Of a stretch of DNA of 64,000 bases, positions 1-64,000 are shown in pieces. Each line of letters starts with the position of its first letter. Position 1 is the first letter of the stretch. The stretch lies in contig JAIYAM010000015.1 in the NCBI GenBank assembly GCA_027489065.1, positions 1-64,000 of the forward strand, in the 5' to 3' direction. A program made the position numbers and the translations under genes. The notes below the pieces were generated by a model. It ran no database searches. It was given only the letters and a program-made list of their open reading frames with translations, and was not told where the DNA came from. Origin of the DNA: Erythrobacteraceae bacterium. Lineage in GTDB: Bacteria; Pseudomonadota; Alphaproteobacteria; Sphingomonadales; Sphingomonadaceae.

Positions 1-1
1 G

Positions 2-70
2 CAGTGGTTCTTCTTCGCGCTGACCGCGCTTGTCATCTACGTGCTGGCATTAAGGCGCCCGCGCGGTTAG
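2..70 (+). CDS. C-terminal end of an upstream gene, probably SURF1 family protein (partial)
   Basis: Frame 2 reads QWFFFALTALVIYVLALRRPRG* with stop at 68-70; resembles the C-terminal TM helix of SURF1, which often precedes thrC in sphingomonads. Confidence 0.55.
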   Translation, partial: QWFFFALTALVIYVLALRRPRG

Positions 71-81
71 GCGCTTCGCCC

Positions 82-1500
82 ATGCAATACGTATCGACCA
101 GGGGGAGCGCGCCTGCGCTCGATTTCGAAGGGGTGACGCTGGCGGGCCTTGCCAGCGACGGGGGCCTCTATGTGCCGGCCGAATGGCCGCGCTTCAGCGA
201 AGCCGAGATCCGCGCGATGCGGGGCTGGCCCTATTGGGAAGTGGCGGTCGAGGTGATGCGGCCCTTCATCGGTGACAGCCTGACCGAAACGGAGCTGGAG
301 AACATCTGCATGGATGTTTACTGCGGCCAGTTCAGCCACGCTGCCGTCGCGCCGTTGGTGCAACTCGACCAACAGCATTGGCTGCTCGAACTGTTCCACG
401 GGCCGACGCTGGCGTTCAAGGATGTCGCGCTGCAACTGCTCGGCCGCCTGTTCGAGACCTTCCTTGAACGTCGCGATCAGCGCCTCACCATCGTTGGCGC
501 GACCAGCGGGGATACGGGCTCGGCGGCGATCCACGCGGTCGCCGGGCGCAAGCGCACCGAGATTTTCATGCTCCACCCCAAGGGCCGAGTGAGCGACGTT
601 CAGCGCCGACAGATGACCACGGTGCGCGCGCCCAACGTTCACAACCTTGCGATTGAAGGCAGCTTTGACGACGCGCAGGCGCACGTGAAGCGGATGTTCA
701 ACGATGCCGATGTGACCGCGACGCTGAACCTCGGCGCGGTCAATTCGATCAACTGGGCGCGGTTGATGGCGCAGGTGGTCTATTACTTCACCAGCGCGCT
801 CCAGCTCGGAGCGCCGGATCGCAAGGTTGCCTATTCGGTGCCTACCGGCAATTTCGGCGATGTTTTTGCAGGCTACGTCGCGGCGAAGATGGGCTTGCCG
901 ATCGAGTTGTTGATGGTGGCGACCAACGTCAACGACATCCTGCGCCGCGCGATTGTCGATGGGGATTATTCCGCCGGGGGCGTCACGCCGACGATCACCC
1001 CTTCGATGGACATTCAGGTCAGCTCCAATTTCGAACGCCTGCTGTTTGACGCGGGTGGACGTGACGGGGCAGCGATGGCGGAGCAGATGCGCGCTTTCGA
1101 AGCGACCAAGGCGATGCGCCTGACCAATGCCCAGCGCGATGGGATCAAGGGGCAGTTCGTGGCGTTCAGCGCGAACCAGATCGAAACTGCGCGCGCGATG
1201 CAATGGGCCTATCAGGGGAGCGGCCAGATCATTGATCCGCACACTGCCGTGGGCCTGTCTGTGGCGCGCGATGCTGTTTCGGATGATTCGATCAATCCGC
1301 TTACGCCCATCATCACCCTCGCCACCGCGCACCCCGCCAAGTTCCCCGATGCGGTCGAGCGCGCCATCGGCCTGCGCCCGGCGCTCCCGGCGCGGGTTGG
1401 CGACCTGTTCGGGCGCGAGGAGAGCTTTGTCGAGCTGGCGGGCGATTACGATACCACGCGCGACTATGTGCTGGAGCACGCGGCCGGATCGAAGGCGTAA
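82..1500 (+). CDS. thrC: Threonine synthase
   Basis: MQYVSTRGSAPALDFEGVTLAGLASDGGLYVP..., PLP motif LAFKDVALQ, GATSGDTGSAA; start at ATG 82 preferred over the ORF-track start at 4. Confidence 0.95.
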   Translation: MQYVSTRGSAPALDFEGVTLAGLASDGGLYVPAEWPRFSEAEIRAMRGWPYWEVAVEVMRPFIGDSLTETELENICMDVYCGQFSHAAVAPLVQLDQQHWLLELFHGPTLAFKDVALQLLGRLFETFLERRDQRLTIVGATSGDTGSAAIHAVAGRKRTEIFMLHPKGRVSDVQRRQMTTVRAPNVHNLAIEGSFDDAQAHVKRMFNDADVTATLNLGAVNSINWARLMAQVVYYFTSALQLGAPDRKVAYSVPTGNFGDVFAGYVAAKMGLPIELLMVATNVNDILRRAIVDGDYSAGGVTPTITPSMDIQVSSNFERLLFDAGGRDGAAMAEQMRAFEATKAMRLTNAQRDGIKGQFVAFSANQIETARAMQWAYQGSGQIIDPHTAVGLSVARDAVSDDSINPLTPIITLATAHPAKFPDAVERAIGLRPALPARVGDLFGREESFVELAGDYDTTRDYVLEHAAGSKA

Positions 1501-2414
1501 TGGCGCGCCTCGTCCAGCAGCCGCTGGTGATGGCGTGCGAGGGGTGGGACGGATACCGCCTCCTGGATAGCGGCGCGGGGCGCAAGTGGGAGGCGTTCGG
1601 CCCGTACAGCTTCATCCGCCCCGAACCCCAAGCCCTGTGGCAGCCGCGGATCGCGAACTGGCGGGCGGCGGGTGAGTTCATTCCGGGTTCGGACGAGGAC
1701 GGCGGCGGGCGTTGGCAGTTTTCGGGGCAATTCGCCGAACGCCTGCCCGATGCAGGCTGGGAGCTCGCGTGGAACGAGGTGCGCTTCACCGCCCGCCCGA
1801 CCCCTTTCCGCCACCTGCAATTCTTCCCCGATATGGCCCCGGTGTGGGACTGGATGCGGCAGCAGCTGGGCGCAATGACCGAGGCCGAGACCCTCAACCT
1901 GTTCGGCTATACTGGCCTTGGCACGCTTGCCCTGGCGCGGCACGGCCGGGTGACGCATGTTGATGCTTCAAAGAAGTCGGTCGCCCAGGCGCGCGAAAAC
2001 GCCGCGCTTTCGGGGCTCGCCGACTGTCCGATCCGCTGGCTCACCGACGATGCGGCCAAGTTCACCGCGCGCGAAGTGCGGCGCGAGAAGCGCTATGACG
2101 GGATCATCCTCGATCCGCCCAAGTTCGGCCGCGGGCCGGATGGCGAGGTGTGGCGGCTGGAGGAGCATCTTCCCGGCCTCGTCACCGATTGCGCCAAGCT
2201 GCTCGATGAGGGCAGCCGCTTTCTGTTCCTGACCGTCTATGCCGTGCGGATGAGCAGCCTTGCCATTGCCGGCTTGCTCGAAGAGGCGCTCGGCCACCTG
2301 CCGGGCGTGATCGAACATGGCGATCTTGCGGTGCGCGAGCAAGGGGAGGGCACGGCAGAGGGCACACGCCTGCTCCCGACGGCAATCTTCGCGCGCTGGT
2401 CCAATCCGCGCTAA
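1500..2414 (+). CDS. Class I SAM-dependent methyltransferase, RlmI-like 23S rRNA (cytosine-C5) methyltransferase family
   Basis: LNLFGYTGLGTLALARHG SAM motif, ILDPPKFGRGP; start overlaps thrC stop (TAATG). Confidence 0.8.
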   Translation: MARLVQQPLVMACEGWDGYRLLDSGAGRKWEAFGPYSFIRPEPQALWQPRIANWRAAGEFIPGSDEDGGGRWQFSGQFAERLPDAGWELAWNEVRFTARPTPFRHLQFFPDMAPVWDWMRQQLGAMTEAETLNLFGYTGLGTLALARHGRVTHVDASKKSVAQARENAALSGLADCPIRWLTDDAAKFTAREVRREKRYDGIILDPPKFGRGPDGEVWRLEEHLPGLVTDCAKLLDEGSRFLFLTVYAVRMSSLAIAGLLEEALGHLPGVIEHGDLAVREQGEGTAEGTRLLPTAIFARWSNPR

Positions 2415-2425
2415 GGGCGGCGGCC

Positions 2426-2812
2426 ATGACCGATTCGCTCATCCTTGAAGTCAATGACCTCGTCGTCGATGTCCTCACCGGCATCTATTCCGAGGAGACC
2501 GGCAAGCCCCAGCCGCTGCGCATTTCGGTCGCGGCGCGTTACAAGGTGGCGGATCGTTATGAGCCGGACACCCCGCTCGATGCGTCCAAGAACTACATGG
2601 ACCTCAAATTCGCCGCGTCCGGGGGCCTGCCCGCAGGCGTGCACTTCAAGCTGATCGAAGCGGTGGCCGATCACATCTGCGAGACGCTGTTCGTGCAGGA
2701 CGCGCGGGTTCAGGCGGTGACGGTCAAGATCGTGAAGCTCGCGATTGCCGAGGCGGACGAGCAGATCGGCATCACGCTGCATCGCGAACGCCCCTCCGAT
2801 TTCGGCGCCTGA
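2426..2812 (+). CDS. folB: Dihydroneopterin aldolase
   Basis: MTDSLILEVNDLVVDVLTGIYSEETGKPQPLRISV, ~128 aa. Confidence 0.85.
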   Translation: MTDSLILEVNDLVVDVLTGIYSEETGKPQPLRISVAARYKVADRYEPDTPLDASKNYMDLKFAASGGLPAGVHFKLIEAVADHICETLFVQDARVQAVTVKIVKLAIAEADEQIGITLHRERPSDFGA

Positions 2813-2819
2813 CACGGTG

Positions 2820-3134
2820 ATGCGCCAGATCGAGGTCGGCCCGCTGCCGGAGGGCGCGCTCGATGCGGCCGCCGCTGTCATGGCCCTCCACCTCGAGGCG
2901 GCCCGCGCGATCCTTGCCGAGGAGGCGACCACCGCGCTCGCTTTCCTCCTGCCGCCTGCCGCCCACGATCACCGCGACTGGCGCCTCGCGCTGGCCCGCG
3001 ATCTGGCCCGCGAGGCGGCGCCCAAGCGGGTCAATGTCGTCGCCGGATCGCCAGGAGAGGCCCGCGAGGCGACCTTACGCTTTTTGGCAGATGCGCCCGG
3101 CGTGACAGGGCAGTATCTGTCGTGCGATGACTAA
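2820..3134 (+). CDS. Conserved small hypothetical protein (Rossmann-like)
   Basis: In-frame ATG 2820 (MRQIEVGPLPEGALDAAAAVMALH...), 8 nt after folB, overlaps moaA start. Confidence 0.6.
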   Translation: MRQIEVGPLPEGALDAAAAVMALHLEAARAILAEEATTALAFLLPPAAHDHRDWRLALARDLAREAAPKRVNVVAGSPGEAREATLRFLADAPGVTGQYLSCDD

Positions 3135-4191
3135 GGATGTGTCCACACCAGTGCCCCGCAAGCCCGATCTCATCGTGCTGAAGGACCCGGCCGAAACCCG
3201 GCCGCTGGTCGATGCCTTCATGCGCCGCATCACCTATTTGCGCCTTTCGGTGACCGATCGCTGCGATCTCAGGTGCTCCTACTGCATGCCCGAGCGCATG
3301 ACCTTCCTTCCCAAGAAGGAGGTGCTGAGCCTTGAGGAGCTGTACGACCTTGCCACCGGCTTCATCGCGCGCGGCGTCACCAAGATCCGCATCACCGGCG
3401 GCGAGCCTTTGGTCAGGCGCGACATCATCGACCTGTTCACCGCGCTGGGGCGCAGGCTGGGGCACGACCTTGCCGAACTGACGCTGACCACCAACGGCAC
3501 CCAGCTTGCCGAACACGCCGAAGCGCTGGCCAAGGCCGGCGTGCGGCGGGTCAACGTCTCGCTCGATACGCTGGACCGCGCCAAGTTTGCCGAGCTGACC
3601 CGGCGCGACATGCTGCCGCAGGTGCTGGAGGGGATCGCCGCGGCCAGGGCGGCCGGGATCAAGGTCAAGCTGAATGCCGTGGCGCTCAAGGGCGTTAACG
3701 AGGCCGAATTGCCCGACCTCATTGCCTGGGGGCACGGGCAGGGCCACGATGTGACGCTGATCGAGGTGATGCCCTTGGGCGATGTCGAGGAGGAGCGGCT
3801 TGACCAGTATCTCCCCCTCGATGCCGTGCGCGCAGGGTTGGCGGAGCGCTGGACGCTGACCGACAGCCACTACAAGACCGGCGGGCCTTCGCACTATGTC
3901 GACGTGGCCGAGACCGGCGGGCGGCTCGGCTTCATCACCCCGCACACCAGCAACTTCTGCGCCGGCTGCAACCGCTTGCGGGTGACGGCGACCGGCCAGC
4001 TCTACCCCTGTCTCGGCGGGGGCGAGCAAGTTGACCTGCGCAGCGCGCTGCGCTCCGATGCGCCGGAAGCCAACCTCGCCGCCGCGCTTGACGAGGCGCT
4101 GCGCATCAAGCCCGAAAAGCATCACTTCCGCATGGACGCCCGGGGCGCTGCTCCGGCACTGGCGCGGCACATGTCGATGACGGGGGGGTGA
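3127..4191 (+). CDS. moaA: GTP 3',8-cyclase MoaA
   Basis: Radical SAM CxxxCxxC (DRCDLRCSYCMPE), ITGGEPLVR, C-terminal FCAGCNRLR. Confidence 0.97.
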   Translation: MTKDVSTPVPRKPDLIVLKDPAETRPLVDAFMRRITYLRLSVTDRCDLRCSYCMPERMTFLPKKEVLSLEELYDLATGFIARGVTKIRITGGEPLVRRDIIDLFTALGRRLGHDLAELTLTTNGTQLAEHAEALAKAGVRRVNVSLDTLDRAKFAELTRRDMLPQVLEGIAAARAAGIKVKLNAVALKGVNEAELPDLIAWGHGQGHDVTLIEVMPLGDVEEERLDQYLPLDAVRAGLAERWTLTDSHYKTGGPSHYVDVAETGGRLGFITPHTSNFCAGCNRLRVTATGQLYPCLGGGEQVDLRSALRSDAPEANLAAALDEALRIKPEKHHFRMDARGAAPALARHMSMTGG

Positions 4192-4195
4192 GCGG

Positions 4196-4435
4196 GTGAT
4201 CACCGTGGTGCTCCTCGGCAAGCTCGCCGATGTGGCGGGCGCACCGTCGCTAAGCTTGCAAGGGCCGCTCGATTGGGCCGGACTGAAGGCGGCGCTGCCA
4301 GATACGCTTGCCGAAGCACTTGGTGATCCGCGCAACCGTGTGGCGCTGAATGGCGCGCTCATCGCCGACACAGCGGCGCTCCAGGCGGCCGCGGGTGACG
4401 AGATCGCGCTGCTCCCGCCCGTCTCCGGCGGCTGA
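4196..4435 (+). CDS. moaD: Molybdopterin synthase small subunit MoaD
   Basis: 79 aa ending LLPPVSGG (C-terminal Gly-Gly); GTG start. Confidence 0.9.
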   Translation: MITVVLLGKLADVAGAPSLSLQGPLDWAGLKAALPDTLAEALGDPRNRVALNGALIADTAALQAAAGDEIALLPPVSGG

Positions 4436-4439
4436 GCCC

Positions 4440-4910
4440 ATGTCCCCCCGCCCGCCGATGCGCGACATCCGCCTGCTCGACCAGCCGTTTCTGCCCGGCA
4501 TGCTGATCGGCCCCTTCACGCAGGCCAACAAGGGGCTGGGCGGTGTGTGCACCTTTGTGGGCGAGGTGCGCTTTGATCAGGGCGTCGAGGCGCTTGAACT
4601 CACCCATTACGCTCCGCTGACGCTGCCGGGGATGCACGCGCTGGCAACCCAAGCGTTTGGCCGCTTCGATCTGATGGGGCTCCTTATGGTCCACCGCGTC
4701 GGAATGATGCGCCCGGGCGAGCCGATCGTCTGCGTCTCGGCCGCCGCGCTCCACCGCCGCGACGCGATCGACGCGGTCGATTTCTGCATGGACCACCTCA
4801 AAAGCGCCGCGTGGTTCTGGAAGCGTGAGAAGCGGGCCGGGGAATGGCGCTGGGTCGAGCCGCGCGAGGCTGACCACAGCGACCTCGCGCGCTGGCACGA
4901 TCCGATTTGA
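4440..4910 (+). CDS. moaE: Molybdopterin synthase catalytic subunit MoaE
   Basis: GGVCTFVGEVR, LTHYAPLTLPGM, VHRVGMMRPGEPIVCVSAAALHRRDAIDAVDFCMDHLKSAAWFWKRE. Confidence 0.95.
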   Translation: MSPRPPMRDIRLLDQPFLPGMLIGPFTQANKGLGGVCTFVGEVRFDQGVEALELTHYAPLTLPGMHALATQAFGRFDLMGLLMVHRVGMMRPGEPIVCVSAAALHRRDAIDAVDFCMDHLKSAAWFWKREKRAGEWRWVEPREADHSDLARWHDPI

Positions 4911-4920
4911 TCCGCGTCAA
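4907..4920 (+). promoter_or_regulatory. Candidate FNR-type binding site TTGATccgcGTCAA
   Basis: 9/10 half-site match to TTGAT-N4-ATCAA; 56 bp upstream of ATG 4976. Confidence 0.55.
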
Positions 4921-4975
4921 AGCGGGGTCTCCGCCAGCCTGCTAATCCTTCCTCCAACAACAAGGAGGATCACCC

Positions 4976-5416
4976 ATGAGCCACATCGTCCACGACATTA
5001 TCGCCCGCGGCGACGCACGCATTGTCGAAGCGCCCGAAGCCGCAACGCCTGTCCGCAATCAGGTCGAGAGCGACCGCAATTTCGGCCTGCCCAAACCGCT
5101 CTATGCGGCGACTGTTTCGCTGTATCTCGGCTTCCTGCTGGTCATGGCCACTGCCTTCGGCAACCCCGAGCTGGCGATCCCGATGGCGATCTTCGTGGTC
5201 TTCATCGTTGCAGGCTTCGGTGTCCCGGCGATCTGGACGCGGCTGGCGGGTAATCCCAGCGAGCCGCAGACGATGGGCGAGTTCGCCCTCAAGGGCATCA
5301 TGACCCACACCGGACGCCTCGCCCCGCGCGACGCGACGATCCAGATGCTGATCCTGCCGGTGCTTCTGGTGGTTTGGGGGATGACCGTGGCGGTGATCGC
5401 GGCACTGGTCCGCTGA
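4976..5416 (+). CDS. Hypothetical membrane protein
   Basis: 146 aa with about three hydrophobic segments; AAGGAGG SD just upstream. Confidence 0.7.
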   Translation: MSHIVHDIIARGDARIVEAPEAATPVRNQVESDRNFGLPKPLYAATVSLYLGFLLVMATAFGNPELAIPMAIFVVFIVAGFGVPAIWTRLAGNPSEPQTMGEFALKGIMTHTGRLAPRDATIQMLILPVLLVVWGMTVAVIAALVR

Positions 5417-5452
5417 CCTGACCCGCTTCCCCTCGGGGCGGTGGCGTGACGC

Positions 5453-6142
5453 TTACCGCCCTGAAATCTCTTGCAGCAGTTCCGGATTGCGCAAGCTGAT
5501 GCCGCGTTTGCCTTCGCGCCGGATCGCGCCCATGTCCTCAAGCTCGCCCAGCTTCCGGCTGACCGTCTCGATGGTGAGCCCAAGCATGTTGCCGATCTCA
5601 CCGCGGGTCAGCGGCAGTTCGAAATGTTCGGCGAGGTGGCACGAACTTTCGCTCGCGGCGGCGGCGAAATCGTGGAGCAGGGCGGCGAGCCGGGCCTCGG
5701 CGCTGGCGTGGCCGGTGAGTTCGAGCAGGCCCCGCGTCGCCAGCAGGTCGGCCTGGCTGCGGCGCAGCAGCGCGCGGGCGAGTGCGGGGTAATCCTCGAT
5801 CGCCCGCTCGATATCGCGGCGCGCAAAGGTGCACAGCCGACTGTCGGTCAGCGCCACCACGTCGTGATGGGCAAAGGGCGCGAACAGTTCGCCGATGAAG
5901 CCGGCCGGATGGACCAGCGCGAGGATCTGTTCGTTGCCGTTCTGGTCGATCGCCGACACCTTGAGCGCGCCCGACAGCAGCGTTGCGCAGGCCGCCTCCT
6001 CATCGCCGGCTGCGAACAGCATCTCGCCGCGCTTCAGCGTGCGGGTGCGGCCTGCGGCGGCCATCGCATCGCGTTCTTCCGGGGTGAGCACGGCGCAGGC
6101 AGCGGTCTCCTTGACGGGGCAGGTGCTGCACGCAAGGTTCAT
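5453..6142 (-). CDS. Crp/Fnr family regulator, FnrL-type ([4Fe-4S] O2 sensor)
   Basis: MNLACSTCPVKETAACAVL (C-x2-C-x7-C), central Cys (DSRLCTF), HTH IETVSRKLGELE; in-frame start at 6142. Confidence 0.9.
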   Translation of the reverse strand: MNLACSTCPVKETAACAVLTPEERDAMAAAGRTRTLKRGEMLFAAGDEEAACATLLSGALKVSAIDQNGNEQILALVHPAGFIGELFAPFAHHDVVALTDSRLCTFARRDIERAIEDYPALARALLRRSQADLLATRGLLELTGHASAEARLAALLHDFAAAASESSCHLAEHFELPLTRGEIGNMLGLTIETVSRKLGELEDMGAIRREGKRGISLRNPELLQEISGR

Positions 6143-6639
6143 GATCCCATAATCTCCCACAGACGCTGGATCGCAGCATCCTGGCGGGCGAGCTGGGCCG
6201 CGACCTCGCTCTGCGCGGCGGTCACCGCCGGTTCGGCGCTGAGTGCGGCGGCCGCTTCGGCAGCAAGGCTGTCAAGCGCGGCGAGCGTCCCGGCGGTGCC
6301 TGCGCGCTTCGAATCGAGGTCGGCCATCGCCACCAGTGCGGCGGCACGCGCGTCGCTTTCGAAGGGCTGGCCGGCGGCGGCGTGTGCGAGTCGCGCGGCG
6401 GACGGCTCCTGCGCGGCGAAAGCAGCGGCGGACGCAGCCGCGGCGGCGCGCAGTTCGGCGAGGCGCGCGGGCGAGGTGGCGGGGCGATTCGGCGGAGCGG
6501 GCGGAAGCGGCGCGCCCGCAGCACCGGTCTCGAAGGGGCGCAGCATCAGCGAGGGATAGGCCTCCCCCCCCGACGCACAGGCCGAGAGGGCCGCAAGCAG
6601 CGCCGCCAACCCCAGCCAATCTGTCGTGTTCCGTCGCAT
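6139..6639 (-). CDS. Hypothetical lipoprotein, Ala-rich
   Basis: MRRNTTDWLGLAALLAALSACASG lipobox; translationally coupled to the Fnr-type gene. Confidence 0.6.
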   Translation of the reverse strand: MRRNTTDWLGLAALLAALSACASGGEAYPSLMLRPFETGAAGAPLPPAPPNRPATSPARLAELRAAAAASAAAFAAQEPSAARLAHAAAGQPFESDARAAALVAMADLDSKRAGTAGTLAALDSLAAEAAAALSAEPAVTAAQSEVAAQLARQDAAIQRLWEIMGS

Positions 6640-6738
6640 AATGATCCCGTGTCCGCTTACCATGACACCCTGCCTTGGCAAAGCACCCTGACGCCCCCGA
6701 TCGTCCGACTTTTTGGTGTCGGCGGATCCCCAGGGGCG

Positions 6739-6767
6739 TTGACTTGGCGGAGCCTTTCCCCTAACGG
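6739..6767 (+). promoter_or_regulatory. Possible promoter for rplU-rpmA (TTGACT-N17-TAACGG)
   Basis: Good -35, weak -10, ~110 bp upstream of rplU. Confidence 0.3.
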
Positions 6768-6876
6768 CCACCATCTTTCCGGGGCCTGCACCTTCGCACG
6801 CCTCGCACTGCCGTCCGGATGGCGTGGCCTAAATCCACCCTCTTCCGGACCAGCACAGAGTTGAGAGTATAAAGCA

Positions 6877-7257
6877 ATGTTCGCTGTAGTGCGCACGGGC
6901 GGCAAGCAATATCGGGTTGCCGCCGGAGACAAGATTGCCGTTGAGAAGCTCGCAGGCGAAGCCGGCGACACGATCACGCTGGGCGATGTCCTGCTGGCCG
7001 GTGAAGGCGAAACCCTCGCCGATGCCGGTTCGGTGACCGTCTCGGCCGAGATCATCGCCCAGGCCAAGAGCGAAAAGGTGATCGTCTTCAAGAAGCGTCG
7101 CCGTCACAACTATCGGCGCAAGAACGGCCACCGCCAGCAGATGACCCTGCTGCGCATCACGGCTGTCGGCGCGGCCGAAGCCAAGCCGGCCAAGAAGGCC
7201 GCCGCCAAGAAGACCAAGACCGAAGCGCCGGCAGAAGCCGCCGCATCGGCCGAATAA
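6877..7257 (+). CDS. rplU: 50S ribosomal protein L21, with extended Lys/Ala C-terminus
   Basis: [25 protein letters not shown]. Confidence 0.98.
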
Positions 7258-7271
7258 GGAGCGACTGAACC

Positions 7272-7541
7272 ATGGCACACAAGAAAGCAGGCGGTTCGTC
7301 GCGTAACGGTCGTGATTCGGCCGGTCGTCGCTTGGGCGTGAAGAAGTTCGGCGGTCAGGAAGTGATCGGCGGCAACATTATCATCCGTCAGCGCGGCACC
7401 CGCGTGTACCCGGGCGTGAATGTCGGCATCGGCAAGGATCACACCCTGTACTCGCTCGCCGAAGGCGTGGTGCGATTCCACTCGGGCAAGCTCGGCCGCA
7501 AATACGTCTCGGTAGACGTCATGGCCGAAGCCGCAGAGTAA
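7272..7541 (+). CDS. rpmA: 50S ribosomal protein L27
   Basis: [29 protein letters not shown]. Confidence 0.99.
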
Positions 7542-7607
7542 GCGGACGATTCGATAAAGGGATCGTCCGCAAGGACGGTCCCGGCAGGTGCAAGACCTGC
7601 CACATGA

Positions 7608-7653
7608 GGGAGACAGGACCGTCCTCGTTTCGAGGGGGTCCGTCTCCCTTTTT
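7608..7653 (+). terminator. Strong intrinsic terminator after rpmA
   Basis: GGGAGAC(a)GGACC / GGTCCGTCTCCC plus inner CCTCG-ttt-CGAGG stem, then TTTTT. Confidence 0.85.
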
Positions 7654-7755
7654 GCATTCTCCCTCGAAAAAGCTGCGACACCATAATGTTTCGTGGCCGC
7701 GAAGTTGTCATGCGTCGACCTTAGGGCGGCGCGGGGCGAGGAAGGGAGAACTCGA

Positions 7756-8307
7756 ATGTTCCATCGCAGTCAAAGATTGCTGCTGCGGCCGATCTGGCCC
7801 GAGGACTGGCAGGATCTGCTGGCCGGCATCGCCGACGAGGCCGTGGTCCGCAACCTTGCCAATGCGCCGTGGCCCTACCGCGAGCAGGACGCGCGCGACT
7901 TCGCCGCAAAGCCCCTCGATCCGCGCCGCCCGCGCTTCATGATCACCCGCGCCGCCGACGCGCAGGCCATCGGCTGCATCGGTTTCGGCCCGATGGGCGA
8001 TGCCGCCAACGATTTCGGCGTGCAGGAGCTGGGCTACTGGATCGCGCGGCCGCACTGGGGCCAGGGCTATGCCACGGAAGCCGGGCGGGCGGTGCTCGAG
8101 ATCGCCGCGATTCTCGGCCACCGCGAGCTTGTCGCCTCGCACTTCCTCGACAATCCCGCCTCGGGCAAGGTGCTGCGCAAGCTCGGCTTCGAGCCGACCG
8201 GCACGACGCAGGAGCGGTGGTCCTGCGGGCGCGGCAGCCATGCTCCGACCGCAGTCTATCGCCGCGTGCTGGGGAGCGCCGAAGCGGGGCAGCAGCGCGC
8301 CGCGTGA
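7756..8307 (+). CDS. GNAT family N-acetyltransferase
   Basis: MFHRSQRLLLRPIWPEDWQDL..., ELGYWIARPHWGQGYATEAGRAVLEIA, VLRKLGFEPTG. Confidence 0.9.
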   Translation: MFHRSQRLLLRPIWPEDWQDLLAGIADEAVVRNLANAPWPYREQDARDFAAKPLDPRRPRFMITRAADAQAIGCIGFGPMGDAANDFGVQELGYWIARPHWGQGYATEAGRAVLEIAAILGHRELVASHFLDNPASGKVLRKLGFEPTGTTQERWSCGRGSHAPTAVYRRVLGSAEAGQQRAA

Positions 8308-8363
8308 GGCCGCTCGCTGCGCCGCTTGTTCGCGCCTGCAAAAGAGTTTAGGCGCGCGAGGGA

Positions 8364-8960
8364 ATGGCTAGCCGCAAGAGATTGACCCCCGAGGAATCGC
8401 GTTCGTCCGCGCTCGAAGCGGCGCGCGCGCTGCTGATCGAGACCGGGCCGCAGGCGGTGACGTTGAAGGCGGTCTCGGCGCGGATCGGCCGCACCCATGC
8501 CAATCTGCTGCATCACTTCGGCTCCGCCTCGGGGCTCCAGAAGGCGCTGGCCGAGCACCTGGCGCGGACGGTGTGCGAGACCATCCTCGAGGCGGTGCAC
8601 GCCAGTCGCGCGGGGCTCGGTTCGGCGCGCGAGGTGGTCGATCTCGCCTTCGACGCTTTCGACCGTGAAGGCGCGGGCGCGCTCACCAGCTGGATGCTGC
8701 TGACCGGCAACGAGGACGCGCTCGATCCGATCATCGCGACGATCCACGATCTGCTCGACGAGCTCGCACCGACCGAGCCGCCCGAGCACATCGCCGACCG
8801 GCGCCTGCAACGCGACACGCTCAGCCTCGTGCTGATGGCGCTGGGCGATGCGCTGATCGGCGGGGCGCTGGCCAAATCGCTCGGCCTGCCGCGCGACGTC
8901 GCGCGCGAGCGGGCGACGGCGATGCTCGAAGCGAGCCTCGCCGAGCATCTCGCGGCCTAG
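8364..8960 (+). CDS. TetR family transcriptional regulator
   Basis: N-terminal HTH: SSALEAARALLIETGPQAVTLKAVSARIGRTHANLLHHFGSASGL. Confidence 0.85.
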   Translation: MASRKRLTPEESRSSALEAARALLIETGPQAVTLKAVSARIGRTHANLLHHFGSASGLQKALAEHLARTVCETILEAVHASRAGLGSAREVVDLAFDAFDREGAGALTSWMLLTGNEDALDPIIATIHDLLDELAPTEPPEHIADRRLQRDTLSLVLMALGDALIGGALAKSLGLPRDVARERATAMLEASLAEHLAA

Positions 8961-9688
8961 CCGTCGGCAGAAACGCCGGCGCGCTGCCATTCGGGCAGGC
9001 GCGCGGAATCGAGTCCTTCGACCCTCAGGTGATCCACGGCAAAACCCAGCTCCGGATAGGCCGTCACCCGCCGAGCCTCGTCCGAGGCTTCGAGCGGCAC
9101 CACCACCAGCCGGCGGTTGACCTTCTGCCGCCAGTTCATCCGCGCGGTATTCTCCTGGCCGACGTAGCAGCCCTTGGTGAAGCTGACGCCATTGAGCTCG
9201 ACCGCATTGGTCTCCAGCCACAGGATGTCGCCCATCTCGCCGCGACCTTCCGGCACGCCGAGCGACAGGCGGTGGGCGAGCCAAGCGGCGTCGGCGCTCT
9301 CGCCCTCGGGCTCAGCCAACCAGCGATAGCCGAGTTCGCGCAGGCGCGGATCGAGCGATGCGCTGTCCTGCGGCGCAAGGCTCCAGTGGACGCCAAGGTT
9401 CTCGTCACGGGCGATCCCGATCTTCCGGCGCAGGCGGTACATCGCAAGGCGCTTCGCCAGCTCCTCGGCGTGCGCCGCCTCGCAATCGAGCAGCAGCGCA
9501 TCGCCATCACCCCACACGAGGAAATCGAACAGGTGCTTGCCCTGCGCCGAAAGCAGCGCGGCGTAGCAGGGCAGGGCACCTTTCGTGTCGTTGGTGACGA
9601 GGCCTTGCAGGAAGGCGGCGACATCCTCGCTCTCGTCGAGGGGAGAGAGACGGAGAATGGCGCGGGAGGTCAGCAGGGTTGCAGTCAT
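8957..9688 (-). CDS. YgfZ/GcvT-domain folate-binding (Fe-S) protein
   Basis: FLQGLVTND..., signature KGCYVGQENTARM. Confidence 0.9.
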   Translation of the reverse strand: MTATLLTSRAILRLSPLDESEDVAAFLQGLVTNDTKGALPCYAALLSAQGKHLFDFLVWGDGDALLLDCEAAHAEELAKRLAMYRLRRKIGIARDENLGVHWSLAPQDSASLDPRLRELGYRWLAEPEGESADAAWLAHRLSLGVPEGRGEMGDILWLETNAVELNGVSFTKGCYVGQENTARMNWRQKVNRRLVVVPLEASDEARRVTAYPELGFAVDHLRVEGLDSARLPEWQRAGVSADG

Positions 9689-9726
9689 GGGTGACAGATA
9701 GGCACGGGCAAAGCTAAGGGGAAGCC

Positions 9727-10764
9727 ATGACCGACCGCCTCACAATCCGCCGCCCCGACGACTGGCACCTGCACTTCCGCGACAATGCGATCATGCGCGA
9801 GGTGGTGCCTTACACCGCGCGGCAGTTCGCCCGCGCGATCGTGATGCCCAACCTCACCCCGCCGGTGACGACCACCGCGCTCGCCGCCGCCTACCGCGAG
9901 CGAATCATGGACGCCGTGCCGGAAGGCGTCAGCTTCACCCCGCTGATGACCTGCTACCTCACTGACAACACCGACGCCGACGATCTCGCACGCGGCGCTG
10001 GCGAGGGGGTGTTCACCGCGGCCAAGATGTACCCCGCCAACGCCACGACCAACTCGGCAGCGGGCGTCTCCAATGTCGAGAAGCTCTACCCTGTCCTCGC
10101 CCGGATGGAGGCCGAGGACATCGTGCTGTGCATCCACGGCGAGGTGACGGATCACAGCGTCGATGTGTTCGACCGCGAGAAAGAGTTCATCGACAGGCAC
10201 TTGCGCGGCATTGTTGCAGCCTTCCCGAAGCTCCGGGTTGTGTTCGAGCACATCACCACGAGTGATGCGGTCGATTTCGTGATGGAGGCGGGCGAGAACG
10301 TCGCCGCCACGATCACGCCGCAGCACCTCCATATCAACCGCAACGCGATGCTGGTCGGCGGCATCCAGCCCCACAATTACTGCCTGCCCGTCGCCAAGCG
10401 CGAGACGCATCGCCTGGCGCTTCGGGCAGCTGCCACAAGCGGTTCGCCGAAGTTCTTCCTCGGCACCGATTCGGCGCCGCACCTCAGGAAGGACAAGGAG
10501 AGCGCCTGCGGCTGCGCGGGCATCTTCGGCGCGCCCTATGCGCTCGAAAGTTATCTGACGGTGTTCGACGAGGAAGGGGCGCTCGACCGCTTCGAGGGCT
10601 TCGCCTCGCTCCACGGTCCGGCCTTCTACAAGCTCCCCGTGAACGAAGACAGCGTGACACTCGAGCGGGCCGAAGTGGCGGTGCCCCCGGTGCTGCACGT
10701 GAACGGCGAGGAAATCGTGCCGTGGCACGGCGGCCAGACGATCGGGTGGAAGTTCCTAGGCTGA
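9727..10764 (+). CDS. pyrC: Dihydroorotase
   Basis: RPDDWHLHFRDNAIMREVVPYTARQFARAIVMPNLTPPV; ITPQHLHINRN. Confidence 0.96.
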   Translation: MTDRLTIRRPDDWHLHFRDNAIMREVVPYTARQFARAIVMPNLTPPVTTTALAAAYRERIMDAVPEGVSFTPLMTCYLTDNTDADDLARGAGEGVFTAAKMYPANATTNSAAGVSNVEKLYPVLARMEAEDIVLCIHGEVTDHSVDVFDREKEFIDRHLRGIVAAFPKLRVVFEHITTSDAVDFVMEAGENVAATITPQHLHINRNAMLVGGIQPHNYCLPVAKRETHRLALRAAATSGSPKFFLGTDSAPHLRKDKESACGCAGIFGAPYALESYLTVFDEEGALDRFEGFASLHGPAFYKLPVNEDSVTLERAEVAVPPVLHVNGEEIVPWHGGQTIGWKFLG

Positions 10765-11676
10765 AGCGGCCTTGCGCTTGGCCCAAAGGTCCGAGGCGAA
10801 GATCGCCACCGCGATCCAGATCAGCACGAAGCTCACCAGCTTGACCGGCGCCAGGGGTTGTTCGAAAACGAACAGCCCGAGGAAGAACACGATCGTCGGC
10901 GCGAGGTACTGCAGGAAGCCGAGCGTCGAATAGTCCATCCGCCGCGCCGCCAGAGCGAACATCAGCAGCGGCACCGCAGTGACCACGCCGGAAAAAATGA
11001 TGAGTGTGTTCATCCACGCATCCTGCCCGAAGGATGATCCTTGCGGGCTGGCGGCATACCAGGCGGCGATGCCGGCGGCGACCGGGAGCAGGATGGCGCT
11101 CTCGATGGTGAGGCCGGGGAGCGAGCCGACGGCAACCTGTTTGCGAACAAGGCCATAGAGCGCAAAGCTGAAGCCCAGCGTGAGGCTGATCCACAGGCTT
11201 GTCAGCGCGCCTGCGGCCAGCAGGGCCACCGCGATGGCAGCGATGGCGACCGCGAGCCACTGGCGGCGCGACAGCGTCTCGCCGAGCACCAGCGTGCCGA
11301 GCAGCACGTTCAGGAGCGGGTTGAGGTAATAGCCGATCGAGGTCGCATAGACCTCGCCTGCCATGATCGCCCAGATGTAGACGAACCAGTTGATCCCGAT
11401 CAGCACTGAGCTCGCCAGCAGCGCGAGCAGGCTGCGGGGCGACTTGAGCGCGGCGAGCAGCTCGGGGAACTGGCGGCGCACGGCGACGATCACGAGGCAC
11501 AGCGGCAAGGTCCAGATGATCCGCCAGCCGACGAACTCGAAGGCGGGGACGCTCTTCACCAGCATCAGATAGAGCGGGAGGAAGCCCCAGATCAGGTAGG
11601 CTCCCAGCGCCGGGGCAAGGCCGGAGGCGAATGGTCCAGAAGCTTCCGGGGTCGGCGCGGGGGAGGGGCTGGTCAT
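10756..11676 (-). CDS. rarD: EamA/RarD family permease
   Basis: GLAPALGAYLIWGFLPLYLMLVKSVPAFEFVGWRIIWTLPLC; multiple TM segments. Confidence 0.9.
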   Translation of the reverse strand: MTSPSPAPTPEASGPFASGLAPALGAYLIWGFLPLYLMLVKSVPAFEFVGWRIIWTLPLCLVIVAVRRQFPELLAALKSPRSLLALLASSVLIGINWFVYIWAIMAGEVYATSIGYYLNPLLNVLLGTLVLGETLSRRQWLAVAIAAIAVALLAAGALTSLWISLTLGFSFALYGLVRKQVAVGSLPGLTIESAILLPVAAGIAAWYAASPQGSSFGQDAWMNTLIIFSGVVTAVPLLMFALAARRMDYSTLGFLQYLAPTIVFFLGLFVFEQPLAPVKLVSFVLIWIAVAIFASDLWAKRKAASA

Positions 11677-11778
11677 GTCGCGGCGGCGTTAGGGCCCGCA
11701 AGCGTGCGGCGCAAGCGGCGGCGCGGATGAACCGCGACTGTCGGGTCGGCTGCCGATTCGTTCAGATTGGAAGCGCTA

Positions 11779-11961
11779 ATGATTAACAACATTCAGGAGA
11801 CTCGGAAGCACCCGCCGTGGTGCCGGACCGGGTTTCACAATCTTGCGGTCACATCCCACCATGTGGTCGCCGGCGTGGTAGCCTTCGTGCCGCCGCGGGA
11901 AACGCCTCCGGGGTCGGGCGACACCGGGGGCGTTTCCACGCCTGCGTCAGGCGCAAATTAA
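11779..11961 (+). other. Candidate short leader ORF with a strong hairpin (11898-11937)
   Basis: MINNIQETRKHPPWCRTGFHNLAVTSHHVVAGVVAF...; GGAAACGCCTCCGG/CCGGGGGCGTTTCC 14-bp stem inside its 3' part. Confidence 0.35.
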
Positions 11962-11984
11962 CCATCATCTGCCATGGCGGCAGG

Positions 11985-12719
11985 ATGGCCCGTGCTTTTG
12001 CCATTCTCCTGCTGTGCCTCGGTGCCGCCGCCTGCGGGCGGAGCGCGCCCGATACGCCTGCCGATGATCCGGTGATCGCCCAGGACCCGGTGATCGCCCG
12101 GGCGCTCCACGATCCCTTGATGAGCGACCCCGATCTGGCCAGCCGCAACGAGGCCAATGCCGCTCTGGGCTTTCCCGACAGCCATGCCCTGCCGGTGCTG
12201 CGCGCGTCGGGCGAGGATGCACAGGCGGTGCGCGAGGCGATGCGGCTCGAACTGCTCGCAAGTGGCCCGATCGCGGAACTCCCGAAGGTGAGCGCGGGCG
12301 GGGGCGGTCCTCCGCTTGGCCCGATGTCGAGCGCGCAGGACCTGCTCGCTGCGGTCAGTGCGCCGGAGGGATGCGCCGCGCGGCTCAGGGAGGACTTCGC
12401 GCTCGCCGCCAGCCTGCCGCCTGTTGCGTTGATCCCTCCGGGAGCGATGGTGATGCAGGCGGCCGGGTCCGACGCGCCGGGCTGCGCCTTGCGGATCATC
12501 CGTTACCGCAGCGCCGCGCCGCCGGACGACCTCTTGCAGTATCAATTCACCCGCGCGGTGCGCGCGGGGCTTGCCGCGGCGCTCCATGAGGGCCGTGTCG
12601 CAGCGCAGGGCAAGGACGGCGCGCGGCTGACGGCTCACGTCCGCCCGGCGCCCCACGGCATGAACGGCGTCACGCTGGTCTACCTCGCGCCCCGCAATCG
12701 CAGTCCGGCAGTCCCTTAG
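11985..12719 (+). CDS. Hypothetical lipoprotein
   Basis: MARAFAILLLCLGAAACGRSAPD lipobox. Confidence 0.65.
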   Translation: MARAFAILLLCLGAAACGRSAPDTPADDPVIAQDPVIARALHDPLMSDPDLASRNEANAALGFPDSHALPVLRASGEDAQAVREAMRLELLASGPIAELPKVSAGGGGPPLGPMSSAQDLLAAVSAPEGCAARLREDFALAASLPPVALIPPGAMVMQAAGSDAPGCALRIIRYRSAAPPDDLLQYQFTRAVRAGLAAALHEGRVAAQGKDGARLTAHVRPAPHGMNGVTLVYLAPRNRSPAVP

Positions 12720-14140
12720 GGCCTGAGCCCGACATTGATCGTCGCGCGCGGCTGGTCGTTTTCCGTGCTGGCGACCGGATAAGCGCAGTAATCGGCCGCG
12801 TAATAGGCCGCCGGGCGGTGGTTGCCGGACAGGCCCACTCCGCCGAACGGGGCCTTGGACGAGGCGCCGTTGGTCGGCCCGTTCCAGTTGATGATTCCCG
12901 CCCGCACATTCGCCCAGAACCGCCCGTAATCATCGGGCGAGCCGCCGATCAGCGAGGCCGAAAGGCCGAAGCGGGTGTTGTTCGCCTCGGTGATCGCGGT
13001 GTCGAGATCGGGGACGCGGATCACCTGCAACACGGGTCCGAACAGTTCGATGTCCGGCCGGTCGGGCACGTCGGTCACGTCAAGGATGCCGGGGCTGAGG
13101 AAGGGCAGATCGGGCACGGTGCGGCGCATGTGCAGCAGCGGCCGCGCGCCTGCGGTGATCAGCGCGAGGAAGCTTTCGGAGAGGCCGTCGGCGGTCTCGT
13201 TGTCGATCACCGGCCCCATGAAGGGCTGCGGCTCGCCGAGCGGATCGCCGATCATCAGCTTGCGCGTCAGCGGAACGAGCTCGGCCATCAGCGGCTCGTA
13301 CATGCTCTCGACCACGATCAGCCGCCGCGCGGCAGTGCAGCGTTGCCCGGCGCTGGTGAAGGCGCTTTGCACCACCAGCGTCGCGGCATCGGTGAGCTTG
13401 GGGGTCTCGATGACGACGATCGGGTTGTTGCCGCCCATCTCGAGCGCGACGATCTTGCCCGGATTGGCGGCCAGCTTACGGTTGATCGCGATGCCGGCAT
13501 TCGCCGATCCGGTGAACAGCACCCCGTCGATCCCCGGGTGGGCGACCAGCGCCTTGCCTTCCTCCGGCCCGCCGACGAGCAGCTGGATCACGTCCTCGGG
13601 CACGCCGGCGCGGTGGAAAGCGCTGACCAGCGCCTCGCCCACCGCCGGGGTCTTTTCCGAAGGCTTGAAGATCACCGCGTTGCCGGCGATCAGCGCCGGG
13701 ACGATGTGGCCGTTGGGCAGGTGCGCGGGGAAGTTGTAGGGGCCGAGCACCGCCATCACCCCGTGCGGCTTGTGGCGCAGCGCGGCGCTCGAGCCGATCC
13801 CGGCGTCGAGCTTCTTCTTGCCCGTTCGCTCGGCATAGGCCTGGACCGCGATGTCGACCTTGTTCACCACCGCGTCGACTTCGGTGCGCGCTTCCCACAG
13901 GGGCTTGCCGGCCTCGCGCGCGATCAGCTCGGCGAGTTCCTCGCCTTCGCGGCGCACGAGGTTGGAGAAGGTGCGCAGCACCTCGATGCGGTCGGTGAGC
14001 GAGCGTGCCGCCCAGGCCGCCCAGGCCCGGCGCGCGCGCGAAACCGCCGCCTCGACATCGCCAACCGGCCCGCGCCACAGCTCCTCGCCGCTCGCAGGCT
14101 CGGTGGAAATCAGGATTCTGTCGGTCTGGTCCCCGGTCAT
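12716..14140 (-). CDS. astD: Succinylglutamate-semialdehyde dehydrogenase
   Basis: ALDH fold: GPYNFPAHLPNGHIVPALIAGN, FTGSANAG, GQRCTAARRLIV, GNHRPAAYYAADYCAYPVAS ending typical of AstD. Confidence 0.88.
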   Translation of the reverse strand: MTGDQTDRILISTEPASGEELWRGPVGDVEAAVSRARRAWAAWAARSLTDRIEVLRTFSNLVRREGEELAELIAREAGKPLWEARTEVDAVVNKVDIAVQAYAERTGKKKLDAGIGSSAALRHKPHGVMAVLGPYNFPAHLPNGHIVPALIAGNAVIFKPSEKTPAVGEALVSAFHRAGVPEDVIQLLVGGPEEGKALVAHPGIDGVLFTGSANAGIAINRKLAANPGKIVALEMGGNNPIVVIETPKLTDAATLVVQSAFTSAGQRCTAARRLIVVESMYEPLMAELVPLTRKLMIGDPLGEPQPFMGPVIDNETADGLSESFLALITAGARPLLHMRRTVPDLPFLSPGILDVTDVPDRPDIELFGPVLQVIRVPDLDTAITEANNTRFGLSASLIGGSPDDYGRFWANVRAGIINWNGPTNGASSKAPFGGVGLSGNHRPAAYYAADYCAYPVASTENDQPRATINVGLRP

Positions 14141-14229
14141 TCGGCCGTTATCCGCCGTTCTCTCTCGCCCTCGTTCCCGTCAGGCGCCCTAATGCGGAGC
14201 GCGAGGAAAAGATAGGGCAAAGGCGCGGC

Positions 14230-15642
14230 TCAGGCATGGCCCTGAGGCACAGGGGCGGTGCCGTGGGCCGCGCCCATGCGCCTGAGGGCAGCGACCTTGG
14301 CGTGGAGCGGCGACCAGTCGTCGCCTTGCGCGATGGCGTCCCAGATCGCTTCGACCTCGTCGATCAGCATCGACTGCGGCGCGGCGTCCGACCAGTAGTC
14401 GTGCGTGTCGCCGACCGGCTGATAGGCCGCCAGCGCCTCGCCGAACGCGCCCTCGGGCTCGCCCCTGCCGCCGCGGTGCGCGAAGAAGAAGGCGTCAGGC
14501 TGGGCCTTGCTCTCCCGCATCGCGGCCTCGCAGGCGGCGACAAGCTGCGTGTCGGCCTCGAGGCCTTGCGACACCACGCCCAGCCGCCAGCACCAGCGCC
14601 GCGCCACCGCCGCCATGTAGAGCGGCCCGAAGCGCTCGAGCGCGGCGACCAGCGGCGCGGTCTCGGCATGGAGACGCAGCGCCACGGCAAGCTGTCCGCA
14701 GTTCCAGTGCAGCGCTTCGGGCTGGCGGCCGAAGGCGTAGAGCCCGGCGTGGTCGAAATAGGCGGCGGTGAAGCCCGGCTCCCATTCCGGCAGCCAGCGC
14801 CACGGGCCGTAATCGAAGCTTTCGCCGGTGATGTTCATGTTGTCGGTGTTGAGCACGCCGTGGACAAAGCCCGCCACCATGTAGCTCGCCGCCAGATCGG
14901 CCATGCGCTCGACCACGTTATGCATCAGGCGGATGGCAGGCTCGTCGCGGCCCGGGGCGTCCTCGGGCGGGGGCGGGCCGGGGAACTGCGCGAGGCAGTA
15001 GTCGATCAGCTCGGCCATCTCGTCGGCCGCTTCCAATGCGAGCAGCCGCTGGAAGGTGCCGATGCGGATGTGCGAGTGGCTGAGCCGCACCATCACGGCG
15101 GACCGCGTGGGCGAGGGCTCGTCATTGCGCCACAGGTTCTCGCCCGTCTCGATCACGGAGAACGTCTTCGAGGTGTTGACGCCGAGTGCTTCGAGCATCT
15201 CGGTGGCGAGGATTTCCCGCACCGCGCCCTTCAGCGTCAGACGGCCATCGCCGGCGCGGCTCCACGGGGTGGTGCCCGAACCCTTGGTGCCGAGGTCCAT
15301 CAGGCGCCCGTCGCTGCCACGCATCTGCGCGAACAGGAACCCCCGCCCGTCGCCGATCTCGGGATTGTACACGCGGAACTGGTGCCCGTGGTAACGCAGC
15401 GCGAGCGGCTGGGGGAGATTGCCTTCAAGCGGCTGGAAGCGCCCGAAATGCGCAGCCCAATCGTCATCGGAGAGGCCAGCGAGGCCCACGCTCGCCGCCG
15501 CGCGGTCATTGCGGAAGCGGATCACGGTTTGCGGGAAGTCCGCCGGGGCGACCGGATCGCCCAGCCATCCGGCAAGCTGGAGGATCGCCGGATCGGGGCG
15601 ATAGGTTGCAGATTCATCCGACAGTTGCACAGGCTCGCTCAT
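14230..15642 (-). CDS. selO: SelO/YdiU family protein adenylyltransferase
   Basis: LALRYHGHQFRVYNPEIGDGRGFLFAQ, KGSGTTPWSRAGDGRLTLKGAVRE, FVHGVLNTDNMNITGESFDYGPW. Confidence 0.92.
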   Translation of the reverse strand: MSEPVQLSDESATYRPDPAILQLAGWLGDPVAPADFPQTVIRFRNDRAAASVGLAGLSDDDWAAHFGRFQPLEGNLPQPLALRYHGHQFRVYNPEIGDGRGFLFAQMRGSDGRLMDLGTKGSGTTPWSRAGDGRLTLKGAVREILATEMLEALGVNTSKTFSVIETGENLWRNDEPSPTRSAVMVRLSHSHIRIGTFQRLLALEAADEMAELIDYCLAQFPGPPPPEDAPGRDEPAIRLMHNVVERMADLAASYMVAGFVHGVLNTDNMNITGESFDYGPWRWLPEWEPGFTAAYFDHAGLYAFGRQPEALHWNCGQLAVALRLHAETAPLVAALERFGPLYMAAVARRWCWRLGVVSQGLEADTQLVAACEAAMRESKAQPDAFFFAHRGGRGEPEGAFGEALAAYQPVGDTHDYWSDAAPQSMLIDEVEAIWDAIAQGDDWSPLHAKVAALRRMGAAHGTAPVPQGHA

Positions 15643-15715
15643 CCCGCGATAGTGGGCGGGAAGCTCGGCAGGCGCAAGCCGCCGGGAGGGCAGCTCAAGG
15701 GGATTATCGGCGCCG

Positions 15716-16582
15716 ATGGCCGCATTGTACGAAGACCGCTTCTGGACCAGCAGCGACGGACTCAGTCTGCATTACCGCAATTATGCCGGGCCGGAGGGCT
15801 CGACGAAGCTGCCGGTGCTGTGCCTCCACGGCCTGACTCGCAACGCGCGCGATTTCGCCGGGCTGGCCGAGGCGCTCGCCGCCACCCGCCGGGTGATCGT
15901 CCCCTCGATGCGCGGGCGCGGGCAGAGCGCCTATGCGGCGGATTCGGACACCTACACGCCGATCACCTATGTCGCCGATGTCGAAAAGCTGCTGGCCGAG
16001 CTGGAGGTCACCCGCTTTGTCGCGGTCGGCACCTCGATGGGCGGGCTGATGACGATGCTGATGGCGGCGATGAAGCCGGGGCGGATCGCAGGCGTCGTGA
16101 TGAACGACATCGGCCCCGAGGTCGACCCGAGCGGCGTCGCGCGCATCGCCGGCTATGTCGGGCAGGGGAGGAGCTATCCCACCTGGGTCCACGCCGCGCG
16201 CGGGCTTGCCGAGGCGCATGGCGCATCCTTCCCCGACTACGATCTCGACCAGTGGCTCGAGCTTACCAAGCGCACCATGGTGGTGAGCCAGAACGGGCGC
16301 ATCGTCTTCGACTACGACATGGCCATCGCCGAACCCTTCGCCAAGCCCGGCAATGCCGCGCCGCCCGATCTGTGGCAGGCCTACGAGGCGCTGCGGGACG
16401 TGCCGATGCTGCTGGTGCGCGGCGAGCTGTCCGACCTCATCAGCCCCGCGACGGTCGAGCAGATGAAGGTGCGCAACCCTGCCATGCGGACCATCACCGT
16501 GCCGCGCGTCGGCCATGCCCCGACGCTCGACGAACCCGAGGTGCGCGCTGCGATCGCCGCGCTGCTGGACGGGGTGGAGTGA
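15716..16582 (+). CDS. Alpha/beta fold hydrolase
   Basis: LCLHGLTRNARDFAGLAEALA, nucleophile elbow VGTSMGGLM, VGHAPTLDEPE. Confidence 0.9.
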   Translation: MAALYEDRFWTSSDGLSLHYRNYAGPEGSTKLPVLCLHGLTRNARDFAGLAEALAATRRVIVPSMRGRGQSAYAADSDTYTPITYVADVEKLLAELEVTRFVAVGTSMGGLMTMLMAAMKPGRIAGVVMNDIGPEVDPSGVARIAGYVGQGRSYPTWVHAARGLAEAHGASFPDYDLDQWLELTKRTMVVSQNGRIVFDYDMAIAEPFAKPGNAAPPDLWQAYEALRDVPMLLVRGELSDLISPATVEQMKVRNPAMRTITVPRVGHAPTLDEPEVRAAIAALLDGVE

Positions 16583-17724
16583 GCCAGCCCGCGGGGCCAA
16601 GCGCCCCCCGCATACTGCATTGCCACTCAACCTTCGCCGCCGGGGGCAAGGAGGTGCGCAGCGTGCGGATGATGAACGCCTGGGGGGCGAGGGCAGAGCA
16701 CGCCGTCGTCTCGGCCGAACCGCAGGCGATGGCCGCCGCCGCGATGATCGCGCCCGGCGTCCCCGCCCGCTACCCGAAGGACTTTCCTTCGCTGACGGGT
16801 CGCCCCACCCCCGGCCGCCTCGCCAGCCTCGCCCGGGCGATGCAGGGCCATGACCTCGTGTGCACCTACAATTGGGGCGCGATGGACGTGGTGATGGCGC
16901 ACCGGGTCTTTTCCCGCGCCATGGACCTGCCGCCGCTGATCCACCACGAGGACGGCTTCAACGAGGACGAGGCGGACGGCCTGAAGCCGGCACGCAACCT
17001 CTACCGCCGCGCTGCGCTGCGGAGCGCGGCACGGCTGATCGTCCCCTCCACCGTGCTCGAGGGCGTCGCCCGCGAGGTGTGGCACCAGCCGGAAGGGCGC
17101 CTCCTCAGGATCCCCAACGGCATCGACACCGCCGCCTTCGCTGCGCCGCCCGATCCGGCCGCGCTGTCCTTGCGCAAATCCGGGGGCGAGTTCTGGGTCG
17201 GCACGCTGGCGGGCCTGCGCGCGGTCAAGCGCCTCCCCGATCTCGTCGCTGCCTTTGCCGCCCTGCCGCCCGAATGGCACCTCGTGATCTGCGGCGAGGG
17301 GCCGGAGCGCGCCGCCATCCTCGCTGCCGCCGCAGCGCTCGGGATCGAGGCACGCGTCCACCTGCCCGGCGCGGTCGATCCGGCGCGGGTGGTCGGCTTG
17401 TTCGACATCTTCGCGCTGTCCTCCGCCTCCGAGCAGTTCCCGCTCTCGGTGGTGGAGGCGATGGCCGCCGGGCTGCCGGTGGCCGCGCCCGATGTGGGCG
17501 ACGTGCGCGATATCCTGTCGGAGCCGAACCGCGCCTTCGTGGCGCCGCGGGGGGACACGCCTGCGCTCGGCAAGGCGCTGGCCGCGCTCGCCGCGGACCC
17601 CGGATTACGGGCAAGCCTCGGCGCCGCCAATGCCGCGCGGGCGCGGGCCGAATTCGATTTTGCCGCCATGCTGGCCCGCTATGAGGCGGCCTATTCGGAC
17701 GCGATGGGCCGGGGCTTCCCGTGA
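16579..17724 (+). CDS. Glycosyltransferase (GT4-like)
   Basis: GTG start at 16579 overlapping previous TGA; LHCHSTFAAGGKEVRS..., VICGEGPERAAILAAA, SASEQFPLSVVEAMAAGLPVAAPDVGDV. Confidence 0.88.
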   Translation: MSQPAGPSAPRILHCHSTFAAGGKEVRSVRMMNAWGARAEHAVVSAEPQAMAAAAMIAPGVPARYPKDFPSLTGRPTPGRLASLARAMQGHDLVCTYNWGAMDVVMAHRVFSRAMDLPPLIHHEDGFNEDEADGLKPARNLYRRAALRSAARLIVPSTVLEGVAREVWHQPEGRLLRIPNGIDTAAFAAPPDPAALSLRKSGGEFWVGTLAGLRAVKRLPDLVAAFAALPPEWHLVICGEGPERAAILAAAAALGIEARVHLPGAVDPARVVGLFDIFALSSASEQFPLSVVEAMAAGLPVAAPDVGDVRDILSEPNRAFVAPRGDTPALGKALAALAADPGLRASLGAANAARARAEFDFAAMLARYEAAYSDAMGRGFP

Positions 17725-17900
17725 CCGCTCGGCCAAGCGTGCGCTTCATCACCCGTTCAATTCTGGTCCGCCAAGCCGCGCACGCGTCCCGTGCCATTGC
17801 GCGCGAGGCTGCACCTGCCTAAAGAGCGCGGCACACGCCCGGCCCGGTCCGCGGCGCCAGATACGACGACAGACACGACGACAAGGATCACTAGCTCCCC

Positions 17901-18704
17901 ATGGCGCGCACTCCGACCATTACTCCTGCTTCCCCCGGCCCGTCGCACGAGGACGAGGTGCTGATCCGCGAGATCGACGAGGCGGTGCGCGAGGACGCGC
18001 TCTACCAGTTCATGCGCGATCACGGGTTGAAGGTTCTGGGCGCGATCATCCTCGGCGTCGCCGCGCTGGGCGGCTATCTCGTGTGGGATCACTTCGCCGA
18101 ACAGAAGCTGGAAAAGCAGTCCGAAACCCTCATTGCCGCGCTCGACGCAGCCGGGGCGCAGGACCTGACGGGCGCCTCCGACAAGGTCGGCCCGCTGCTT
18201 GCCGATGGCAATTCCGACGGCGCGCGCACCGCGGCGCGCTTCGTCCAGGCCGCCGCCGCCATCGAGCAGGGCGACAATGCCAAGGCGACCGGGCTCTACC
18301 GCGAGATCGCGAAGGACGACAGCGCCCCGCCGGCGCTGCGCGACCTTGCCAAGATCCGCGACGTCAGCCTCAACTACGACACAATGAAGCCCGCCGACGT
18401 GATCGCGCAGCTTTCGCCGCTCGCGGTCCCGGGCAACCCCTGGTTCGGCAGCGCCGGCGAACTTGTCGCGATGGCCCAGGTCGAAAACGGCAACCGCGGC
18501 GCGGCGGGCAAGATTTTCGCCAATATCGCCAAGGACGAGAGCCAGCCCGAAACCCTGCGCTCGCGCGCACGCCAGATGGCCGGGCTGATGGGGGTCGACG
18601 CGATTGTCGATGTGAAGAAACTGCTCAAGGATGAAGGGGTCGCGTCCCAGGATGATGCCCCCGCCGCGCCCGATGCGGCAGGCAGCGCGGCTGGGACCGA
18701 ATAG
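17901..18704 (+). CDS. YfgM-like tetratricopeptide/ancillary membrane protein
   Basis: N-terminal cytosol plus one TM (GAIILGVAALGGYLVW), Ala-rich helical repeats; directly upstream of a BamB-like gene. Confidence 0.7.
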   Translation: MARTPTITPASPGPSHEDEVLIREIDEAVREDALYQFMRDHGLKVLGAIILGVAALGGYLVWDHFAEQKLEKQSETLIAALDAAGAQDLTGASDKVGPLLADGNSDGARTAARFVQAAAAIEQGDNAKATGLYREIAKDDSAPPALRDLAKIRDVSLNYDTMKPADVIAQLSPLAVPGNPWFGSAGELVAMAQVENGNRGAAGKIFANIAKDESQPETLRSRARQMAGLMGVDAIVDVKKLLKDEGVASQDDAPAAPDAAGSAAGTE

Positions 18705-18712
18705 GACGAGGG

Positions 18713-20074
18713 ATGGGAAGCGAGTTTATGACCAAGACGAAAATCATGCGCGCAGCGCTGCTGGCGGGCGTTCTCGCGGTCGGCCTGACCGGCTGCAAGG
18801 GCGGCCTGTTCGGCGGCGGCAAGGACAAGACCACGCCGACCATCGGCAACCGCACCCCGATCCTCAGCCGCATCGAGAACGGGGCCGAGGTCGATCCGGC
18901 GCTGGCCGGCATCTCCGTGGTGCTCCCGGCGCCGCGCACCAACCCCGAATGGGCGCAGGCCGGCGGTTCGGCGAGCAAGTCCTACGGGCACCTCGCTTTG
19001 GCCGAGAACCCCTCGCGGGTCTGGACGGCGAAGATCGCCGGTTCGAGCAACCGCGTGCGCCTTGCCGCAGCCCCGGTGATCGGCGGCAACAAGCTGTTCG
19101 CGGAAGGCACTGACGGCGTGATCACCGCCTTCGACAAGAACACCGGCGCGCGCCTGTGGTCCCGCGCCGACGACGAGATGACCAAGGACCAGCGCCCCTC
19201 GGCCTTCGGCGGCGGGGTCAGCTTCGAAGGGGGCAAGCTCTACGCCACCAACGGCGTGGGCGAGGTCAAGGCGCTGAATGCCGATACCGGCGAGGTGCTG
19301 TGGAAGGTCAAGCCCGCAGGTCCCCTGCGCGGTTCGCCCACCATCGCCTTCGGCGAGCTGTTCGTGATGACGCAGGACAACCAGCTGATCTCCCTGAAGG
19401 CCGAGGATGGCTCGCTGGTGTGGGACGAGAGCGGTTCCAATACCCAGTCGGGCGTGTTCGGCGTCGCGGCGCCTGCCGCCGGGCAGGGCACCATCGTTGC
19501 GGGCTATTCGAGCGGCGAGCTTTCCGCCTACCGCTACGAGAACGGCCGCACCCTGTGGTCGGACGCGCTGGCGCGCACCAACATCTCGACCACCGTGGGC
19601 ACGATCACCGATATCGACGCCGATCCGATCATCGATTCGGGCCGCGTCTATGCGCTCGGCCAGGGCGGGCGCATGGCCGCCTATGAACTGGTCACCGGCC
19701 AGCGCATCTGGGAATTGAACCTCGCCGGCATCTCCACCCCGGCGATCGCGGGCGAGTGGATCTTCACCCTCACCGACGATGCGCGCCTGCTCGCCATCGC
19801 GCGTTCGAGCGGCCGGGTGCGCTGGGTCGCCCAGCTTCAGCGTTATCGCGACGAGGAAGACAAGAAGGGTCCGATCTTCTGGACCGGTCCGGTGCTCGCG
19901 GGCGGCCACCTGTGGGTGGCAAGCACGCGCGGGGAGCTGTGGAAGGTGAGCGTGGGCGAAGGCTCGGCGACGCTGTTCGCCGATGTCGGCCAGCCCGTCA
20001 GCCTCGCTCCGGTCGTTGCCGACAACATGCTCTACGTGTTGGACGACAGCGGGACGATCAGCGCCTTCAAGTGA
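18713..20074 (+). CDS. bamB: PQQ-like beta-propeller outer membrane assembly protein BamB
   Basis: Lipobox LAVGLTGCKG; repeated blades GARLWSRADDE, GEVLWKVKPAG, GRTLWSDAL, GQRIWELNLAG. Confidence 0.88.
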   Translation: MGSEFMTKTKIMRAALLAGVLAVGLTGCKGGLFGGGKDKTTPTIGNRTPILSRIENGAEVDPALAGISVVLPAPRTNPEWAQAGGSASKSYGHLALAENPSRVWTAKIAGSSNRVRLAAAPVIGGNKLFAEGTDGVITAFDKNTGARLWSRADDEMTKDQRPSAFGGGVSFEGGKLYATNGVGEVKALNADTGEVLWKVKPAGPLRGSPTIAFGELFVMTQDNQLISLKAEDGSLVWDESGSNTQSGVFGVAAPAAGQGTIVAGYSSGELSAYRYENGRTLWSDALARTNISTTVGTITDIDADPIIDSGRVYALGQGGRMAAYELVTGQRIWELNLAGISTPAIAGEWIFTLTDDARLLAIARSSGRVRWVAQLQRYRDEEDKKGPIFWTGPVLAGGHLWVASTRGELWKVSVGEGSATLFADVGQPVSLAPVVADNMLYVLDDSGTISAFK

Positions 20075-20106
20075 GGTCCAACAGGGGTTTTGGCGCAGGG
20101 GCCGGC

Positions 20107-20150
20107 TAGACCCCCGCCAGACCCCCTGCAGACCCCTCCCAGACCCGCTT
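20107..20150 (+). repeat. 11-bp tandem repeat array A (4 units, consensus YAGACCCCnnn)
   Basis: tagacccccgc|cagaccccctg|cagacccctcc|cagacccgctt. Confidence 0.85.
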
Positions 20151-20212
20151 TTGCAGGCGGCAGGGCCGGTCTTGCCGAGCTGTTAACCCTTGTCCTGTAG
20201 GGCTGAGCGGCC

Positions 20213-21625
20213 ATGCCTCTGCCGCTTTCGCCTTCCCTCCAGACGCGCCCTGCGCCGCCCGCAAGCGACGTTTCTGCGGGCGTGGGCCTTGCCGGATTGG
20301 CGGGGCTGCTGGTGTGGATCCTCTTCTGCCGCTCCTATCCCGAGATCGCCGAAAGCCTCGGGCTGGTCGGCCTGCTGTCCGGCGAAAGAGGCGTTCTTTC
20401 AGGTCCTTATGCGGCACTTGCGGCACTGATTTTCAGCGCCGTCCCGATGGCCCTGTGGTCGGTTCTGGTCGACAAGGTGCATTTGAGACCCTCCACCGGA
20501 CTCGACTGGAGCCTCAGGCGCCCGCTGGCCGAGGTGCTGCCGGTGTCGGTCATCAAGCTGGTCGGCCTGTGGGCGACATGGGCGGTGCTTGCCGCCTTCT
20601 ACGCGCTCGCCCGCTGGTACTGGTCGGGCCCCTACCTGTTCGCCATGGAGGTGCTAAGCGGCGCCATCCTGCCGCTGGTAATGCTTTCTGTCCCTTACGT
20701 AATCTGGCTCGATCGGTTCATGGTGGAGCCGCGAGACGGGGCGTTCCACTTCGGCGCCTTCGTGGTCGGCGGAGGGATGATCGGCCGCGAGCAATGGGAC
20801 AGCGCGGGGCTCGCCAAGCACTGGCGCGCCTGGGCGATCAAGGGCTTCTTCGGAGCCTTCATGATCTCGATCCTGCCGCCCGGCTTCGCGCAGGTCGTGC
20901 AGGCACAGCCAGCGCAACTCATTGCCAATCCTGTCGAATTCGTGATGCTGCTGGTGACCCTGCTGTTCCTTGTCGACGTGCAGCTCGGCACGGTCGGCTA
21001 CCTGTTCACCCTGCGCCCGCTGGATTCGCACATCCGTTCGGGCAATCCGTTTCTTGCCGGCTGGCTGGCCGCCCTGCTGTGCTATCCGCCCTTCGTGTGG
21101 GGGATCATCGGGCCGGACCAGCAGATCCTCAGCTACGAATTCGGCACTCCCGGATGGGCGCACTGGCTGGGCGGAAGCGATGCGCTGCTCTGGGCTTGGG
21201 GCGGGGTTTTGCTATTCCTGACAGGCATTTATGCCTGGGCGACAGTGGCCTTCGGGATTCGCTTCTCGAACCTGACCTATCGCGGCGTGCTGACCAATGG
21301 CCCCTACCGCTTCACCCGCCATCCGGCCTATCTGGCGAAGAACCTGTTCTGGTGGGCCTCGGTCATGCCCTTCCTGGTGACCAGCGGCACCTGGCTCGAC
21401 GCTGTGCGCAATTGCGTTTTCCTACTGGTCGTCAACGGCATATATGCCTGGCGGGCGCGCACCGAAGAGGCGCACCTGCTCGCTGAAGACCCGAAATATC
21501 GCGAATATCACGCCTGGATGGAAGAACACGGGCTGATTACCGCGCCGCTCGCAAGGCTCAGGAAGCGCATCACCGGGGGCGTCGCGCCCCGTCTGCACGG
21601 AGCCGAGGCGCACCCCGCCGAGTAG
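20213..21625 (+). CDS. Integral membrane protein with C-terminal isoprenylcysteine carboxyl methyltransferase-like domain
   Basis: Multiple TM; YRGVLTNGPYRFTRHPAYLAKNLFWWASVMPF; EEAHLLAEDPKYREYHAWMEEHGLI. Confidence 0.75.
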   Translation: MPLPLSPSLQTRPAPPASDVSAGVGLAGLAGLLVWILFCRSYPEIAESLGLVGLLSGERGVLSGPYAALAALIFSAVPMALWSVLVDKVHLRPSTGLDWSLRRPLAEVLPVSVIKLVGLWATWAVLAAFYALARWYWSGPYLFAMEVLSGAILPLVMLSVPYVIWLDRFMVEPRDGAFHFGAFVVGGGMIGREQWDSAGLAKHWRAWAIKGFFGAFMISILPPGFAQVVQAQPAQLIANPVEFVMLLVTLLFLVDVQLGTVGYLFTLRPLDSHIRSGNPFLAGWLAALLCYPPFVWGIIGPDQQILSYEFGTPGWAHWLGGSDALLWAWGGVLLFLTGIYAWATVAFGIRFSNLTYRGVLTNGPYRFTRHPAYLAKNLFWWASVMPFLVTSGTWLDAVRNCVFLLVVNGIYAWRARTEEAHLLAEDPKYREYHAWMEEHGLITAPLARLRKRITGGVAPRLHGAEAHPAE

Positions 21626-21627
21626 GA

Positions 21628-21930
21628 TTACATCACCGGCGATCCTTCATCGGTGTGGAATTTCACCGCCTCGATCACCTTGAAGTCGAGCCCTGCGATC
21701 GCCGCGCCGAAGGCCGCCATGTGCGGGGTCGCGAAATGCGCGGCGAGGGCCGCCTCGTCCTGCCACTTCTCGACGATGTGGATCACCCCCGGCTGGAGAA
21801 TGTCCTGCGTGAAGGCATAGGCGATGCAGCCTTCCTCGGCGTTCGAGGCTGCCACCATGTCGGCAATCGCTGCCTTCGCGGCGTCCATCGCGCTTATCCC
21901 TACTTGTGCTTTCGCCAAGACTATCAGCAT
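21628..21930 (-). CDS. Antibiotic biosynthesis monooxygenase (ABM) family protein / putative quinol monooxygenase
   Basis: ~100 aa; SNAEEGCIAYAFTQDILQPGVIHIVEKWQDEAALAAHFATPHMAAF. Confidence 0.85.
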   Translation of the reverse strand: MLIVLAKAQVGISAMDAAKAAIADMVAASNAEEGCIAYAFTQDILQPGVIHIVEKWQDEAALAAHFATPHMAAFGAAIAGLDFKVIEAVKFHTDEGSPVM

Positions 21931-21945
21931 CTTGCTCTCTCCTCT

Positions 21946-23316
21946 TCAGAACGATTGTTCGTAGACGCGGGTGATGTCCCCGTTCCACTCGCCGTGATAG
22001 GCGTCGAGTAGGCGCTGGGCCGGGACCTTGCCGCTGGCGACGATCTCGTCGAGCGTTTCGAGGTAGCCGGTCTCGTTGTCGCCGCTGGCGTTGAGCCGGG
22101 CGCGTGCCTTGAGCCCGGCATGGGCGATCTTGAGCACCTCGCGGCCCAGATCCTGCAAGGTGCCGCCATCGGGTGAGCGAGTGGTAAGAGCAAGGCGCGG
22201 CACCTCGCTGCGCAGCCGCTCGCGCTCCTCCATGGTCCAGCCCTTGACCAGATCCCACGCCGCATCGAGCGCAGTCTGGTCGTAGAGCAGGCCCACCCAG
22301 AAGGCGGGCAGCGCGCAGATGCGGCTCCACGGGCCGCCGTCGGCACCGCGCATTTCGAGGAAGCTCTTGAGGCGCACCTCGGGGAAGGCGGTGGAGAGGT
22401 GGTCCCACCAATCGCTCTGCGTCGGGCGTTCGCCGGGCAGGACCGACAGCTTGCCATCAAGAAAATCGCGGAACGAAAGCCCCGCCGCGTCGATGTACTT
22501 GCCGTCGCGGAAGACGAAATACATCGGCACATCAAGCATGTAGCGGGCCCATCTCTCATAGCCGAAGCCGTCCTCGAAGACGAAGGGCAGCATGCCGGTG
22601 CGCGCCGGATCGGTGTCCGACCAGATGTGAGATCGGTAGGAGAGGAAGCCGTTGGGTTTCCCTTCGGTGAAGGGCGAATTGGCGAAGAGCGCGGTCGCCA
22701 GCGGTTGCAGGGCGAGGCTGGTGCGGAACTTCTTCACCATGTCGGCTTCCGACTGGTAGTCGAGGTTCACCTGAATGGTGCAGGTGCGCAGCATCATGTC
22801 GAGGCCCATGCTGCCGACCCGCGGCATGTGGCGCAGCATGATGTCGTAGCGGCCCTTGGGCATGATCGGCAGCTCTTCACGGGTCTTGTCGGGCCACATG
22901 CCGAGGCCAAGGTAGCCGACCCCGCATGTCTCGCCGACCTGCTTGACCTGCACGAGGTGGCGCCCGGTCTCCTCGCAGGTCTGGTGGAGGTTCTCGAGCG
23001 GCGCGCCGGAAAGCTCCAGCTGGCCGGCCGGCTCGAGGCTCACCGCGCCGTCGCTGCCCTTCAGGGCGATGACGTTCCCGCCTTCCTCGACAGGCTCCCA
23101 GCCGAACTGCTCCAGCCCGCCGAGCAGATCGCGGATGCCGCAGGGCTCGTCGTAGGAGGGCGCGCGGTGGTCCTTCTGCTTGAAGACCAGCTTCTCGTGC
23201 TCGGTGCCGATCCGCCAGCGCTCGGGCGGCTTTTCCCCGCCAACCATCGGCAGGATCAGCTGGTCGATGCTTTCGATGACCGGATCGTCGGCGGTGGATG
23301 CTTCGCGTGTGCTCAT
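21946..23316 (-). CDS. gshA: Glutamate-cysteine ligase (plant/proteobacterial type)
   Basis: RIGTEHEKLVF, SLEPAGQLELSGAPLENLHQTCEE, FGYERWARYMLDVPMYFV; ATG at 23316. Confidence 0.94.
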   Translation of the reverse strand: MSTREASTADDPVIESIDQLILPMVGGEKPPERWRIGTEHEKLVFKQKDHRAPSYDEPCGIRDLLGGLEQFGWEPVEEGGNVIALKGSDGAVSLEPAGQLELSGAPLENLHQTCEETGRHLVQVKQVGETCGVGYLGLGMWPDKTREELPIMPKGRYDIMLRHMPRVGSMGLDMMLRTCTIQVNLDYQSEADMVKKFRTSLALQPLATALFANSPFTEGKPNGFLSYRSHIWSDTDPARTGMLPFVFEDGFGYERWARYMLDVPMYFVFRDGKYIDAAGLSFRDFLDGKLSVLPGERPTQSDWWDHLSTAFPEVRLKSFLEMRGADGGPWSRICALPAFWVGLLYDQTALDAAWDLVKGWTMEERERLRSEVPRLALTTRSPDGGTLQDLGREVLKIAHAGLKARARLNASGDNETGYLETLDEIVASGKVPAQRLLDAYHGEWNGDITRVYEQSF

Positions 23317-23437
23317 GGCTTCCTTGGGCCCCTCTCTGACCCGTTGCCTTAGAAAACCGACTTGGCGGTGGGAAGGCAAATTCGCGTTTGACGGGGTGAA
23401 GCCGAATTGTCTTGCCGCTTCATGACTGAAGGTCGCC

Positions 23438-24196
23438 TCACCAGTCGCCAGCCGAGGCCATCCACACGGCAAGCGCCGAGAGTGCAGCGGTTTCGCCCCT
23501 CAAGATGCGCGGGCCGAGGCTGATGGGGCGCGCGGCGGGGTGGGCACGGATTGAGGCGCGTTCCGCGTCATCGAAGCCGCCTTCGGGGCCGGTGAGGATT
23601 GCAGCGGGACCGCGATGGGCCGCGAAAGCGGCGGCGGCTGGTTCGCCGCCCTCTTCGTCAGCGAAGAACAGCGCGCGGCCCTCGGGCCAGCCCGCCAGCA
23701 GCGCATCGAGCTTCACCGGTTCGGCAAGTTCGGGCAGCGCGGTGCGGGCGCATTGCTCGGCGGCCTCGGTGGTGATCGCCCGGGCGCGCTCGACATTGAG
23801 CTTGTCGGCGACGCACCGCCGCGTGAGCATCGGCTGGATGCGTGCGGAGCCAAGCTCGGTCGCCTTTTCGAGGATGAGGTCGAAGCGATCCTTCTTGAGA
23901 AGGGCGGGGCACAGCCACAGGTCCGGCACGGCCTCGCGCTCGCGCAGCAGCTCGGCCACCTCGAGCACCACGTCGCGCTTGCCCGCGTCGCTGACCCGTG
24001 CGGCCCATTCGCCGGTCACGTCGTCGCACAGGATCACCACGTCGCCCGGAGCCACCCGCATGACGCGGGCGAGGTAATGCGCCGGATTGCCCTCGATCCG
24101 CACAATCGCGCCCGCCGCCAGCGTCTCGGCGACGAACAGGCGCGGGGCGCTCTTGGGGGGCCAGGCCGGAACCCTCGGATGATGCGTGGCGGGCAT
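23438..24196 (-). CDS. rsmE: 16S rRNA (uracil1498-N3)-methyltransferase
   Basis: RLFVAETL..., HYLARVMRVAPGD, ILTGPEGGFDDAE, SLGPRILRGETAALSALAVW. Confidence 0.95.
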   Translation of the reverse strand: MPATHHPRVPAWPPKSAPRLFVAETLAAGAIVRIEGNPAHYLARVMRVAPGDVVILCDDVTGEWAARVSDAGKRDVVLEVAELLREREAVPDLWLCPALLKKDRFDLILEKATELGSARIQPMLTRRCVADKLNVERARAITTEAAEQCARTALPELAEPVKLDALLAGWPEGRALFFADEEGGEPAAAAFAAHRGPAAILTGPEGGFDDAERASIRAHPAARPISLGPRILRGETAALSALAVWMASAGDW

Positions 24197-24235
24197 GGCT
24201 TTGCACTAGGCGCCTGGGCCGCTAGGGAGCAAGTC

Positions 24236-24622
24236 ATGTCAGCGCGAACCGCCCAAATCCTGATCGCCGCCGTGTTCCTGATCCTCGGCGGCTGGGCGCT
24301 GTTTGCGCCGGCCAGCGTGATCGAACTCGCCTTCACCGAGGCCTACCGCGAGACCGGCTACATCACCCGCTTCACCATCGCCTGCTTCGGCTCGCAAGCG
24401 GTGCTGTTCGGGCTGATGGCGCTGGTCACCGGCTGGAATGCGCGCAGCTTCCTCGTCTTCGCCGTGCTGCTGCTGCCGTTCTTCGGCTTCAACTACTGGT
24501 TCCACTACGAAGTGCCGGTGCTGACCAGCATCGGGATGCTCGACTTCGCCGGAAACGTGGCGATGCTGGTGCTGGCGATCATCGGCTGGCGCGCGGCGCG
24601 GGCGAACGAGGGGAGGGCATGA
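24236..24622 (+). CDS. Small membrane protein, DUF4345-like
   Basis: MSARTAQILIAAVFLILGGWALFAPASVIELAF...; several TM segments. Confidence 0.65.
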   Translation: MSARTAQILIAAVFLILGGWALFAPASVIELAFTEAYRETGYITRFTIACFGSQAVLFGLMALVTGWNARSFLVFAVLLLPFFGFNYWFHYEVPVLTSIGMLDFAGNVAMLVLAIIGWRAARANEGRA

Positions 24623-25527
24623 ACGAGCAGGTTGTCCCCGATAGCGAACACCGCGGCCTGGTCGCGCGCCTGCCGCAGCTCCCGCGCGACCTTGCCCTGC
24701 TCGCGCGCTTCGACCGGCCGATCGGCTGGTGGCTATTGTTCTGGCCCTGCGTTTTCGCGGTCTGGTTGGCTGGAGCCGGCGCGCAGTGGACCCTGCTCGG
24801 CTGGCTGCTGCTCGGTGCCATCGCGATGCGCGGAGCGGGGTGCGTCTATAACGACATCGTCGATGCCGATCTCGACCGGCAGGTGGCGCGCACCGCCTCG
24901 CGTCCGGTGGCGAGCGGGCGAGTGTCGAAGAAGACGGCATGGGTCTGGCTGGTCGCGCTGTGCGGCGTCGGCCTCGTGGTCCTGCTGCAACTGCGGCTCG
25001 CGGCGCAGCTGGTGGCGCTCGGCAGCCTTGCCCTCGTCGCCGCCTATCCCTTCATGAAGCGCATCACCTGGTGGCCGCAGGCGTGGCTGGGGATGGTGTT
25101 CAACTGGGGGCTGCTGGTCGGCTGGACCGAGCTGCGCTGGGACAATTGGGAGGTGCTCGCCTGCCTCTATGCGGGCTGTATCGCATGGGTGATCGGCTAC
25201 GACACGATCTATGCCCTGCAGGACCGCGAGGACGACGCGATGGTCGGTATCCGCTCCTCGGCGCTGGCGATGGGCGCGCGGGTGCAGGGCGGAATCGCGG
25301 GGTTCTATGCCGCTGCGGTCGGCCTGTGGGGCCTCGGCTTCTGGCTCTACCGCGCCGATGCGCTCGCCTGTCTCGCGCTGCTGCCGGTGGCGGGGCATCT
25401 TGCCTGGCAGGCGGCGACCCTCGACCCGCAAGACCCCGCCAACCCGCTCGCCCGCTTCCGCTCGAACCGCTGGGCCGGCGCGCTGATGGCGGCGGCGTGC
25501 TTCGTGGTGGGCAACGCGGGCGCCTAG
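24619..25527 (+). CDS. ubiA: 4-hydroxybenzoate polyprenyltransferase
   Basis: RFDRPIGWWLLFWPCVFAVW, GCVYNDIVDADLDRQVARTASRPV, GYDTIYALQDREDD. Confidence 0.97.
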   Translation: MNEQVVPDSEHRGLVARLPQLPRDLALLARFDRPIGWWLLFWPCVFAVWLAGAGAQWTLLGWLLLGAIAMRGAGCVYNDIVDADLDRQVARTASRPVASGRVSKKTAWVWLVALCGVGLVVLLQLRLAAQLVALGSLALVAAYPFMKRITWWPQAWLGMVFNWGLLVGWTELRWDNWEVLACLYAGCIAWVIGYDTIYALQDREDDAMVGIRSSALAMGARVQGGIAGFYAAAVGLWGLGFWLYRADALACLALLPVAGHLAWQAATLDPQDPANPLARFRSNRWAGALMAAACFVVGNAGA

Positions 25528-25531
25528 CGGG

Positions 25532-26182
25532 ATGTGCAACCTCTACCGCATGACCAAGAACGTGACCGAGGTCGCCAATTGGTTCGCTGCGGTGAACGCC
25601 GCGCAGGGGGCCAACTTCGCCGACGAGGTCTATCCCGGCTATCCCGGCCTCGTGGTCGCCGAGGGAGCGGTGCGGGCGATGACCTGGGGTTTCCCGCTGG
25701 CGATGACCGGGGCGAAGGGCCAACAGCTCAAGCCGAGGCCCGTCAACAACGCGCGGACCGACAAGCTCGAAAGCCCCTTCTGGCGCGACGCCTTCGCCCA
25801 CCGCCGCTGCCTCATCCCGCTCACCGCCTGGGCCGAGGCCGAGGGGCCGAAGGGCCGGATGACCCGCACGTGGCTGTCGTTGGAGGGGGGCTCGCCCCCC
25901 GAGCAGCCGCTGTTCGCGGTGGCGGGCCTGTGGCGGCCGACCGCGGAATGGGGCGCGGCCTATGCGATGGTGATGACTGACACCGCGGGCTGTGCAGCCG
26001 AGGCGGTGCACAGCCGGATGCCGGTGGTGCTGACGAGCGAGGATCAGGCGCGCTGGCTGGATGGCTCCCCGCAGGAGGCGATGAGCCTGTGCCGCGCATG
26101 GCAAGGGCCTTTGGTGATCGACCGCACCCCCGACCCTTGGGCCAAGGGTGCGGCGACCCCGCAGCAGCCGGGGCTGTTCTAG
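25532..26182 (+). CDS. SOS response-associated peptidase (SRAP/YedK/HMCES family)
   Basis: Catalytic Cys2 (MCNLYRMT), ARTDKLESPFWRDAFAHRRCLIPLTAWAE, HSRMPVVL. Confidence 0.93.
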   Translation: MCNLYRMTKNVTEVANWFAAVNAAQGANFADEVYPGYPGLVVAEGAVRAMTWGFPLAMTGAKGQQLKPRPVNNARTDKLESPFWRDAFAHRRCLIPLTAWAEAEGPKGRMTRTWLSLEGGSPPEQPLFAVAGLWRPTAEWGAAYAMVMTDTAGCAAEAVHSRMPVVLTSEDQARWLDGSPQEAMSLCRAWQGPLVIDRTPDPWAKGAATPQQPGLF

Positions 26183-26550
26183 GGGTAGCTCACCACCTCG
26201 AACTCGATCCCGTCCCAGTCGAAGAAGTAGAACCGCCGCCCCGGCTCGTAATCGGCGTGGTTGAAGGGCTCGAGCCCTGCTGCGACCACCACCGCTTCGG
26301 CGGCGTCGAGGTCGTCCACCACCAGCCCCACGTGGTTCAGCGGCAATCCCTTGGCGAAGGGCGCGGCGAGGGGGCCTCGGGTGTAGACCGCGATGTAATC
26401 GTGGTCCCCGCCGACGTGGATCGTCTCGCCACCCAGCATCGAGGGACCGCGCCAGCGGATGTGCCAGCCCATCAACCGCTCCAGAAAGGCGGCGCTCCTT
26501 TCGATGTCGCTGACGGTGATGTTGACGTGTTCGAGGCGGCCTGTGGGCAT
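26179..26550 (-). CDS. VOC (glyoxalase/dioxygenase superfamily) protein
   Basis: RLEHVNITVSDIERSAAFLERLMGWHIRW..., NHVGLVVDDLDAAE, GRRFYFFDWDGIEFEVVSY. Confidence 0.88.
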   Translation of the reverse strand: MPTGRLEHVNITVSDIERSAAFLERLMGWHIRWRGPSMLGGETIHVGGDHDYIAVYTRGPLAAPFAKGLPLNHVGLVVDDLDAAEAVVVAAGLEPFNHADYEPGRRFYFFDWDGIEFEVVSYP

Positions 26551-26626
26551 TGGGGAGGGTCCTTTCGCAAGTTGGTGAAACACGCGCCATCGGGAGCGCG
26601 AATCAATGAACTTGCCCAAGGTGCAA

Positions 26627-26644
26627 TCTCAACCTAACTTGAGG
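26627..26644 (+). promoter_or_regulatory. SoxR box
   Basis: TCTCAACCTAACTTGAGG: 15/18 matches to CCTCAAGTTAACTTGAGG, in the divergent VOC/soxR intergenic region. Confidence 0.75.
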
Positions 26645-26670
26645 TCAAGCTTTATCGCGAGAGCCACACA

Positions 26671-27126
26671 ATGCCCGCCCGCCGTCTCAAGCCATCCGAC
26701 CTGCTGTCCATCGGCGAGATCGCGCGCCGCACCGGGCTCTCTGTCTCGGCGATCCGCTTCTACGAGGACCGGCGCCTGATCGAACCGGTGCGCACCGGCG
26801 GCAACCAGCGGCGCTTCCTGCGCTCGGACATCAGGCGGCTAAGCTTCATCCTCATCGCCCAGCGCCTCGGTCTGTCATTGGGCGAGATCGAGGCGGAGCT
26901 GGCGAAGCTCCCGCAGGGGCGTACGCCGACGGCAAAGGACTGGGAGGCGATCAGCGCCGCCATCCGCGCGCGCCTCGATGCGCGGATCGCCGACCTTGTC
27001 CGCACCCGCGACCGCCTCGACGGGTGCATCGGCTGCGGCTGCCTGAGCCTCACCCACTGCGCGATCTGGAACCCGCAGGATCAGCTCGCCGAGGAGGGCC
27101 CGGGTCCGCGCAAGCTGCTCGCCTGA
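26671..27126 (+). CDS. soxR: Redox-sensitive transcriptional activator SoxR (MerR family)
   Basis: LSIGEIARRTGLSVSAIRFYEDRRLI; [2Fe-2S] motif CIGCGCLSLTHC. Confidence 0.95.
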   Translation: MPARRLKPSDLLSIGEIARRTGLSVSAIRFYEDRRLIEPVRTGGNQRRFLRSDIRRLSFILIAQRLGLSLGEIEAELAKLPQGRTPTAKDWEAISAAIRARLDARIADLVRTRDRLDGCIGCGCLSLTHCAIWNPQDQLAEEGPGPRKLLA

Positions 27127-27129
27127 GGA

Positions 27130-27669
27130 TTAGCCTTCGGGGCCCAGCTCCGGATCGAGATCGCGGGGGCGCGCGAAATGCACCAGCTCCGCGCAATAGC
27201 GCTTCAGATCGGCCCAATGTTCGACATCGCACTCGAGCACGGCGTAGGCGGCGGTCGGGAATTTCACGACCGCCTCCTTGAACAGCGCGTTCTCCTTGCC
27301 CGGCGCGACCAGCTCCAGCAGCACGTCCTGCAAACCCGGATTGTGCCCGGAGATGAGGATCGTCTTCGCCTCGTCGTCGCCGCTGCCGGCATGGGCCTCG
27401 ATCGTCTCGACGATGCTGTCGAAGCTGGCGAGGTAGAGCCGCTGGTCCCAGATCACCGGCGCATCGGGCAGCGCGCCTTCCAGCGTCAGCTTCACCCGCA
27501 CCGCAGGGCTGGCGATCAGGCGGTCCCACTTCACCCCGTGGTCGCGGATATGCTTGCCGATCAGCTCGGCACCCTTGCGACCGCGCGCGTTCAGCCCGCG
27601 ATCGAAATCGCGCTGGTTGGCGTCGTCCCAGTCGGACTTGGCGTGGCGCAGAAGGCCCAGAATCTTCAT
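27130..27669 (-). CDS. Histidine phosphatase family protein (SixA-like)
   Basis: MKILGLLRHAKSDWDD...RDFDRGLNARGRKGAELIG; LISGHNPGL. Confidence 0.88.
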   Translation of the reverse strand: MKILGLLRHAKSDWDDANQRDFDRGLNARGRKGAELIGKHIRDHGVKWDRLIASPAVRVKLTLEGALPDAPVIWDQRLYLASFDSIVETIEAHAGSGDDEAKTILISGHNPGLQDVLLELVAPGKENALFKEAVVKFPTAAYAVLECDVEHWADLKRYCAELVHFARPRDLDPELGPEG

Positions 27670-30416
27670 GGCAGCAAGGCACCTCGCGAGGGAACGGCTT
27701 GCCCCTGCGAAACACCACCCGACAGGCGTTGTAAAGCCTGATCGAGCGTGACGCGCAGCACCGGGGTCCCCGGCGGGAAGGCGCTGAGCAGCCGCGAGGG
27801 GAAAGCGGGCGACAGGACGATGAAATGCCCCGCATCCTCCTTGCTGCGGATCAGCCGCCCGAAGGCCTGCGCCAGCTTGGCGCGGATGATGCGGTCGTCA
27901 TAGGCAGAGCCGCCGCCAGCGAGCCTGCGCGCCTTGTGCAGAATGTCGGGACGCGGCCAGGGGACCTGCTCCAGCACCACGCACCGCAAGGAGTGGCCGG
28001 GCACATCCACCCCGTCGCGCAAGGCATCCGTGCCGATCAGGCTGGCGCGCGGATCGTCGCGGAAGATGTCGACCAGCGTGCCGGTGTCGATCGGGTCGAC
28101 ATGCTGGGCATAGACCGGCAGGCCCGCCCGCGCGAGGCGGTCGGCGATGCGGCCGTGGACGGCGCGCAGGCGGCGGATCGCGGTGAACAGCCCGAGCACG
28201 CCGCCGCCGCTCGCCTCGATGATCCGCGCATAGGCTCCGGCCAGCGCGGGCAGATCGCCCTTGGCGATGTCGGTGACGATCAGCACCTCGGCGCGGGCCG
28301 CATAGTCGAAGGGGCTTTCCGCCGCCGAGAGCAGCGGGGCGACCTCGACATGGGCCGCGCCGGAGCGCTGAATCGCGCTTGCCCAGCGGTCATCATCCTG
28401 CGTGCGGTCGGTCAGCGTTGCGCTGGTCAGCATCACGCCGTGCGCCGGTTCCAGCACGACGCGGGCGAAGGGCTTCATCGGATCGAGCCAGCGGCGGTGG
28501 ATCGCCACATCGAATTCGCGCGCGTCGGAGCGGTCGACCGCGAGCCAGTCGACGAATTCGGGATCGGCAGGCCCACCGAGCCGGTCGAGCAAAGCTTCCC
28601 ACGCGGCGATCAGGTCGATCCGCCATCCGAGAGCGAAGCGCGCCCCCTCGATCCGGGCGCGCCCTTGCGCGTCGAGCCAGTCGGGCGGTTCGGCAAGGAT
28701 GGCTTCGAGCCTGCCGCCGAGCCGGATCAGCGGGACGCGGATTCCGGCGAGGGCTTCGGCGGCATTGCTGGCCGCCTCGATCACCTCGCCCGGCAGGCCC
28801 GCCGCTTCGGTCTCGATGCCGTAGCCTGCGTCGATCCCGCCGCTTTCGTCGCGGGCATAGGTGGCGGTGCGCACGGCGGCGAGCAGGGCTTCGATGGGCC
28901 CGAATGGCGCGTTCTCGGCGAGGCGCTGGAGCCAGCCGTCCGACGGGAGCAATTGCCCCGCCTTGCAGGCCGCCGCGATGGCTTCCGCGCCCGCCTCGTC
29001 ATAGCTGGCGATATCCGCAAGCCTTGCGGCGAGGCCCCGCCTGCGTCCGCGCGCCTCGCGTTCCGGCCCCATGATCCAGCGGCGCAATTCGATGGTCTCC
29101 TGCCCGGAGAGCGTCGCGGCAAAGGTGCTGTCGGCGGCGTCGAAGACGTGGTGGCCCTCGTCGAAGATCAGCCGCGTCGGGCGCTGGTTCGGATCGCGGG
29201 CGCGGGCGGCGTTGACCATCACCAGCGCGTGGTTGGCGATGACCAGATCGGCCTGTGCGGAATCGCGTGCGGCGCGCTCGATGAAGCACTTCCGGTAATG
29301 CGGGCACCCGGCATAGATGCACTCGCCGCGCTGGTCGGTGAGCGCGGCGATCCCGCGCTTGCGGAACAGTGTCCCGAGCCAGCCAGGCAGGTCGCCGCCC
29401 ACCATGTCGCCGTCGCGGGTGAAGGCGCCCCAGCGTGCCACCAGATGGGCAAGGATCGCAGGCCGCCCGGTGAAACCGCCTTGCAGCGCGTCCTCGAGAT
29501 TGAGGAGGCAGAGGTAATTCTCGCGGCCCTTCCTCACCACCACCGGGGGGGTGCCGTCGGCGCGCTTCACCGGCCAGGCGCGGCGGCTCTCGGCGCGCAG
29601 CTGGCGTTGCAGGTTCTTGGTGAAGGTCGAAACCCACACCGTGCCGCCCGCCTGCTCCGCCCACAGCGAGGCGGGGGCGAGGTAGCCCAATGTCTTGCCG
29701 ATGCCCGTGCCCGCCTGCGCCAGCGCGAGGTGGGGGCGGCCCGGTGCGGAGCGGGGGGCGAAAATGCGCGCGGCGTCCTGCGCATAGGCGCGCTGGCCGT
29801 CGCGCTGTTCGGCGCTCTCGCCGGTCAGGCGGGCAAGCTGCGCCGCGATGGCCTCGGGCGCGAGATCGACTTGGCGGGGGGCGGGGCGCTCTCCGGTTTC
29901 CTCCCATTCGGGCAGGCGGGCGAAGAGCCAGCGCTCGGCCCTCTCGGGCTTGGCGATGTGCGAGCGCAGCACCTGCGCCCAGGGCCAGCGCAGGCGTTCG
30001 AGGGACTGGAGCGCGCTCCACGCGCCCTCGCGCTCGAACCATTCGGGGTCCTCGCACACCGCGACAAGCGCGCCGGCTGCGCGCTGGAGCAATTCCGGCA
30101 CGGCGGCGTCGTTTTCGGGAATCGGCAGGCCGAGCGCTTCGGCCAGCCCGCGCGGGGTCGGCACGCAGAAGCGCGCGGGGTGGATGAAGGCGAAGGCCTC
30201 GAGCAGATCGAGGCCCGAAAGGTCAGGATAGCCGAGCCGGCTCGCCACAAGCGGCGCGTTGATCATCAGCACCGGCGTGTCGGCGGCGGCCATGATCGCA
30301 TCGCCCTTGGAGACGGCATTGGTGATGCCATTCGCCGCACGCAGCCAATGCCCGCCGTGGCTCGCATGGAGCGCGGGCAGGGGGACGGGATCGGGGAGGG
30401 TGGGCAGAGGACTCAC
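27666..30416 (-). CDS. DinG-family ATP-dependent DNA helicase
   Basis: QAGTGIGKTLGYLAPASLWA (Walker A), Cys cluster CIYAGCPHYRKC, IFDEGHHVFDAADS (DEGH), LIGTDALRDGVDVPG; start may be internal (30293). Confidence 0.88.
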   Translation of the reverse strand: MSPLPTLPDPVPLPALHASHGGHWLRAANGITNAVSKGDAIMAAADTPVLMINAPLVASRLGYPDLSGLDLLEAFAFIHPARFCVPTPRGLAEALGLPIPENDAAVPELLQRAAGALVAVCEDPEWFEREGAWSALQSLERLRWPWAQVLRSHIAKPERAERWLFARLPEWEETGERPAPRQVDLAPEAIAAQLARLTGESAEQRDGQRAYAQDAARIFAPRSAPGRPHLALAQAGTGIGKTLGYLAPASLWAEQAGGTVWVSTFTKNLQRQLRAESRRAWPVKRADGTPPVVVRKGRENYLCLLNLEDALQGGFTGRPAILAHLVARWGAFTRDGDMVGGDLPGWLGTLFRKRGIAALTDQRGECIYAGCPHYRKCFIERAARDSAQADLVIANHALVMVNAARARDPNQRPTRLIFDEGHHVFDAADSTFAATLSGQETIELRRWIMGPEREARGRRRGLAARLADIASYDEAGAEAIAAACKAGQLLPSDGWLQRLAENAPFGPIEALLAAVRTATYARDESGGIDAGYGIETEAAGLPGEVIEAASNAAEALAGIRVPLIRLGGRLEAILAEPPDWLDAQGRARIEGARFALGWRIDLIAAWEALLDRLGGPADPEFVDWLAVDRSDAREFDVAIHRRWLDPMKPFARVVLEPAHGVMLTSATLTDRTQDDDRWASAIQRSGAAHVEVAPLLSAAESPFDYAARAEVLIVTDIAKGDLPALAGAYARIIEASGGGVLGLFTAIRRLRAVHGRIADRLARAGLPVYAQHVDPIDTGTLVDIFRDDPRASLIGTDALRDGVDVPGHSLRCVVLEQVPWPRPDILHKARRLAGGGSAYDDRIIRAKLAQAFGRLIRSKEDAGHFIVLSPAFPSRLLSAFPPGTPVLRVTLDQALQRLSGGVSQGQAVPSRGALLP

Positions 30417-30521
30417 GAGCCAAGGATGGGGTGTGGCCCTCGCAATGTAAACGACCGGCGGGCGATGGATGAACCGCTGCGGCGAAATGCTTCCCGGCCC
30501 ATGACCCTCGCCAGCAGGCTC

Positions 30522-30576
30522 CAGACCCCCTCCAGACCCCTCTTAGACCCCCGCTAGACCCCCGCCAGACCCCGCC
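30522..30576 (+). repeat. 11-bp tandem repeat array B (5 units, YAGACCCCnnn)
   Basis: cagaccccctc|cagacccctct|tagacccccgc|tagacccccgc|cagaccccgcc. Confidence 0.9.
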
Positions 30577-30595
30577 AGAGGGTGCGTCGCGGCGC

Positions 30596-30611
30596 TGTTT
30601 CACGTGGAACA
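30596..30611 (+). promoter_or_regulatory. Candidate parS (ParB-binding) site
   Basis: TGTTTCACGTGGAACA; reverse complement TGTTCCACGTGAAACA exactly matches TGTTNCACGTGAAACA. Confidence 0.8.
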
Positions 30612-30677
30612 ACCCCTCCGGCTCTGCCGCCATTGATGCTTGCAAGCCGGTTCGCCATGCCTAATAGCCGCCCCGTC

Positions 30678-32294
30678 ATGACGATAACCCAAGATGCTCT
30701 CATCGCCGCTGCGCAGAACTCCAAGGCCTGGCCGTTTCAGGAGGCGCAGCGCCTCGCCAAGCGCCTGCCGGAGGGCAAGCCGGGCGGGGTGCTGTTCGAG
30801 ACCGGATACGGCCCCTCGGGCCTGCCGCATATCGGGACTTTTCAAGAGGTTCTGCGCACTTCACTGGTGCGCCGCGCCTATGAGACGCTGACCGGCGGCG
30901 CAGCGACGCGGCTCGTCGCCTTCTCGGACGACCTCGATGGCTTGCGCAAGGTGCCCGACAACGTCCCCAATCAGGCGATGCTCACCGAACATCTCGGCAA
31001 GCCCCTGTCGCGCATCCCCGATCCGTTTGAAAAGTTTGAAAGTTTCGCCGCGCACAACAACGCGATGCTGCGCGATTTCCTCGACCGCTTCGGCTTCGAG
31101 TATGAATTCGTGAGCTCGTCGGACTGCTACAATTCGGGCAAGTTCGACGATGCGTTGAGGGGCGTGCTGGCGAACTTCGGCGCGATCCTCGACATCATGC
31201 TCCCGACCCTCGGCGAGGAGCGCCGGCGGACCTATTCGCCCGTCATGCCGATCAGCCCGACCACCGGCGCGGTGTTGCAGGTGCCTATCGAAGTCATTGA
31301 TCCACAAGCCGGAATCATCCGTTTCACCGACGAGGGCGGCAGCACTGTCGAGCAATCCGCGCTCGGCGGCATGGCCAAGTGCCAGTGGAAGGTCGACTGG
31401 GCGATGCGCTGGGTGGCGCTCGGCGTCGACTACGAGATGTACGGCAAGGACCTGACCGACTCTGGCATCCAGTCGGGCAAGATCGCCCGCGTGCTCGGCG
31501 GCAACAAGCCCGAAGGGCTGATCTACGAGCTGTTCCTCGACGGCAAGGGCGAAAAGATCAGCAAATCCAAGGGCAACGGCCTGTCGATCGAGGACTGGCT
31601 GAAGTATGGCAGCCAGGAGAGCCTCGGCTTTTACATCTTCGCCAATCCCAAGAGCGCCAAGCAGCTCCACGCCGGCGTGATCCCCAAGGCGATCGACGAT
31701 TACTGGCAGTTCCGCAGCAGCATTCCCGGGCAGGACGCCGACAAGCGGCTGGGCAATGCGGTGTGGCATCTGCTGCGCGCGAACGAGCGTCACGAAGGCG
31801 CCGACGCGCCAGGGCAGGGCGACATGCTGCCCGTGCCGTTTAGCCTGCTCCTCAACCTCGTCGGCGTGCTCGGGCCGGGCGCGACACGCGAGGCGGTGTG
31901 GTCCTATCTCGGCAATTATGTCGAGGACGCCGATCCCGCCGCGCACCCGGCGCTCGACGCGCTGGTCGGCAAGGCGCTCGCCTATAACCGCGACTTCGTG
32001 GCCCCCACGCTGGCCAAGCGCGCGCCTGCGGGCGGAGAGGTGGGGGCGCTTCAGGCGCTGGACGCGGCGCTTGCCGCTGCCGACCCGGCGACCAGTGCAG
32101 AAGACCTCCAGACCATCGTCTATGAAATCGGCAAGCAGCCGGAATTCGGTTTCGAGTCCTTACGCGACTGGTTCAAGGCGCTCTACGAGACGCTGCTGGG
32201 CTCCGAACAGGGTCCACGCATGGGGAGCTTCATCGCGCTCTATGGCATCGCGCCCACCCGCACGCTGATTGCCGAGGCGCTGGCGAAGGCCTAA
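30678..32294 (+). CDS. lysK: Lysyl-tRNA synthetase, class I
   Basis: HIGH-like GLPHIGTFQE, KISKS (GEKISKSKGNGLS), class I LysRS architecture; in-frame ATG 30678. Confidence 0.94.
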   Translation: MTITQDALIAAAQNSKAWPFQEAQRLAKRLPEGKPGGVLFETGYGPSGLPHIGTFQEVLRTSLVRRAYETLTGGAATRLVAFSDDLDGLRKVPDNVPNQAMLTEHLGKPLSRIPDPFEKFESFAAHNNAMLRDFLDRFGFEYEFVSSSDCYNSGKFDDALRGVLANFGAILDIMLPTLGEERRRTYSPVMPISPTTGAVLQVPIEVIDPQAGIIRFTDEGGSTVEQSALGGMAKCQWKVDWAMRWVALGVDYEMYGKDLTDSGIQSGKIARVLGGNKPEGLIYELFLDGKGEKISKSKGNGLSIEDWLKYGSQESLGFYIFANPKSAKQLHAGVIPKAIDDYWQFRSSIPGQDADKRLGNAVWHLLRANERHEGADAPGQGDMLPVPFSLLLNLVGVLGPGATREAVWSYLGNYVEDADPAAHPALDALVGKALAYNRDFVAPTLAKRAPAGGEVGALQALDAALAAADPATSAEDLQTIVYEIGKQPEFGFESLRDWFKALYETLLGSEQGPRMGSFIALYGIAPTRTLIAEALAKA

Positions 32295-32305
32295 GACCTT
32301 TCGGC

Positions 32306-32824
32306 ATGACGCGTGAGCCCGATCCGCACAAGCTCGCACGCGACCTTCTCGGCCGCGACTACGACGATCTTGAAGCCGACGAGCAGCGGGTCCTGAAGCA
32401 TGTCGCTTCCGGCAGCTTCACCGGGCGCGATGCCGATGAACTGGCACAGGCGCATGCCACCTGGGGCGACCGCCTTGCCGACCGCGTGGCGGCGATTGGC
32501 GGCAGCTGGGGCTTCATCGTCGGTTTCGGCGTGGTGCTGGTGGTGTGGGCGGCGCTGAACAGCGGGGTTTTGCAGGCGATGGGCTTCAGGCCCTTCGATG
32601 CCTATCCCTTCATCTTTCTGAACCTGATGCTCTCGATGCTGGCGGCGGTACAGGCGCCGGTCATCCTCATGAGCCAGAACCGTCAGGCGATGAAGGATCG
32701 CATCACCGCGCGCCATGATTACGAAGTCAATCTGCGCACCCAGCTTGAAATTCTGCGGCTCGCGAAGCGGGTGGAGAAGCTGGCGGAAGAAGTGCGGGCG
32801 CTCGTTCGCAAGGATACCGCCTGA
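32306..32824 (+). CDS. DUF1003 domain membrane protein
   Basis: WGDRLADRVAAIGGSWGFIVGFGVVLVVWAALN...FDAYPFIFLNLMLSMLAAVQAPVILMSQNRQAMKDR. Confidence 0.88.
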   Translation: MTREPDPHKLARDLLGRDYDDLEADEQRVLKHVASGSFTGRDADELAQAHATWGDRLADRVAAIGGSWGFIVGFGVVLVVWAALNSGVLQAMGFRPFDAYPFIFLNLMLSMLAAVQAPVILMSQNRQAMKDRITARHDYEVNLRTQLEILRLAKRVEKLAEEVRALVRKDTA

Positions 32825-32836
32825 CCGGAACGGTAT

Positions 32837-33505
32837 TCAGCCAAAGGCGCGCGTACGATACCACTTGGTGATGATGTACTTGGCCCCGTGCTCCACCGGT
32901 ATCCCGGCGTGCAGGGTCGCCTCGTTGGGGCTCCCGTCCGGCAAGGCATTGTTCCACAGCAACAGCACGCCCGCCTTGGGCTCGATCTGGATACCGGCGG
33001 CGATGAAGGCGGTCGCCCCGCCCGCTTCGACGTCATTGAGGTACACCATCGCCGTCCAGCTGCGCTGCCCGCCGCGCGCCTCTTCCTGCGGCCAATAGCC
33101 TTCCGAGGTGTAGAACCAGTCATTGTGCGGCTTGAACTGCTGGCCGGGCCAGTAGCGCTGGCCCTGCACCGGCTCGCCGATTGTCGCGGAAACGCCGAGC
33201 AGCGCGTCGATCCTTTGCGAAATGCCCGAAACGAGGGCGTCCCCCGGATCGAGGTCGCCCGAATAGGAGGTGCGAAAGCCGCTCGCGTAATCGAGCTCGT
33301 GCAGCGCGGAAGGCCGCGCGACGGCGTCGATCATCGCGCACAGTTGCCGGCACTCGGCATCCGATAGGAAGCCGCCGAGTGCGAACAGCTCGATCCCCTC
33401 GGCGGGGATGCGGTAAGCGTCGGGGTTGGCGGCAAGGCGCGCGCGCACGCGCTTGCCCAGCCTTGCGAGGGCATTTTGATCGGGAACAAGGCCGCGGGCG
33501 TTCAT
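32837..33505 (-). CDS. 2OG-Fe(II) oxygenase (prolyl 4-hydroxylase-like)
   Basis: FKPHNDWF (HxD), VYLNDVEAGGATAF, LHAGIPVEHGAKYIITKWYR. Confidence 0.9.
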   Translation of the reverse strand: MNARGLVPDQNALARLGKRVRARLAANPDAYRIPAEGIELFALGGFLSDAECRQLCAMIDAVARPSALHELDYASGFRTSYSGDLDPGDALVSGISQRIDALLGVSATIGEPVQGQRYWPGQQFKPHNDWFYTSEGYWPQEEARGGQRSWTAMVYLNDVEAGGATAFIAAGIQIEPKAGVLLLWNNALPDGSPNEATLHAGIPVEHGAKYIITKWYRTRAFG

Positions 33506-33611
33506 CGGCGGCAAGGCTAGCAAGCCGCTCCTCGCATGCAAGCGGCCCCATTGCGCAAGGCAGCAGCGGTGCTAGGCTCGGGCTGTCAGGGAATTTCGGG
33601 AAGGGACACAC

Positions 33612-34169
33612 ATGAGCCTGAATGCCAAGACCAAGTATTCCGGGTTCGCCATGCTGTTGCACTGGCTGATTGCGGGACTCGTGATCGCGCAGTGGCTGAT
33701 CAGCATAAGGGCGGAAGATGCTCCGACGCGGGAGGAGAGCGGCGCCATCATGGCCAACCACTTCGCGCTCGGCGTGGTGATCTTCGCCGTCGTCGTGGTC
33801 CGGCTGGTATGGCGGCAGATCAGCCCGCCGCCGCCGCAGAACCCCGACCATGCGGCTTGGGAAAGGACTCTCTCGCGGATCGTGCACTTCGCATTTTATG
33901 CGCTGCTGCTGGTGATGCCGATCGCCGGCTGGATCGCGCTGTCGTCCTTCGGCGAGCCGATCAGCGTATGGGGCCTTTTCCAGCTGCCCGCGCTGCCGGT
34001 GCCGCAGAACCCGGATCTGGGCGAACAGATCTTCGAGCTTCACGGTGCCTCCGGGATCGCCCTGCTGGTGCTTGCTGCCTTCCACGGGCTGGCCGCGCTC
34101 AAGCACACTTTCCTTGACAAGGACGGGACGCTGTACCGGATGCTGCCTTTCGGCTCGGCCAAGGGCTGA
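33612..34169 (+). CDS. Cytochrome b561 family protein
   Basis: YSGFAMLLHWLIAGLVIAQWL, NHFALGVVIFAVVVVRLVWR, ASGIALLVLAAFHGLAALKH; His-rich TM pattern. Confidence 0.92.
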   Translation: MSLNAKTKYSGFAMLLHWLIAGLVIAQWLISIRAEDAPTREESGAIMANHFALGVVIFAVVVVRLVWRQISPPPPQNPDHAAWERTLSRIVHFAFYALLLVMPIAGWIALSSFGEPISVWGLFQLPALPVPQNPDLGEQIFELHGASGIALLVLAAFHGLAALKHTFLDKDGTLYRMLPFGSAKG

Positions 34170-34202
34170 ACGAAAGGCGGGAATTCGCACGCAGGCCAAG
34201 AA

Positions 34203-34234
34203 AAAGCCCCGCCGGATCGCTCCGGCGGGGCTTT
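34203..34234. terminator. Bidirectional intrinsic terminator
   Basis: AAAGCCCCGCCGGA-tcgc-TCCGGCGGGGCTTT perfect 14-bp stem, A/T-flanked, between convergent genes. Confidence 0.92.
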
Positions 34235-34253
34235 CGTCGTCTTGAGCTGCGAC

Positions 34254-35537
34254 TTACCAGAAGAAGTCGTAGATCGTGTCCACCACCTCGCCGGAGTAGA
34301 TGTCGACGAGCAGCACATCATCATAATAGCGGACCCACTGGTACGGCCCGTAGGCCGGGGGCAGGCGGTAGGCCCAAGGATCGTTGATGAAGAAGCGCGG
34401 CTGGAAGAACAGGCTGTCGAGGAACAGCCCGACCGAGAGCCGGTTGTAACGGTGGCTGCGGAACGGCGCGTAATAGGGGCCGGGCCGGAAGAGGAACTGG
34501 TTGCCCCTGCGGAAATCGAACCAGTTGTAATTGCGGCTTGTGCGCCAGCGATTGTCCCAGCGGCGGAAGTCGCGATTGTCCCAGCCGGGTCGGCCGTTCC
34601 AGCCCCAGCGCCAGTCATCCCGTCGCCAGTCGCGGCGATCCGCCCGCCAGTCGCCGCGGCGCCCATCGCGCCAGTCGTCCCCGCGACGATCATCACGGCG
34701 CCCGTCGCGCCAGTCGCCGCGGTCACGGCCCGTGCCGAGCCAGCCGGCGTCTCCGCGGCCTCGGTTGCGGTCTTCGACCCGGTCTGCGCGGCGGTCGCCA
34801 CGGTCCTCGATGCGGTCTGCACGTCGGTCGCCTCGGTCCTCGATGCGGTCGGCGCGGACGTCACCGCGCTGCTCGATGCGGTCGGCGCGCCGTTCGCTGC
34901 GGCGATCGACCTGATCAGCGGCGGCATCGCGGCCGCGCCATTCGAGCCGTTCGGCGCGTGCGTCACCGCGCTGTTCGACGCGGTTCGCCTGCCATTCGCT
35001 GCGCCGGTCCACGCGATCGGCGCGCTGTTCGCTGCGATCATCGACCCGGTCGGCGCGCTGCTCGCTGCGGCGTTCGATCCGCGCTGGCCGAGGGGTGTCG
35101 GGCCGCGCCGATTGCGCGCTGGCGCCGACGCCGGCTCCGAAGCCGCCCCGCTCGCGGCGACCGCCACGCGCATCGCGGGGAGCCAATGTGGCGGCACCGG
35201 CTCCGACATCGGGATCGATGCGTGTGATCCGGGTCCGCGCCGGAGCGGAAGGCGTGTAGGCCGGCGGCGCGACGTAGGCGCGGCCAGCGGGCTCGGCGGT
35301 TCGCTCGAGACGCGCAGGCCGCTCGGCACGCGGAGCGCGCTCGGGCCGGGCAATCGCGGCCCGCGGCGGGCTGCCGCTGCGCTCCACGCGCGACGGACGC
35401 TCGAAGCGCGGGGGCGACGGATCGTCAGCCTCGGGGCTCGACACAGCCTGCGCTGCGGCAGGAACGGCCGGGAGGGTAAAGGCGAGGACCGCGGCGAGCG
35501 CCGCAAGCGATCCGCCTCTCGCAAAGAGGTTCATCAT
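34254..35537 (-). CDS. RcnB-like secreted protein with central Arg/Asp/Glu-rich 11-residue repeats
   Basis: Signal peptide; repeats RSEQRADRVDD...; C-terminal YNRLSVGLFLDSLFFQPRFFINDPWAYRLPPAYGPYQWVRYYDDVLLVDIYSGEVVDTIYDFFW typical of the RcnB family. Confidence 0.8.
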   Translation of the reverse strand: MMNLFARGGSLAALAAVLAFTLPAVPAAAQAVSSPEADDPSPPRFERPSRVERSGSPPRAAIARPERAPRAERPARLERTAEPAGRAYVAPPAYTPSAPARTRITRIDPDVGAGAATLAPRDARGGRRERGGFGAGVGASAQSARPDTPRPARIERRSEQRADRVDDRSEQRADRVDRRSEWQANRVEQRGDARAERLEWRGRDAAADQVDRRSERRADRIEQRGDVRADRIEDRGDRRADRIEDRGDRRADRVEDRNRGRGDAGWLGTGRDRGDWRDGRRDDRRGDDWRDGRRGDWRADRRDWRRDDWRWGWNGRPGWDNRDFRRWDNRWRTSRNYNWFDFRRGNQFLFRPGPYYAPFRSHRYNRLSVGLFLDSLFFQPRFFINDPWAYRLPPAYGPYQWVRYYDDVLLVDIYSGEVVDTIYDFFW

Positions 35538-35719
35538 CAGTAGTGCCTCCAGTTGCGCCCGCCCACCACAGACGGCTTGTTCGGATGGACATCGATTTAC
35601 CGCGCACGATCTGTCGCGGGGATGAACCGCCCCGCCGATGTTCAGAAAAAATACGTGCTACATGAATGCGCCTCCGGGCCCTTGACGCGCAGGGTGGTCC
35701 CGCCGCAGGGGATGAGGCC

Positions 35720-36307
35720 ATGTTTGAAACGCTAGACGACTGTCTGACCGATTGCCGCAATCGCCTGATCCGCGCAGCGCTCGACCGCCGCTCGCCGATG
35801 CACACACCGGTTGTGGTGAGCGGGGATGTCGATGCGCGGGTGATGGTGCTGCGCGCCTTCGATGGCGATGCATGGGCCCTGCGCTTCCACACCGATGCCC
35901 GCGCGCCCAAGGCCGCCGCCTTCGTGGCAGACACTCGCGCGGGGCTCCTGTTCTACGACAAGGGCGCGAAGGTGCAGATCCGCGCCCGGGGGCGGGCGGA
36001 AATCCTCACGGACACCCCCGAGGTCGATGCGGCATGGGCTGCGAGCACCAATTTCGCGCGGCGCTGCTATCTGGGCGAGGGTCCGGGCGCTTTGAGCGAT
36101 GTGCCCACTTCGGGCCTGCCGCCCGAATTCGAAGGGGCCGAGCCCGACGACGCGCAGCTCGTCCCGGCGCGGGAGAATTTCGCACTGCTGCGGGTGACGC
36201 TTGCGTCGCTTGACTGGCTCTATCTTGCCCATACCGGGCACGTGCGCGCGCAATTCGTGCGCGGGGATGGGGCGGCGGCTTGGGAGGGTCGCTGGGTCTC
36301 GCCCTGA
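35720..36307 (+). CDS. Pyridoxamine 5'-phosphate oxidase family flavin-binding protein
   Basis: MFETLDDCLTDCRNRLIRAALDRRSPMHTPVVVSGDVDARVMVLRAFD...LRFHTDARAPKAAAFVADTRAGLLFYDKGAKVQIRARG. Confidence 0.85.
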   Translation: MFETLDDCLTDCRNRLIRAALDRRSPMHTPVVVSGDVDARVMVLRAFDGDAWALRFHTDARAPKAAAFVADTRAGLLFYDKGAKVQIRARGRAEILTDTPEVDAAWAASTNFARRCYLGEGPGALSDVPTSGLPPEFEGAEPDDAQLVPARENFALLRVTLASLDWLYLAHTGHVRAQFVRGDGAAAWEGRWVSP

Positions 36308-36311
36308 ACGG

Positions 36312-36980
36312 CTAGGCCGCCGACACCGCGTCCGAAGGCGCCGGTGCAGGAGCAGGGGCGGGCAGGAGGAGGATCTCCTCGATATCGCTGGCTGGCACCA
36401 CCCGGTCTGCGCCGTTTGCCACCGCCGCCTCCAGCGCATTCCTGGCGCGCCGGTCGAGCCCTTCATGGCTTTCCCCGAATCGCTCCGCGGCGACACCAAA
36501 GCTTGCGGTCAGCCGCACGTCCTTGCCGAGCTGCGGCAAGCGCAGCTGCTTGAGCGTGCGGCGCAGCCGGTCGGCGATGTGCACCGCCGCGCGCTCGTCG
36601 GCGCCGGGGATGAAAATGGTGAAGCCGTCCGCTTCGTTGAGTGCGATCCTGTCCTGGCGGCGCAGGCCCACGCGCATCACCGCAGCGACATGGTCGCGCA
36701 CTTCGTCGCAGGTGTCATGGCTCCAACCCGAGGGTCCCTGCGCGAATTGGTCGATCCGGCCGTGCAGCAGCGCGTGGGAGGCACTGCGCCGCGCGTTGCG
36801 GTGCAATGCCAGATCTATCGTCCGGCCGAGGTTTTCACGCTTCAGCAGGTCACGGACCGGATCCGGCCGCGCATCGAGATGCCGGGCCGAGCGCCAGTGG
36901 CCAAGCCAGCCGCCGACAAAGGCGCAGCCCGCGCATAGCAAGACCGCCACTTCCAGCGGCACAATAATCCCCGTTGCCAC
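36312..36980 (-). CDS. Membrane-anchored degenerate GGDEF domain protein
   Basis: N-terminal TM; ALNEADGFTIFIPGADERAAVHIADRLRR... LTASFGVA; GGDEF replaced by EADGF. Confidence 0.7.
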   Translation of the reverse strand: MATGIIVPLEVAVLLCAGCAFVGGWLGHWRSARHLDARPDPVRDLLKRENLGRTIDLALHRNARRSASHALLHGRIDQFAQGPSGWSHDTCDEVRDHVAAVMRVGLRRQDRIALNEADGFTIFIPGADERAAVHIADRLRRTLKQLRLPQLGKDVRLTASFGVAAERFGESHEGLDRRARNALEAAVANGADRVVPASDIEEILLLPAPAPAPAPSDAVSAA

Positions 36981-37114
36981 GCCCCTGTTTTCCCTTCGCG
37001 ACCCTTTGGTGTCGTTAAGGAGAGTGACGTAGCGCTGCTTAAGAACGGGTAAAGTCTGCGCCCGAGCGGCCTGTCAAAATTAACGAAACCGCACAGACGA
37101 GACCGGGAGCGAGC

Positions 37115-38788
<1,674 letters not shown>

Positions 38789-38908
38789 CGGTTGAGTCCT
38801 TCGGGATCGTGAATTCGGGTGGGGAGGTTCGGGTGCGCAGATAGGGAAGGGGAGGGGCAAGGGCAAGCGGGTAGACAGGTGCGCGGGGCAGGGATAGCAA
38901 CGCGTCCC

Positions 38909-40339
38909 ATGACCAAGCCCCTTATTGCGCTCGCCGCTCTCGCCCTCGCCGTTCCCGCTCAGGCGAAGACACCGGCTGCCCCGCCGCCGCCCGCTCCGAG
39001 TCTCGAGCAGATCGCGGATGATGCGCTGAAGAGCGACAGCCACGCCTGGGACTTCGTCGAGGGGATCACGACCGAGGTCGGTCAGCGCCAGGCCGGGACC
39101 GAAGCCGAGGCGCGCGGGCGCGCATGGGCGGTCGCCTGGCTCAAGGCCAAGGGTTTCAGGAACGTCGCCGACGAGCCCTACATGATGCCGACGTGGGTTC
39201 CGGGGGAACCGGGCAGCGCGGAGATCGTCAGCCCCTTCCCGCAGAGCCTTGCGGTGGCTCCGCTGGGTGACAGCGGCTCTACGGGGCCCGAGGGGATCAC
39301 CGCCGAAGTGGTGATGTTCAGGACCGTCGCCGATCTTCAGGCCGCGCCCCAAGGCAGCCTCAAGGGCAAGATCGCCTATGTCAGCAATGCCATGACCCGC
39401 ACGCAGGACGGCAGCCAGTACGGCTTTGCCGGGCCGACGCGCTGGGTTGCCTCAGGCATCGCGGCGAGCAAGGGCGCTCTCGCCACGGTCATCAAGTCCG
39501 TCGGCACCGACCTGCACCGCAATCCCCACACCGGGGGCACGGATTTTCCCGAAGGTGTGAAGCCGACCCCCGGGGGCGCGCTGAGCAACCCCGATGCGGC
39601 TAACCTTGAGCGCATGTTCGCCCGCGCCAAGGGCAGGCCGATCACCATGAAGCTGGTGCTGACCCCGCGCTTCCTCGGCGAAACGCAGAGCGGCAATGTT
39701 GTTGGCGAGATCGTGGGCCGCAATCCCTCGCTTCCGCCCGTGCTGCTGGCCTGCCACCTCGACAGCTGGTGGCTTGGCACGGGCGCGATCGATGACGGCG
39801 CGGGCTGCGCGATCATCGCGGCGGCTGCGAAGAACGTGAGCGCCGCCGGCCAGCCGCTGCGCACCATTCGCGTCCTGTTCGCGGGCGCCGAGGAGACCGG
39901 GCTGTTCGGCAGCGCGGCCTACAGCAAGGCGCACATCAACGAGACCATCGCAGTCGGCCTCGAAAGCGATTTCGGCGCGGACCGGATCTGGCGCTTCGAT
40001 TCGAACTTCCGGACAAGCAACCCGGCGCTGCACAAGAAGATCGCGCTTGCCGTCGCCCGCTTCGGCGTTTCGGCAGGCACCGATGTCGCTGGTGGCGGAG
40101 CAGACCTCAACATCGTGCGCGACCAGAAGGGCGCGCTCGTCGATCTTCAGCAGGACGGCACCCGCTATTTCGATCTGCACCACACGCCCGACGACACGCT
40201 CGACAAGATCGATCCGGTGCAGCTGCGCCAGAACGTCGCGGTGTGGACGCAGGTGGTCGGTATCCTCGCGAACGAGGCGACCTCCATCCAGACCGGCGGG
40301 CCGATTCCGGCCGCGCCGCCGATCATGACCGGCAAGTAG
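38909..40339 (+). CDS. M28 family metallopeptidase
   Basis: Signal peptide; LLACHLDSWWLGTGAIDDGAGCAI, FAGAEETGLFGSAAY, DLHHTPDDTLDKID. Confidence 0.92.
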   Translation: MTKPLIALAALALAVPAQAKTPAAPPPPAPSLEQIADDALKSDSHAWDFVEGITTEVGQRQAGTEAEARGRAWAVAWLKAKGFRNVADEPYMMPTWVPGEPGSAEIVSPFPQSLAVAPLGDSGSTGPEGITAEVVMFRTVADLQAAPQGSLKGKIAYVSNAMTRTQDGSQYGFAGPTRWVASGIAASKGALATVIKSVGTDLHRNPHTGGTDFPEGVKPTPGGALSNPDAANLERMFARAKGRPITMKLVLTPRFLGETQSGNVVGEIVGRNPSLPPVLLACHLDSWWLGTGAIDDGAGCAIIAAAAKNVSAAGQPLRTIRVLFAGAEETGLFGSAAYSKAHINETIAVGLESDFGADRIWRFDSNFRTSNPALHKKIALAVARFGVSAGTDVAGGGADLNIVRDQKGALVDLQQDGTRYFDLHHTPDDTLDKIDPVQLRQNVAVWTQVVGILANEATSIQTGGPIPAAPPIMTGK

Positions 40340-40340
40340 C

Positions 40341-41897
40341 TCAGGCTGCGCGGCTCAGCGCAGGCGGGCCGACCGAACTGTCGCCCTGCCGCTGGAAGCG
40401 CGCGACCTGATCGTTGAGATCTTCGGCGCTTCGCAGCAATTCTAGCGAGGCAGCGCTGGTCTGTTCGGCCATGGCCGCGTTCTGCTGCATTCCCCGGTCA
40501 AGCATCCCCATGGCCGCGTCGATCTCGCGGATCGCTTGAAGAGTGTTGGCCGAGCCGACCGTTATCCGGTCGACCTGCCCAGCGATCTCGGAGAAGCGCG
40601 AGACCAGCGAGGCGAGCAGGCTCACCATCTGCTGGACGCGAGTCACGCCGAGCGCGACCTCGTCCTTGGAACTGGCGACCATCTCCTTGATTGCGCTCGC
40701 CGACTGGGCCGAACGCTGCGCCAGCTCGCGAACCTCGTTGGCGACGACAGCGAAGCCCTTGCCCGCTTCGCCCGCGCGTGCGGCTTCGACCCCGGCGTTC
40801 AATGCAAGCAGGTTGGTCTGGAAGGCGATGGTGTCGATGAAGGCGATAGTCTCGCCGATCTCGGCCGAGGATGCCTCGATCCGGGTCATGGCCTCGACTG
40901 CGCCGTTGATGTCCTGCGCGCCGCGATCGGCATCGGCCTTGGCTCCCAAAGCGGTGTCGCGGGTCTCCGTCCAGAGCATCGCCTGCCCTTCGATCGCGCG
41001 CAGCAGGTCGCCGGCGGTGCGGGCGACGGTCTCGATCGCGGCGGTCTGCTGTTCGGTCTTGCCGGCAAGGTCGCCCGATGCCTCGCGCAGTTCGTGCGCG
41101 CCGCTTGCCACGCCTTCCGCGGTGAGCGCAACGGCGCTGACCAGCTGGTCGAGCGCAGTGCAGCTTTCGTTGAGCAACGCGCGCGCCTGATCATATTCGC
41201 CTGGGAACTGCGCTACGATCCGGGTCGACAGGTCGCCCGCGGCAAGCGCCCGCAGCCGGTCGCTGAGGCCGGTCAGCACGAAGCGTTGCTCGGCAGCTAT
41301 GCCTTCGCGTTCGGCGTGGCGTTCCTCGTCGAGCTTGGCCTGGGCAATGCGCGCCTCGGTCAATCCGCGGATCAGAGTCTCGAACTGGCGGCACAGAGCG
41401 ATGAGCACACCGGCCTCGATCAGCACGATCACCGCGTGGAACACCACTCGCCCGAGGTCCGCGCCCTCGGGAAAGACATAGGCGGGGGCCGCGAAGTTGA
41501 GAGAGAGGTGGTGGACCGCCGTGACCGCCGTGCCGATTACGATCACCCGCCAGTCGGCAAGCGCCGCCAGCACCGCGAGGAAGGCGAAGAACACCATGTG
41601 CATGTCGAGCAGCCACCCGGTAGTGCTGGCCAAAGCCAGCGCCAGCCCGGCGAGCAGCGGATAGGTCACGGCGATGGCAACGCGCGCAACCGGGTCCGAT
41701 CGGCGCGTCACGGCGAACCATACGGGAGCCGCCACAAGGAGCGCGGCACTGAGCGCAATGAGGGGCGTGTCGACTACGAGCCCCCAGATCACCAGCACGG
41801 CGCCGATCAGGCCGGCAAGGGAGCCCACGACCCGCACGCCGCTCTCGCGCAGTTGGCGCATGTCGTCGATCATGACCGAAGCTGTCGGGGCCATCAC
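40341..41897 (-). CDS. Methyl-accepting chemotaxis protein with N-terminal multi-TM sensor region
   Basis: TM-rich N-terminus; [51 protein letters not shown]. Confidence 0.93.
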   Translation of the reverse strand: MMAPTASVMIDDMRQLRESGVRVVGSLAGLIGAVLVIWGLVVDTPLIALSAALLVAAPVWFAVTRRSDPVARVAIAVTYPLLAGLALALASTTGWLLDMHMVFFAFLAVLAALADWRVIVIGTAVTAVHHLSLNFAAPAYVFPEGADLGRVVFHAVIVLIEAGVLIALCRQFETLIRGLTEARIAQAKLDEERHAEREGIAAEQRFVLTGLSDRLRALAAGDLSTRIVAQFPGEYDQARALLNESCTALDQLVSAVALTAEGVASGAHELREASGDLAGKTEQQTAAIETVARTAGDLLRAIEGQAMLWTETRDTALGAKADADRGAQDINGAVEAMTRIEASSAEIGETIAFIDTIAFQTNLLALNAGVEAARAGEAGKGFAVVANEVRELAQRSAQSASAIKEMVASSKDEVALGVTRVQQMVSLLASLVSRFSEIAGQVDRITVGSANTLQAIREIDAAMGMLDRGMQQNAAMAEQTSAASLELLRSAEDLNDQVARFQRQGDSSVGPPALSRAA

Positions 41898-42196
41898 CTT
41901 CTCCTCCCGGGTTGGCAGCCTCGCGTGTCGGCCGCGACGGGCAGAATCCCGGCGCTGACCGCACTCAGCAGGCTGTGATTGTCGGCCATGCGGGCGATCA
42001 CGCGGCCCTTGGCGGTGTCGAGCTCGAGCAGCGGGGCGCCTTCGCGGTCCGCCCAGTCGAGCACGGCGCCGAGATCGCTTGTCGCCAGCGGCACCAGCAG
42101 CGCTGCCTGACCGGCGCGCGGCAGGAGCGTGGCGGCGCCGAGCGCCAGCACCACCGCAGCGCCGTGCATCCCGACAAGCGCACGCTCAGCGCGCAT
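41894..42196 (-). CDS. Small hypothetical protein in the chemosensory operon
   Basis: MRAERALVGMHGAAVVLALGAATLLPRAGQAALLVPLATSDLGAVLDWADREGAPLLELDTAKGRV...; overlaps neighbours on both sides. Confidence 0.55.
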   Translation of the reverse strand: MRAERALVGMHGAAVVLALGAATLLPRAGQAALLVPLATSDLGAVLDWADREGAPLLELDTAKGRVIARMADNHSLLSAVSAGILPVAADTRGCQPGRRR

Positions 42197-42488
42197 CGAT
42201 CTGTTCCAGTGCGAGCCGCAGTTCGCCAAGGCGAATGCTGGCGACCGCGGCCTGCGGGTCAGGCGCGGCGAGCACGCTCGCCATTTCGCGCAAGGACTGG
42301 GCGAGCTTGTCGATCTGCTGCAACTGCACGAGATAGCGTCCCGCCACGGCAGCGTCGCTGCACAGCACCAGGCCGAACTGCTCGGCCTCCTCGGCGAGGT
42401 GCGAAAGCTGCGCGGCAATGCCGCCAAGCAGCGCGGGCGTATGCGGCGCGCCGGAGTGCGGCATGACATGGGGGGCTGCTGCGGACAT
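42186..42488 (-). CDS. Small hypothetical helical protein in the chemosensory operon
   Basis: MSAAAPHVMPHSGAPHTPALLGGIAAQLSHLAEEAEQFGLVLCSDAAVAGRYLVQLQQIDKLAQSLREMA... Confidence 0.6.
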   Translation of the reverse strand: MSAAAPHVMPHSGAPHTPALLGGIAAQLSHLAEEAEQFGLVLCSDAAVAGRYLVQLQQIDKLAQSLREMASVLAAPDPQAAVASIRLGELRLALEQIDAR

Positions 42489-42490
42489 CC

Positions 42491-42931
42491 TCAGGCTGCC
42501 AGCTCGATCGGCTCGTCGGCCATCAGCCGCGCGAGGTCGAGCACCATCACCATGTCGTCACCCAGCGGCGCGATCCCTTCGAGGAAGTGGGTGATGGTCT
42601 CGTGCCCCATCGCGTCCGGCTGCTGGAGCGTGCCAGCCTCGATCGAAACGATGTCGGCTACGTCGTGGACGATCAGGCCGCGCATCTGTCCTTGATGTTC
42701 AATGACAATGATCGGGTTACGGGGCGTGGCGTCGGTCGGCGTCCAGCCGAGCCGCGCGGCAAGGTCGATCACCGGCAGCACCGCACCGCGCAGGTTGACG
42801 ACACCGGCCACGTAATCGGGCACGCGCGGGAGGCGGGTGACGGGCGACCACGCGCGGATTTCGCGTACGGTCATGATGTCGATGCCGAACCGCTGACTGG
42901 CGATCCCGAAGGTGATGAGTTCGTGGCGCAT
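42491..42931 (-). CDS. cheW: Chemotaxis coupling protein CheW
   Basis: FGIASQRFGIDIMTVREIRAWSPVTRLPRVPDYVAGVVNLRGAVLPVIDLAARLG. Confidence 0.95.
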   Translation of the reverse strand: MRHELITFGIASQRFGIDIMTVREIRAWSPVTRLPRVPDYVAGVVNLRGAVLPVIDLAARLGWTPTDATPRNPIIVIEHQGQMRGLIVHDVADIVSIEAGTLQQPDAMGHETITHFLEGIAPLGDDMVMVLDLARLMADEPIELAA

Positions 42932-42959
42932 GGTGGGGGCGTTCCTCTGGCGCGGGAAA

Positions 42960-43343
42960 TCAGTGGATCACGCGCCGGAGCGCGGCGGTGAGCTTGTCGG
43001 CATCGAAGGGCTTGACGATCCAGCCGGTCGCCCCGGCATTGCGGGCGCGCTGCTTCTTCTCGTCCGAGCTTTCGGTGGTCAGCACCAGGATCGGGCGCTC
43101 GGCATGGAGCGCGCTGGTGCGCAATTTCTCGATCAGCCCGAAGCCGTCGAGGCGCGGCATGTTGATGTCGGTGATGATCACGTCGACCTCGTTCGACGCC
43201 AGCCATTCGAGCGCCTCCTGCCCGTCCTCGCATTGTTCGACCGCGAACCCGCGCGAGGTCAGGGCGCCGAGCAGCAGCGCGCGCATCGAGGCGCTGTCGT
43301 CGACCGTGAGGACCCGGATCGGGGTGGTGTTGCTGGCTTGCAT
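42960..43343 (-). CDS. cheY: Chemotaxis response regulator CheY
   Basis: RVLTVDDSASMRALLLGAL..., DVIITDINMPRLDGFGLIEKLR, GATGWIVKPF. Confidence 0.93.
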   Translation of the reverse strand: MQASNTTPIRVLTVDDSASMRALLLGALTSRGFAVEQCEDGQEALEWLASNEVDVIITDINMPRLDGFGLIEKLRTSALHAERPILVLTTESSDEKKQRARNAGATGWIVKPFDADKLTAALRRVIH

Positions 43344-43361
43344 GATGTGCTCCGTTTGGGC

Positions 43362-43928
43362 TCAGAATAGTTCGACGGTGCCAAGCGCCGATTGCGGCCG
43401 CCCCAGTGGTTTCTGCGTAGGGGCGGTGTCGGCAGGAACCAGCCGCGCGCGCACTTGGCCGCTCGCCGGGCGGAACTGGATGCGCCGCGCCTGTGTGCCC
43501 TCGAGGTCCTCGAACACCTTGGGGATGCCCTCGCGATCGAGGAACTGGCGGGCGAAGGCGGCATTGGCGGTGCCGATCGGGGAAAGATCGGGATTGAGGT
43601 TCGCGCCGCCGTAGAGCCGCGCGCGCATCCGGCTCTTGCGGGCGCCGAGGCCGAGCATCTCGTTGATCAGCAGCTCCATGAGGAACAGCCCGTAGTCGCT
43701 GTCGAAGGCGGCGGTACGCATGTGGGCAGGCGGTTCGGCGAGGAGGAAGTGGTTCATGCCGCCGACCCGCGCAACCGGATCGAACAAGCAGGTGGCCACG
43801 CAGCTGCCGAGGATGGTGCTCATCTCCACGCGCGGATCGGTGCTGGCCTTGGCCTCACCCTGAACGATCGTCACGCGGATCGCCTCGCCTTGCATGGGCG
43901 TGATGGCGAAGGGGGTCATGTCGGTCAT
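43362..43928 (-). CDS. cheD: Chemoreceptor glutamine deamidase CheD
   Basis: STILGSCVATCLFDPVARVGGMNHFLLAEP, YGLFLMELLINEML, KLYGGAN-like ARLYGGANL. Confidence 0.93.
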   Translation of the reverse strand: MTDMTPFAITPMQGEAIRVTIVQGEAKASTDPRVEMSTILGSCVATCLFDPVARVGGMNHFLLAEPPAHMRTAAFDSDYGLFLMELLINEMLGLGARKSRMRARLYGGANLNPDLSPIGTANAAFARQFLDREGIPKVFEDLEGTQARRIQFRPASGQVRARLVPADTAPTQKPLGRPQSALGTVELF

Positions 43929-45004
43929 GCCGGGCTCAGTGTTGCTGGAGCGAAGATGGCAGGGGCGATGCGCTCCAGCGGCAGGATCTCGCGCGCGGCA
44001 CCCAGCTCGATTGCCGCGCGGGGCATGCCGAACACGACGCAGCTCGCCTGGTCCTGCGCGATAGTGCGCGCGCCGATGCTGGCGAGCTGGACCATGCCTT
44101 GCGCGCCGTCCTGTCCCATCCCTGTCAGGAGAATACCGAGCCCGCGCGCGCCGCGGCCTGCGCCGAGGGTCGTCGCGAGCGAGGCGAACAGGCGGTCTAC
44201 GCTGGGGCGGTGCCCTGCCGCCGGATCGCCCTCGCGCAGCACGCAACGCATGCCCCGCGAGCCGGCCGAGGCAACCTGCAGATGGCGATCATTGCCCGGC
44301 GCAAGCAGCACCATGCCGCGCTCCAGAGGCATGTCGCTTTCGGCAAGCATCACCCGCGGACGCACCGCACGGTCGAAGGACTGGGCGATCGCTCCGGCGA
44401 AACAGCCGTTGATGTGCTGCACGACCAGCGTCGGCGGGCAGTCGGCGGGGAAGCCCGAAAGCACCGTGTGGAGCGCCTCCACCCCGCCGGTCGATGCGCC
44501 GATGACGATCACGTCGGGCTGGCTGGCGCTGCTGGTGCCTGAGGGCGTCAGGGCTGCAGTCTGGGTAGGCGCGGGCGTGCGTGCAGGTCGGGCGGGCGTC
44601 GGCACGAAGCGCACCCGCGCCGCCTCGCGCACCATCGTGACCAGCGTGCCGTCATCCTGCTCACCCGGCGATATCCTGAGCTGGGACTTGGGGATGCACC
44701 CGATCGCGCCCAGCCGCAGACCGCGCACGGTGGCGCTCGCCCCGGCCTCGGTCGCGCCGGAAACGAGGATAACCGGGGTCGGGCGCAGCTCCATGATCTT
44801 TTCGAGGAACGACAGCCCGTCCATTCCCGGCATCTCGATGTCGAGTGTCACCACGTCGGGGTCGAGTGCCTTGATCAGCTGGCGCGCCTCGGCGGCATTG
44901 GCGGCGGTGCCGGCAATGGTGATGTCGCTCTCGCGCTCCAGCCGGTGCTGGAGCAGCGCACGCATCAGCGGGCTGTCGTCGACGATCAGGACCCTGATGC
45001 TCAT
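43925..45004 (-). CDS. cheB: Protein-glutamate methylesterase CheB
   Basis: Receiver (VDDSPLMRALL, DVVTLDIEMPGMDGLSFL) plus esterase IGASTGGVEAL, QHINGCFA, LLTGMGQDGAQGM. Confidence 0.96.
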   Translation of the reverse strand: MSIRVLIVDDSPLMRALLQHRLERESDITIAGTAANAAEARQLIKALDPDVVTLDIEMPGMDGLSFLEKIMELRPTPVILVSGATEAGASATVRGLRLGAIGCIPKSQLRISPGEQDDGTLVTMVREAARVRFVPTPARPARTPAPTQTAALTPSGTSSASQPDVIVIGASTGGVEALHTVLSGFPADCPPTLVVQHINGCFAGAIAQSFDRAVRPRVMLAESDMPLERGMVLLAPGNDRHLQVASAGSRGMRCVLREGDPAAGHRPSVDRLFASLATTLGAGRGARGLGILLTGMGQDGAQGMVQLASIGARTIAQDQASCVVFGMPRAAIELGAAREILPLERIAPAIFAPATLSPA

Positions 45005-45894
45005 GCAGCGCCGCTCCTGCGATAGATGGTGGGGCCGACGGGTTCGAGCAGCGCGGAGGCCGGGCCGCTGACCCGCTCGGAGTGGCCGATGTAGAGGAAG
45101 CCGCCGGGCACCAGCTGGCGGGCGAAACGCTCGACCAGCCGCTCCTTGGTGGGGGCGTCGAAATAGATCATCACGTTGCGGCAGAAGATGACGTCGAACG
45201 CCCGTTGCATGGGCCACTCACCCATCAGGTTGAGCACCCGGAAGCGCACCATCGCCACCAGCGCAGGGTCGATGGCGAGGCATGGCTCGCCGCCCGCATT
45301 GACCGGCGCACACCACAGCCGCCGCAGTCCTTCGGGAAGGGCGTCAAGCGCGCCCACGGGATAGCGCGCCGCCCGCGCGCCCGCGAGCGCATTGACCGAG
45401 ATGTCGCTGGCCAGCGCGAGGATCTTGCTGCGCGCGATCCTCAAGCCCTCATCGCGGCTGGGGCCGCACAGCACCATCAGCAGCGTGAAGATCTCCTCGC
45501 CCGTGGAGCAGCCCGCCGACCAGATGCGCACCGGCATCCCGCCCTGCGCCCTGGCGAGGAGGGCGGGGCGCACCACGCTCTCGAAATGCTCGAAGTGATG
45601 CGGCTCGCGGTGGAAATAGGTGTGATTGGTGGTGAGCGCGGCGACCACCTCGGTAAAGGTGGCGGGATCGCTGCCAAGCGTATCGAGGAAGGCGCCGAAG
45701 CTGGTTAGCCCGCTGCGCCGCACCAACGGGGCGAGGCGCGAATAGGCGAGCATCTTCTTGCGTTCCGAAAGCACGATCCCGGTCTCGGCATGGATCAGCT
45801 CGGCGATGCGGCGGAAGTCGCCTTCGCCGTAGATCGCCGGGCTGATGCCTGGAACCATGCTGCCGGTTGCCGTCTCTGCCGATGCGCCGGACAT
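45001..45894 (-). CDS. cheR: Chemotaxis methyltransferase CheR
   Basis: TNHTYFHREPHHFEHF, IWSAGCSTGEEIFTL, FDVIFCRNVMIYFD. Confidence 0.96.
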   Translation of the reverse strand: MSGASAETATGSMVPGISPAIYGEGDFRRIAELIHAETGIVLSERKKMLAYSRLAPLVRRSGLTSFGAFLDTLGSDPATFTEVVAALTTNHTYFHREPHHFEHFESVVRPALLARAQGGMPVRIWSAGCSTGEEIFTLLMVLCGPSRDEGLRIARSKILALASDISVNALAGARAARYPVGALDALPEGLRRLWCAPVNAGGEPCLAIDPALVAMVRFRVLNLMGEWPMQRAFDVIFCRNVMIYFDAPTKERLVERFARQLVPGGFLYIGHSERVSGPASALLEPVGPTIYRRSGAA

Positions 45895-45896
45895 GG

Positions 45897-48050
45897 TCAG
45901 GCCGCCGCTGCCAGAACTGCGGTGCCATGCGTGCGCGCCGCGGAGCTTGCGATGAAGTCGACATCGACGATCAGCGCGACCTGGCCATTGCCGAGGATCG
46001 TCGCGCCCGCGACGCTGTCGATCTGGCGGTAATGCGCGTCCAGCGCCTTGATGACGAACTGGCGCTGGTCGGTGATGGTGTCGACGAGCAGCGCAGCGCG
46101 GCCGTGGCCCTCGGTCTCGACCAGCACCAGCACGCCCTCGCAGGGGTTGGTGGTGGCTTCGGTGGCGCCGGTGAGCAGTCCCAGCGGGATGATCGGCACG
46201 AAGCTGCCGCGCGCATTCAGAACCTGCGCGCTGGTACCCATGCCCTTGACGTCGGCCGGGGTCGGGCGGAGGCTCTCGATCACGTGGGTGAGCGGGATCA
46301 CCAGCGACTGATCGCCGACCTGCACGATCATCCCGTCCGAGATCGCCAGCGTCAGCGGCAGGGCCAAGCTGAAGGTGGTGCCCTTGCCGGGCACGCTCTC
46401 GATGGTGATGCGGCCGCCAAGTTCCTTCACGTTCTGCTTCACCACATCCATGCCCACGCCGCGGCCCGAAATGTTCGAGACCTGCGCCGCGGTGGAGAAG
46501 CCGGGGGCGAAGATCAGCTGATTGATGTCGTCATCGGAAAGCTGCGCCTCGGGGGCGACGAGGCCGTTGGCGATCGCCTTGGCCAGCACGCGCTCGCGGT
46601 CGATCCCGCGCCCGTCGTCGGCGATGCGGATGATGATCCGGCCCGCCTTCTGCTCGGCCGAGAGCGACAGCGTGCCCTCGGGGTCCTTGCCCGCGGCGCG
46701 GCGTTCTTCGGGGGATTCGATCCCGTGGTCGACGGCGTTGCGGATGAGATGGGTCATCGGCTCGCTGAGGCGCTCGATGACGGTCTTGTCGAGTTCGGTG
46801 GTCTCCCCCGCGACCTCCAGCTTCACGTGCTTGCCGGTGCTGCTGCCAAGTTCGCGCAACAGGCGGGGGACACGCCCGAACACCGAGCTGATCGGCTGGG
46901 CGCGGAACGCCATCGCGTGCTCCTGGATGTCGCGCACCAGCGTCTCGATGAGGGCGAGTTCCTCGATGTGGGCGAGGTCCTCGTTGGTGAGGCGCTGGGC
47001 GAGCATGGCCTGGGCAATGACCAGCTCGCCCACGCCGTCGATCAGCATGTCGAGCTTGCGCAGATCGATGCGCACCGACTGGTTGGCAGGCGCGGGCGAC
47101 CCGGCTGCTGCTGCTGTTGCTGCTGCGGGCGCCGCAACGGGATCGCCGCCGCTGACGGCGACGGGGGCAGGTGCGCTGATCGGCGCGGGCGCGGGCTCCG
47201 ACCCGGCGCGGGGTCCAGCGGCGGACGAGGCGATGCGCGGGGGCGGCATGGTGCCTTCAGGGCCAAAGGCGAGCGCGACCTCGTCGCCGACGAAGTCGAA
47301 GATTTCGGCGACGGCCTCGCGCGAGACATGGCCGGGCATGCGGAAGGTCCAGCCGAGATAGCCCTGCTCGACCTGCAGGCGCTCGAAGGTCGGCACAGCG
47401 GTGATGTCGCAGGTCTCGCAGGTGCCGCCGAGATCGGTGAGTTCGCGCAGCCACAGGAGCGGCTCGCTGCCCTTGGTCATGGCGCCCGCATGGGGGCGGA
47501 TATGGACGATCCAGGACTCCGGTCCCGCGGGAAACGCCTCGAGCGCTGGCGCGGGCGCGGCGAGCTCGTTGAGTAGCGCGTCGAGATCGTCGAAGGCGGG
47601 GGCCGGGGAGGGGCTGGGAGGCACCGGCGACGGCGCCGCCTCGGGCGCGGTCATCGCGGGTGCGGCGCCTGCGTTGCACGCCTGCGCGGCCTCGAGCCGG
47701 GCGAGGAGGTCGGCATCGTCGGGCGGGGTTCCGCCCCCGCGTGCCGCCTCGACATGGTCGCGCAGGCAGTCGAGGGCGAGCAGCAGCAAGTCGACCAGCA
47801 CCGGCTCCACCGGCACCTTGCCTTCGCGCACGTCCGCCAGCAGGGTTTCGAAACCGTGGGTGAAGGCCTGGAGCGGCAGGTAGCCGAATGCGCCGGCGCC
47901 GCCCTTGATCGAATGCACGCCGCGGAAGATCGCGTTGATGGTTTCCCCGTCGTGGGTTCCTTCACGGCAGGCCGCCAAACCGGTCTCTGTCGCTTCCAGG
48001 GCTTCCTCGCATTCGACGAAGAAGATCTGCTGGATGTCGTCTTCGGTCAT
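45897..48050 (-). CDS. cheA: Chemotaxis histidine kinase CheA
   Basis: Hpt HSIKGGAGAFGY; HATPase LIRNAVDHGIE, DDGRGID, SNISGRGVGMDVVK; CheW-like C-terminus. Confidence 0.97.
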   Translation of the reverse strand: MTEDDIQQIFFVECEEALEATETGLAACREGTHDGETINAIFRGVHSIKGGAGAFGYLPLQAFTHGFETLLADVREGKVPVEPVLVDLLLLALDCLRDHVEAARGGGTPPDDADLLARLEAAQACNAGAAPAMTAPEAAPSPVPPSPSPAPAFDDLDALLNELAAPAPALEAFPAGPESWIVHIRPHAGAMTKGSEPLLWLRELTDLGGTCETCDITAVPTFERLQVEQGYLGWTFRMPGHVSREAVAEIFDFVGDEVALAFGPEGTMPPPRIASSAAGPRAGSEPAPAPISAPAPVAVSGGDPVAAPAAATAAAAGSPAPANQSVRIDLRKLDMLIDGVGELVIAQAMLAQRLTNEDLAHIEELALIETLVRDIQEHAMAFRAQPISSVFGRVPRLLRELGSSTGKHVKLEVAGETTELDKTVIERLSEPMTHLIRNAVDHGIESPEERRAAGKDPEGTLSLSAEQKAGRIIIRIADDGRGIDRERVLAKAIANGLVAPEAQLSDDDINQLIFAPGFSTAAQVSNISGRGVGMDVVKQNVKELGGRITIESVPGKGTTFSLALPLTLAISDGMIVQVGDQSLVIPLTHVIESLRPTPADVKGMGTSAQVLNARGSFVPIIPLGLLTGATEATTNPCEGVLVLVETEGHGRAALLVDTITDQRQFVIKALDAHYRQIDSVAGATILGNGQVALIVDVDFIASSAARTHGTAVLAAAA

Positions 48051-48307
48051 GCCGCAACGCCCCCTTCCATGATCACGAGGTCGAGCCCCGTCAGCGCCAG
48101 CGCTGCGGTGAACGCTCCGCTGGGCTGGTGGATCGTGATCCCGCCTTCACTTCTCGCCGCAGAAACAAGCAGTTGCAGCATCGCTTGGCCGATCTTCTCG
48201 ACCCGTCCGGCATCGACGCCGAGGGGCGCTGCGCCGAGGCTTTCGGCGAATTCCGGGTAGAGCGCGGCGGCGGCGCTGCGGTCGCAGACGGGCGGGAGAG
48301 CGATCAT
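48047..48307 (-). CDS. STAS domain protein (MlaB-like)
   Basis: 86 aa; GAAPLGVDAGRVEKIGQAMLQLLVSAARSEG...; start of the cheA-proximal unit. Confidence 0.7.
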   Translation of the reverse strand: MIALPPVCDRSAAAALYPEFAESLGAAPLGVDAGRVEKIGQAMLQLLVSAARSEGGITIHQPSGAFTAALALTGLDLVIMEGGVAA

Positions 48308-48334
48308 CTTAGGCCACCTTTTGCTCGTTTTCGG

Positions 48335-48409
48335 GGGGTCTGGAGGGGGTCAAGCGGGGGTCAAACAGGGGTCAAGCGGGACTTAAACGGCCTCTGGACG
48401 GGGTCTGGG
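48335..48409 (-). repeat. 11-bp tandem repeat array C (about 7 degenerate units)
   Basis: Minus strand: cagaccccgtc|cagaggccgtt|taagtcccgct|tgacccctgtt|tgacccccgct|tgaccccctc|cagacccccc. Confidence 0.8.
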
Positions 48410-48425
48410 GCGGTTTCACCCGGCC

Positions 48426-50408
48426 CTAGAACTCGCTCCAGTCATCCTCGTCGGGCAGAGCGGAGGGCATCGGAAGCGGAGCCGGGACCGGCGCGGCCGC
48501 AACCTTGCGTGCAAGGTTGCCGGATACCGGCGGCAGAGAAGGCGGCGGCGGGGGGGCGGCAGGCTTGCGCGGTGCCACCTTGCGCACGGTCTGCGCCCGC
48601 GGCGAGGCGTGGGTGGCGAGGGCGGGGGCGGGTGCGGGAGCGCCGCCATGGCCGGACGCAGCGCCCAGACTTCCGCCGCCACCGCTCACCCGGAACTGCG
48701 TGACCAGTTCGCCGAGGCGCTGGGCTTCGGAGGAGAGGCTGCGGGTCGCGGCGGTCGACTGTTCGACCATCGCCGCGTTCTGCTGCGTCATGCGGTCGAT
48801 CGTCCCGACCGCGACATTGACCTGTTCGAGATTGCTCGCCTGGGCGGCGGTGGTCTCGGCGATCTCGTTGACCTGCGCGGTCACGGCGCCGACCTGTGCG
48901 ACGATCTCCGCGAGCAGCGTGCCGGTTTCGCCGACCAGGCTCACCCCGTCGCCCACGTGGGCGGTCGACTTGCCGATCAGCGCCTTGATGTCGCGCGCCG
49001 CGTCGGCCGAGCGCTGGGCCAGCGCCCGCACCTCGTTGGCTACCACCGCGAAGCCCTTGCCGGCCTCCCCGGCACGCGCCGCCTCGACCCCGGCGTTGAG
49101 GGCGAGCAGGTTGGTCTGGAAGGCGATCCCGTCGATCACGTCGATGATCTGGGTGATCTCCTTCGCCGAATGCTCGATCGCGTCCATCGCCGCGACCGCC
49201 TTTCCGACCACGGCGCCGCCCTCGGTGGCGCGGGCATGGGTCTGGACGATGGCCTGGCGCGCGGCGACGGCGCTCTCGGCCGACTGGCGGGTGAGGCTGA
49301 CGGTGGTGCCGACCGAGGCGGCGGTCTCCTCGAGGCTCGCGGCCTGCTGTTCGTTGCGCAGCGCGAGGTCTTCGGAAGCTGCGCGGATCTCGTCCGAGCT
49401 GGTGCGCACGCCCGTGGCGGTGGCGCGCACCGCGCCGATCATCGCTTCGAGGCGGTCGATCGACATGTTGTACATCTCGCGCAGGTTCGGCCTTTGCTTG
49501 CTCCTCCGCTCGGGGTCGACGACCACTTCGGGCATCGACGCGATCCTGTAGGTAAGATCGCCAGTCGCCAGCCGGTCGAGCGCGGTTGCCATGGTCTCGA
49601 CGATCTCGGTCTGGGCAACCGCGCGCGACTTGTCGGACTTGAGCGCTGCGCGGAAGGTCTCGATCGCGCGGGTCATGGTGCCGAATTCGTCGCTGCGATG
49701 CTCGCTGGTCACACCCGCATTGTGGTTGCCCTCGGCCATTGCGCGCATGGTGGCGCCGATCGAAGCGACCGGCGCAAGCATGCCGCGCCGCACCCACTGG
49801 TAGGCCCCGAACAGCGCCGCGAACAACAGCAGCGCGCCGCCGAGTGCGCTCGCAACGATCAGCGTGGTGGTCGAGGCGATCTGGTCTTCGGTCTGCTGGC
49901 GATACGCCATGATCTGCTCGCGCAGAGCGTCATTGGCCTTGCGCTGCGCCCGGTAGATTTCGAGCAGGCGGCCGTGCGAGGCCTTGATGGCGGCATCATC
50001 CCCCCGCTGCACAGCCGGCTTCAGGCGCAGGTTGACCTCCTCCCAGAAGTCCTTCCCGTTGCTGCCGACATTGGCCGCGATGCCCGCCTTCAGTTCCGCC
50101 GGGATCGGTTTGTCCGACCAGTTGCGCGCGGCCGCATCGAACTCCTCCTCCAGCACCTTCAGACGCTGATCGTTGATCGCATAGGCATCGCGGTGGATCG
50201 TCATGATGCTGGCATTGGCGAAGGCTTCGACCAGGAACAGCGGGGGCGGCATGAAGTCGGCACTGAAGTCTGCGACCGCCTTTTGCTGGTCGTCGAGGGA
50301 TCCGCCCACCCGCAGGTGGTTCACCGCGAAACCGAGTCCCAGGATGATCAGCGCCATCGCTCCGCCAAGCGCGAGCGCGCCGATGCGCGAAATCTTCTCG
50401 ATAGTCAT
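48426..50408 (-). CDS. Methyl-accepting chemotaxis protein (periplasmic sensor, HAMP)
   Basis: Two [53 protein letters not shown]; upstream in-frame ATG at 50462 possible. Confidence 0.95.
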
Positions 50409-50536
50409 ATCTGCGTCAGTCCTGTTCTGGCCCTGATCCAGCAAACCGATGGGGGCGTTCACATCGTTGAATTTGCTGGATTTGAGATAAGGTCGGCTTG
50501 CGCTTTGCCTATGCGCAAGTCCCTAGGCTGCGCGCC

Positions 50537-52318
50537 TCAGGCTGCGTGGCGCCGGGCGGGCGGGGGAAGCTGGGCCTGTGACCAGTCGGTGCCTTCGCCG
50601 TACCCCGCAGCCTGCCCGCCATTCCCGATGCGGAAGGCCGCGAAAGTCTGGGCAAGCTGGCGCGCCTCGTGGTTGAGGTTCTTGGTCGCGGCATTGGTCT
50701 CTTCGACCATCGCCGCGTTCTGCTGGGTCATCTTGTCCATCGCCCCGATCGTCTCGGAAACCTTGCGCAAGGCGACGCTCTGGTCGCTGACCGCCTCGGC
50801 GATGCGCGTCACCGCCTCGGTCACCTCGCCGACGCGGGCGATGATGGTCTGGAGCGCGGTGCCGGTCTCGTTGACCAGAGATACGCCGTCCTGAACGTTG
50901 AGGCCCACCGCCTCGATGCGCTTCTTGATCTCGCTCGCCGCTTCGGTGGCGCGCATCGACAGCGCGCGGACTTCCGAGGCGACCACCGAGAAGCCCTTGC
51001 CCGCCTCGCCCGCGCGCGCCGCCTCGACGCCGGCGTTGAGGGCGAGGAGGTTGGTCTGGAAGGCGATGTTGTCGATCATCGCGGTGATTTCGGAAATCTC
51101 GACCGTGGCGGTCTCGATCTTGCCCATCGCCTGAATCGCGCGGCCGACCACTTCGCCGCCGCTGGTCGCTTCCTCGCGCGCTTCGCGCATCGATCCGCTC
51201 ACGCCCACCGCGAGGCTGGCATTGGCCTCGATATTGGCGGTGAGGCTCGCCATGGTGCTGGAGGAGAGCTGCAGGCGGCTCGCCTGATCCTCGGACCGGC
51301 TGGCGAGATCGGTCATCGCGTGCTCGATCTCGCCGCTGGTGAGGTTGATCGCGCCGATGCTCTCGTTGACCGTGCTCATCGCCTGGCAAAGCCGCTCCAT
51401 CGCCTCGTTGAAGTCGTTGGCGAGCGACTGGAAGGCGGACGGCATGTCGGTGAGGCGCACGGTGAGGTCGGAATGGGCGACCGCGGCAAGCTGCCGGCCG
51501 AGCCGGGCGACGGCCTCCTCGCGTTCGGCAACCGCGTGCTGGCGCTCGACAGCGGCGTCACGGAAGACGAGCATCGCCTGCGCCATGGCGCCGAGTTCGT
51601 CGGCGCGTGTGGTGCCGGGGATGTCGACCGCGGTGGCACCCTGCGAAAGATCGGTGACGGCGCGGGTCAGCGCGGCGATCGGCCGGGCGATCGAATTGCT
51701 CAGGGACCGTGCCAGCACCAGCGCCAGCCCGATCAGGATCGCCGCGCCCGCGCCGAGGGCGATCCACGCCCACATGATGACGGTCGCCTGCCGCTCGCTC
51801 TGCTCTGCGATAGCGGCATGCTGGGCATCGCGGATTTCGCGCAAGGGATTGACCGCGGCGGTGACGAGCACCTTCTTGCCCGCCGCCCGGATCGCTTCCT
51901 GCGCCGCGTCGCGCTGGCCGGATTTGACGATGGCCACGTACTTGTCGCCCCAATCGCTGCGCCACTTGAGCGTTTCGGCGCGGCTGGTGCGGACGAGCTC
52001 CTGCAAGGCGGGATCGGCGAGCTGCTTTTCGAGGCTCGCCGAGGCCTTGTCGTAATCGTCGCGGCCTTCGTAGTAGGACTTGAGGTAGCTCGCGTCGGCG
52101 GTGACGAGGAAACCGCGCAGCTGGCTGTTCTGGCGCAGCAGCGCGGTCTCGAGTGCGAGCACGTCGGCGAGGATGTCCTGGCTCTCGGTGTTGCGCGCCG
52201 TGACCGACGAGATCATCGCGAGGCTCACCCCGGTCGCCACCATGACTGCGGCGGCGACCACGTTGAGCACCACGAAGGAAAAGCCGAGGCGGCGCGGGAT
52301 GTTCATCCGGTCAAGCAT
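50537..52318 (-). CDS. Methyl-accepting chemotaxis protein (CHASE3-like sensor, HAMP)
   Basis: Two TM, CHASE3-like helical region; [51 protein letters not shown]. Confidence 0.95.
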   Translation of the reverse strand: MLDRMNIPRRLGFSFVVLNVVAAAVMVATGVSLAMISSVTARNTESQDILADVLALETALLRQNSQLRGFLVTADASYLKSYYEGRDDYDKASASLEKQLADPALQELVRTSRAETLKWRSDWGDKYVAIVKSGQRDAAQEAIRAAGKKVLVTAAVNPLREIRDAQHAAIAEQSERQATVIMWAWIALGAGAAILIGLALVLARSLSNSIARPIAALTRAVTDLSQGATAVDIPGTTRADELGAMAQAMLVFRDAAVERQHAVAEREEAVARLGRQLAAVAHSDLTVRLTDMPSAFQSLANDFNEAMERLCQAMSTVNESIGAINLTSGEIEHAMTDLASRSEDQASRLQLSSSTMASLTANIEANASLAVGVSGSMREAREEATSGGEVVGRAIQAMGKIETATVEISEITAMIDNIAFQTNLLALNAGVEAARAGEAGKGFSVVASEVRALSMRATEAASEIKKRIEAVGLNVQDGVSLVNETGTALQTIIARVGEVTEAVTRIAEAVSDQSVALRKVSETIGAMDKMTQQNAAMVEETNAATKNLNHEARQLAQTFAAFRIGNGGQAAGYGEGTDWSQAQLPPPARRHAA

Positions 52319-52360
52319 GGTGGGGGTGTCCTCTCGTCCAAATCGGGTCCGCGCCGCGGC

Positions 52361-54874
52361 TCAGAAGGCGTAGCGCAGCGATGCGGTGACGGTGCGCCCG
52401 TTCATCACCTGCGCATTGGTGAGGCCGGACGCGGGGATGGTCGGCGCCTGGATGCTAACCACGGCGAGCTTGTCGAAGACGTTGAAGGCGTTGACCGCGA
52501 GGGTCAGGCCTTCGGCGGGGCGGAACTGCACGAAGGGGCTCACCAGAACGTAGCCGGGCTGGCGCAGCTGGTTGGTGTCCTGCGCGAAGCTTGCGGTCGT
52601 GCCGTTGATCGCCGCGCCCAGCGTGAAGCTGCCGAATTCGGCCGAGGGGCGGACGAAGAACGCAAGGTCGGGGATGTGGCGCGGGGTGTTTCCGTCAAAG
52701 GCGGGGTCGAGCACGTCCTTGTCGATCTTGGCCTTGGTGTAGGTCGCGCCGGCCACCAGCGTGAAGGGCCCCTTGCGCCACTCGCCCTCGAACTCGAGGC
52801 CCTTGGCGCTGTAGGTGCGCTTGATTTGCGCGACGAAGGCCTGTCCGGTGGCATCGGCGGTGATCTGCGCATTGCGCTCGTCGGTGGAGGCCCAGAAGCC
52901 GGTGAGGAACAGCGAGAGGCCGTTCTTGCGGAACTTCACCCCGGCCTCGGCCTGCTTGACGACCGAGACGAGGATCTCGGGATTGGAGGGGCGGCCCGAG
53001 ATCGGATCGAGGCTTTCGGTGCCCAGCGCGTTCTCCGCCGTCGCGCGCCCGCCGCGGCTGATCCGCGCAAAGGCGGAGACGCTGTCGGCGAATCGGTAGT
53101 TCACCCCGGCCGACCAGGAGAGGTAATTGTAGCCGTAATCGACCGCCACGGGACGCGACAGCGGAAGCACGGGGACGCGGGCTTCGGCGACCGAGACCTG
53201 GCCGTCGCCGTTGACGTCGAACGGCACGAACTGGGTCCGCCCGCCGCCGAACCCGGGGCTGAACACCTGGCCCTGGACGTTGCCTTTGTCCCAGCGGACG
53301 CTCGCGCCGACCGCCAGCTTCCCGAGCTGGTAGTTGATCGAGCCATAGGGGGCGACGATGTCGTAATCGACGTCGTAACGGTTGTGGTAGATGCTGAACG
53401 GCAGGCCGACCGCAAAGCCATAGGCCAGCGTGCCGCTATCGGTCACCGGCACGCCGCCGGCCGTGGTGATATTGACCGGCGCGCTGCGGCCGCCGCCGGC
53501 GAGGTCCTGCAAGGTGCTGGTGAAGTTCCAGAACATCCGCAGGTCCTGGCGCGAGTTGTAGAGGCCCGCGGTGGTGGTCAGCTTGCCTTCGCCGACCTCC
53601 CAGACGCGGGTCGCGCGCAGGTCGTTCGTCACATTGTCGAGGCTTTCGAGATCCGCATAGATCCGCGCCGACAGCGCCAGCAGGCGGGCATCGGTGATCG
53701 CCTGGCCGCTGAGCGGTCCGGCAGCGTAGCTGATCCGCGCGCCCGGCCCGCCGAACTGCGCGAAGAACGGCGCAGGCGCGGTCACGAAGGGCGTGTTGTC
53801 GTTGTATTCGCCGCTCACGTCCGAGAAGCGGAACCGGTTCGTGAGCGTCCACCCGGCCACCTCGAACTGCGCCTCGAAGCCCAGCGACCTGACCTTCGAC
53901 GCGAGCCCGTCGCGCATGTCGATCACGGTGCGGTTGTTGTTGCGGTCGACTTCTGCATAGCTCGCGGTCAGCGGCGAGAGATAGGCGCTCTCGCGGATGT
54001 CGTAACCCGGCAGGAAGCCGATCCGCGGGTCGGCATTGGTGCCGCCGATGGTGACCGGCAGGTTGCCGTAGTTGGGCTGCCGGTCGTCGAGATACTTGGC
54101 GTAGAAGCGGATATAGCCGTTATCGAACTCCTTGGTGACGTTGGCCTTGATCTGGCCGCCCTTGAAGCCGTTGAAGCCGATCTCGCGCGGGCCTTCGCCG
54201 CTGCGGTAGAAGCCGCCGACATGGAAGCGCCAGCCGCCGCCGAGCGGGCGGCCATAGGCGAAGTCGATGCGCTTCAGGTCATGGCCGACACCGGAGGAGA
54301 CCTGCATGACCCCGCCCGCCGTCTCGCCAGTGCGCGAGATGAAGTTGATGAGGCCGCCCGGCGAGTTCGAGGCGAAGGTCGAGGCCGAACCGCCGCGGAT
54401 CGCCTGCACCTGCGAAAGCGTCAGGTCGGCGCGCAGGAACTGGTCGATCCCGGCAAACTGGATGTCGCCGAATTCGAGCACCGGCAGCCCGTCTTCCTGA
54501 AGCTGGAGGAACTTCGATCCTTCCGCCGCCAGCGGCAAACCGCGGATGGTGATCGCCGAAAAGCCGTCGATGTCCGATGTTTCGGAACGGATGCCGGGGA
54601 TGTTCTGCATGATCCCCGCGATCGAGCTGACCGACAACTGGGCCAGATCATGATCGTCGATGACGCTCGCCGAGATTGCCGTGTCGAGCAGGTCGCGGCC
54701 CTTGGCGACGCCGGTGGTGAAGGCCTTGGGGGCGGGGGCTCCGGCTGCGGGTTCGTCCTTGGCGGGTGCGGCCGCTTCCTCGCTGGCGGCGCTGCCTTCG
54801 GCAGCCAGCGCGGCAGCGGGAAGCAGGGCGGTGCTGGCGAGCAGCATTCCGGCAAAGACGGGCAGGTGACGCAT
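52361..54874 (-). CDS. TonB-dependent receptor
   Basis: Signal peptide MRHLPVFAGMLLASTALLPAAALA; plug SISGIMQNIPGIRSE..., RGGSASTFASNSPGGLINFISRTG; C-terminal GRTVTASLRYAF. Confidence 0.94.
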   Translation of the reverse strand: MRHLPVFAGMLLASTALLPAAALAAEGSAASEEAAAPAKDEPAAGAPAPKAFTTGVAKGRDLLDTAISASVIDDHDLAQLSVSSIAGIMQNIPGIRSETSDIDGFSAITIRGLPLAAEGSKFLQLQEDGLPVLEFGDIQFAGIDQFLRADLTLSQVQAIRGGSASTFASNSPGGLINFISRTGETAGGVMQVSSGVGHDLKRIDFAYGRPLGGGWRFHVGGFYRSGEGPREIGFNGFKGGQIKANVTKEFDNGYIRFYAKYLDDRQPNYGNLPVTIGGTNADPRIGFLPGYDIRESAYLSPLTASYAEVDRNNNRTVIDMRDGLASKVRSLGFEAQFEVAGWTLTNRFRFSDVSGEYNDNTPFVTAPAPFFAQFGGPGARISYAAGPLSGQAITDARLLALSARIYADLESLDNVTNDLRATRVWEVGEGKLTTTAGLYNSRQDLRMFWNFTSTLQDLAGGGRSAPVNITTAGGVPVTDSGTLAYGFAVGLPFSIYHNRYDVDYDIVAPYGSINYQLGKLAVGASVRWDKGNVQGQVFSPGFGGGRTQFVPFDVNGDGQVSVAEARVPVLPLSRPVAVDYGYNYLSWSAGVNYRFADSVSAFARISRGGRATAENALGTESLDPISGRPSNPEILVSVVKQAEAGVKFRKNGLSLFLTGFWASTDERNAQITADATGQAFVAQIKRTYSAKGLEFEGEWRKGPFTLVAGATYTKAKIDKDVLDPAFDGNTPRHIPDLAFFVRPSAEFGSFTLGAAINGTTASFAQDTNQLRQPGYVLVSPFVQFRPAEGLTLAVNAFNVFDKLAVVSIQAPTIPASGLTNAQVMNGRTVTASLRYAF

Positions 54875-55110
54875 GGTGGGCAGGCTCCTTGGGCGTTCGT
54901 TGAATATCCAGCCTGCCGGATAGCCCGCGCCCTTTAACCCGCGGCGGAACCGGGGCTCGGTATTGCTACTATGCGAAGTTCGGGGGGACATCGGACGCGG
55001 TTTCGGGCGCTCTCGCGGAGCGCGATTGGCGAGCCGGAGCGGGGCTGCGCGCTTTCACCTAGGCGCGCGTGACAAGCTGTTGGGCGCGAACGGCTAGTCA
55101 CAAGGGCGAC

Positions 55111-56250
55111 ATGTCCTTGCCTGAAAGTGCCCCCGTCTTGACCTTCCCTTCCGCTGCCCGAGAGCTGCCGCATGCCGCCGACGGCGAGACCCGCGTCCAG
55201 CGCCAGCTGCGCGTCGAGGCGGAGAAGGCGGAAAGCTTCGGCAAGCCGCTCGCGGCGATGCTGATGCATGCGCTCGCGCGGGTCGTGCCGCACTCGGGCG
55301 AGATGGGCCGGCTGCTCGATGCATGGCCGGGCGATCTGGCGCAGGATGCCATCACCTTCCGCTTGAGCGCCGGGCTCCATGCGCTTGCCCGGACGGGCCG
55401 TGCGCCGGGGCTCGCGTTCCTCTATGGCGACAGGGAGGCCGCCGCTCTTCCCGACCCTGCGGCCCTCGATCGCGCGGTCCTTGCCGCGCTCGGCGATCAT
55501 GCGGCGGCTCTCGGCCAGTGGATCGCGCGCCCCACCCAGACCAACGAGGTCGCCCGTGTCGCCGGGCTGGTCGCGGTGCTGATGGCAATGAACACGCGCA
55601 CGCCCATGCCCTGCGAAGTGCTGGAACTGGGTGCCAGCGCCGGGCTCAACCTCAATTTCCCGCACTATGCCTGCCGCATCGGTGACCGCACGGCGCTGGA
55701 GGCAGGCAGTGCGGTCGAGCTTGCGCCCGCGTGGCGCGGGGGTATGCCCGAGGTGTGCGACGTGGAGGTCGTGCGCGCGCTCGGCGTCGATCTCAACCCG
55801 CTCGATCCGGCCTGCCCCGAAGACTGCGCCCGGCTCGAAGCCTATGTCTGGCCCGGAGAGCGCGCCCGCAGCCGGCGGCTTGCCGCGGCGCTCGAAATCG
55901 CCAGAGGCCATCCACCGCAGGTCGCCGCGGGCCATGCGGGCGACTGGCTGGCCGCGGCGCTCGCCGTGCCACAGGCCGACGGCGTGCGCCGGATCGTGTT
56001 CCACTCGATGGTGATGCAATATGCCGATCCCCACGAGCGCGCCGGTATCGACGCCGCGCTCGCCGCCGCGGGCGCGCAGGCGAGCCCGGCGCGGCCGCTG
56101 GTGCGGGTCGGGATGGAATGGCGGGCGGACCGCGCCGCGGTTGAACTGAGGGTCACGACGTGGACTGGCGAGCGGGGGTCGGGCGAAGCGAAGCTCGCCG
56201 CGCTGTGCCATCCCTATGGCGAATGGATCGAATGGCGCGGGCTGGTCTGA
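55111..56250 (+). CDS. DUF2332 family protein
   Basis: ~380 aa; TNEVARVAGLVAVL, CEVLELGASAGLNLNFPHYACRI, VFHSMVMQYADPHER. Confidence 0.85.
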   Translation: MSLPESAPVLTFPSAARELPHAADGETRVQRQLRVEAEKAESFGKPLAAMLMHALARVVPHSGEMGRLLDAWPGDLAQDAITFRLSAGLHALARTGRAPGLAFLYGDREAAALPDPAALDRAVLAALGDHAAALGQWIARPTQTNEVARVAGLVAVLMAMNTRTPMPCEVLELGASAGLNLNFPHYACRIGDRTALEAGSAVELAPAWRGGMPEVCDVEVVRALGVDLNPLDPACPEDCARLEAYVWPGERARSRRLAAALEIARGHPPQVAAGHAGDWLAAALAVPQADGVRRIVFHSMVMQYADPHERAGIDAALAAAGAQASPARPLVRVGMEWRADRAAVELRVTTWTGERGSGEAKLAALCHPYGEWIEWRGLV

Positions 56251-56391
56251 GGCGGGCCTAAGGCGCTTCCCCTAGCGTCATTCCCTAAGCCCCCCTTTCG
56301 GCCCCGCCAACCCGTCCCCGCCTATCCGGCATGGTGCACTCGAAGAAGCCGGACTGGAGGTAGCACCGGCGATCGGGGGGGAGCCAACCTG

Positions 56392-58090
56392 ATGAAACTC
56401 AAGACCACTCTGCTATTCTTCGCAGCCACCGGGGCCCTGAGCACCCCGGCCCTTGCTGCGACGGCATCCGATGGCAACAGCGCCGCCGGTGCCGATGACG
56501 CGGGCGAGGCCGCCGCCGAAGCCGCGCCGCCCGAAGGCGAAGCCGCCAAGCCCCCGGTCGAGATCTTCTCCACCGGCATGGCCAAGGGCCGCGACCGGCT
56601 CGACAGCGCAACCTCGACGAGCAGCCTGAAGGGCGACGACATCCAGCGCTTCGGCCCGCGTCCCCTCAGCGAGGTGCTGCGCACCATGGCCGGCTTGCGC
56701 GTGGCGAGCGGCATCGGCGAGGGCAACAACAACTACACCGTGCGCGGGCTTCCGCTCGCGGCGGGCGGGTCCAAGTACATGCAGTTCCAGGAGGACGGGC
56801 TGCCGGTGCTCGAATTCGGCGACATCTTCAACGTCGCCACCGATGTCTTCCTGCGCAATGATTTCACGGTGAGCGCAATCGAGACGATCCGCGGCGGCTC
56901 GGCTTCGACCTTCGCTTCCAACTCGCCGGGCGGCATCGTCAACATCATCTCGCGCACCGGCACCGAGACCGGCGGCCGCGCGCAGCTCACCGCGGGGCTG
57001 GGCTTCGACCAGAAACGGCTCGATTTCGACTTCGGGGCAAAGCTGGGCGAAAACACGCGCTTCTATGTCGGCGGGTTCTACCGCGAGGGCGAAGGCCCGC
57101 GCAATGTCGGCTTCACCGGCTGGCAGGGCGGGCAGATCAAGGCCAACATCACCCGCGAATTCGCGGGCGGCTTTGTGCGCGTCTATTTCAAGTATCTCGA
57201 CGACCGCTCGCCGACCTTTGCGCCCTATTTCGTGAACATCACAGGGACCGACGCCAAGCCGCGCTTCCGCAACGTCCCGGGCTTCGACCTGCGCGACGAT
57301 TCCGTGCTGTCGCTGAACCTCGGGCCGGTCATCACGCTTGACGGCAACAACAACCCGGCCGCCTTCCCGATCAGCACCGGGCAGGCCGCCAAGTCGAAGT
57401 CGGGGGGCTTCGAGGCGCAGTTCGACATCGGCGGCTGGACCATCACCGAACGCGCCCGCTACCAGCCCGGTCACGGGCGGGGTCGCCAATGCGGGCGACA
57501 AGCAGGACAACGTCATCCAGTACGAGGCCGGGTTCAAGCTTCGCAAGAACGGCGTGACGGTCAACGGCACCGTCTTCCATGTCGAGGCCGAGGATCAGAA
57601 CGTGCTGAACGGCGCGGCTTCATCCACCAACCGCGTCTACGAGGCAGACGGGGTCGAGCTCGAGGGGACCTTCACGCGCGGGATCTTCAACCTGATGCTC
57701 GCGGCGACCTATACGAAGGCGAAGATCACCGAGGACCGCGTTGGCGGCACCTTCACCGGCAAGGAGCCGCGCCACCAGCCGGACTATGTTTTCGTCGCCG
57801 TGCCGCAGATCGATTTCGGCAAACTCGCGATAGGCGCCAACATCGTCACCATCACCGGCAGCTATGCGCAGGATTCGAACCAGCTCAGGATGCCCGGCTT
57901 CACCCAGGTGGGCGCCTTCCTCGAGGCCAATCCGGCCGACAACCTGCGCCTCACCGTGAGCGCGCAGAACCTGTTCGACACGCTGGGCATCTACGAGGTC
58001 AACCAGGCCAGCGTCCCCGCCAATGGCATCGGCTTCGCACGCGCGGCGAACGGCCGCACCGTGCAGGCTTCGCTCGCGCTGTCGTTCTGA
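56392..58090 (+). pseudogene. TonB-dependent receptor, internally deleted and frameshifted near 57462
   Basis: Frame 1 encodes plug and N-terminal barrel to GGWTITERARY; homology resumes in frame 2 at SPVTGGVANAGDKQDNVIQYEAGFKLRKNG... to NGRTVQASLALSF*; ~270 residues present in the 52361 paralog are missing. Confidence 0.85.
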
Positions 58091-58117
58091 TCTCCTGTCG
58101 GCGGCGCGCACGAAGAA

Positions 58118-58147
58118 GGGGCCGGCGAGCAATCGCCGGCCCCTTTT
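58118..58147 (+). terminator. Intrinsic terminator
   Basis: GGGGCCGGCGA-GCAA-TCGCCGGCCCC-TTTT, perfect 11-bp stem with GNRA loop. Confidence 0.93.
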
Positions 58148-58198
58148 GCTGTTCGACGGATGGAGAGTGCACGAGGACCGGCCAGCCCCTCGGCGTAA

Positions 58199-59503
58199 TC
58201 AGGCGGCGACGGCGGCGTTGCGGCAGGCGCTGAGGAACACCAGCTCGCGCAGCTGCGCATCCGCCGGAAGCTCGAGACCTCCGAGATCGGCGATCCCGAC
58301 GATCCGTTCCCTGTCTTTGGCCTCGGCAAGGGCAATGCGGTGCGGGAGGATGCGCTCGCGGGTCTCGAGCGAGTAGAAGGCCTGCACCACCGGGCGCATC
58401 GGGTCCTTGCGGTTTTCGTCGATGACCATCGCGAGCTTGCGACTGGTCAGCTCGACGAAGGCGCCGACCGGGTACAGCCCGACCGTCTCGATGAACAGGT
58501 GGAGGATCTCCTCGTCGAAGGCGCCGGTCTGCGCGCGCAGCTCCGCCACCGCGGCCGCCGGATCGAGCGGCGCCCGCCCGGCGGTGCCGGCGAGCAGGAA
58601 CTCGAAGCTGTCGCAGATCGCCGCCATGCGGGCGACAAGCGGAATGTCGTCCCCGGCGCGGCGCTGCGGATAGCCGCCGCCGTCCATCCGCTCGTGATGA
58701 AACAGGCACGCATCGAGCACCGCCTGCGGCAGCGCGTCGTCATTCTGCAGTGCCCGGTAGCCGAGCAGCACGTGGGCTTCCCAGCGCGGGTCTTTCTGGC
58801 CGCGCCCGCCGGCCCAGGCGTCCACTGCCGGCGGGAGGTAGTTGACCCCGATGTCGAGCAGCAGCCCGGCGAGCCCGCAATTGTGGACCTCGCCCCCGGT
58901 CAGCCTCATGCGATCGGCCAGCGCGACCATCAGCGCGCTCACCGAGAGGGCGTGGCGAAAAATGTCCTCGTTCTTGAGCTTGCAGCGCATCAGCCCGCTG
59001 AACGCCTGCGGATTGCGCCGTACCGAGGCGAGGATGTCGCTCACCACCGGCTCCACCTTCCGCACGTCGAGCGCCTTGCCGAGGCGTGCGTCGATGAAGG
59101 TCTTGCCGAGCCGCTCGCGGGCCTGATCGGCGATCCGCGCGGCGGTCTCGACCTCGGCGGCGAGGCTGACCGGCTGGTTGCTGTCGAGCTGTGCGGCGGT
59201 GCGCTGCCGGATCGAGCGGACGCGCGAGGAGGCTGCAGATGCGGGGGGCGATGCCGGGGACGAAGCGCCAGAGGCCAAGGCGGGGGCGGGGGCGGAGGCA
59301 GGGTTGTGGGTGGGAGCGACGTCCTTGCCCTTGCTCGTATCGATCACCACCCCGCGCAGCCGGCTGTCCTTGATCGCGGCGAGCTTGTCGGCGTCCTCGA
59401 CGAGGAACTTCGCCTTCCAGAAGGGATGGTCGAACCAGCCGCCCTCGAACTTGTGAACGAACATGCCGATTTCGAGCTGCGTGATGGGGATTTGCTTCAA
59501 CAT
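58199..59503 (-). CDS. DUF3391 + HD-GYP-like domain protein with altered HD motif
   Basis: MLKQIPITQLEIGMFVHKFEGGWFDHPFW...; HHERMDGGGYP retained but LLLDIGVNYLPP in place of HDIGKxxLP. Confidence 0.85.
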   Translation of the reverse strand: MLKQIPITQLEIGMFVHKFEGGWFDHPFWKAKFLVEDADKLAAIKDSRLRGVVIDTSKGKDVAPTHNPASAPAPALASGASSPASPPASAASSRVRSIRQRTAAQLDSNQPVSLAAEVETAARIADQARERLGKTFIDARLGKALDVRKVEPVVSDILASVRRNPQAFSGLMRCKLKNEDIFRHALSVSALMVALADRMRLTGGEVHNCGLAGLLLDIGVNYLPPAVDAWAGGRGQKDPRWEAHVLLGYRALQNDDALPQAVLDACLFHHERMDGGGYPQRRAGDDIPLVARMAAICDSFEFLLAGTAGRAPLDPAAAVAELRAQTGAFDEEILHLFIETVGLYPVGAFVELTSRKLAMVIDENRKDPMRPVVQAFYSLETRERILPHRIALAEAKDRERIVGIADLGGLELPADAQLRELVFLSACRNAAVAA

Positions 59504-59746
59504 GACGTGTGGCCCTGCTCCCGAAAATCCTGCGAGTTTCTAGACGCATGACCTTTGCAATTGGCTGGGCTGATCCACGGGAAACCACCTAAGTCGGCCT
59601 GCACGCCGGGAGGGGCCGCCACGGCGCGACTATGCGCAAGCCCCTAGAGCGCAGCGGCGGATTTGTTCGCGGCTGGCGGGCTACCTCGCTGGCGCAAGAC
59701 GCACCCGCGTCCGGGTCTCACCCGCAACCATGAGGCAGAGCGAAAC

Positions 59747-60781
59747 ATGGCCAACGTCCGAGTTCTGGTAGTCGACGATTCCGCCGCGATGCGCGCGCTG
59801 TTCTGCGACATCCTCGACAACGCCAAGGGCGTGACCGTGTGCGGCACGGCCAAGAACGCCGATGAAGCGCGCGATCAGCTCGACAAGCTCAAGCCCGACG
59901 TGCTGACCCTCGATGTCGAGATGCCGGGGATGAGCGGGATGGAATTCCTCGAGGAGGTCATGGCGAACCGGCCCATGCCGGTGATCATGCTTTCGTCGAT
60001 CACGCAGGCCGGGACGGGCACTGCGCGGCGGGCGCTCGATCTGGGCGCGGTGCACTGCTTCCCCAAGCCGCTTCACACCTCGCGGGAGGAATTCGACGCG
60101 ACCGTTCGCACCTTGGGCGACATCGTGCTGAAGGCCGCCTCGGGCGAATTGCAGCCGGGTGGCGGCGAGGGCGGGGAGGGCGCAGGCGGCGGCGCGCGCT
60201 ATCGCAGCGATGGCCGGATCGTCGCCCTGTCCTGCGGCGCGGCCGGGATCGAGACCGCGCGTCAGGTGCTGGCCGCCTATGATGCCGCCTGCCCCCCGAC
60301 TGTGGTGCTGTTCGATGCGGACCCTGCCGCAGTCGAGAATGCGGTGCGGGCGATGCGCCATTCGCTCCCCTGCCAGTTGGGCGATGCGGTCGACGGGGTC
60401 TCGCTCGAGATCGGCAAGGTGTGGCTTGCTGCCGATCCCACCCGCCATGTGATCGTCGAGGCGGGCGATCCGCCGCGCCTCAGGCTGGTCGAACGCGATC
60501 CGGTCAATGGCTGCCGCCCTTCCGCCGATCTGCTGTTCGGGAGCCTCGCACGGACCGGGCTCCCCACGTTAGGCGGCTTGCTAACGGGCGGAGGCACCGA
60601 CGGGGTGCGCGGGCTCGGCATCCTCGCGGAAACGAAGGGCAAGGTGTTCGTCCAGCGCCCCGCCGATTACGCCCCGCGCGATCGCTACGACGCGGTGCGC
60701 GCGCAGGGGATGGAGCTGGCCGACCTGCGGCAGGAGGCGATCCCCGATTGGGTTCTCGAGCAGACGAATGCAGGAGACTGA
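59747..60781 (+). CDS. CheB-like protein: receiver domain plus degenerate methylesterase domain
   Basis: RVLVVDDSAAMRALF, PDVLTLDVEMPGMSGMEFLEEVM; C-terminal LLTGGGTDGVRGLGIL, but no QHxxG motif and no S-T-G-G. Confidence 0.85.
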   Translation: MANVRVLVVDDSAAMRALFCDILDNAKGVTVCGTAKNADEARDQLDKLKPDVLTLDVEMPGMSGMEFLEEVMANRPMPVIMLSSITQAGTGTARRALDLGAVHCFPKPLHTSREEFDATVRTLGDIVLKAASGELQPGGGEGGEGAGGGARYRSDGRIVALSCGAAGIETARQVLAAYDAACPPTVVLFDADPAAVENAVRAMRHSLPCQLGDAVDGVSLEIGKVWLAADPTRHVIVEAGDPPRLRLVERDPVNGCRPSADLLFGSLARTGLPTLGGLLTGGGTDGVRGLGILAETKGKVFVQRPADYAPRDRYDAVRAQGMELADLRQEAIPDWVLEQTNAGD

Positions 60782-60784
60782 ATT

Positions 60785-60799
60785 TTAGCGGGATATTAA
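60785..60799 (+). promoter_or_regulatory. Possible CtrA-like site TTAG-N7-TTAA(C)
   Basis: One mismatch to TTAA-N7-TTAAC, ~90 bp upstream of the surface protein ATG. Confidence 0.35.
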
Positions 60800-60887
60800 C
60801 CAATTTCCCCACTTCGGACGAAAAATCACCTTTGCCAAAGCTTTATCATAAGATAGATGGACCCCCAAAGTTTGAGGGGGAATCGAC

Positions 60888-63800
60888 ATGATCGAAGTGC
60901 GTTCGCGTAAGCTTGCCAATGGTAAGAATGTTTCGTTTGGCAAGCTGGCGGCATCGGGGCTCCTGAGCTCCACGGCGCTTCTTCCTGCATTTACAGCGGT
61001 GGCCACGGCCGGCCTGCTGCTCGCGCCGAGCGCGGTGTACGCGCAGTCTTACGGCACCGGCGGTGCTGGTGGCGGTGGTGGCGGCGCCGGTGGGGTTGGA
61101 ATTGTCGGGCCAGGTATCGCCGGTACTGGTGGCGATGGCACTGCGCCCGGGTCGGGCGGCGGCGGCGGCGGCGGCGGTGCGACTGCAGGCGGCGCCGGTG
61201 GCCAAGGTGAAGGCGGTGCTGCGGGCGGCGCGGGTTCAGGCTCCTTCTTTCTGCCGGGCCTTGACGGCACGGATGCTGTAGTTGCCGACGGCGGCGGCGG
61301 CGGTGGCGGCGGCGGCGCGGGGCTTGCATTCGGTCCCTTTGTCGGCGTCGCGAATGGGTCTGGTCCTTTCCCCGGCGGTGCTGGTGGCAATGGCGGTGCT
61401 GGGCTTGGCAGCGGCTCTGGCGGCGGCGGCGGTGGGGGCGGCAGCTGGTTTGTCAATTCCTCAGGCGGAGCCATCTATGACAACTCTGTAGCTGCCGTCG
61501 GGGGCAACGGCGGCAACGGCGGCATCGGGGGTGCGACAGGCAATGGAGGCGACGGTGGTGCCGGTGGTGCCGGATTTATCATGGTCCAGGCCGGCGGGAC
61601 CACTACGATCGCCGTTAATGCGACAATTACAGGCGGCAACGGCGGAAACGGTGGCGCAGGGATCGTCTCGGGACTTGGTGGCGCTGGTGGCGCCGGGTAC
61701 GTCCAGACCGGCGGCACCCTCAACAACGCCGGTACAATCACCGGCGGCAACGGTGGCACCGGATCGGTCGCTGGCCTCGGCGGCGCCGGCCTGATCGGCA
61801 CCAACATCACGCTCAACAACACCGGCACCATCACCGGCGGATCCTCCGGCGATTTCTCGTCGCGTGCACCTGCGATCCGCTTCCTCGGCACGAATACCGT
61901 AAATGCGATCGGCACGACGATCGGCGGCATCGAAATCACCTCAGGCACGACCACCTTCAACCCCGGTGCCGGCTTCTTCAGCATCGACAACCTGTCGGGC
62001 TTCGGCGACCTCGTGGTCACCTCGGGCAACCTGATCATCGGCAATTCGTCCCTCGATGCGACCGCCTTCAGCGGCGTGATCTCGGGCGGCGGCGGTCTGG
62101 TCAAGACCGGCAGCAGCGTTCAGGTGCTGCTCGGCGACAACACCTACACCGGGCTTACCGATATCGACGAGGGCTTCCTTGTCGTATTTGACGGCAGCCT
62201 CGCCGGTTCGGTCGTTAACGACGCTGGCTTCTCGTTCGGTGGCTTCACCGGAAGCCGTCTGTTCGGTGACCTCACCAACAACGGTTTCGCCGAGATCTTC
62301 GGCCAGATCGACGGCGACGTCGAGAACAACGGCCGGATCACGCATCTCGGTGACTCGACCTACCTCGGCAACGTCACGCTTTCGCCCACCGCCTTGTTCG
62401 AACTGACCAATTTCGATGTCAGCATCGGCGGCCTTTACAGCGGCCCTCTGGGCGGCGGCTCCGTGCTGCTTGGCTCGGGCAACCTGACGATCGACACCGG
62501 CGTCGGCGAGATCGCCGGCTTCTCCGGTGAGATTTCGGGCAGCGGCGGCCTGACCAAGACGGGTGCGGGCACGCAGGTCTTCACGACCGCGCAGACCTAC
62601 ACCGGCCTGACCACGATCGACGGCGGCATTCTGGTGGTGACCACCGGCGGCAGCCTTGCCGGATCGGTGCTGAACAATGCCGGCTTCGAGCTTAACGGCC
62701 GCGTGTTCGGCGGGCTCACCAACAATGGTCTGGCCGAGATTCAGGGCCAGATCGACGGGGCCGTGCAGAACAACGGGACCATCTTCCAGCGCGGGGTCAC
62801 GACCTACCTCGGCAGCTTCACGCAGGATGCGGCCGGGGTCTTCAACCTCAACAACTTCAACGCGAGCGTGGGCAGTCTGGCGGGCGCAGGTTCCGTGCTG
62901 CTCGGCAATGCCCGCCTGACGCTGGGCAGCGACAACACCGACGCGAGCTTCGCAGGTGTGATCGGCGGCAGCGGCGGCATCACCAAGGTGGGCACCGGAA
63001 CGCAGACGCTCTCTGGCGTCAACACGTACACCGGCCAGACCCGCATCGATGCCGGCACCTTGGTGCTCGCCTCGGGCGGCCAGATCGCCGGAACGGTGCG
63101 CAACGCTGCGACCTTCACCAACAACGGCACCGTCCTCGGGCGGGTGACCAATCTCAACGGCAGCACCCTGGTTTCGACCGGGACGCTCAATGGTCTGACC
63201 CAGAATGCCGGGTCGACCGCAACCGTCTCGGGTACGCTCAACGGCACGATCCTCAATTCCGGCTCGCTGACCGTCAACGGTAACCTGTCCAGCAACAGCT
63301 TCATGCGCATCCTGGGCGCTGGCGGCAGCACCGTGGTGGAGTCCGGCGCGATCTGGACCGGCCTGACGTTCATCGACAACGCCGGCACCAATGCCACCGG
63401 CCTTCAGATCGATGGTACTGTGGGAGTCGGCACTCTCCTCCTCAACCGCGCCGGGGCGACGGTTTCGGTCGGCGGCACGGGCACGCTCACTGCGGGCCTC
63501 GTCACCAACTTGGGCACCTTCACCAATAACGGCACGGTCAACGCAGTTCTCGGGAACACTGGTCAGCTTACCAATAACGGCACCTGGAACGGCGATGTCG
63601 GCAACACCGGCCTGCTGACCAACAACGGCACCTGGAACGGCAACCTGCTCGAAGCTGCCGGAACCACGACCATCAACAATGGCACGTTCAACGGCAACTT
63701 CACGATTATCGGCGGGGGCAGCGTCACCAACAACGGGACGTGGAACAACAACACGGCCACCGTTTCCACCATCCTCGATGGCACCTTCACGAACACCGGC

Positions 63801-64000
63801 ACGCTGACCGGCCTCGGCGTCAACGTGGACGGCGCGACCGCGCTGTTTGCCAACAATGCCGGCGGGACGGTCACGCTCGATGTCGGCTCGCTGCTGCGCG
63901 CCCTCAACAGTGGTACGATCACGAACGCGGGCACCATTACCGGTGACGGCGAAGCCAGCCTGCTCGGCACCATCCAGAACCTTTCGGGCGGCATCTGGAA
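60888..64000 (+). CDS. Very large Gly-rich autotransporter/adhesin-like surface protein, truncated by window end
   Basis: Frame from ATG 60888 open to the window end (>1037 aa): MIEVRSRKLANGKNVSFGKLAASGLLSSTALL...; Gly-rich PGRS-like region, then PATR-type repeats GGLTKTGAGTQVFTTAQTYTGLTTIDGGILVV, then TNNGTWNG repeats. Absent from ORF track because no stop falls in the window. Confidence 0.9.
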   Translation, partial: MIEVRSRKLANGKNVSFGKLAASGLLSSTALLPAFTAVATAGLLLAPSAVYAQSYGTGGAGGGGGGAGGVGIVGPGIAGTGGDGTAPGSGGGGGGGGATAGGAGGQGEGGAAGGAGSGSFFLPGLDGTDAVVADGGGGGGGGGAGLAFGPFVGVANGSGPFPGGAGGNGGAGLGSGSGGGGGGGGSWFVNSSGGAIYDNSVAAVGGNGGNGGIGGATGNGGDGGAGGAGFIMVQAGGTTTIAVNATITGGNGGNGGAGIVSGLGGAGGAGYVQTGGTLNNAGTITGGNGGTGSVAGLGGAGLIGTNITLNNTGTITGGSSGDFSSRAPAIRFLGTNTVNAIGTTIGGIEITSGTTTFNPGAGFFSIDNLSGFGDLVVTSGNLIIGNSSLDATAFSGVISGGGGLVKTGSSVQVLLGDNTYTGLTDIDEGFLVVFDGSLAGSVVNDAGFSFGGFTGSRLFGDLTNNGFAEIFGQIDGDVENNGRITHLGDSTYLGNVTLSPTALFELTNFDVSIGGLYSGPLGGGSVLLGSGNLTIDTGVGEIAGFSGEISGSGGLTKTGAGTQVFTTAQTYTGLTTIDGGILVVTTGGSLAGSVLNNAGFELNGRVFGGLTNNGLAEIQGQIDGAVQNNGTIFQRGVTTYLGSFTQDAAGVFNLNNFNASVGSLAGAGSVLLGNARLTLGSDNTDASFAGVIGGSGGITKVGTGTQTLSGVNTYTGQTRIDAGTLVLASGGQIAGTVRNAATFTNNGTVLGRVTNLNGSTLVSTGTLNGLTQNAGSTATVSGTLNGTILNSGSLTVNGNLSSNSFMRILGAGGSTVVESGAIWTGLTFIDNAGTNATGLQIDGTVGVGTLLLNRAGATVSVGGTGTLTAGLVTNLGTFTNNGTVNAVLGNTGQLTNNGTWNGDVGNTGLLTNNGTWNGNLLEAAGTTTINNGTFNGNFTIIGGGSVTNNGTWNNNTATVSTILDGTFTNTGTLTGLGVNVDGATALFANNAGGTVTLDVGSLLRALNSGTITNAGTITGDGEASLLGTIQNLSGGIW
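62070..63080 (+). repeat. Three ~145-150-codon autotransporter-associated internal repeats (third partial)
   Basis: Units begin at about 62070 (SGVISGGGGLVKTG), 62523 (SGEISGSGGLTKTG) and 62952 (AGVIGGSGGITKVG). Confidence 0.75.

Follow-up and report, generated by a model that had tools for sequence, protein, structure and literature searches.

Four C-rich units of 11 bp stand in tandem between a bamB-like gene and a methyltransferase-like gene, and the initial annotation of this locus took them for an upstream element of the gene that follows, either a repeated protein-binding face or part of a 5′ UTR. What kind of element is such an array? We addressed this question in the 64,000-nt stretch of DNA that holds the locus (the window), in the genome from which it comes (G000, 3.38 Mb in 60 contigs) and in genomes of the same family.

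Arrays in the window

Array A consists of the units TAGACCCCCGC CAGACCCCCTG CAGACCCCTCC CAGACCCGCTT and is present as initially described. The two further arrays of the same class that had been reported at 30522–30576 and 48335–48409 are confirmed as well, with TRF detecting arrays A, B and C at a period of 11 each. The motif [CT][AT]GACCC forms 10 pairs exactly 11 bp apart in the window and none at lags of 8–10 or 12–14, and 200 runs of a Markov-1 simulation of the window gave no such +11 pair. The features of the three loci are:

18713–20074, + strand: gene for a BamB-like outer-membrane assembly lipoprotein (PF13360), whose stop codon precedes array A
20107–20150, + strand: array A, four 11-bp units, C-rich strand plus, array only with no parS attached
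20213–21625, + strand: gene for an ICMT/DUF1295-like membrane methyltransferase downstream of array A, start codon uncertain
27666–30416, − strand: DinG-like helicase gene (PF13307), divergent to lysK and left neighbour of element B
30522–30576, + strand: array B, five exact units, the array half of a complete composite element
30577–30595, + strand: degenerate units bridging array B and parS, with 22 bp (2 × 11) from the last CCCC to parS
30596–30611, + strand: parS of locus B, TGTTTCACGTGGAACA, which matches the parS pattern TGTTYCACGTGRAACA in full
30678–32294, + strand: lysK, gene for class I lysyl-tRNA synthetase (PF01921), downstream of element B
45897–48050: cheA-like gene, following the STAS-domain chemotaxis gene near array C
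48047–48307, − strand: STAS-domain chemotaxis gene downstream of array C
48335–48409, − strand: array C, about seven units of the TTGACCCC/CAGACCCC type, some degenerate, C-rich strand minus, array only
48426–50462, − strand: gene for a methyl-accepting chemotaxis protein (PF00015), whose stop codon precedes array C

The distance of 62 bp from array A to ATG 20213, as given in the initial annotation, is correct; the nearer stop codon of the preceding same-strand gene (20074), 33 bp away, had gone unweighed. The palindrome at 30596, the only full TGTTYCACGTGRAACA match in the window and the key to the nature of the repeat family, had escaped notice. The window further contains 33-bp tandem repeats at 34768–34897 and 34995–35069, whose period is a multiple of three and which perhaps lie within coding sequence.

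A composite element of array and parS

A two-unit pattern searched through the whole genome with up to two mismatches gave 123 + 125 hits on the two strands vs 22 + 13 for a reversed-pattern control. Unit spacing is almost strictly 11 bp (428 kb of G000 sequence), and most aligned arrays run into the parS palindrome (TGTTTCACGTG[A/G]AACA), as TGTTTCACGTGAAACA or TGTTTCACGTGGAACA. We examined the flanks of 127 arrays, drawn from the window's own genome, from loci of up to 8 kb of named Erythrobacter/Porphyrobacter genomes and from a few unrelated taxa, for parS with up to three mismatches within 150 bp of the array. Read along the C-rich strand, the palindrome lies 3′ of the array in 91 cases and 5′ of it in none. 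The distance from array to parS is 11, 22, 33, 44 or 55 bp, give or take 1–2 bp (n=87; R=0.90, Rayleigh p~3e-31). This phase lock at multiples of 11 lends support to the early suggestion that the period of 11 bp, close to a helical turn, presents a repeated protein-binding face.

When 93 elements are aligned on parS, their base composition reveals an AGACCCC block every 11 bp as far as the palindrome, and the gap between array and parS consists of decayed 11-bp units. The layout is [YAGACCCCNNN]n, one or more in-phase degenerate units, and parS. In 15 of 16 asymmetric palindromes the changed half (GGAACA) is the one distal to the array (p=5e-4), a bias that suggests joint action of array and parS as an oriented unit. 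Of 122 elements, 121 have a palindrome that matches parS fully or with one mismatch, and the arrays drift freely; the array caller demands that half of the units be exact and therefore misses some degenerate arrays, e.g., C45:141656. At the origin-cluster parS of G003, G022, G025 and G035, no arrays occur on either side. Judged from these comparisons, the array of 11-bp units makes up the oriented half of a composite element of the chromosome, whose other half is parS.

Seven viral contigs, several of them AT-rich, carry AGACCCC arrays of 11-bp period and are probably unrelated. All seven are without parS, and a phage origin of the arrays is rejected.

Number of parS sites and joint sequence change with the origin cluster

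Counted with the pattern TGTTYCACGTGRAACA, parS occurs 68 times in G000, 54 times in G003, 55 in G022, 54 in G011, 59 in G017 and 42 in G016. Across the family (399 genomes, 96 genera), nearly all genomes have 0–4 sites; the exceptions with more than four are some members of this genus, genus g117 (5–13) and a few single genomes. G003 and G022, single contigs that we treated as whole chromosomes, each have an origin cluster of eight parS beside parB and 45–47 dispersed parS on both chromosome arms, and the best carriers hold ~45–60 dispersed parS outside the origin. The dispersed sites have the 16-bp palindrome TGTTnCACGTGnAACA that is the criterion for chromosomal parS; their sequence makes them parS, their location does not.

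Origin and dispersed sites have changed together. In G022, 52 of 55 parS read TGTTCCACGTGGAACA, at the origin as well as elsewhere, and nearly all parS listed for G003 read TGTTTCACGTGAAACA. Orthologous dispersed sites of the two genomes carry each genome's own version, with two intermediate forms; the G003 loci in this comparison were partly chosen for carrying parS, which inflates the rate of shared sites. A sequence change common to dozens of unlinked sites and to the origin cluster points most readily to a shared recogniser, and we regard it as strong evidence that origin-cluster and dispersed parS are under shared recognition.

Position at gene 3′ ends and possible transcription termination

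We determined the gene neighbours of the elements with a gene caller of our own. The 112 elements with array and parS comprise 61 between convergent genes, 33 co-directional in sense orientation, 13 co-directional in antisense orientation and 5 between divergent genes. Among background gene pairs, convergent ones number 241, co-directional ones 967 and divergent ones 203, so that 54% of the elements vs 17% of the background lie between convergent genes (p~3e-19), where the background pools loci chosen for carrying arrays, orthologous loci are non-independent and the context p-values are approximate. Elements avoid gene starts, and array-only members are found in 8 sense, 7 convergent and 1 divergent positions. 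Of 128 arrays, 109 (~85%) follow a stop codon with the C-rich strand as the sense strand. Between convergent genes, the distance from parS to the opposing stop is typically at most 30 bp.

The initial annotation had the C-rich strand as the coding strand of the downstream gene. This is true of loci A, B and C and fails genome-wide, where most arrays are convergent. The upstream position drew on three loci, two of them of the co-directional array-only type, and is contradicted by the convergent majority of array–parS elements; arrays relate consistently to the array-side gene's stop codon instead of the next start codon. As a general reading, an upstream or 5′-UTR element is therefore rejected, most arrays being convergent or placed after stop codons. 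At locus B of the window, the element lies in a divergent promoter region and is absent from most orthologous loci.

The position after stop codons brings in the main rival for the array half, a termination module in which the array is a rut site at gene 3′ ends and parS-bound ParB is a roadblock for RNA polymerase; loci A and C, without parS, would then be plain Rho-dependent terminators. RhoTermPredict defines a rut site by C>G and cytosines every 11–13 nt, followed by a pause site (PMC6407284). The unit CAGACCCCCTC has C>G with cytosines at this spacing (C−G excess +0.12 in G003), so that the arrays resemble Rho utilisation sites in C-richness, cytosine period and location. Termination is further favoured by the predominance of the sense strand past stop codons, by the ratio of co-directional sense to antisense elements (41:13, p=2e-4; 15 of 16 among array-only members) and by the smaller share of convergent gaps with an intrinsic terminator where the element is present (2/15 vs 17/42, p=0.065). 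However, the array keeps strictly to an 11-bp phase with parS, which is a property of the DNA helix with no obvious role in RNA, and most arrays have 2–6 units (up to ~63 bp), which is below the rut length of 78 nt. The array sides in G035 are without C excess (C−G −0.01), 18 elements are antisense or divergent, and termination leaves both the exact parS palindrome and its joint change with the origin sites unexplained. We consider this reading unlikely, although more probable than the other rivals treated below.

Distribution along the chromosome, ParB and possible nucleoid occlusion

Dispersed sites in G022 are uniform with respect to origin distance (KS p=0.67) and leave no gap at the terminus. 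The corresponding test in G003 gives p=0.26, with a single site in the sparse 0.6 Mb at 2.48–3.09 Mb around a terminus that was placed by weak GC skew. The minimum gap between dispersed sites, 11.6 kb in G022 (p=0.0002) and 8.3 kb in G003 (p=0.004), is above random, and two parS sites in G000 are only 2.9 kb apart; even spacing is suggestive only.

Matches to the ParB family PF02195 number one per genome in G000, G003 and G011, which leaves no Noc-like ParB paralog in these three, and a full-length ParB lies beside the origin parS cluster in G003 and G022. Among 11 aligned ParB proteins of 20 loci, a set without G016, G017, G010, G025 and five non-carriers, all are ordinary and of full length, no insertion or domain change is seen in carriers, and there are only a few substitutions near the helix-turn-helix (HTH). 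At this place carriers read SHVANMMRLM (or close) and aligned non-carriers SHVANLQRLL; G022, with TGTTCCACGTGGAACA at nearly all of its parS, is alone in reading SHIANMHRLM.

A number of ~50–70 dispersed palindromes per chromosome recalls the ~70 sites of the ParB-family protein Noc in Bacillus subtilis (PMC4331003), and the sparse terminus of G003 fits as well. ParB, perhaps via MipZ, would here replace Noc and couple division to the chromosome. Noc-binding sites, however, have a different palindrome, a dedicated Noc paralog and terminus depletion, none of which is found here in full: the palindrome is that of parS, the best carriers are without the paralog, and the sites of G022 extend uniformly through the terminus. 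Nucleoid occlusion of the Noc type is improbable as the explanation, somewhat more so than termination.

Carrier clade and possible mobility of the element

Genomes whose LysK is at least ~88% identical to that of the window all have a raised parS number, and those with LysK at most 83% identical do not, except G034. A branch of the LysK tree with 100/98 support has the 17 carriers of the tree all to one side, G034 among them on a long branch, and by this gene tree the carrier clade is shown to have one origin. G000, G016, G003 and G017 have the element at the lysK locus, and so does G025, where the left neighbour is another gene; most other carriers are without it there and differ in the whole intergenic region. 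A TGACA..GTGTCAACTTTGTCA-like motif recurs upstream of lysK in genomes without the element there.

Array and parS are separable. In G035 the dispersed parS are mostly without a clear array and a few have another 11-bp unit, GCTTTGCCCGN, from which it follows that parS dispersal may predate the arrays. The dispersed parS of this genome are often an extended palindrome, AATGTTTCACGTGAAACATT. Elsewhere in Alphaproteobacteria, many TGTTYCACGTGRAACA sites occur in a few sampled genomes, namely G672 (79 sites; 1.8 Mb, from another family), G655 (18), G805 (18) and G646 (13). These are perhaps independent parS dispersals in other lineages.

A patchy, multi-copy presence among orthologous loci, enrichment where insertions do least harm and identical multi-unit strings common to some arrays would also be expected of a selfish or neutral dispersed repeat of the MITE/REP type that happened to capture parS and is tolerated for the most part at the 3′ ends of genes. 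Such repeats have near-identical copies with defined ends or inverted termini, unlike the copies here, which differ and have only unit motif, phase and parS in common. Comparison of orthologous loci at lysK revealed neither terminal inverted repeats nor a clean insertion with target duplication; instead, whole intergenic regions are replaced. The palindrome is kept nearly intact while arrays drift, and orthologous copies retain parS and track the genome-wide sequence shift. We give the selfish repeat a small chance, slightly below that of a Noc-type role.

A G-quadruplex or replication-polarity signal of the G-rich strand is very improbable: GGGG in each 11 nt would give 7-nt loops, but many arrays have fewer than four G-tracts, units in G035 have shorter tracts, and the replication-orientation signal is rejected by the mixed strands of G022 arrays on both replichores (~10+/11− and 16+/10−, hand count).

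Discussion

Bacterial centromeres are thought to be confined near the origin, since segregation and division suffer when further copies lie elsewhere. These Erythrobacter appear to have spread the docking sites of their centromere protein over the entire chromosome. The sequences show array and palindrome to be linked, polar and in phase, restricted to a clade and placed at gene 3′ ends, with dispersed and origin parS changing together; the two make up a composite element. It is best explained, in our judgement probably correctly, as a dispersed ParB-loading site joined to a one-sided, helically phased platform for an accessory protein.

In this explanation, (i) the cell's single chromosomal ParB would load at dispersed parS in the same way as at the origin cluster, and (ii) small ParB-CTP clamp domains would arise all around the chromosome. 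These domains may serve chromosome organisation, be it condensin loading, nucleoid condensation or a Noc-like link to division. The array would be a helically phased platform on one side of parS for a putative accessory DNA-binding protein, which may bound or direct the ParB/SMC complex or block force-bearing centromere action. Placement between convergent genes would hold the complex away from promoters, and array-only loci such as A and C may be relics or stand-alone accessory sites. The ParB substitutions near the HTH are a possible specificity determinant.

Against this explanation stands that misplaced parS impairs segregation in Caulobacter (PMC5815017) and in P. aeruginosa (PMC5098823), as do the separability of array and parS in G035 and the divergent, mostly unshared position of the element at locus B. 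Since ectopic parS is costly, dozens of active dispersed parS would need a compensating mechanism and would have to differ from true centromeres; the array is the visible difference. We put forward, tentatively and at less than even confidence, that an oriented ParB-loading element at dozens of convergent sites could yield a multi-site, ParB/SMC-organised and functionally holocentric-like chromosome, in which array and putative protein would give direction and avert centromere conflict.

Comparison with known systems separates the element from each of them. Chromosomal parS of ParABS lies almost exclusively in the origin domain (PMC5815017, PMC7022226). The sites described here have the identical 16-bp palindrome, coexist with a normal origin cluster and a normal ParB in the same cell and changed sequence together with the origin sites in G022, yet they are dispersed in dozens and have a one-sided 11-bp array that is missing at origin parS. 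ParR/parC and other iteron centromeres of type Ib, II and III plasmids have direct repeats of about one helical turn beside their own par operon (PMC5016525) and are bound by a wrapping centromere-binding protein of ribbon-helix-helix or similar type. The arrays likewise consist of direct repeats, strictly 11 bp apart, but are chromosomal, multi-copy, joined to parS and set among unrelated housekeeping genes, and no par operon is seen beside them in the loci inspected. In Pseudomonas aeruginosa, half-parS sites are also genome-wide secondary ParB sites outside the origin (PMC10419367); those are heptamer half-sites, whereas here full palindromes occur far above chance. A search of the open-licence literature returned no description of dispersed full parS or of the composite of array and parS, and parS together with Erythrobacter returned only unrelated uses. 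We know of no named counterpart of the composite of parS and phased array.

A clade with ~50 evolutionarily maintained dispersed parS, most of them marked by an array, is a natural system for asking what makes a ParB site a centromere. It also lets one ask what limits SMC loading sites and how multi-centromere chromosomes could be tolerated, and the finding points to a probable new partner protein of ParB.
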